A model generated the notes under the pieces. That model was not told the origin of the DNA, made no database searches, and saw only the letters and a list, made by a program, of their open reading frames with translations. From the NCBI GenBank assembly GCA_039804165.1, contig JBDRZZ010000023.1, positions 1 to 26,287 on the forward strand: a DNA stretch of 26,287 bases, written 5' to 3'. Shown here piece after piece: positions 1 to 26,287 of this stretch. Position numbers and translations under genes: made by a program. The first letter of the stretch is position 1. Every line of letters begins with the position of its first letter. The stretch comes from a candidate division WOR-3 bacterium (lineage in GTDB: Bacteria; Hydrothermota; UBA3072).

Positions 1-1
1 T

Positions 2-346
2 AAGTTAGCTGGGAGGGTTGGTATTTCCACTTATGTAGAGGTTTTTGGCACATCCGTTATAGATGCAGAGATAGAGGGGATGGAGGTAAAGAGGGATGGG
101 GATGTTATTGTTCGGGTTAGGAACAAAGGGAACATTTGGGTGAGGCCTAAACTTAGTTATTGGGTTACAAGAGGTAAAGATAAGGTTTATGCAGATTCTT
201 TAGATGCTTCCTTAATTTTACCTTTTAGTTTAAGGGAATACAGGTTAAAATTTAAGGGTTTAAAGATAAGAAAAGGGGATGAGGTTATTGCAAGAATTGA
301 TTATGGAGGGGAGAAAATCTTAGAAGGGGTCAAAAAGATAGAATAA
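2..346 (+). CDS. PapD/FimC-like periplasmic chaperone, C-terminal part (cut by window edge)
   Basis: The frame is open from base 2, so this is the last 114 codons of a longer gene; the first ATG inside it (position 80) is probably internal. The visible part starts with a GRVGISTYVEVFGTS stretch and continues with alternating beta-strands, including VIVRVRNKGNIWVRPKLSY. This looks like the linker and second Ig-like domain of pilus-assembly chaperones and related FCB-group envelope proteins, where an N-x-GN-x-x-x-x-P motif is common. Such chaperones hold secreted subunits in the periplasm before handing them to an outer-membrane assembly protein. The barrel-like gene begins six bases after the stop and in the same frame, so the two are almost certainly co-transcribed. 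The N-terminal domain and its anchoring Arg/Lys cannot be checked. Another Ig-fold envelope protein remains possible. Confidence 0.5.
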   Translation, partial: KLAGRVGISTYVEVFGTSVIDAEIEGMEVKRDGDVIVRVRNKGNIWVRPKLSYWVTRGKDKVYADSLDASLILPFSLREYRLKFKGLKIRKGDEVIARIDYGGEKILEGVKKIE

Positions 347-352
347 ATTGAA

Positions 353-2197
353 ATGTTTTTATTTATCATATCCTTTCAATACTATACAGCTTTATATCAT
401 AATCTCTACGATTATGAAGAGAGTTCTTATGGAGTTACAAATTGGCTTGTGGATGTAAGAGAAAGCGATTGGAATTTAAATCTTCTATTTATGAAATACA
501 AAGAAGATTATGGAATAAAGAGTTTTTATTTTAAATATGATTCTATATCCATTGGGAAATATTATAGATATTATCATTTCATTGTTGGAGATATAGGATA
601 CTTGAGAGGTTTGGAGGTTGGGCACACACCTCCTTGTAAGAACTATGAACTTAATTTAAGAGCCGGGAAAATGAAAGATTTGACAGCCTGGACTTTTCCA
701 AGATTTGAAAGGAACAATTTCTTCGCCGAAGTAGAACTTTTTACCTCTGGGCATTTTCTAACTTTAAATACAAGGTGGGATAAAGATAGGACTTCAAGCA
801 TCCTAAGTGATGAGTTTGATATAAAGATTGGAGATTTTACACTCCTAAACGATATAAGAATAGCTTATAAAGAAGGGCTTAAATTCGCCTTTAATGAAGA
901 TATAATTTGGAGAAGAGAGCTTTTCTTTTTGCGTTCTTTTTTGCGATATTATAGTAAAGATTTTCTCACAAGAGAAGGGATTGAATATATGGGGGGGAGA
1001 TTGAACTGGGGGGTAAATCCATCTTACAATTTTCCTTTTGGATTAAATGTTTTTTCTGGATTTTATCAAACAGGAAGATTAGATAGCGAGTTGCAAAATC
1101 AAATTATGAGTGGATTTTCTTACCGTTTTCCAGTTAATCTCTCTATTAATTTTACAAACAATATAAATTGGGGCGGAGATAGAGAGAGTGGTTATAGAAA
1201 TTATCTTAATCTCTATTCTTTTTTTTACAATAAAATAAGAGTTAATTTTAGATATTATGGGAGTTATTATAATAGAAAAGAAAATAGATTTGATTTAGAA
1301 AGTATTATAAACCTCCCACATTCAAATATCTTAGAAGGAGGGATTTCTCATTCTAATGTATATGGCTGGGAATATTCCTTTGGAAGTCTTCTTAAAATGG
1401 GGTCTTCTCTTTCTTTAGATTTGAGATTAAGACATTTAATAGAAGAAGAAAGATTAAATTATAATTCTTTTTTCTCTTTTGGTAAAGAAGGTTCCTCATT
1501 AAGGGTAGGTCTTTCAGGGAATACAGAGACGAACTCAAAAGTCTATACGCTTGAATTTATTAAAAGAGGAAGTATTAAAGAAACAGGATTTGGGGGGATT
1601 TTTGGTATTGTTTGGCACGATAAAAATGGGGATGGAAAGAAACAAAAAGAAGAGCCTCCGCTTAAGGATGTGAAAATTGTTTTGGATGGTAAAAAATTTG
1701 GGGAGTTAAATAGAATGGGTGAATTTCGTTTTTTTCCTGTTTCTAAAGGGAAGCATACGGTTCAGCTTGATATAAAAGGGATTCCAGCTTTTTTAGGGAG
1801 AGATAGTTTAAAGAAAGAAATAGAGATTGGTTTTATAGATTTCAAAGTTGTGAATTTCCCAATTTATACTCTTTCTTCAATTAGTGGTGTGGTTTATTAT
1901 GATGAAAATCATAATGGAAAAAGAGATCCAGAGGAACAAGGGGTTCCAAATGTGAAAGTAAGTATTGTCAGAGAAGGTTATATAAGGAGCACCTACACAG
2001 ACTTTTTTGGAGAATACTCGATCCAAAATATTATGCCTGGAGATTATACGGTTCAGGCTTCTCGGTTTCCCCCAGGTTATGAATTGAGTCCAAAAGGTTT
2101 TGTTTTATATCTAAAGTTAATTGGTGGAGAAGATAAAAAGGATCTTAATTTTGGAATTGCAAGGCCGTTGAAACAAATTGAAAGAAAGGAATTTTAA
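353..2197 (+). CDS. Outer-membrane barrel-like protein with two C-terminal SdrD_B-like domains
   Basis: A 614-residue envelope protein with a very short hydrophobic N-terminus (MFLFIISFQYYTA) that could act as a minimal signal peptide. Residues about 20-410 are dense in aromatic and alternating polar/hydrophobic strands, such as RVNFRYYGSYYNRKENRFD and SLSLDLRLRHL, as in transmembrane beta-barrels. Two SdrD_B/Cna-B-like modules follow, near residues 415-500 and 508-590. Each opens with a calcium-binding-type loop (DKNGDGKKQKEEP and DENHNGKRDPEEQ), and the second ends with the typical FGEYSI...PGDYTV strands. The gene lies between a chaperone-like gene and a small secreted protein, which suggests a pore or assembly platform (usher-like) for that protein. 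No classical usher motif is visible, so the function is inferred from context. The start has no strong Shine-Dalgarno sequence and probably depends on coupling to the upstream stop. Confidence 0.6.
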   Translation: MFLFIISFQYYTALYHNLYDYEESSYGVTNWLVDVRESDWNLNLLFMKYKEDYGIKSFYFKYDSISIGKYYRYYHFIVGDIGYLRGLEVGHTPPCKNYELNLRAGKMKDLTAWTFPRFERNNFFAEVELFTSGHFLTLNTRWDKDRTSSILSDEFDIKIGDFTLLNDIRIAYKEGLKFAFNEDIIWRRELFFLRSFLRYYSKDFLTREGIEYMGGRLNWGVNPSYNFPFGLNVFSGFYQTGRLDSELQNQIMSGFSYRFPVNLSINFTNNINWGGDRESGYRNYLNLYSFFYNKIRVNFRYYGSYYNRKENRFDLESIINLPHSNILEGGISHSNVYGWEYSFGSLLKMGSSLSLDLRLRHLIEEERLNYNSFFSFGKEGSSLRVGLSGNTETNSKVYTLEFIKRGSIKETGFGGIFGIVWHDKNGDGKKQKEEPPLKDVKIVLDGKKFGELNRMGEFRFFPVSKGKHTVQLDIKGIPAFLGRDSLKKEIEIGFIDFKVVNFPIYTLSSISGVVYYDENHNGKRDPEEQGVPNVKVSIVREGYIRSTYTDFFGEYSIQNIMPGDYTVQASRFPPGYELSPKGFVLYLKLIGGEDKKDLNFGIARPLKQIERKEF

Positions 2198-2214
2198 AAT
2201 TAAGGAGGTCTAAA

Positions 2215-2772
2215 ATGAAAAGAAATCTTTTGTTTGTAATTCTAATTCCTCTTTTAGGATTTGGGATTTCTTCTACCGGTGTTGGAGTGGAAGAGACAAA
2301 AGTTCTTGTTCCTGTTCCAATGGGGATTATTGATTGGGTAGAGATATGGATTCAAAGAAATTCTATTACTTGGGATTTTAATAGAATTAATCGTAATTCA
2401 AACAATCCTCCTTTCCCACCTCCTTCTTTTCCTGCATATTATGAGCCAAGCCAACCTTTCCAACGACATTACCAAAGAATAAGGTATCGCGTTAGAGGGA
2501 TTGGTTGGCCAGCTGGGAATTGGCAGGTAACAATTGCTGGAAGTGGCGATCCTTCTCCTTCTTGCGGAATTTTGCTTTCTGATATAGAGTTTGGGGATGG
2601 AGACCTTGGAATATGGACGCCTCTTTCTACAACACCTCAGATTATTGCAAGTGGAAGTGGAGATGTAGGTTGGCAAGAGATCTATCAGGATTATAGAGTG
2701 AAACTTACTGGAGATGAGACGAGAACAGAGCTTTCAACAACCATAATAATTTATACAATCCAAGTTCTTTAA
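2215..2772 (+). CDS. Small secreted beta-rich protein, candidate surface subunit
   Basis: A 185-residue protein whose family I do not recognise. It begins with a good signal peptide (MKRNLLFVILIPLLGFG) and has no transmembrane segment afterwards. A proline-rich stretch near residues 63-78 (NNPPFPPPSFPAYYEP) follows, then a beta-rich region with many Gly, Ser and Thr. The protein ends in a long alternating strand, ELSTTIIIYTIQVL. A terminal amphipathic strand is typical of subunits assembled by donor-strand exchange, but also of many secreted beta-sandwiches. The ribosome site AAGGAGGT at 2202-2209, five bases before the ATG, is much stronger than those of the two genes upstream, as expected for the abundant structural product of the set. 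It lies 17 bases after the barrel gene. Exported substrate of the upstream pair is my preferred inference. Confidence 0.5.
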   Translation: MKRNLLFVILIPLLGFGISSTGVGVEETKVLVPVPMGIIDWVEIWIQRNSITWDFNRINRNSNNPPFPPPSFPAYYEPSQPFQRHYQRIRYRVRGIGWPAGNWQVTIAGSGDPSPSCGILLSDIEFGDGDLGIWTPLSTTPQIIASGSGDVGWQEIYQDYRVKLTGDETRTELSTTIIIYTIQVL

Positions 2773-2782
2773 ATTTAGCCTA

Positions 2783-2810
2783 TTGACATATTTATAAATT
2801 CATATAAAAT
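2783..2810 (+). promoter_or_regulatory. Sigma70-type promoter for the DUF1015 operon
   Basis: TTGACA at 2783-2788 and TAAAAT at 2805-2810, separated by 16 bases, about 25 bases before the TTG start of the next gene. It separates the envelope cluster from the following three-gene unit. Confidence 0.55.
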
Positions 2811-2826
2811 AGAAGGAATTTTTATG

Positions 2827-2839
2827 AGGAGGTTTTTTG
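2827..2839 (+). promoter_or_regulatory. Ribosome binding site that sets a TTG start
   Basis: AGGAGG at 2827-2832 is followed four bases later by TTG at 2837. A nearer ATG at 2824 is in another frame and soon stops, so the TTG with this site is the credible start of the DUF1015 gene. Confidence 0.6.
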
Positions 2840-4084
2840 GCTTTATTTAAGCCCTTTAAAGCTTTAAGACCAAAACCTGAATACGCAAAAAAAATTTCTT
2901 CTCCCCCTTATGATGTTCTTTCGCGAGAAGAAGCAAGGGAACTTGCAAAAGACAATCCAATTTCTTTTTTACACGTAATAAACACAGAAATTGACTTTCC
3001 TGATGAAGTTGATATTTATGATGAAAGGGTATATGAGAAGGCTAAAGAGAATCTTGAGTGGCTGATTAAAGAAGGTTATCTTATAGAGGAAGAAAGGAAT
3101 TGCTTTTATCTTTATGAGGAAGATGAAAATGGGCACAGTCAAACAGGGATTGTTGGTCTTGTTTCGGTTGACGAATATGATCAGGGAATTATTAGAACTC
3201 ATGAATCTACAAGAAGAATAAAAGTTGATGATAGGGCAAAACACATAAAAACTCTTGGGGCTCATACAGAACCAGTTTTCTTAACTTATTACGATACAGA
3301 AGAAACAGAAGAGATGTATGATATATTTAATGAAATAAAGTCAAAGATTCCTCTTTACAAATTTAAAACAGGAGAAGGTGTTTCTCATACGATTTGGAGA
3401 ATTGAAGAAAATTCTATAATAAATAAAATTCAAGAAATTTTAAGAAAGGTTCCCGCTCTTTATATTGCCGATGGTCACCATCGGAGTGAGTCGGCTTCAA
3501 TTGTTCGGAGAGAAAAAAGAGTAATGAATCCAAATCATACAGGAGAAGAGGAGTATAATTATTTTCTTGGGATAGTTTATCCCCATACAGAGTTAAGGAT
3601 ATTGGCTTATAACAGAGTTGTAAAAGACCTCAATTTTTTAACAAAAGAAGAGTTCTTCAATAAAATTAAAAAATCTTTTATTATAGAAAATGTTGAAGGA
3701 AGATATGAGCCAGATACTTATCACAATTTTGGGATGTATGTAGAAGGGAAATGGTATCATTTAAAAGCTAAGGAAGGGTCTTTCCTTTCTGATCATCCTT
3801 ATTATTCTCTTGATGTTTCTGTTCTTCAGGAGAATCTTCTTGCTCCTATTTTGGGGATAAAAAATCCAAAGGAAGATGAAAGGATTGATTTTGTGAGTGG
3901 AAAAAGGGGATTGAAAGAACTTGAGAAGTTGGTAGATTCAGGAAGGTTTAAAGTAGCTTTTTCTATGTATCCTACTCAAATAGAGCAACTTATGAGAATT
4001 TCTGATAATGGGGAAAAGATGCCTCCAAAATCTACTTGGTTTGAGCCAAAACCAAAATCTGGTTTGTTTGTTCATAGAATTTAA
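2837..4084 (+). CDS. DUF1015 family protein (ParB/SerK-like fold)
   Basis: A 415-residue protein, the usual length of DUF1015, starting ALFKPFKALRP, the conserved opening in which the chain begins with F-x-P-x-x-x-x-R/L-P. The hallmark motif ADGHHRSESA is present with D212-G-H-H-R216, and there is a second conserved stretch TEPVFLTYYD. The DGHHR loop resembles the phosphate-binding loop of the ParB/sulfiredoxin superfamily, which includes ADP- or ATP-dependent serine kinases. DUF1015 genes are often found near serine biosynthesis genes. A small-molecule kinase role is therefore possible but not shown here, since no ser genes are adjacent. The protein is cytosolic, with no signal or membrane segment. 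It is first in a unit with the glycoside-hydrolase-like and KsgA-like genes, nine bases before the next start. Confidence 0.85.
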   Translation: MALFKPFKALRPKPEYAKKISSPPYDVLSREEARELAKDNPISFLHVINTEIDFPDEVDIYDERVYEKAKENLEWLIKEGYLIEEERNCFYLYEEDENGHSQTGIVGLVSVDEYDQGIIRTHESTRRIKVDDRAKHIKTLGAHTEPVFLTYYDTEETEEMYDIFNEIKSKIPLYKFKTGEGVSHTIWRIEENSIINKIQEILRKVPALYIADGHHRSESASIVRREKRVMNPNHTGEEEYNYFLGIVYPHTELRILAYNRVVKDLNFLTKEEFFNKIKKSFIIENVEGRYEPDTYHNFGMYVEGKWYHLKAKEGSFLSDHPYYSLDVSVLQENLLAPILGIKNPKEDERIDFVSGKRGLKELEKLVDSGRFKVAFSMYPTQIEQLMRISDNGEKMPPKSTWFEPKPKSGLFVHRI

Positions 4085-4093
4085 ATATCTTGG

Positions 4094-5134
4094 ATGATTT
4101 TTCTTCTCTTTGCCTTAGATTCCTTAGTCACGGTAGTTAAAGAACCTCAACCCAACACAGTTAGAGGTGTTTATTTACCTCCAGGGATTTTTTATTTAAA
4201 AAAAGATTTGGGGGAATTCTTTCAAATGGTAGATTTAGGATTAATAAATACGGTTGTTCTTGATATAAAAAATGAAAAAGGGGTAACGTTTTTTAATTTT
4301 TATAAAGATTTCATAAAGAAGGCAAAAGAGAAGGGAATATACTTAATTGGAAGACAATGTGTATTTAAAGATGAAAAACTTGCTTTTGAGAATAGAGGGG
4401 AACTTGCTTTAAAAGACCTTTCTGGGAATATCTGGTTTCAAGAAAAAGACGGATATTGGGTGGATCCTTCCTTACCCCCAGTTTGGGAATATAATTTAGG
4501 AATCACAAAGAAGGCTTTTGAAGTAGGTTTTGATGAAGTTCAATTTGATTATATTCGTTATCCCTCAGGGGATAAACCTTATAAGAATTCTAAAAATAAA
4601 ATTGGTAACATTATAAAATTTCTTGAACTTGCGAAAGGAATAAAGCCAAAGGATAAAAGGCTCTCTCTCACTTTTTACGGATACACTGTATGGAATAAAT
4701 ATCTTGTTTATGAAGGGCAAAAATTTGAAGAAATGAGTGAGAAGGTTGATGCAATTTATCCGATGCTTTATCCCTCACATTTTCATGATTATTTTATGCC
4801 TGATTCTACAAAAGAGGCAAGAACATATTCTTTAATCTATAAATCTGTTAAAAATTCTCAAAAACGTTTACCAAAAGAAGGAATAGAGATAATTCCTTAT
4901 ATTCAAGCATTTTCTTGGAAACAATCAAAACTTGGGAAAGATTATGTGTTTAATCAGTTAAAAGCCTCTTACGAAGCTAATTCAAATGGATTTGTTTTAT
5001 GGAATCCAAGAGGGGATTATAAGAGAGGTTTTAAAGAACTTATTGACTTTGATATATATTTTTTTAAGAAAAGATTGCAATCCCGATTTATAGGAGATGA
5101 CAACCGAAGAGATAAAGAAAATTATTGGAAATAA
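4094..5134 (+). CDS. DUF4015-type putative glycoside hydrolase (TIM barrel), exported
   Basis: A 346-residue protein of the putative glycoside hydrolase family DUF4015 (COG1306). Diagnostic stretches are TVRGVYLPP (residues 22-30), VVLDIKNEKG (54-63), WVDPSLPPVWEY (122-133), FDEVQFDYIRYPSG (146-159) and later DAIYPMLYPSHF. The acidic residues D147, E148 and D152 sit on the strand where the family's catalytic acids are expected. The N-terminus MIFLLFALDSLV is a short uncharged hydrophobic segment, consistent with a minimal signal peptide or anchor. Its substrate is unknown; a surface or wall polysaccharide is the usual guess. It starts ten bases after the DUF1015 stop and its 3' end overlaps the KsgA-like gene by 38 bases, so the two are translationally linked. 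Confidence 0.75.
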   Translation: MIFLLFALDSLVTVVKEPQPNTVRGVYLPPGIFYLKKDLGEFFQMVDLGLINTVVLDIKNEKGVTFFNFYKDFIKKAKEKGIYLIGRQCVFKDEKLAFENRGELALKDLSGNIWFQEKDGYWVDPSLPPVWEYNLGITKKAFEVGFDEVQFDYIRYPSGDKPYKNSKNKIGNIIKFLELAKGIKPKDKRLSLTFYGYTVWNKYLVYEGQKFEEMSEKVDAIYPMLYPSHFHDYFMPDSTKEARTYSLIYKSVKNSQKRLPKEGIEIIPYIQAFSWKQSKLGKDYVFNQLKASYEANSNGFVLWNPRGDYKRGFKELIDFDIYFFKKRLQSRFIGDDNRRDKENYWK

Positions 5135-5876
5135 AAGATTAAGTAAAGCAAAAGGGCAAACTCTTCTTCTTGATGAAAATATAGCGAGAAAATTTGCAAG
5201 TCTAATTCCTTTTGAAAAAGGGAAGAAAATTCTTGAAATTGGTCCAGGGCTTGGAATTATAACGAAGTATTTGATTAATAGAGGCTTTGAGGTCCTTGGA
5301 GTAGAAATAGACAAAGATTTTTGTAAGTATCTTGCTTCTAAAGGAATAAATGTTATCTGTGGGGATTTTCTTAAATTAGAAATAGACCCTTCTTTTAAAA
5401 CAGTTGTAGGAGCTTTGCCTTTTTCTATTTCTATACCAATTTTAGAAAAAATTAAAAAAGAAAGACACAAAATAAAAGAATGGTTTTTTATTCTTCAAAA
5501 GGAAGTTGCAGAAAGGGTTATTTCTGAGCCTTGTAGTAGGTCCTATTCGTCTTTATCCATTTTATTTAATATCCTATATGATATTTCTTTAGAGTTTGAG
5601 ATAAATCCTCTCGCTTTCTTCCCTAAGCCAGATGTTTTTTCAACAGTTTTAAAAGGGGTTTTGAAGGAGAAACCTTTAATTGAAGTTAACGAAAATTTTG
5701 AGAAATTTTTAAGAACCATTTTTCGATATAGGAGGAAAACCTTAAGGAATAATCTTATTGATTATAATACAAATAGAGTTACAATTGACCTAAATAGGAG
5801 AGCAGAAACCTTAAAAATAGAAGAAGTTATTCAGCTTTACAAAGAGTGCAATTTTAATCAAGAGATAGGAGGATAA
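5097..5876 (+). CDS. rsmA: KsgA/RsmA-type 16S rRNA adenine dimethyltransferase with altered catalytic motif
   Basis: A 259-residue protein, the normal KsgA size. Members dimethylate two adjacent adenines in the 3' terminal hairpin of 16S rRNA, using SAM. The SAM site is clear: LEIGPGLG (residues 46-53), the acidic GVEID (E70) and CGDFL (D90). The N-terminal family signature KSLGQNFL reads KAKGQTLLLD. The catalytic motif IV, NLPY in KsgA and NLPF in mitochondrial TFB1M, reads ALPF at residues 106-109, so the Asn that contacts the target amino group is Ala. C-terminal PKPDVFSTVL and FRYRRKTLRNNL motifs are normal for RsmA. The start lies inside the previous gene, with AGGAG directly against the ATG and an in-frame stop at 5091. 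It may be a divergent but working RsmA, or a paralogue with reduced activity. Confidence 0.8.
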   Translation: MTTEEIKKIIGNKRLSKAKGQTLLLDENIARKFASLIPFEKGKKILEIGPGLGIITKYLINRGFEVLGVEIDKDFCKYLASKGINVICGDFLKLEIDPSFKTVVGALPFSISIPILEKIKKERHKIKEWFFILQKEVAERVISEPCSRSYSSLSILFNILYDISLEFEINPLAFFPKPDVFSTVLKGVLKEKPLIEVNENFEKFLRTIFRYRRKTLRNNLIDYNTNRVTIDLNRRAETLKIEEVIQLYKECNFNQEIGG

Positions 5877-5877
5877 G

Positions 5878-6030
5878 ATTATAGTAATCACCGCAATGCT
5901 TATGCTATTTTGCTTTTTATCTTATTCCTATTTTCAGATTTTATTGGCTCTTCTTTTAAATGTCTCTCTATTTTTAATCTATATTCTATTTCTTTTTCCA
6001 TTTCTACTTGGCACTCTCGTTACTATTTAA
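5878..6030 (+). CDS. Possible 50-residue hydrophobic peptide with ATT start
   Basis: An open frame starts with ATT at 5878, five bases after a strong AGGAGG (5867-5872) that overlaps the end of the KsgA-like gene, and runs to TAA at 6028. The predicted peptide is almost entirely hydrophobic (AMLMLFCFLSY, ALLLNVSLFLIYILFLFPFLL) and would form one or two membrane helices. The first ATG is at 5896. T-rich DNA produces such peptides by chance, so the main support is the position of the ribosome site. It could also be the decayed start of a larger membrane protein. Confidence 0.25.
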   Translation: MIVITAMLMLFCFLSYSYFQILLALLLNVSLFLIYILFLFPFLLGTLVTI

Positions 6031-6276
6031 GAGATAGTTATCAATAATCCGAATTTTCTTTCAGTACTGATTTGTTCTTTCCTTGACATTCTTCCCCCCT
6101 TCTGGGCTATAATTCTAACATTATAATATTCCCACTTAGCTAAGGTAAGATAACCAAATAAAAATAAACGGTCTATTTTAGGTAAAAATAGAAGATACCA
6201 AAAGATGTTTCCGGTTTCTAATTAAACCCCTTGACAAAAAATTTTTTTTTTATCTTTTATCAAGAAAGGAGGAAAA
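6031..6276 (+). promoter_or_regulatory. Non-coding leader with two promoters ahead of the protease gene
   Basis: No convincing gene is visible here. The upstream promoter has consensus boxes TTGACA (6083-6088) and TATAAT (6108-6113), but a long 19-base spacer. It would give a leader of about 155 bases that contains the 10-bp palindrome CTTAGCTAAG at 6135-6144. A second box TTGACA (6231-6236) with TTTTAT (6255-6260), 18 bases apart, would start transcription almost at the AAGGAGG ribosome site (6266-6272). A steady and a conditional promoter are possible. I see no riboswitch or terminator pattern in the leader. Confidence 0.5.
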
Positions 6277-9200
6277 ATGCATAAAAAAATTATTATGTTG
6301 TTTGTTTTAGTAGTAAGTGTCAATTATCTCTTCGCCCAAGATTATCAAAAATTCGAGAAAATTAGATTAAAGGACCTTCCACTTGAGCTTCCTGCCAAAA
6401 AGATTGAGAAACCTAAACAAATAGAGAAGTTATCTTCATCTTTAGATAATCTTTATAAACTTCATTTAAAGGGGAAAGAATATAGGCAATTTGCAACTCA
6501 ATCAAATTTGCAACTTATAAAGGATAGAGTTGTAGTTACTGTTTTACCTCAATTTGGTTCCACAATAGCTGATATTGATGAAGATAATTTAAGAGCTCTT
6601 GGCGCAAGGATTCAAGCAAAAGCGAAGCACTCAATGAGGGTAGAGATACCTATAAGTCAGCTTGAAAATGTTGCTAATAAAGTGAAGGGAATTGGATTAA
6701 TTACAGAACCTATAAAACCAGTTGAATTTGCCATCACTAGTGAAGGAGTATCTCTAATGAATGCGGATAATTGGCAAGCATCTGTTTATGAAGGTTCTGG
6801 TGTTAAAGTGGCTGTTATTGACGGAGGCTTCCAGAGTTTAACAGAAGCACAGGCTAATGGGGATATACCTTCTTCTTATAAAAGTTATGATTTTACTGGA
6901 AACGGACTTGAGACTGAAACTCCTCACGGAACAGCTGTGACTGAAGCGATTTTTGATGTAGCTCCTCAGGCTGAATTTTATTTATACAAAATAGGAGATG
7001 TGACCGATTTTGAGAATGCGAAAGATTCTTGTATTAGTAACGGTGTTCACATTGTTAACCATTCAATGGGATGGTATAATGCGAGTTACTATGATGGTAC
7101 CGGAATAATCTGCGATATTGCGAATGATGCAGTTTCCAATGGTATTACCTGGGTGAATGCAGCGGGTAATGAGGCACAAAAGCACTATCGTTCAATCTTC
7201 ACCGACAATGATAACGATGGATATCATGAGTATGCCAGTGGTGTAGAGATAAACTATTTTGGACCCGAGCCAGGCACTTTCTCCATTATCCCTGCAGGGA
7301 CTCTGATCACTGTGTTTTTAAACTGGGATGATTATCCGTATAGCGACCAAGATTATGACTTATACTTGGTTATGTGGACAGGTTCGAACTGGGTTGCCGT
7401 AGCCTCTTCCGTAGGTTTCCAAAATGGTAGCCAGCCACCCACTGAAGCCATTTATTATGTAGCTCAATATACTGCTCCCTATGGTGTAGTTATTGATGAG
7501 TATTCAACTACTCTGGATAATGACCTAACGCTTTTCACTTTGACTCTTCCTTTTGCTTATCGAACTACCTCAAGTAGTCTTCTGGACCCTGCCACTGCAG
7601 ATAGTGTAATAACTGTTGGTGCAATTGGTAAAGACCATTATGAATCCGGTCCCCAGGAATCATTTAGTTCTCAGGGACCTACAACTGACGGAAGGATTAA
7701 ACCTGATGTTATGGCCCCAGATAGTTGTAATAGTTATGCTTATGGATATTGGCAGGGAACTTCTTTATCTTCTCCTCATATAGCAGGAGTTTGTGCTCTG
7801 ATTAAATCGAGATATCCGGAATACAGTAATAGTGAGATTCGGAATTATCTATATACAAATTGTTCGGTTGATCTCGGAACTTCTGGAAAGGATAATATTT
7901 ACGGCTGGGGAAAAGTTGTTATGCCTGATATAGATACTACAATAACTATTACCTCTCCCAATGGTGGTGAGGAGTGGCAAGTTGGAAGTAGCCATGATAT
8001 CACCTGGGTTTCGAGTGGGACGAGTGGGAATGTGCACATTGAATATTCAACTGACAATGGTTCGAGTTGGCTAGATATAGTTGCCAGTATTCCGGATACA
8101 GGAGCTTACTCGTGGACGATTCCCAATACCCCATCTGATAGTTGTCTTGTGCGAATAAGTGACATTGATGGAACTCCATCTGATACAAGTGACGCTATGT
8201 TTAGGATATCGCCTACCTATCCAGGAACTATTAGATTTGTAACCGTTGATGGTTCTGGCTCTAAGGATGGCAGGAGTTGGGAAAATGCATACAATGGAAC
8301 TCAGATACAAACGGCAATTAATGAAAGTGGGGTAACGGAGGTATGGATAGCAAAAGGGACATACTATCCAACAAATCAAGTTGGTGGTACCGGAGAAAGA
8401 TTTAGAACATTTCAGATGAAAAACGGGGTGGCGATATATGGAGGATTTGCAGGGAATGAAACATCAATTGAGCAACGAGTTAATTATGGACAAGGACAAG
8501 AGAATGAGACGATATTGAGTGGAGATATAGGAATTCCTGGAGATAGTAGCGATAATTGTTATCATGTGTTTTATCATCCTTATGCAGGATTAACAAGTTC
8601 AGCGATACTTGATGGTGTTACTATTACAGGAGGAAATGCTAATGGTAATTCGCCTCATGATTGCGGAGGGGGGATGTATAATAACAATTCTTCTCCAACA
8701 TTGGTAAATGTAAATCTAATTTATAACTACGCTACACACTCTGGAGGAGGAATGTACAATGAAGACGATTCTTCACCGAAGTTGACGAATGTGATGATAA
8801 GTCACAATAGAGCTCCGTATGGGGCGGGAATTAGCAATTATGGTGCCTATGGTGATTGCAATCCAGTTTTGATGAATTCAACTATTAGTGATAATCAAGG
8901 CAGAGGAATCTATAGCACAAATTCAAGTCTAAAACTTATAAATGTAAATATCTGTAATAATACAAGTGAGGGTTTTTATCACATTGCAGGAGCACCAAAA
9001 CTAACGAATGTACTTATTAGTAATAATTCAAGAGGGATGTATGTTGAAATGTGTGCACCTACTCTTACTAATGTGACTATTACTAATAATAAGGTTCAAG
9101 GCTATGGAGGCTATGGAGGTGGTATATACCTATATAACGCAAGAGTAACATTTAACAATTGTATAATTTGGGGAAACAAGGCTAGCTCGGGTGGTAATGA

Positions 9201-10095
9201 TATTGCTATGTTTGGAGAGACATTCACATTGAATTATTCATGTTTTAGTAACCGCATAGAGGATGTATTTAAAAATTGGGGTACAGTTTCAGTAAATTCA
9301 TGCATAAACGAAGATCCTCTTTTTGTGGGTTCTGATATAAATCCTGTATATCCTTACAGTATACCTGGAAATTCTCCTTGTGTTGATGCTGGTAGTAACA
9401 TATATTGTGACGAGCCCTATGACATTCGTGGTGTAGGTTACCCGCGTAAATTGGACAAGAAAACTGGTGGGCCAGGAAAAATTGATATGGGTGCATACGA
9501 ATTTAACGTAAACACCGACTTTTTTATCACCGTAACTTCTCCCAATGGTGGTGAGGAGTGGCAGGTTGGAAGCACTCAGGATATTACATGGTCTTCAACC
9601 GGGACAAGTGGAAATAATGTGCACATTGAATATTCCACGGATAATGGTTCAACCTGGTTGGACATAATTGCTAGTATTTCCAATACAGGAGCTTACTCGT
9701 GGACGATTCCCAATACCCCATCTGATAGTTGTCTTGTGCGAATAAGTGACATTGATGGTGAACCTTCGGATGTGAGTGATGGGATATTTAGGATTTTACC
9801 TCTTTCAGCGGTTCCAGAAGAATTACCAGAAGTTTATTCAATGAGTGTAAGGTCAATTGTCACTGGTAGAAAGTTTGAAGTGAGGTATTCTCTTCCCGTG
9901 AAGGCTTCTGTTAGATTTGAAATATATGATATAAAAGGTGCAAAGATAGAAGAAATTATTGAAGAGAAGCAACGTGGTTTTTACTCAAGAGAAATAGATA
10001 TGACTGGTAGATCAGCAGGTTTATACTTCCTTAAAATGGAGGCTAACGGAGGAGAATTTACCAAAATAAGGAAGGTTGTGTTAATTAATCGTTAA
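6277..10095 (+). CDS. Large secreted S8 subtilisin-like protease with Ig-like, beta-helix and sorting domains
   Basis: A 1272-residue modular exoprotein. Residues 1-21 are a signal peptide (cleavage after LFA-Q) and about 22-150 a prodomain. The S8 domain has Asp182 (AVIDGG), His217 (TPHGTA), oxyanion Asn298 (AAGNE) and Ser496 (GTSLSSPH), so the triad is complete. A beta-sandwich-like insertion (LNWDDYP...DYDLYLV) lies between Asn298 and Ser496. Next come an Ig-like domain of the SPNGGEEW type (about 555-640), a right-handed beta-helix rich in GGGMYN and LTNVxISxN turns (about 650-1075), a second SPNGGEEW domain (about 1085-1170), and a C-terminal sorting domain ending LYFLKMEANGGEFTKIRKVVL. 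The end suggests export by a type IX-like route and surface attachment or release. The two Ig-like segments share a 76-base identical tract. Transcription is probably independent, from promoters just upstream. Confidence 0.85.
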   Translation: MHKKIIMLFVLVVSVNYLFAQDYQKFEKIRLKDLPLELPAKKIEKPKQIEKLSSSLDNLYKLHLKGKEYRQFATQSNLQLIKDRVVVTVLPQFGSTIADIDEDNLRALGARIQAKAKHSMRVEIPISQLENVANKVKGIGLITEPIKPVEFAITSEGVSLMNADNWQASVYEGSGVKVAVIDGGFQSLTEAQANGDIPSSYKSYDFTGNGLETETPHGTAVTEAIFDVAPQAEFYLYKIGDVTDFENAKDSCISNGVHIVNHSMGWYNASYYDGTGIICDIANDAVSNGITWVNAAGNEAQKHYRSIFTDNDNDGYHEYASGVEINYFGPEPGTFSIIPAGTLITVFLNWDDYPYSDQDYDLYLVMWTGSNWVAVASSVGFQNGSQPPTEAIYYVAQYTAPYGVVIDEYSTTLDNDLTLFTLTLPFAYRTTSSSLLDPATADSVITVGAIGKDHYESGPQESFSSQGPTTDGRIKPDVMAPDSCNSYAYGYWQGTSLSSPHIAGVCALIKSRYPEYSNSEIRNYLYTNCSVDLGTSGKDNIYGWGKVVMPDIDTTITITSPNGGEEWQVGSSHDITWVSSGTSGNVHIEYSTDNGSSWLDIVASIPDTGAYSWTIPNTPSDSCLVRISDIDGTPSDTSDAMFRISPTYPGTIRFVTVDGSGSKDGRSWENAYNGTQIQTAINESGVTEVWIAKGTYYPTNQVGGTGERFRTFQMKNGVAIYGGFAGNETSIEQRVNYGQGQENETILSGDIGIPGDSSDNCYHVFYHPYAGLTSSAILDGVTITGGNANGNSPHDCGGGMYNNNSSPTLVNVNLIYNYATHSGGGMYNEDDSSPKLTNVMISHNRAPYGAGISNYGAYGDCNPVLMNSTISDNQGRGIYSTNSSLKLINVNICNNTSEGFYHIAGAPKLTNVLISNNSRGMYVEMCAPTLTNVTITNNKVQGYGGYGGGIYLYNARVTFNNCIIWGNKASSGGNDIAMFGETFTLNYSCFSNRIEDVFKNWGTVSVNSCINEDPLFVGSDINPVYPYSIPGNSPCVDAGSNIYCDEPYDIRGVGYPRKLDKKTGGPGKIDMGAYEFNVNTDFFITVTSPNGGEEWQVGSTQDITWSSTGTSGNNVHIEYSTDNGSTWLDIIASISNTGAYSWTIPNTPSDSCLVRISDIDGEPSDVSDGIFRILPLSAVPEELPEVYSMSVRSIVTGRKFEVRYSLPVKASVRFEIYDIKGAKIEEIIEEKQRGFYSREIDMTGRSAGLYFLKMEANGGEFTKIRKVVLINR
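8096..8171 (+). repeat. 76-bp perfect direct repeat, copy 1, inside the protease gene
   Basis: This tract is identical, base for base, to 9683-9758. It encodes the end of the first SPNGGEEW Ig-like domain (TGAYSWTIPN...RISDIDG). The flanking parts of the two domains are similar but have silent and replacement differences. Confidence 0.9.
9683..9758 (+). repeat. 76-bp perfect direct repeat, copy 2, inside the protease gene
   Basis: Second copy of the tract at 8096-8171, 1587 bases away, in the second Ig-like domain and in the same reading frame. Recombination between the copies would remove the beta-helix yet keep the frame, since 1587 is a multiple of three. Confidence 0.9.
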
Positions 10096-10108
10096 AAATG
10101 AGGAAAAT

Positions 10109-10186
10109 ATGAAAAAAATAAATATTGCCAGATTAGTCAAATATATGATGTTTATTGTGGTATTGATGGTTTTTTCCATGGTTTAA
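10109..10186 (+). pseudogene. Detached signal peptide of the SBBP/sorting-domain protein (frameshifted 5' end)
   Basis: A short frame with its own GAGG ribosome site (10100-10103) and ATG at 10109 encodes a textbook signal peptide (KKINIARLVKYMM, then [11 protein letters not shown]) and stops at TAA 10184. Removing one T from the T6 run at 10170-10175 lets it read on as [16 protein letters not shown] straight into the next coding region. It is therefore most likely the true 5' end of that gene, cut off by a one-base frameshift, a slippage site, or a sequencing error. Confidence 0.6.
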
Positions 10187-10220
10187 GCTTTGTGGAAGAG
10201 AGAATGTTGAAATAATAGAA

Positions 10221-10895
10221 ATGGAGGATGATTTGCTCCAGAAAGGAGCATCAAAGAGAGTTGCTGAGGGTGTAAGTGAGGCATGGGTTAAACACTACGG
10301 CTCCTGTTTAGTAAACTCTAATGATCGTATGACAGCCCTTGCTGTCGATTCAAGTGGAAATGTTTATGTAACAGGATATAGTTATGATACAATGAGTAAT
10401 TATGATTATGCGACAATCAAGTATAATTCGTCTGGAGAGGTTCTATGGGTAGCAAGGTATAATGGTTTAGGAAATGGAAGTGACTATGCGCGAGCCATTG
10501 CACTAGATGCAAGTGGTAATGTGTATGTGACTGGGGATAATGAAATATTGTGGGAAGCTTTAAGATGTATCACGACAATTAAGTATAGAGAGGAAGCTAA
10601 CTATGTAAAGGAGGAATTAATAGGAATACCTGATAATTATAGATTAATTCAAAATTATCCCAATCCTTTTAACTCCACAACAACAATAGAATTTTCAATT
10701 CCAAAAGATACAGAAGTTGAATTAAAAGTATTTGATGTATTAGGCAGAGAGGTATGTGAGCTGGTTAATGGGAAGATAAAGGCGGGTAAATATAGAGTGG
10801 AATGGAACGGAGACAATTTGGAAAGTGGGGTATATTTGTATAGGTTAAAACCCGATGGATATGTAGAGACGAAGAAGTTAATATTATTGAAGTAA
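10221..10895 (+). CDS. Short SBBP-repeat protein with C-terminal sorting domain (probably frameshifted at the 5' end)
   Basis: The 224 residues as read from ATG 10221 lack a signal peptide and a ribosome site. The frame is open back to about 10167, where a one-base correction joins it to the signal peptide at 10109. Residues about 20-100 hold two SBBP beta-propeller-type repeats ([16 protein letters not shown] and [16 protein letters not shown]), far fewer than needed to close a propeller. Residues 135-224 form a Por/type IX-like sorting domain ([33 protein letters not shown]). Full-length relatives usually carry many more SBBP repeats, so the gene is likely internally shortened as well. If translated without its signal peptide it would stay in the cytoplasm and be inactive. 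It follows the protease gene by 13 bases and probably shares its transcript. Confidence 0.65.
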
Positions 10896-10925
10896 GGTTT
10901 TGAAAATAAAATAATAAGAGAGATG

Positions 10926-10957
10926 AGCCTTCCTCCTTTCTTGAAAGGGGGAAGGCT
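10926..10957. terminator. Hairpin terminator between convergent units
   Basis: A 15-bp inverted repeat (AGCCTTCCTCCTTTC / GAAAGGGGGAAGGCT, one G-T pair) with a two-base centre. On the + strand it is followed by AAATTTTCTT, a fair U-tract. On the - strand the sequence after the stem is less T-rich, so it probably ends the protease/SBBP transcript best and the cstA operon more weakly. Confidence 0.75.
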
Positions 10958-11028
10958 AAATTTTCTTCGTATTTAAGCAGTTATATCCTGGAGTTTTAAT
11001 GAATTATACTATCTTCCGTCTTCTTCCC

Positions 11029-12747
11029 TTAACTAGTTTTACGATTTTCCTTTTTGAATGTTACAATAATCCCTTCTACTATTATCCAAATGTTTAAAGC
11101 AAGGATTAATAGGTTGAGAATTGATAAAAGATAGTTGTGGGTTCGGAGAAAGTTTATCTGATTTATTATAATAGCCCAGGTTGTGATAAGAGCCATAAAT
11201 CCACAGGGGATTGCCGAAATTAGGAATTTCATTCCTCCTTTACTTCTTAACCATACGGTTACTACAAGAAGGGTAAGAGCTGCCAATGTTTGGTTTGTTG
11301 CCCCAAACATTGGCCAGAGTTTTAAAGCCCCAGCTCCACTTGCTCCAGTTGCAAAAGCTAAAAGTCCTGCAGTTATTACAGCAATGAATGTGACGAAATA
11401 ACGATTCTCGAAGATCTTGACTTTTCCAAACAATTCTGATAACACATATCTTTGAATTCGAGTCGCAGTATCAAGAGTTGTTCCGGCAAAGGATACAATA
11501 AAAACACCCATAATTGATATTGCAATAGTTTTTGGTATTCCAATCGAATTTAACATATTCCCAGCTCCTATTACAAATGCAGAAATATTAGAACCTAAGC
11601 CCTGAGCAGTTGTCCAAGAAGAGTAATGTGCTTTCCATGCAGAGACTCCTTTAAGGATATTACCATCCGCTGTTTTATAAGCAATTCCTATTCCTGCACT
11701 AACCGCAATAAGAACAAGAGTCGCAAGGATTCCTTCTGTTACCATCCCACCATATCCGACAAATTGGCTATCTTGTTCTTTTCTTACCTGTTTTGCTGAG
11801 GTGCCAGAAGATACAAGAGAATGGAATCCAGATACAGCTCCACAGGCAATCGTTATAAACAAAAGAGGGACCATAGGTGGAGCACCTATTGGAGAAAGAT
11901 TGATTGGGGGAGCCACAAGATGGAAAGCAGGATTCCTAAAAGCAGAAGCAAAAACACCAATAAAAAGTAAGAATAAAGCAAGAAGAAGTTGATGAGAATT
12001 TATGTAATCTCTTGGTTGGAGAAGAATTGTTACAGGTAACATTGCAGCTACGTAGCAGTAAATGAGTAGAATTATTGTCCATAGACCCGTGGCTGGGATT
12101 CCATCTAATCCTTGTAATCTAAGAGGAATATATGTTCCTACTATTATCGTTAAATACATTAAAATAACTGCAATTATAGAACATAAAGTTAAATTCCAAT
12201 TCTTTTTATATATAGCCCAGCCAAGCCAAATAGCTATGGGTATCTGGAACCACATCGGAAATACAGATTCTGGAAACATATTGAAAATTAATGCCATTAT
12301 GAGCCCAAAAATTGCTATTACGATAAGAAGCTCAAGAAATACAATAGAAAAGAAAGCCATTTTTGTTCTTTTGTTTATATATTTCCCAGTTATTTCTGAG
12401 ATTGATTTTCCTTTATTCCGAAGAGAAAGAACAAGGGTTCCAAAGTCATGGACTCCTCCAATAAAAAGGGTTCCAAGAACAATCCAAAGAAGAGCTGGGA
12501 TCCAACCCCATATTACTCCAATTGCGGGACCAACAATAGGACCTGTTCCCGCAATTGAGGCAAAATGATGCCCAAAAATAATTTCTTTTCTTGTAGGCAC
12601 GTAATCTATCCCATCTTTGAACTCATAAGCAGGAGTTATATTTTGGTCATTTAACTCAAATATTCTCCTTGAAATAAAACCTCCATAAAATTTATAAACG
12701 AAGAAAAAAGTTATTAAACACACAAAAATAAGTAAAATAACATCCAT
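11029..12747 (-). CDS. cstA: CstA family carbon-starvation transporter
   Basis: A 572-residue polytopic inner-membrane protein with the CstA signature GHHFASIAGTGPIVGPAIG near residues 59-77, followed by WGWIPALLWIVLGTLFIGGVHD and later SSGTSAKQ and GATNQTLAAL. Characterised relatives import peptides or pyruvate (E. coli CstA and BtsT), so uptake of a small carbon source is likely here; the exact substrate cannot be told from sequence. The length matches the shorter CstA class. A strong AGGAGG lies at 12752-12757, inside the end of the upstream glycosyltransferase gene, and the gap is eight bases. It is the last gene of the hisF-xth-glycosyltransferase-cstA unit and runs toward the hairpin at 10926-10957. 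Confidence 0.92.
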   Translation of the reverse strand: MDVILLIFVCLITFFFVYKFYGGFISRRIFELNDQNITPAYEFKDGIDYVPTRKEIIFGHHFASIAGTGPIVGPAIGVIWGWIPALLWIVLGTLFIGGVHDFGTLVLSLRNKGKSISEITGKYINKRTKMAFFSIVFLELLIVIAIFGLIMALIFNMFPESVFPMWFQIPIAIWLGWAIYKKNWNLTLCSIIAVILMYLTIIVGTYIPLRLQGLDGIPATGLWTIILLIYCYVAAMLPVTILLQPRDYINSHQLLLALFLLFIGVFASAFRNPAFHLVAPPINLSPIGAPPMVPLLFITIACGAVSGFHSLVSSGTSAKQVRKEQDSQFVGYGGMVTEGILATLVLIAVSAGIGIAYKTADGNILKGVSAWKAHYSSWTTAQGLGSNISAFVIGAGNMLNSIGIPKTIAISIMGVFIVSFAGTTLDTATRIQRYVLSELFGKVKIFENRYFVTFIAVITAGLLAFATGASGAGALKLWPMFGATNQTLAALTLLVVTVWLRSKGGMKFLISAIPCGFMALITTWAIIINQINFLRTHNYLLSILNLLILALNIWIIVEGIIVTFKKENRKTS

Positions 12748-12755
12748 TAAACCTC

Positions 12756-14096
12756 CTATTTATTATGAGAATTTATAGAATAATTTGCTTTTGGCAAGTA
12801 TAGAATTATTGATGAATTTAAAAATGCAAAGATTAAAATAGGTAAAATAGGTAAAGCGTATCTGGAAGCTCCTAAAGGTGCACTTAGAAAGGAAAGATAT
12901 CCTATAAGTAGGAGGAAGAAAATCTTAATCTCCAAATCTATTTTTTTGTTAAAAAAGAAGAAAAATAATGAAAGGAATTTTAAAAGATTAAAGAATAAGA
13001 TTGGAATAAGTAATAGAATAAGAAAGATAGATTGTTCTTTCAAATATGAGAATACCCCTCTAAGTCCAAATTTTGAGTATTGATAGAATAATCCCTTCCC
13101 CCTTGCTTTTTTAAATCCAAAAAAAGACTGTAAGTCAAATCTTCCTGGATCTAAGAAAAAACAAAAAATGCCTTTTAGATGGAAAATAGAGTATGAAGGT
13201 AGATGTTCCTTTAAAAGAATTTTTATTGCTATTTCCTTTATGTATTTATTTTTTTCTCTATAAGACATATTTTCTACTTTCTTATCTATCTCTTCTATGG
13301 TTTTGTTGGCAAAATCTTCTCCTTTCTTGTTTATGAGAAAATAATATAAATTATAATTCAAGAGATTTGAGTTTTGAATGCTGGAGTAATGAAAATATCC
13401 TGTTCTTTGGTAATTCCAACCACAGTATCCAATAACAAAAGCAATTGAGAGAAGACTTGTTAGTATTATTTTTATATTTTTCTTTTTAAGAGTTAAATAT
13501 AAAGAGAAAAAGAAATTTGGAATAACGAATAAATATAACACAGGCTTTGTAAGCATCGCAAGGATTAAAAATAAATTGTAAAGGATTAAATATTTTAAAT
13601 TTCCTTTTAAGGAAAATAATATCAAATAAAAAGATATTAAAACTAAAAAACTTTGAAACAGAATTTCGCTCATCAAAAGATTGGTATAGATGAATTGAGA
13701 AGGTGTAAAAATTAATAGTAATAAAATCAGAAAGTAGCGATTTGCATTAAAAAATTCCAGAAGTTTAATCAAGATAAATATATTAAAGAGACTCAAAATT
13801 GATTGAAAAAAAAGAATTAGGGAATCAGAATTATTTATAAATTTGATGAGCATAATGAAAATTGGATAAAGAGGAGTTCTACGAGTAAGTAAATCTGGAT
13901 TGAATTTTTCTTTTAGATTACCGCAATAAAAGAAAAAACTTTTTCTAATGTTCTCAGCCATTTTTAGATATTCAAAGGAATCGGTAAGATAAAAATTCCT
14001 TTTTTTGAGTTGGAAAGAAAAGAAAAATATATGTATAAAAATTATGAGAATCCAGAAAATGATTTTTCCGTTTTGTTTTTTTAATAAATTAATCAT
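12756..14096 (-). CDS. GT-C fold membrane glycosyltransferase (PMT/ArnT/GT39-like)
   Basis: A 446-residue, strongly hydrophobic protein with about ten membrane helices. The first helix (residues 12-30) is followed by a periplasmic loop holding D39 in LTDSFEYLKMAENI and later RRTPLYPIFIMLI (72-84). This Asp-then-Arg/Pro pattern is typical of GT39/ArnT-like enzymes, which use polyprenyl-phosphate-linked sugars as donors. The acceptor could be a lipid or a protein; nothing nearby decides this. The start ATG at 14096 overlaps the exonuclease gene by eight bases, so translation is coupled. The very high Phe, Ile and Leu content and poor sequence conservation of this superfamily limit a closer call. 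Confidence 0.7.
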   Translation of the reverse strand: MINLLKKQNGKIIFWILIIFIHIFFFSFQLKKRNFYLTDSFEYLKMAENIRKSFFFYCGNLKEKFNPDLLTRRTPLYPIFIMLIKFINNSDSLILFFQSILSLFNIFILIKLLEFFNANRYFLILLLLIFTPSQFIYTNLLMSEILFQSFLVLISFYLILFSLKGNLKYLILYNLFLILAMLTKPVLYLFVIPNFFFSLYLTLKKKNIKIILTSLLSIAFVIGYCGWNYQRTGYFHYSSIQNSNLLNYNLYYFLINKKGEDFANKTIEEIDKKVENMSYREKNKYIKEIAIKILLKEHLPSYSIFHLKGIFCFFLDPGRFDLQSFFGFKKARGKGLFYQYSKFGLRGVFSYLKEQSIFLILLLIPILFFNLLKFLSLFFFFFNKKIDLEIKIFFLLLIGYLSFLSAPLGASRYALPILPILIFAFLNSSIILYLPKANYSINSHNK

Positions 14097-14868
14097 TAAT
14101 TTGTTTTATTCGTAAAAGAATAGGGGCATGATCAGAGCCATATACATTAGAAAGGATGGAGCTTTCTATTACTTTCTCAATTAATCTTGGTGTAACAAAA
14201 AAATAATCTATTCTCCATCCAATATTTCTTTTTCTTGCGTCAAATCTATATGTCCACCAAGTGTACATTCCAGGTTCATTAGGATGGAAATATCTAAAAG
14301 TATCTATGTAACCTTTTTCTAAAAGGCTATCAAGCCATTTTCTTTCAATGGGTAAGAAACCTGAGAATTTTTCGTTTTCTTTGGGATTTGCAAGATCTAT
14401 TTCTTTATGAGCAGTATTAAAATCTCCTCCAATTATAAGCTCTTCCCCTTTATTCCTTAACTCTTCACAGTGTTGTAGAAACGCGTCATAAAAATCAAGT
14501 TTAAATTGCAACCTTTCTTCACTACTTTTTCCATTTGGAAAATACACATTGAAAAGGGTAAAATCTGAATATTTTGTCATGATAATTCTTCCCTCTTTAT
14601 CAAATTTTTCAATCCCCATTCCGAATCGAACCTCTTTTGGTTTTTCTTTTGAGAGGGTTATCACTCCACTATACCCTTCTCTTTCTCCGGAATTCCAATA
14701 GACATTGTAGTTTTTTAAATCAAGTATTTTTTCAAGCTCTATTTGATTTTCTTTTACTTTTATTTCTTGAAGGCAAAGTATATCAGGATTCTGGCTTTCA
14801 AACCATTCTTTAAATCCTTTTTTTAAGATTGCCCTTAAACCGTTTACATTAAAAGAAATAATATCCAT
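14089..14868 (-). CDS. xth: Exodeoxyribonuclease III / AP endonuclease
   Basis: A 259-residue protein of the ExoIII/APE1 family, which cuts DNA at abasic sites and degrades 3' ends in base excision repair. All catalytic positions are visible: N7 (FNVNGLRA), E35 (CLQEIK), Y109 (NVYFPNG), D149 and N151 (GGDFNTAH), D221 (WRIDYFF), and D246-H247 (GSDHAPI). The substrate-binding GMYTWW segment is also present. The length is standard. The ATG is two bases after the hisF stop, with a weak ribosome site in the hisF tail, so it is coupled to hisF and in turn overlaps the glycosyltransferase start. Confidence 0.95.
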   Translation of the reverse strand: MDIISFNVNGLRAILKKGFKEWFESQNPDILCLQEIKVKENQIELEKILDLKNYNVYWNSGEREGYSGVITLSKEKPKEVRFGMGIEKFDKEGRIIMTKYSDFTLFNVYFPNGKSSEERLQFKLDFYDAFLQHCEELRNKGEELIIGGDFNTAHKEIDLANPKENEKFSGFLPIERKWLDSLLEKGYIDTFRYFHPNEPGMYTWWTYRFDARKRNIGWRIDYFFVTPRLIEKVIESSILSNVYGSDHAPILLRIKQIND

Positions 14869-14870
14869 TA

Positions 14871-15635
14871 TTAGAGCCTTACTTTCAATCCTCTTTCTTT
14901 TAAATATTTCTTAACTTCTTCTATCCTAAGAATACGGTAATGAAATACCGAAGCCGCAAGTAGAATTTTTGCTCCCCCTTTAACAACCGCTTCATAAAAA
15001 TGTTCAAGGCTTCCAGCGCCTCCGGAAGCTATTACGGGGAGATGAACTGCTTCGGAAATAGCTTTTGTAAATTCTATATCGTAACCGGCTTTTGTCCCAT
15101 CTCCATCTATACTTGTAGGTAAGAGTACTCCTGCTCCCAATTCCTCACATTGCTTTGCCCATTCTACAGCATCTTTATTAACTGGCTTTGTTCCTCCAGC
15201 GATCACAACCTCAAAGCCAGAAGGCATTTTTTTATTCCTTCTCCCATCTATTGCTATAGTTATTTTTTCTGAACCAAATTTTTTGGCTGCCTCTTTAATT
15301 AAATTTGGATTTTTTACTGCAGCACTATTCATTGAAACTTTATCAGCACCAGCTCTAAGAACTAACTCTATGTCTTCAATAGATGAAATTCCACCGCCAA
15401 CAGTAAGGGGTATTTTAATAACTTTAGAAACTTTTTTGACCCATTCTAAACGAGTTTTTCTATTTTCAAGGGTTGCGGCTATATCCAGCATAGCTAATTC
15501 ATCTGCACCTTCTTTTTCGTAAAATGAAGCATTTTCTACTGGATCTCCTGCGTCTTTTAAATTCACAAAATGGACACCTTTTACAACTCTTCCTTCTTTC
15601 ATATCAAGACAAGGCATTATTTTTATCTCATCCAT
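14871..15635 (-). CDS. hisF: Imidazole glycerol phosphate synthase, cyclase subunit HisF
   Basis: A 254-residue (beta/alpha)8 barrel that makes imidazole glycerol phosphate and AICAR from PRFAR, using ammonia from the HisH glutaminase, in histidine synthesis. The two catalytic aspartates are at the canonical positions, D11 (PCLDMKEGRVVKG) and D130 (IAIDGRR). Both phosphate sites are normal: LTVGGGISS, and ASGGAG with AASVFHYR. A small departure is PTSIDGDGTKAGYD where most HisF have LTSMDRDGTKDGYD. No hisH or other his gene is adjacent; instead it leads an operon with xth, a glycosyltransferase and cstA. The intact active site argues for true HisF rather than the HisF-like proteins of sugar amidation. 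AAGGAG precedes the ATG by six bases. Confidence 0.93.
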   Translation of the reverse strand: MDEIKIMPCLDMKEGRVVKGVHFVNLKDAGDPVENASFYEKEGADELAMLDIAATLENRKTRLEWVKKVSKVIKIPLTVGGGISSIEDIELVLRAGADKVSMNSAAVKNPNLIKEAAKKFGSEKITIAIDGRRNKKMPSGFEVVIAGGTKPVNKDAVEWAKQCEELGAGVLLPTSIDGDGTKAGYDIEFTKAISEAVHLPVIASGGAGSLEHFYEAVVKGGAKILLAASVFHYRILRIEEVKKYLKERGLKVRL

Positions 15636-15657
15636 TTTTTTCTCCTTGTTTTAGAAA

Positions 15658-15686
15658 AGAATAATTAAATTCTTGTTTTCTGTCAA
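15658..15686 (-). promoter_or_regulatory. Promoter of the hisF-xth-cstA unit
   Basis: Read on the - strand, TTGACA (15686-15681) is followed after 17 bases by TATTCT (15663-15658). This puts transcription start about 15 bases before the hisF ribosome site. It diverges from the tRNA promoter 43 bases away. Confidence 0.55.
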
Positions 15687-15728
15687 GAATTGTTTTATCC
15701 TACTTTATAGAAATCTCAGAAGATAGAC

Positions 15729-15756
15729 TTGACAAAACACTTTGAGTTATTATAAT
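15729..15756 (+). promoter_or_regulatory. Promoter of the tRNA-Met/tRNA-Val pair
   Basis: TTGACA at 15729-15734 and TATAAT at 15751-15756, 16 bases apart, end ten bases before the first tRNA. Both boxes match the consensus perfectly, as expected for stable RNA genes. Confidence 0.8.
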
Positions 15757-15766
15757 CAAATTAATA

Positions 15767-15840
15767 GGGCCCGTAGCTCAGCTGGTTAGAGCGGCTGACT
15801 CATAATCAGCAGGTCGTGGGTTCGAGGCCTACCGGGCCCA
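15767..15840 (+). tRNA. tRNA-Met (CAT), elongator type
   Basis: A 74-base cloverleaf: acceptor GGGCCCG/CGGGCCC with discriminator A, D-arm GCTC/GAGC, anticodon stem GCTGA/TCAGC with loop CTCATAA (anticodon CAT), T-arm GTGGG-TTCGAGG-CCTAC. The paired first acceptor position and absence of three G-C pairs in the anticodon stem exclude the initiator. A lysidine-modified isoleucine tRNA (AUA codons) cannot be fully excluded. CCA is not encoded. Confidence 0.92.
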
Positions 15841-15886
15841 AAGGATCTTTAAAAAAATGAAGAAAAAAAATAATTTTGTTAAGAAG

Positions 15887-15960
15887 GGGCGAATAGCTCA
15901 GTTGGTTAGAGTGCCGGTCTCACATACCGGAGGTCAGAGGTTCGAATCCTCTTTCGCCCA
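15887..15960 (+). tRNA. tRNA-Val (CAC)
   Basis: A 74-base cloverleaf: acceptor GGGCGAA/TTCGCCC with discriminator A, D-arm GCTC/GAGT, anticodon stem CCGGT/ACCGG with loop CTCACAT (anticodon CAC, reads GTG), T-arm AGAGG-TTCGAAT-CCTCT. It lies 46 bases after tRNA-Met and shares its promoter. CCA is not encoded. Confidence 0.95.
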
Positions 15961-15986
15961 AAAAGTGCACGAAAGTGCACTTTTTT
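15961..15986 (+). terminator. Rho-independent terminator of the tRNA pair
   Basis: A perfect 10-bp stem AAAAGTGCAC/GTGCACTTTT closed by a GAAA tetraloop and followed by more T. It begins on the base after tRNA-Val. A GTG inside it (15975) is in frame with the next gene but is not a sensible start. Confidence 0.9.
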
Positions 15987-15994
15987 ATTTATAT

Positions 15995-16010
15995 GGGAGG
16001 CCTTAGGATG
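15995..16010 (+). promoter_or_regulatory. Ribosome binding site that sets the zinc-ribbon protein start
   Basis: GGGAGG at 15995-16000 lies seven bases before ATG 16008. This favours 16008 over the in-frame ATG at 15993, which overlaps the site itself, and over GTG 15975 inside the terminator stem. Confidence 0.65.
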
Positions 16011-16724
16011 GAATTCCCCGAGAAGGTAAAAATTCTTATTGAGCTTTATGAAAAGGATAAAGAGATTGACGAACTAAAAAGTTTGGAGAGGGAAGTCCCC
16101 AAAAAAATAGAAGAAATGGATAATGAGCTTAAGGGTTATAAGGAAAATCTTGAAAAAGAAGAGAAAAAATTAGCTCTTATTGATACAAAGAGAAGAGAAT
16201 TGGAGAAAATTGTAGAGGAATATAGATTAAATCTTGAAAATTTCAATAAAAGGAAGAAAGAAATCCATACTAATGAAGAGTTTATTCTTTTGAAAAAAGA
16301 AATAGAAAAAACAGAAGAAACAATTACCCAGAAGGAAGATGAGTTGTTAGAAGTCTATTTTGAAAAAGAGGATCAAAAAAAGAAGGTAGATGAGGCAAAG
16401 AAAGCTTTGGAAGAACGGAAAAAAGAGATAGAGAAAGTGAAAGAAAAACTCCTTCAAGATCTTAAAAGTTCAAGAGAGGAGCTGGTTTTAAAAGAGGATG
16501 AAAGAGAGAGAATAGCTGCAAGATTGCAAGATGAGAATTTACTTCGTAAATACATAAGGATAAAAAGCTCAAGAGGAACAGGCTTAGCAATAATAGAAAA
16601 CCCTGAGTGTACAGAATGCCATTCAACAATACCTCCTCAACTATTTGTTGAGATAAGGAAAATAGATAAAATAATCTCCTGCCCATCCTGTGGTAGAATT
16701 TTGATTTATAAATGGGTGGATTAG
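16008..16724 (+). CDS. Coiled-coil protein with C4 zinc ribbon (CdsZ/HP0958/COG1579 family)
   Basis: A 238-residue protein from the chosen ATG. Residues about 1-185 form a long charged antiparallel coiled coil (heptads rich in E, K and L). A C-terminal zinc ribbon follows, with CTECHSTIPPQL and CPSCGRILIYKWVD supplying the four cysteines. This is the COG1579 layout; the Helicobacter member HP0958 binds RpoN and flagellin mRNA, and others are tied to RNA or translation. No flagellar gene is near, so a general nucleic-acid or adaptor role is more likely. The RNase HI gene overlaps its 3' end by 13 bases, a pairing seen in many bacteria and consistent with RNA metabolism. Confidence 0.85.
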   Translation: MEFPEKVKILIELYEKDKEIDELKSLEREVPKKIEEMDNELKGYKENLEKEEKKLALIDTKRRELEKIVEEYRLNLENFNKRKKEIHTNEEFILLKKEIEKTEETITQKEDELLEVYFEKEDQKKKVDEAKKALEERKKEIEKVKEKLLQDLKSSREELVLKEDERERIAARLQDENLLRKYIRIKSSRGTGLAIIENPECTECHSTIPPQLFVEIRKIDKIISCPSCGRILIYKWVD

Positions 16725-17125
16725 CGAAAGTTTTTATTGACGGAGCTTCCAAAGGAAATCCTGGTCCAAGTGGAATAGGGATTCTAATTCTTGATGGTAA
16801 AAATAATAGGGAAGTTAAAAGAATTTCTCGGAAGATTGAAGATACGACAAATAATGTCGCAGAATACAAAGCTTTGCTCGAAGCAATTGAGGAGTGTAAA
16901 AAATTAGGGTTTTCATCAGTAGAGTTTTTTACAGATAGTGAATTACTCTCTCGGCAAATCAATGGAATATATAAAATAAGAGATGAAAAACTTAAACCCT
17001 TATACGTTAAAATAAAAGGAAAACTTTTGAGTTTTAGAAACTGGAAACTTACTTACATCCCAAGAGAAGAAAATATTATTGCAGATAAATTAGCCAAATC
17101 CATTCCTGAAACTCAGAAAAAATGA
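16712..17125 (+). CDS. rnhA: Ribonuclease HI family protein
   Basis: A 137-residue RNase H fold protein. The four acidic catalytic residues are all present: D10 (FIDGASKGNPGPSG), E51 (NNVAEYKALLEA), D75 (FTDSELL) and D125 (ENIIADKLA). It should cut RNA in RNA-DNA hybrids, removing primers and R-loops. It resembles the compact type with TTNNVAEYKAL found in Gram-positive and archaeal relatives rather than E. coli RnhA, which has a basic protrusion. The start overlaps the zinc-ribbon gene by 13 bases and the end overlaps the next gene by four (ATGA), so all three are coupled. Confidence 0.93.
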   Translation: MGGLAKVFIDGASKGNPGPSGIGILILDGKNNREVKRISRKIEDTTNNVAEYKALLEAIEECKKLGFSSVEFFTDSELLSRQINGIYKIRDEKLKPLYVKIKGKLLSFRNWKLTYIPREENIIADKLAKSIPETQKK

Positions 17126-17865
17126 TTTTGTTTTTAATTTCCTTTCTTTCTGTTCCACTTGAAGGAAATGGGGAAGCATTCATTGGATATTACCCTTCAA
17201 AGGACACTCTCTATAATACAGATGTTTCGATTACCATTTGTTCTTATCTTCTAAGATTTGAAGATAGATTGGATTTTTTTGGAAGATATTCCTCTTATCT
17301 TGAAATGGCGGAACAAGAAGGTAAGGTTGTTCTTGATCCTTATTTTGCTTCTTATTCATTGGTATGTGGCTTCGTCTTTAAAGGGTCTTTGTTTTTATCT
17401 ATTTATTGTGATCATTCTTGTAGGCACATCATAGATAGGAAACTTGAAGAAGGAAAAGTAGTATTTAATAGCTTGAATCTAGGCTTTTCTACTATAAAGG
17501 ATCACTCATATCGGTTCGGAGAAAACCATTATCTTATAAGTAATTATATTTTTTATCCTCAGGGGATTTTTGTTGATTGGCTTAATTCAAGACCTTTTTA
17601 TAGACACCGCTTTTTAATAGAAGGAGGAAAGAAAATTAATTCATTTACTGAGATCTCTTTATTTGGAGAATACACTTTGTCAAATGACAAACCAAGGAAA
17701 GTTTACTATATGTTGGCACCAGAGATTGAGTTTTTCTCCTTTAAAGGGGATAGAGCATTTTATGCTTTTATAAAATATTATCTTAAAGCTAAAGGACCTT
17801 TACGTTCTCCAGAGACTCTTTTCTTTTTTGGAATAGGATACACATTTTTTACCCCTTGCAAATAA
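17122..17865 (+). CDS. Predicted outer-membrane or periplasmic beta-rich protein
   Basis: A 247-residue protein I cannot assign to a named family. It begins with a short uncharged hydrophobic segment (MILFLISFLSVPLEG) that may be a minimal signal peptide. The rest alternates polar and aromatic/hydrophobic residues (SLFLSIYCDHSC, NHYLISNYIFYPQG, RAFYAFIKYYLKAKG) and ends with a strand, FFFGIGYTFFTPCK, close to the aromatic C-terminal signature of outer-membrane barrels, with two extra residues after it. Size and pattern fit an 8- to 12-strand barrel. The four-base ATGA overlap with rnhA shows co-translation, although no functional link is evident. Confidence 0.55.
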   Translation: MILFLISFLSVPLEGNGEAFIGYYPSKDTLYNTDVSITICSYLLRFEDRLDFFGRYSSYLEMAEQEGKVVLDPYFASYSLVCGFVFKGSLFLSIYCDHSCRHIIDRKLEEGKVVFNSLNLGFSTIKDHSYRFGENHYLISNYIFYPQGIFVDWLNSRPFYRHRFLIEGGKKINSFTEISLFGEYTLSNDKPRKVYYMLAPEIEFFSFKGDRAFYAFIKYYLKAKGPLRSPETLFFFGIGYTFFTPCK

Positions 17866-17892
17866 AGAGAATTTCTGTAATATCTTTTTGGT

Positions 17893-18672
17893 ATGGTTAA
17901 ATTTGGAATTTCAACTGTTGTAATGAGTGATAAAGATGTCTTTTGCAGCATTGAAATAATAAGGAAAAGCTCCTTTAAATTTATAGAAATTCGCTGTGAA
18001 AAGGGACATTTTAATTACGAAGATATTAAAGAAATAAAAAAATTAAAAGCCACATTAAAAAAGAATGCTCTTACTTGTTCTTCTTTACATCCCCCTCTTT
18101 GGGTGAATATTGCAGCTAAGGAAGAATGGGAAAGGATGAGATCTGTGAGAGAGGTAGAAAAAATAATTCTTGTTGCAAATAGATTAGGTGTTCCAATTGT
18201 GATTTTACATCCAGGAAGGGGAGCCGGAAATATTGAAACATCCTATCTTAGCCTTGAAGAGATTCTCGATTTTGCAAAAGAGTGGAGAGTTCAAATCGTT
18301 TTGGAGAACACATTTCTTGGAAATTTTGCTTCTCATTTCAGTGAATTTCAAGCCATTTCTAATAAATTTGATGTTCATCTTTGCATAGATACATCCCATG
18401 CAAATGCAAAGGAAGACCAACTAGATAAATTTCTTGAAGCTTTTGATGGGAGAATAAAGCATTTTCATCTTTCTGATAGCAGAATGGAAGGGAGAGATGA
18501 CCATCTTATTCCTTATGAAGGAAAGATAAACTGGAAACCAATAACCGAGTTTCTTAATAAAAGTGATGGGTTTGCGATATTTGAAATTCTTCCTCGGGAA
18601 AATTTTTATCCTGAGGGGAGTGATTATATAATAAGAAAGTTAGACGAAATTAAAACTAGATGGGAAAAATAG
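17893..18672 (+). CDS. Sugar phosphate isomerase/epimerase-like TIM barrel (AP endonuclease 2 fold)
   Basis: A 259-residue protein of the xylose isomerase-like/endonuclease IV superfamily. The metal-binding pattern is present: E32 (FIEIRCE), SLHPP, VILHPG, VLENT, CIDTSHANA, HFHLSD and a final FEI glutamate near the C-terminus, interleaved with the expected strands. The conserved H-P-G and ID-x-SHA motifs fit a two-metal or Mn/Zn enzyme. Members act as sugar isomerases, epimerases or AP endonucleases. The short length and the GRDDHLIPYEGKINW loop favour a sugar enzyme, but the substrate is unknown. It begins 27 bases after the previous stop, without a clear ribosome site, and is probably the last gene of the unit that starts at the zinc-ribbon gene. 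Confidence 0.82.
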   Translation: MVKFGISTVVMSDKDVFCSIEIIRKSSFKFIEIRCEKGHFNYEDIKEIKKLKATLKKNALTCSSLHPPLWVNIAAKEEWERMRSVREVEKIILVANRLGVPIVILHPGRGAGNIETSYLSLEEILDFAKEWRVQIVLENTFLGNFASHFSEFQAISNKFDVHLCIDTSHANAKEDQLDKFLEAFDGRIKHFHLSDSRMEGRDDHLIPYEGKINWKPITEFLNKSDGFAIFEILPRENFYPEGSDYIIRKLDEIKTRWEK

Positions 18673-18683
18673 AAATATTCCCC

Positions 18684-18716
18684 TTGACCTTTTCTTTTTT
18701 TTAATTACTTTATAAA
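18684..18716 (+). promoter_or_regulatory. Probable promoter of the zinc-finger/secDF unit
   Basis: TTGACC at 18684-18689. The -10 box may be TACTTT (18706-18711, spacer 16) or the better-looking but too distant TATAAA (18711-18716). The gap is the only non-coding stretch between two same-strand units, and GGAGGAG-like sequence follows before ATG 18733. Confidence 0.4.
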
Positions 18717-18732
18717 AAAGTGGAGGAGATAG

Positions 18733-19269
18733 ATGGTTGTTGCATGCCCTAAATGTGAGAGTAAATATGAAGTTGCTGAGTCAGACGTTCCACCCGGAGG
18801 AGGAGCTGTTAGGTGCCCTAATTGTTCTAATATTTTTATGATTTATAGGGAAGTGCTTAATATAAGGCTTGTTCCTTTTAAAGCTGGGATAGAAAGGAGT
18901 GTAGGGATAAGCAAAACGGTTGAACCTGGAATAAGTGAGGCAAAAGAGATACTTAAAAAGACTCTCGAGGTTGAGAGAGTTGCTTCTCGAGTAGAAACTC
19001 CTATAGTAGGAGACCAAGAGAAATTAATGAAACATAAGAAGGCGGAGAGATTAGGTAAATCTCTTGCAAAAGACATTTACTTATATCACAAAGATAAAGT
19101 AGAGCGTGGGAGGAGAGAAGGAAATTTAGTTGAACTTCTTGGAGAAGAGATAAAGAAATCTTGGGAGTTTTATAAAAAACAGGTAGATCCAGAAGTCCTT
19201 AAAGAAAGGAATTACTTTAAAGAAGCCTTGAATGAGATCATAGGAGGAGGAAAAGAAATATTTAAGTAA
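18733..19269 (+). CDS. MJ0042-type zinc-finger protein
   Basis: A 178-residue protein. Residues 1-40 form a zinc finger of the MJ0042 family with C5-x-x-C8 and C28-x-x-C31 (ACPKCESKYEV, VRCPNCSNIF). The rest is charged and mainly helical, without membrane segments, and I recognise no further domain. In other bacteria this finger heads proteins of varied or unknown roles. It lies 24 bases before secDF and shares its transcript, so a role in secretion or envelope quality control is conceivable, but that rests only on position. Confidence 0.75.
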   Translation: MVVACPKCESKYEVAESDVPPGGGAVRCPNCSNIFMIYREVLNIRLVPFKAGIERSVGISKTVEPGISEAKEILKKTLEVERVASRVETPIVGDQEKLMKHKKAERLGKSLAKDIYLYHKDKVERGRREGNLVELLGEEIKKSWEFYKKQVDPEVLKERNYFKEALNEIIGGGKEIFK

Positions 19270-19293
19270 CCATAGAAATACTAGGGGGTATAG

Positions 19294-21714
19294 ATGAAAA
19301 ATCTTAAATGGAAATGGTTATTTATTTTTGTCTTAATAGGTGTTTCTTTATGGCAGTTACACTACTCTTTCACATTCTTTTTCAAGGATAAAGAAGCTTT
19401 TAGTAAAATTCCTCAGAATAAGCAGAAAATAATTAAGTCCAGAGCTTTACATTTAGGTCTTGATCTTCAAGGAGGAATGAATCTTCTACTTGAAATAGAC
19501 AAAAGAGGGCTAAAGGAAGAAGAACTTAAAGGAGCTATTAATAGAGCCCTTGAAATCTTACGAAACAGGATTGATGAATTAGGAGTAGCAGAGCCCCAAA
19601 TTGTGAAGCAAGGGAATGAGCGGATAATGATCCAACTTCCTGGAGTTGTAGAGCCGGAAAGGGCAAGAGAAATTATAGGAAAGACTGCTCTCCTTGAGTT
19701 CAAATTGGTAAGAGAACCAGAAGAAACATATCAAGTTCTAAACAGAATAAATACTGCTTTAAAAACAATGAAAGGAGATACCTTTGACCTTTTTAGTTAC
19801 TTTCCTCCTGGAAGTAGGGCCTATGGAGTTCTTTCTCCTTACAAGAGTTACATAGATTCCCTTTTAAAACTCCCGAAGCTTAAAGAATATATACCCTATG
19901 GGGATACGATTCAATGGGGGAAAGAAGTTATTGTTGAAGGATATAAATATTATCCTCTTTATGTTCTTAAAAAGGAACCTCTTCTTACAGGAAGTTCTAT
20001 TCTTAATGCAGAGCTCGGTATTGGAACAGAAGATAATCCAATGGGATATAGAGTTGATCTTACTATGAAGAAGGAGTATTGGAGAAAATGGGCTCAGATT
20101 ACTGGAGCAAATGTTGGGAGGCAAATAGCAATTATCTTGGATGGAATAGTTCAGTCCGCTCCTGTGGTTAGAGAGAGAATCCCAACTGGGAGATCGCAGA
20201 TAACAATGGGAAGTGCACCTATGGAAGAAGCAAAAACACTTGCGATAATTCTCAAAGCAGGTGCCCTTCCTGCACCGCTTAAAATTATAGAGGAACGTTC
20301 TATTGGTCCTTCTCTTGGGAATGATTCAATTAAAGCTGGAATTCGCTCTATAATTCTTGGAACAATCCTTGTATTTTGTTTTAGTATTATTTATTATCTA
20401 AAAGCTGGTCTTATTGCAATCTTTGGTTTAATTTTAAATGTGATCTTTCTTTTGGCAATTCTCTCGGGCCTCCGAGCAACTTTAACTCTACCAGGTATTG
20501 CCGGTATTGCTTTAACTGTAGGAATGGCAATAGATGCAAATGTTTTAATCTTTGAGAGAATAAGAGAAGAGCTAAAATCTGGAAAGACGATAAGAACTGC
20601 AATTGTTGGTGCATATCAAAAAGTTTTCATTACAATTTTTGATGCAAACTTAACAACTTTTATAGCTGCCATTATTTTGTTCTATTTTGGGACTGGTCCT
20701 ATAAAGGGGTTTGCTGTAACTCTTTCAATCGGGCTTTTAGCAAGTTTCTTTACTGCAATTTTTGTTACAAGGAATATATTTGAATTCTGGATCCTAAAAG
20801 GTTTAAAGGCTCTTCCAATGTTAAATGTCTTTAAGAATCCCAAAGTTGATTTCTTAAAAGTTAAAAAATGGGCTTTTCTATTTTCAGGTGTGCTTCTTTT
20901 TAGTGGGGTTGTTTCCTTAGCTATTCACCGTGGTCCAAAATATGGTGTTGATTTTACAGGAGGAAGTGTTATTGAGGTAGAAATAGATGGAGGACCAGTA
21001 ACTTCCGAAGAAATGAGGGAACTTGTTTCAAAAGCTGGCTTTAAAGAAGCAACAATTCAGAAATATATGGAAAAGAATCTTTTCCTTATCAAGATAAAAG
21101 AGACAGAAGAAGAAGCTCTTACAAGGCTTAAAAAAGCAATAGTGGAGAGGTTCGCTGGTAAAAAAGTAATTTTCCCTCGTCAAGAACTTGTTGGACCCGC
21201 AGTGTCAAAAGGGCTTCAGACAAGAGCTATTTGGGTTGTTCTTTTAGGTATGTTGGGTATTCTGATTTATGTTTGGATTCGGTTTGATTTTCATTTTGGG
21301 GTTGCTTCGGTTGTGGCTTTATTACATGACGTCTTAATAACAATAGGGCTACTTTCAATTACAAATACAGAATTTAACATTCCAATAATTGCTGGTCTTC
21401 TTACAATTCTTGGGTATTCTATAAATGACTCTATTGTAATTTCGGATAGAATAAGGGAGAATGTGAAATTAATGAGAGGTCGTTCTTTTCCAGAAGTAGT
21501 AAACGCTTCTTTAAATCAGACTCTTAGTAGAACAATCATAACCTCTTTAACCACCCTGTTTGTTGTTTTTGCGCTTTTCTTCCTTGGCGGAAGAATTCTT
21601 AGAGGTTTTTCCCTTTGTTTACTAATTGGTTTTATTATCGGGACATATTCTTCAATTTTCATTGTTGCTCCAATTGTTGTTGAATGGAGAAAGAAGAAAT
21701 CTATTCATAAATAA
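19294..21714 (+). CDS. secDF: Fused protein translocase subunit SecDF
   Basis: An 806-residue fusion of SecD and SecF, the proton-driven partner of SecYEG that pulls secreted proteins across the inner membrane. The SecD half has an N-terminal helix (residues 5-24), DLQGGMNLLLEID (56-68), the large periplasmic domain with the P1 head, and helices from about residue 350 containing TVGMAIDANVLIFERIREE. SecF starts near residue 515 with a new helix, then GVDFTGGSVIEVEI, and ends with GYSINDSIVISDRIREN. The Asp and Arg of both D-x-x-(V/I)-x-x-x-x-R/E-R-I-R-E motifs, needed for proton flow, are intact. Fusion occurs in Bacillus, many Bacteroidota and other groups. The AGGGGGT site lies five bases before the ATG. 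It presumably serves the exported proteins encoded elsewhere in this window. Confidence 0.95.
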   Translation: MKNLKWKWLFIFVLIGVSLWQLHYSFTFFFKDKEAFSKIPQNKQKIIKSRALHLGLDLQGGMNLLLEIDKRGLKEEELKGAINRALEILRNRIDELGVAEPQIVKQGNERIMIQLPGVVEPERAREIIGKTALLEFKLVREPEETYQVLNRINTALKTMKGDTFDLFSYFPPGSRAYGVLSPYKSYIDSLLKLPKLKEYIPYGDTIQWGKEVIVEGYKYYPLYVLKKEPLLTGSSILNAELGIGTEDNPMGYRVDLTMKKEYWRKWAQITGANVGRQIAIILDGIVQSAPVVRERIPTGRSQITMGSAPMEEAKTLAIILKAGALPAPLKIIEERSIGPSLGNDSIKAGIRSIILGTILVFCFSIIYYLKAGLIAIFGLILNVIFLLAILSGLRATLTLPGIAGIALTVGMAIDANVLIFERIREELKSGKTIRTAIVGAYQKVFITIFDANLTTFIAAIILFYFGTGPIKGFAVTLSIGLLASFFTAIFVTRNIFEFWILKGLKALPMLNVFKNPKVDFLKVKKWAFLFSGVLLFSGVVSLAIHRGPKYGVDFTGGSVIEVEIDGGPVTSEEMRELVSKAGFKEATIQKYMEKNLFLIKIKETEEEALTRLKKAIVERFAGKKVIFPRQELVGPAVSKGLQTRAIWVVLLGMLGILIYVWIRFDFHFGVASVVALLHDVLITIGLLSITNTEFNIPIIAGLLTILGYSINDSIVISDRIRENVKLMRGRSFPEVVNASLNQTLSRTIITSLTTLFVVFALFFLGGRILRGFSLCLLIGFIIGTYSSIFIVAPIVVEWRKKKSIHK

Positions 21715-21715
21715 A

Positions 21716-22072
21716 ATGGAGAAGACAAGGCATTTTAAGGCAGGAGAAGTTATAATTTCGGAAGGAGATATACCAAAAGAGATGTTTCTAATAAAGAAAG
21801 GTAGAGTAAGGATAAAAAAGAAAGGAAAGTGGATTACAGATTTAAAAACAGGCGATTTTTTAGGAGAGATGGGTGCTCTTGATCGACATCCAAGAAGTGC
21901 AACCGCAATAGCAGTAGAGGATACAATTCTTTCTGTTATTGAAGTTGAAGAACTGGAGAAAAAACTTCAGAGAGATCCTATTATTTATCATCTTGTTAAA
22001 TCTTTGATAAAAAGATTAAGAGAAACAAATAGGAAACTTTATTCGGAGGATAGAAATGAGACTGGGGGTTAA
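21716..22072 (+). CDS. Stand-alone cyclic-nucleotide-binding domain protein
   Basis: A 118-residue protein consisting of one Crp-type sensor domain. The phosphate-binding cassette FLGEMGALDRHPRSATAIA keeps the key G50-E51 and R60-S-A-T residues, so binding of cAMP or cGMP is plausible. A C-terminal helix follows, but there is no DNA-binding helix-turn-helix and no catalytic domain. I placed the start at ATG 21716, one base after the secDF stop; the frame extends further upstream only inside secDF. A GGAGAAAGAAG run precedes it. Its last 17 bases overlap pdxJ. A single sensor domain between secDF and pdxJ would need a partner protein to have an output. Confidence 0.82.
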   Translation: MEKTRHFKAGEVIISEGDIPKEMFLIKKGRVRIKKKGKWITDLKTGDFLGEMGALDRHPRSATAIAVEDTILSVIEVEELEKKLQRDPIIYHLVKSLIKRLRETNRKLYSEDRNETGG

Positions 22073-22763
22073 CATTGACCATGTGGCCACTATAAGAGAA
22101 GCAAGAGGAGTGAGCTATCCTGATCCTGTAGAAGCAGCTATTTTAGCTGAATCTGCAGGAGCTGATGGGATTACCTGTCATCTTAGAATAGACAGAAGGC
22201 ATATAAAAGAAAGAGATATAAAAATTTTAAGAGAGGTGGTAAAAACTCATCTAAATGTGGAGTGTTCTCTTGATAAGGAAATAAGAGATTTTCTTAAAGA
22301 TATAAAGCCTGATTGGGTTTGTATTGTTCCAGAGAGAAGAGAAGAGCTTACGACCGAAGGAGGTCTTGATCTTTATAAAGTCTCAAAAGAAGTAGAAAAA
22401 GCAACAGAAGAATTCAAAAAAGCAGGTATAAAAGTTACTTTCTTCATAGAGCCAGATAATAAAATGGTGGAGCTCTCTGCAAAACTTGGAGCGGATGCTG
22501 TAGAACTGAATACTGGAAGTTGGTGCGAAAATCCTACACAAGATAAACTAAGGAAAATCGTAGAGGCTGCTCAATTTGGTATAGTTAGAAATCTTGAAGT
22601 CCATGCAGGGCATGGTCTTAATCTTCAAAATGTTGGTTTTATTGCAGATATTGAGGAAATAAGCGAACTAAATATTGGTCATTCAATAATTGCGAGATCT
22701 ATAATTGTAGGGATAGAGAGAGCTGTCTCTGAAATGAAAGAAAGAATCCTACTTGGTGCTTAA
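22056..22763 (+). CDS. pdxJ: Pyridoxine 5'-phosphate synthase PdxJ
   Basis: A 235-residue TIM barrel that condenses deoxyxylulose 5-phosphate with 3-amino-1-hydroxyacetone phosphate, the last ring-forming step of the DXP-dependent vitamin B6 pathway. The active-site residues are present: H9 (NIDHVATIREARG), the HLRIDRRHI segment, E69 (NVECSL), the ELNTG loop, and H183/H186 in HAGHGLN. The length is normal. A GGAGGA ribosome site precedes the ATG by five bases, inside the preceding gene, with which it overlaps by 17. In many bacteria pdxJ sits next to acpS; here it is followed by folC. Its presence implies DXP-dependent rather than PdxST-based B6 synthesis. Confidence 0.96.
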   Translation: MRLGVNIDHVATIREARGVSYPDPVEAAILAESAGADGITCHLRIDRRHIKERDIKILREVVKTHLNVECSLDKEIRDFLKDIKPDWVCIVPERREELTTEGGLDLYKVSKEVEKATEEFKKAGIKVTFFIEPDNKMVELSAKLGADAVELNTGSWCENPTQDKLRKIVEAAQFGIVRNLEVHAGHGLNLQNVGFIADIEEISELNIGHSIIARSIIVGIERAVSEMKERILLGA

Positions 22764-22772
22764 CACTCTAAC

Positions 22773-24014
22773 TTGAATTATCCTGAAGCAATTCAATATC
22801 TCTCTTCTTTAATAGATAGAGAGAGAAAAAATATAAAATACGAAAAAGATTTAGAAAGGTTCAAAGAGAGCTTAGAAATATTCAAAAACCCTCAAAAGAG
22901 ATTGAAAGGTTTTCTAATTGGAGGCACAAACGGGAAAGGGACAACAGCTCATATAATTGAGTCGATTTGCAGAAAAGCTGGTTATAAAACAGGTCTTTTT
23001 ACTTCACCTCATTTAGTCTCTTACAGGGAAAGGATAAGAATAAATGGGGAACCAATTTCTAAGAGGAAATTCACTTCCCTTATTGAAGAAATTAAGAACA
23101 AGAAAGGAATTAATTTTTCTGTATTTGAAACTTTAACAACAATGGCTTTTTTGTTTTTTGAGAGAGAGAAAGTGAATTATTCAATCTTTGAGGTTGGACT
23201 TGGAGGAAGATTGGATGCGACAAATGTATTTGAGCCCAATGTTTCAATAATAACCTCTATAGGATTTGACCATACCCAAATACTTGGGGAAACTCTTTCT
23301 GAGATCGCAAGAGAGAAAGCAAAAATTTTAAGAGAAGATAGAATCAATATCTCCGGACCACAGAAAGAGGAAGTTATGCAAATTTTAAAGGAAGAGGTTA
23401 AAGGGAATATAGAATTTATAGAAGATGTAAGGATAACTAATCTTGACGAAAATGGAATGTTTTTCAAATTAGCTCACGAGGAATTCAAGACTAACCTCAT
23501 TGGAGTAAAACAGGCTCTAAATGCTTCTTTGGGAATAACCGCTTGTAGAAAAATGGGGATAAATTTAAAAAAAGAAGAAATAAATGAAGCTCTTTTAAAT
23601 CTTCAAATTCCAGGGCGTTTTCAAATTATAAATAGAAATCCATTTATAATTTTGGACGGAGCACACAATCCTGATTCAATAAAGGCTTTAAAAGAAACAA
23701 TAGAAAAGGTTTTTGCAAGAAAAGTGGTTCTTCTTTTTTCTTGTCTTTCAGATAAAAATATTAAAGGGATGTTAACTGAAATAAAACCTGTAATAAAAAG
23801 ATTTTATCCTACAGAAATATCCCATCCTAGAAGGACTACTTTAGAGGAAATAAAAAGAATCGCTCACGAATTGGAAATAGAGGTAGCTAATAATACAGAG
23901 GGGCTTCCCAAAAAAGACTTAGAAAAAGCTGTAAAGGAAGCTTCCCCGAAAGAAATAATAATTGTTACAGGTTCTTTCTATCTTCTTGGAGAAATTCTTG
24001 GAAAGGAGAAATAA
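22773..24014 (+). CDS. folC: Folylpolyglutamate synthase / dihydrofolate synthase FolC
   Basis: A 413-residue Mur-ligase-family enzyme that adds glutamate to (dihydro)folate using ATP. Motifs in order: P-loop GTNGKGT (51-57), LFTSPHLVSYRERI, VGLGGRLDATN, GFDHTQILGETLSEIAREKA with the carbamylated-lysine region, and LDGAHNPDSI in the C-terminal domain. The start is TTG at 22773; no ATG or GTG is available nearby in frame and no strong ribosome site is visible, so initiation is probably coupled to the pdxJ stop nine bases upstream. The length fits the family (about 420). Confidence 0.93.
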   Translation: MNYPEAIQYLSSLIDRERKNIKYEKDLERFKESLEIFKNPQKRLKGFLIGGTNGKGTTAHIIESICRKAGYKTGLFTSPHLVSYRERIRINGEPISKRKFTSLIEEIKNKKGINFSVFETLTTMAFLFFEREKVNYSIFEVGLGGRLDATNVFEPNVSIITSIGFDHTQILGETLSEIAREKAKILREDRINISGPQKEEVMQILKEEVKGNIEFIEDVRITNLDENGMFFKLAHEEFKTNLIGVKQALNASLGITACRKMGINLKKEEINEALLNLQIPGRFQIINRNPFIILDGAHNPDSIKALKETIEKVFARKVVLLFSCLSDKNIKGMLTEIKPVIKRFYPTEISHPRRTTLEEIKRIAHELEIEVANNTEGLPKKDLEKAVKEASPKEIIIVTGSFYLLGEILGKEK

Positions 24015-24024
24015 ATTTACCCTC

Positions 24025-24051
24025 TTGACAAAATTAAATTATTTATATCTT
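24025..24051 (+). promoter_or_regulatory. Possible promoter of the NYN-domain gene
   Basis: A perfect TTGACA at 24025-24030 lies just after the folC stop, with TATCTT (24046-24051) 15 bases later as the closest -10 candidate. The spacing is short, so the assignment is tentative. Confidence 0.35.
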
Positions 24052-24103
24052 TCTTTTAGCAAATAAATTATTCTATCAAAAATTGCTTATGAAACTTAGG
24101 AAA

Positions 24104-24115
24104 GGAGGCGAAGTG
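24104..24115 (+). promoter_or_regulatory. Ribosome binding site that sets a GTG start
   Basis: GGAGG at 24104-24108, four bases before GTG 24113. An in-frame ATG at 24089 and TTG at 24083 have no such site and would add a short Lys/Gly-rich tail before the first strand of the fold. Confidence 0.6.
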
Positions 24116-24613
24116 AAAAAAGTCGCAGTATTTGTGGATGTTCAAAACATCCAACAGGTGTTTGAGAAACGTGGTGCAGAGATAAGATACGATAAATTAA
24201 AGAAATATCTTGAAGACAAATTCAAGAAAAAAAATGGAGAAGTAATTAAGTTCACTGCTCTCATACCTATAAGAGAGTTAGATGAGAATAGGCTCAAGTT
24301 AATTGATGCAATCTCTCTCTCCGGATACAGGGTTTTGATAAAAATGGCAAAAGACAGACCGGATGGGTCTGTAAAAGCCAATATGGATGTAGAAATGGCT
24401 CTTGAAGCCATTTCTATGGCGGATTATGTAGATGAGATTGTAATTGTAACTGGAGATAGTGACTTTGAGCCATTAATACATTTCCTTAGTAGAAAAGGGA
24501 AAAAAGTTCTTTTAATTGGTCCTGGAAGAGGACCAACAGCCATAGAAATAATAAGAGCAGCAGATGAATTTGAGAACTTAGACGAGATAGAAGGTATTGT
24601 CCTTGAAGGTTGA
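24113..24613 (+). CDS. NYN-domain (LabA-like, PIN-fold) putative nuclease
   Basis: A 166-residue protein from the GTG chosen by the ribosome site. It opens with the fold's first strand, KKVAVFVDVQN, holding acidic D9, and has D92 (ANMDVEMALEA) and D115/D117 (VTGDSDFEPLI), followed by GKKVLLIGPG. These are the conserved acids of the NYN/LabA branch of PIN-like RNases, so single-stranded RNA cleavage is a reasonable expectation. It has no signal, membrane segment or zinc finger. It stands between folC and tRNA-Asn; its TGA stop overlaps the -35 box of the tRNA promoter. Confidence 0.85.
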   Translation: MKKVAVFVDVQNIQQVFEKRGAEIRYDKLKKYLEDKFKKKNGEVIKFTALIPIRELDENRLKLIDAISLSGYRVLIKMAKDRPDGSVKANMDVEMALEAISMADYVDEIVIVTGDSDFEPLIHFLSRKGKKVLLIGPGRGPTAIEIIRAADEFENLDEIEGIVLEG

Positions 24614-24637
24614 CAAACATACTATTCCTGTTATAAT
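24610..24637 (+). promoter_or_regulatory. Promoter of tRNA-Asn
   Basis: TTGACA at 24610-24615 and TATAAT at 24632-24637, 16 bases apart, with the tRNA beginning 13 bases later. Both boxes are perfect, and the layout is the same as at the tRNA-Met promoter. Confidence 0.8.
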
Positions 24638-24650
24638 TTAACTATCCAAT

Positions 24651-24725
24651 TCCTCGGTAGCTCAAAGGCAGAGCGCCTGACTGTTAATCAGGAAGTTGCA
24701 GGTTCGAGTCCTGCCCGAGGAGCCA
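24651..24725 (+). tRNA. tRNA-Asn (GTT), with encoded CCA
   Basis: Acceptor TCCTCGG/CCGAGGA with discriminator G, D-arm GCTC/GAGC, anticodon stem CCTGA/TCAGG with loop CTGTTAA (anticodon GTT), T-arm GCAGG-TTCGAGT-CCTGC. CCA is encoded at 24723-24725, unlike in the two other tRNAs of the window. The 3' half is also read on the other strand as the end of the serine recombinase. Confidence 0.95.
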
Positions 24726-24790
24726 TTTTGAACAATACGAACTGGGGATTTTCTGAAAATGGAACGGAAGTCCCCTTTTCTTTTTTATCC
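24688..24790. mobile_element. Candidate attachment junction (attL-like) of an element integrated at tRNA-Asn
   Basis: The recombinase frame runs without a break from the element through a terminator-like hairpin and the 3' half of tRNA-Asn, stopping in the anticodon stem. A recombinase gene abutting the 3' end of an intact tRNA is the classic arrangement of an integrated element. The exact core cannot be fixed because the other end lies outside the window and no second copy of the tRNA 3' end is visible here. Confidence 0.45.
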
Positions 24791-26112
24791 CCACTTAACC
24801 CAACCCTTGAAGAAATATTTGAATTTTTGAAAGTGTCAAAATCCTCTGAATAATAAAGATTTATCTGAATTTGTTCTTTTGAATAAAGAATGTTTTTTAT
24901 GAACTTTTTGATTAAAAGATTCCTTTCAATTCCTTTTTGTTGGGCAAGGGATTTTAAAAATATTTTGAGGATATTTTGAAGCGTTTGAGAGGAAAGCGGA
25001 GAGCATTCTTCCGTTAGTTCGTGTCCAGAGCGATAGCCCGATTCCGGGTCATTATTAAGTCTGAAAATGAGATTTTCAAGGTATATTTTGTCATTTGAAA
25101 TTCTCTCAAGATTATCAAAAATGAAATTTTCTAATCTGTTTGCGTTGACTTGTCTAACACTACATGAATCCCAATCCATCTTAAAAGTTTTGGTGCATCG
25201 GTAATAATAGTATCGTTTAAGTCTTTCTTCTTTTCTCTTGTTTGTATAGCAAGGCGTCATAATAGAACCACAGTTATTGCAGATGACAAGTCCTGAAAAA
25301 AGAAAATCTTTATATACTCGCAGAGTCTTAATTTTCTTGTGATGTATTTCTTGAGCAAGATTAAAAAGTTCTTCAGAAATAATGGGCTGGTGGATTCCTT
25401 GATAAATTTTTCCAGCATAGTTTAGCTTTCCGGTATAAACAATATTTCTTAGAATATAATGTATAGCACTTTTTGAGAAATTATTACCTTGTCTATCTTT
25501 AATCTCTCTCTGCTTCAATTCATCATAAGTCTTAAATAAGGAACCGCTTGTTACATAAGTTTCATAAATAAACTTTACAATTTCAGCCTCTTTAGGATTG
25601 ATAACAAGTCTTTTATTCTCTCTTTTATATCCATAAGGCACAATTCCACCATTCCACATTCCCTTTTTAGCTCTTTCAAGCATTTTGTCTTTTGTTCTCT
25701 CAGAGGCTAATTCTCTTTCAAATTGAGCAAAGGTAAGCATAATGTTTCTTAGAAGTCTTCCGGCTGGTGTAGAAGTATCAAACCTTTCTGTTATAGATAT
25801 AAAATCAACCTTATATTTCTCAAAAAATTCTATCAGCTGGTAGAAATCTTTAGGTGAGCGAGTGAGCCTATCAATTTTGTAAACCAAAACGATATTGATT
25901 TTTCCATGCATTATATCTTGTAATAATTCTTGCAAAGCAGGACGATTGAGATTAGCTCCTGTATAACCAGCATCAGAATATACCTTAAAAACTTCCCAGT
26001 TATTTTGACTCTTAATAAAAGCCTTTATCTTCTCCTCTTGAGCTTCACAGGAGGAAAATTCCTTCTCTGCCTGATTATCTGTTGATACCCTTGTATAAAT
26101 TGCACATTTCAT
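24688..26112 (-). CDS. Large serine recombinase / site-specific integrase, C-terminus encoded by tRNA-Asn antisense
   Basis: A 474-residue recombinase. The resolvase catalytic domain (1-150) holds S10 (YTRVSTDNQAEKEFS) and VYKIDRLTRSPKDF. The Recombinase domain (about 160-270) includes YGYKRENKRLVINPKEAEIVKFIYETY and SKSAIHYILRNIVYTG. A zinc-ribbon segment follows with CNNCG (about 279-283), then YRCTK and CSV as later cysteines, and a helical part. It should integrate and excise a mobile element by serine chemistry. The last residues, APRAGLEPATS, are the antisense of tRNA-Asn, and the preceding stretch reads through a terminator, so the native end may be earlier, near SSRVGLSG. The start ATG 26112 has no clear ribosome site and lies ten bases after the upstream OLD-like gene, suggesting coupling. 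Confidence 0.9.
   Translation of the reverse strand: MKCAIYTRVSTDNQAEKEFSSCEAQEEKIKAFIKSQNNWEVFKVYSDAGYTGANLNRPALQELLQDIMHGKINIVLVYKIDRLTRSPKDFYQLIEFFEKYKVDFISITERFDTSTPAGRLLRNIMLTFAQFERELASERTKDKMLERAKKGMWNGGIVPYGYKRENKRLVINPKEAEIVKFIYETYVTSGSLFKTYDELKQREIKDRQGNNFSKSAIHYILRNIVYTGKLNYAGKIYQGIHQPIISEELFNLAQEIHHKKIKTLRVYKDFLFSGLVICNNCGSIMTPCYTNKRKEERLKRYYYYRCTKTFKMDWDSCSVRQVNANRLENFIFDNLERISNDKIYLENLIFRLNNDPESGYRSGHELTEECSPLSSQTLQNILKIFLKSLAQQKGIERNLLIKKFIKNILYSKEQIQINLYYSEDFDTFKNSNISSRVGLSGDKKEKGTSVPFSENPQFVLFKMAPRAGLEPATS
24744..24786 (+). terminator. Rho-independent terminator downstream of tRNA-Asn
   Basis: Arms GGGGATTTTC (24744-24753) and GGAAGTCCCC (24766-24775) pair over ten bases with two G-T pairs and a 12-base loop, followed by TTTTCTTTTTT. 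It would end the tRNA-Asn transcript and also stop it running antisense into the recombinase gene. It lies inside the last part of the recombinase frame. Confidence 0.75.
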
Positions 26113-26122
26113 ATTAGTTTAA

Positions 26123-26287
26123 TTACAAACTTAACAATTTCTGTATAGCGGTTTTTATAATTTCAGGAATTGATTTTTCGTCATTAATTGAAGAGATAGT
26201 TTTTCTAGCAGCTAAAACCTTTCTTTTTTTCTCTTTTATATTAAAGATTCCTTCAAAATCTGGGTCTATACTAAAAACAATATTAGG
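26123..26287 (-). CDS. C-terminus of a possible OLD-family (TOPRIM) ATP-dependent nuclease, cut by window edge
   Basis: The - strand frame is open from the window edge for 54 codons and stops at 26123-26125. It contains VFSIDPDFEGIFNI, similar to the acidic D-x-D-x-E motif of TOPRIM domains of OLD-family nucleases. A lysine-rich stretch (KEKKRKVLAARK) and SIPEIIKTAIQKL follow, which also fits the end of that family. Such proteins (Old, Gajia GajA, retron partners) act against phage or foreign DNA. Only the tail is visible, so the assignment is tentative. It is just upstream of, and probably co-transcribed with, the serine recombinase, making it cargo of the integrated element. Confidence 0.4.
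   Translation of the reverse strand, partial: PNIVFSIDPDFEGIFNIKEKKRKVLAARKTISSINDEKSIPEIIKTAIQKLLSL

Follow-up and report, generated by a model that had tools for sequence, protein, structure and literature searches.

A serine integrase gene that ends inside tRNA-Asn and whose C-terminal tail is probably exchanged on integration

Can a serine recombinase gene borrow its end from the tRNA gene beside which its element sits, and would that end change if the element were excised? The question arises at the right-hand end of the window, by which we mean the whole stretch of DNA analysed, contig C23 in its full length of 26,287 bases, from a draft genome of 1.96 Mb in 49 contigs that is 95% complete. 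Here a recombinase gene and a tRNA-Asn gene are convergent and overlapping:

24688..26112, minus strand: large serine recombinase (integrase) of 474 aa, identified by its Pfam domains; the codons below 24723 are antisense tRNA
24651..24725, plus strand: tRNA-Asn(GTT), the integration target, called by ARAGORN and Rfam

The 474-aa protein has the domain set of a large serine recombinase, with Resolvase (3e-41) followed by Recombinase (2.8e-18) and a zinc ribbon (4.8e-13) in Pfam, which, together with the tRNA call, confirms an earlier note on this DNA in its claim that a serine recombinase adjoins tRNA-Asn. That note had also read the last 11 residues and the stop as coming from the antisense of the tRNA, and on comparing the ORF with the tRNA coordinates this proved exact: the final residues, APRAGLEPATS, are antisense tRNA-Asn, and the stop codon (24688-24690) lies within the 3' strand of the anticodon stem. 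The best named NCBIfam matches of the recombinase are CcrA, CcrB and CcrC of the SCC cassettes, but its score against CcrB, 202.7 bits over 355 aa, is far under the curated cut-off of 900. SCC cassettes have their attB at rlmH, whereas the target here is tRNA-Asn, and on both counts the element falls outside the SCC cassettes.

Where the element begins can be read from related genomes, in which the site is marked by a chromosomal neighbour:

24083..24613, plus strand: NYN-domain (LabA-like) gene (Pfam NYN, 1.1e-25), the chromosomal neighbour marking the site in relatives

Of the 9 relatives examined, 8 have a NYN gene directly preceding tRNA-Asn; in the ninth (L040) no tRNA was seen by the NYN gene. 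Four relatives from the same family, L032 (of the same genus), L033, L034 and L035, have the NYN gene and then tRNA-Asn with the site empty. In these four the tRNA has no encoded CCA and ends ...CGAGGAG, that is ...CCCGAGGAG, after which the flanks diverge, reading TTTAATTT in L032, AATAATAT in L033, AATTTAAT in L034 and TTTTAAAT in L035; the next gene in L032 and L035 codes for a transporter, which we take to be a Na/Pi-cotransporter-like protein. In the window, ...CCCGAGGAG runs directly into CCATTTTGAACAATACG, so that ...CGAGGAG is followed by CCATTTT. The empty sites thus put the insertion at the boundary of the tRNA, and the element starts at the discriminator base, with the tRNA bases through 24722 belonging to the host and the CCA at 24723-24725 supplied by the element. 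Further in, the element also seems to provide the tRNA with a terminator:

24744..24787, plus strand: terminator-like hairpin and T-run that the element provides for the tRNA; antisense to the integrase 3' end, which it overlaps

The fold of this hairpin is modest in the window (-16.4 kcal/mol, z -1.3), and the hairpin at the equivalent place in the relative L017 reaches -24.9 with a z of -3.0. The presence of a mobile element at tRNA-Asn is upheld, its boundary being given by the comparison with L032-L035. The earlier note had held that finding the same recombinase end and tRNA order in relatives, and no element boundary, would speak against an element. The order itself is literally found, but it comes from insertions at this tRNA in other lineages, and the refutation does not follow from it, as the empty site is seen in genomes of the same family that lack the element.

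The recombinase is rare in the phylum of the window (3 of 147 genomes at E<=1e-60, its own genome included), and relatives 89-90% identical to it are found in MAGs assigned to Ignavibacterium, Endomicrobia and Omnitrophota, with a likewise patchy occurrence in Elusimicrobiota and in the class of the Ignavibacterium MAG. Searches of plasmids and phages gave only recombinase relatives below 60% identity, and the best matches in viral contigs were only 26% identical. The close relatives with sequence past the integrase (L017, L019 and L022) all adjoin tRNA-Asn in convergent orientation. A recombinase relative is present in 79 of 285 Omnitrophota genomes at E<=1e-50, and a convergent plain tRNA lies just 3' of the recombinase in 17 of the 30 Omnitrophota loci fetched, a count that rises by 6, to 23 of 30, if tRNA introns are allowed. 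In those 23 loci the tRNA overlaps the recombinase or lies up to ~800 bp away, and the types found at the Omnitrophota loci include Asn, Lys, Ala, His, Glu, Leu, Ser, Gln, Val/Asp and Met, among others. In the tree, the lineages around the window have integrase frames that run into the tRNA, and one derived group has integrases with their own stop 250-780 bp short of it. The same convergent layout in L017, L019, L022 and the Omnitrophota loci indicates that the overlap of recombinase and tRNA is not a matter of chance.

Some tRNAs beside the integrases looked degenerate, a reading that was dropped for L102 (genome G076, Omnitrophota), where the gene is that of a tRNA-Asn whose anticodon loop is interrupted by a group I intron (10238-10576; RF00028, E 4e-18). 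Intron-bearing tRNA calls were also obtained at the Omnitrophota loci L138, L142, L149, L103 and L106.

On the other side of the recombinase gene, the window ends within what appears to be cargo:

26123..26287, minus strand: OLD-family ATPase/TOPRIM defence gene, 3' end only, truncated where the contig stops; cargo

These last 165 bases match, in frame, the C-terminus of the OLD protein of L017 (PADLOC Old, 1.9e-66), where the order is an HTH_17 gene, the OLD ATPase/TOPRIM gene and then the recombinase. L018 has DruA, NurA and HerA genes as cargo, and a neighbouring type II methyltransferase and restriction enzyme; the cargo genes of both loci are of defence type. The small HTH_17 protein that precedes the cargo in L017 (334-531, PADLOC mad1-like) is a candidate recombination directionality factor. 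Near-identical HTH and OLD genes and integrase start occur in L020 and L021, from bins labelled Actinomycetota and Nitrososphaeria, reflecting either very recent transfer or mis-binning. Elsewhere in the window there is a two-copy coding repeat (7942-8214 and 9526-9801, 79-84% identity), partly reading SPNGGEEWQVGS, which resembles cell-surface proteins.

An assembly or binning artefact in the tRNA neighbourhood of the window itself would be in keeping with a draft contig that ends inside the element and with an OLD gene found identical in bins of different domains (L020, L021). We nevertheless regard it as highly improbable, since clean relatives have the NYN gene and tRNA-Asn in this order, and assemblies made independently show the junction again.

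To which class of attachment site do these junctions belong? An alignment of ten right and ten left junctions, from relatives and the window, brought out three short motifs:

24702..24707, plus strand: GTTCGA of the T-loop, putative attB-type half-site motif, 15 nt from the discriminator base, from the junction alignment
24720..24722, plus strand: GAG, putative crossover core, common to host and element, from the comparison of left and right junctions in relatives
24737..24742, plus strand: ACGAAC, inverted motif of the putative P' arm, 14 nt inside the element, at attP spacing

In all ten tRNA junctions, GTTCGA of the T-loop stops 15 nt short of the end of the tRNA. In the arm lying outside on the left, GTTYGA, or a variant of it with one base changed, stops 18-20 nt short of that boundary. 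The inverted motif of the inner arm starts 12-16 nt past it and is decayed in L086 and in one L018 junction. The left-arm motif occurs exactly once, and at the same place, in 8 of 8 arms, with a per-arm chance of 0.4-3% by shuffling, to be read as a figure for a pattern chosen after inspection and for arms that are related. For the LI integrase, the published sites have the zinc-ribbon motif closer to the centre in attB than in attP, by 5 bp (PMC3783163). Because the shift in motif spacing matches this rule, the tRNA can be assigned as the attB-type half-site and both element arms as attP-type; the window junction, which contributes the attL side only, is then an attL, and what relatives have on the left amounts to a complete attP. 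Right and left junctions have at least the last 3 tRNA bases in common (TCA in tRNA-Lys) and up to 7, which places the core at tRNA positions 71-73. A core of ~3-7 nt fits a serine integrase, and relatives for which both ends are available combine this short core with a motif nearer the centre in attB. The spacing of the T-loop is common to tRNAs, and as a consequence the integrase family would be able to move between them.

The locus could alternatively be an ordinary tRNA island of the tyrosine type with the serine recombinase as a passenger, tRNA 3' ends being the classical target of tyrosine integrases (PMC4383910). However, many genomes have this serine recombinase family at the junction, the tRNA concerned varies, and the core of 3-7 nt comes without a direct repeat and with the attB/attP spacing of a serine integrase, which leaves the passenger reading hardly any credit.

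At the far side of the element, a segment of the window has a counterpart in relatives:

24720..25000, minus strand: integrase 3'-end segment, inverted at the far side in relatives (terminal inverted repeat, TIR)

An inverted copy of the recombinase 3' end precedes the HTH gene in L017 (275 nt, 91%) and L018 (~97%), ending GAGCCA. Inverted copies of 140-262 nt are present in L096, L099, L102, L104 and L107, of which L096 is at a tRNA of type Ser, L099 at Ala, L107 at Lys and L104 at Asn; L086 has a weaker inverted arrangement, and in the derived group the inverted copy was absent from the loci examined. The expectation of the earlier note that the far end would carry a duplicated tRNA 3' segment was not borne out, since relatives have no direct copy and show the inverted recombinase 3' end instead, which finishes on the same few final tRNA bases, and in the window's own draft genome the tRNA 3' end was found in one copy only. 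In that same genome the TIR is present once, and no native tail (described below) was found. Over the terminal 2-6 kb on either side of each of the 48 remaining contigs, there is no OLD, HTH or TIR sequence and no match to the transporter gene found after tRNA-Asn in relatives. The assembly lacks the far end of the element in the window.

Outside the inverted repeat, relatives have another arm. Reading these outside-left flanks as chromosomal DNA was ruled out, both by their being common to loci L102 and L020, and to L096 and L107, and by their attP-type motif. A flank as a mini-tRNA with a promoter was also considered and dropped, its -10-like box being the reverse of conserved ILPN/ILPH codons. 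The inner inverted copy means that the integrated element still contains a complete attP. One plain insertion would not be expected to leave such an attP next to an inverted integrase 3' copy, and does not fully account for it; a circle bearing two inverted attP sites would produce this arrangement, and repeated insertion at the same tRNA might do so as well. Two segments adjoining the integrase segment lie between inverted copies of the outer att arm: L018 761-3022 (copies of 241 nt, 99%) holds a type II restriction-modification pair and L086 1951-7053 (86 nt, 94%) holds sensor kinase/response regulator genes. In L206 (G306:C53), the ~500 bp after tRNA-Asn hold a native-tail arm and part of a second tRNA-Asn 3' end, and no integrase was found nearby; this is possibly a non-autonomous or decayed mini-element.

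When the integrase frame is read across the core into the outer arm, a tail with a common ending is obtained in 7 of 8 loci. The conserved C-terminal peptide is IILPNTIHxCKKKNL, and the tails read IIPNTIHQSKRKNL (L104), ILPNTIHKCKKKNLR (L102), ILPNMIHGCKRKDI (L133), ILSNSIHGCRNNL (L086), ILPHKLLDRTHLKT (L096), ILPHRLLDKRHL (L107) and ILPHNLIKTKNLERNLT (L099), the native tail mostly stopping a few residues past the motif. The eighth locus is L018, the closest relative with a far junction, which has no conserved tail in the integrase frame and whose neighbour arm belongs to another lineage. A search of the 285 Omnitrophota genomes with the integrase C-terminus and tail returned many tails without an integrase body, typically preceded by a hairpin and a TTGGCTCC-like core that resembles a tRNA end, and these we read as attR-like sites. 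Furthermore, L132 (560 aa) keeps the tail in one ORF, as ...KTFIPIVFPNIQH... and then 20 more residues, and so does L205, which the end of its contig limits to at least 285 aa and which ends ...IPIVLPNNIHACKRKNL; no tRNA was found beside L132. Judged by their reading frames, both look like an uncut integrase gene.

When 19 distinct tails are compared, codon positions 1, 2 and 3 show 0.20, 0.12 and 0.55 differences per site, and codon differences number 1058 synonymous against 542 nonsynonymous in the integrase frame, compared with 206 against 1404 and 78 against 1537 in the other two frames, these being counts over related sequences and not over independent events. Because it is only in the integrase frame that the differences gather at the third codon position and leave the residue mostly unchanged, the comparison points clearly to coding selection on the native tail in relatives. 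A constraint on the DNA, whether an integrase binding site or a promoter, could also preserve the peptide, with the far arm being open in frame by accident; the far arm is in fact a predicted binding site, and the ILPN/ILPH codons form the -10-like box on the opposite strand. A binding site would keep bases and not codons, though, and the confinement of third-position, mostly synonymous differences to the integrase frame makes this explanation a distinctly improbable one.

A different doubt is whether the tails matter at all. The element may be real and the read-through incidental, with the functional integrase ending ~40-60 codons before the core and both tails neutral. The stretch of protein from the last conserved block to the core varies in sequence, as such neutrality would have it, and the tRNA-derived tails differ in frame among relatives (MAPRAGLEPATS versus GSPGRIRTCDK), for which reason we take them not to be selected and selection on the integrated-state tail to be very unlikely. 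However, neutrality would not conserve a native tail between loci and between target tRNAs, and the far-arm tail appears to be under coding selection and mostly stops soon after its motif, so that we consider neutral tails unlikely. Exchange of a coding tail for a tRNA-derived one agrees with the earlier suggestion that the recombinase takes its end from the site of attachment and that this end could change on excision, as by our reading it should. The native tail in relatives supports that suggestion and, by lying on the other attP arm, gives a stronger result than was then proposed.

Taken together, we think it probable that the window holds the attL of a defence-carrying element inserted by a serine integrase at tRNA-Asn, with attP within the integrase gene and the tail swapped. 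In the mechanism that we hypothesise, the serine integrase would have joined the element to the 3' end of tRNA-Asn, recognising the T-loop GTTCGA as an attB half-site and crossing over in the last three tRNA bases, positions 71-73, and the element would restore the tRNA with its own CCA and terminator. In the circular element, the integrase frame would run through attP into the other arm, which would encode roughly the last 25-35 residues with the conserved terminal motif. Integration would then cut the gene near its end, the body staying beside the tRNA with a stop from antisense tRNA and the native tail being stranded at the far end of the element, and excision would restore that tail. By analogy with relatives, the window's own element would have had such a far arm, and we infer that the tail swap alters integrase activity. 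Whether all this extends to a group of bacterial serine integrases with attP in their own coding sequence, able to target any tRNA through its T-loop and using the tail swap as an activity switch, seems to us evenly balanced. Nearly all loci are metagenome assemblies, and no excised circle was seen.

If this is true, the tail swap would be a built-in switch that changes integrase activity once the defence element is in place, and locking of serine integrases after integration would become directly testable through attP within the gene. T-loop recognition would account for the spread of one family over tRNAs for Asn, Ser, Lys, Ala and Gln, and integrases that work in many different bacteria may come of it. 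Moreover, since the elements carry OLD, Druantia-like and restriction genes, they offer a route for defence genes between phyla. In open-access literature, covered partially, no paper turned up that describes an attP lying within the gene of a serine integrase, which argues weakly for novelty.

Compared with known systems, the present family is like the large serine integrases TP901-1, A118/LI, Bxb1 and phiC31 in its Resolvase, Recombinase and zinc-ribbon domains and its short core, and like LI in an attB motif nearer the crossover than that of attP (by 5 bp in LI, PMC3783163, and 3-5 here), but unlike them it targets tRNA 3' ends through the T-loop consensus and appears to have attP inside the integrase coding sequence. 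As in the tRNA islands of tyrosine integrases (Islander), the target gene is restored by the island's own sequence; unlike those islands, there is no displaced direct-repeat fragment, only discriminator-proximal bases are common and the CCA is element-supplied. In the integration-dependent immunity of actinobacteriophages (PMC5559632, citing Broussard 2013), attP also lies in a coding gene and integration alters the C-terminus of the protein, but there it is the repressor of the phage that loses a tail, and this tail is an ssrA-like degradation tag, whereas here the gene is the integrase itself and the tail, ending KKKNL, is by sequence unlike a degradation tag. Suicidal integrases of the SSV type belong to the tyrosine family and have been described as exclusive to archaea (PMC8371274); they and the phage immunity systems are the closest cases in the literature found. 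They have the recombination site within the integrase gene and integration splits that gene, and in our relatives, as read from sequence, attP likewise lies inside the integrase gene, which would be interrupted on integration. Unlike the SSV type, the present enzymes are serine integrases from bacterial MAGs in which only the C-terminal tail would be exchanged, with the catalytic and DNA-binding domains left intact. If the reading holds, they would be a serine-family, bacterial counterpart of the archaeal suicidal integrases, and the logic of those integrases would have arisen independently.
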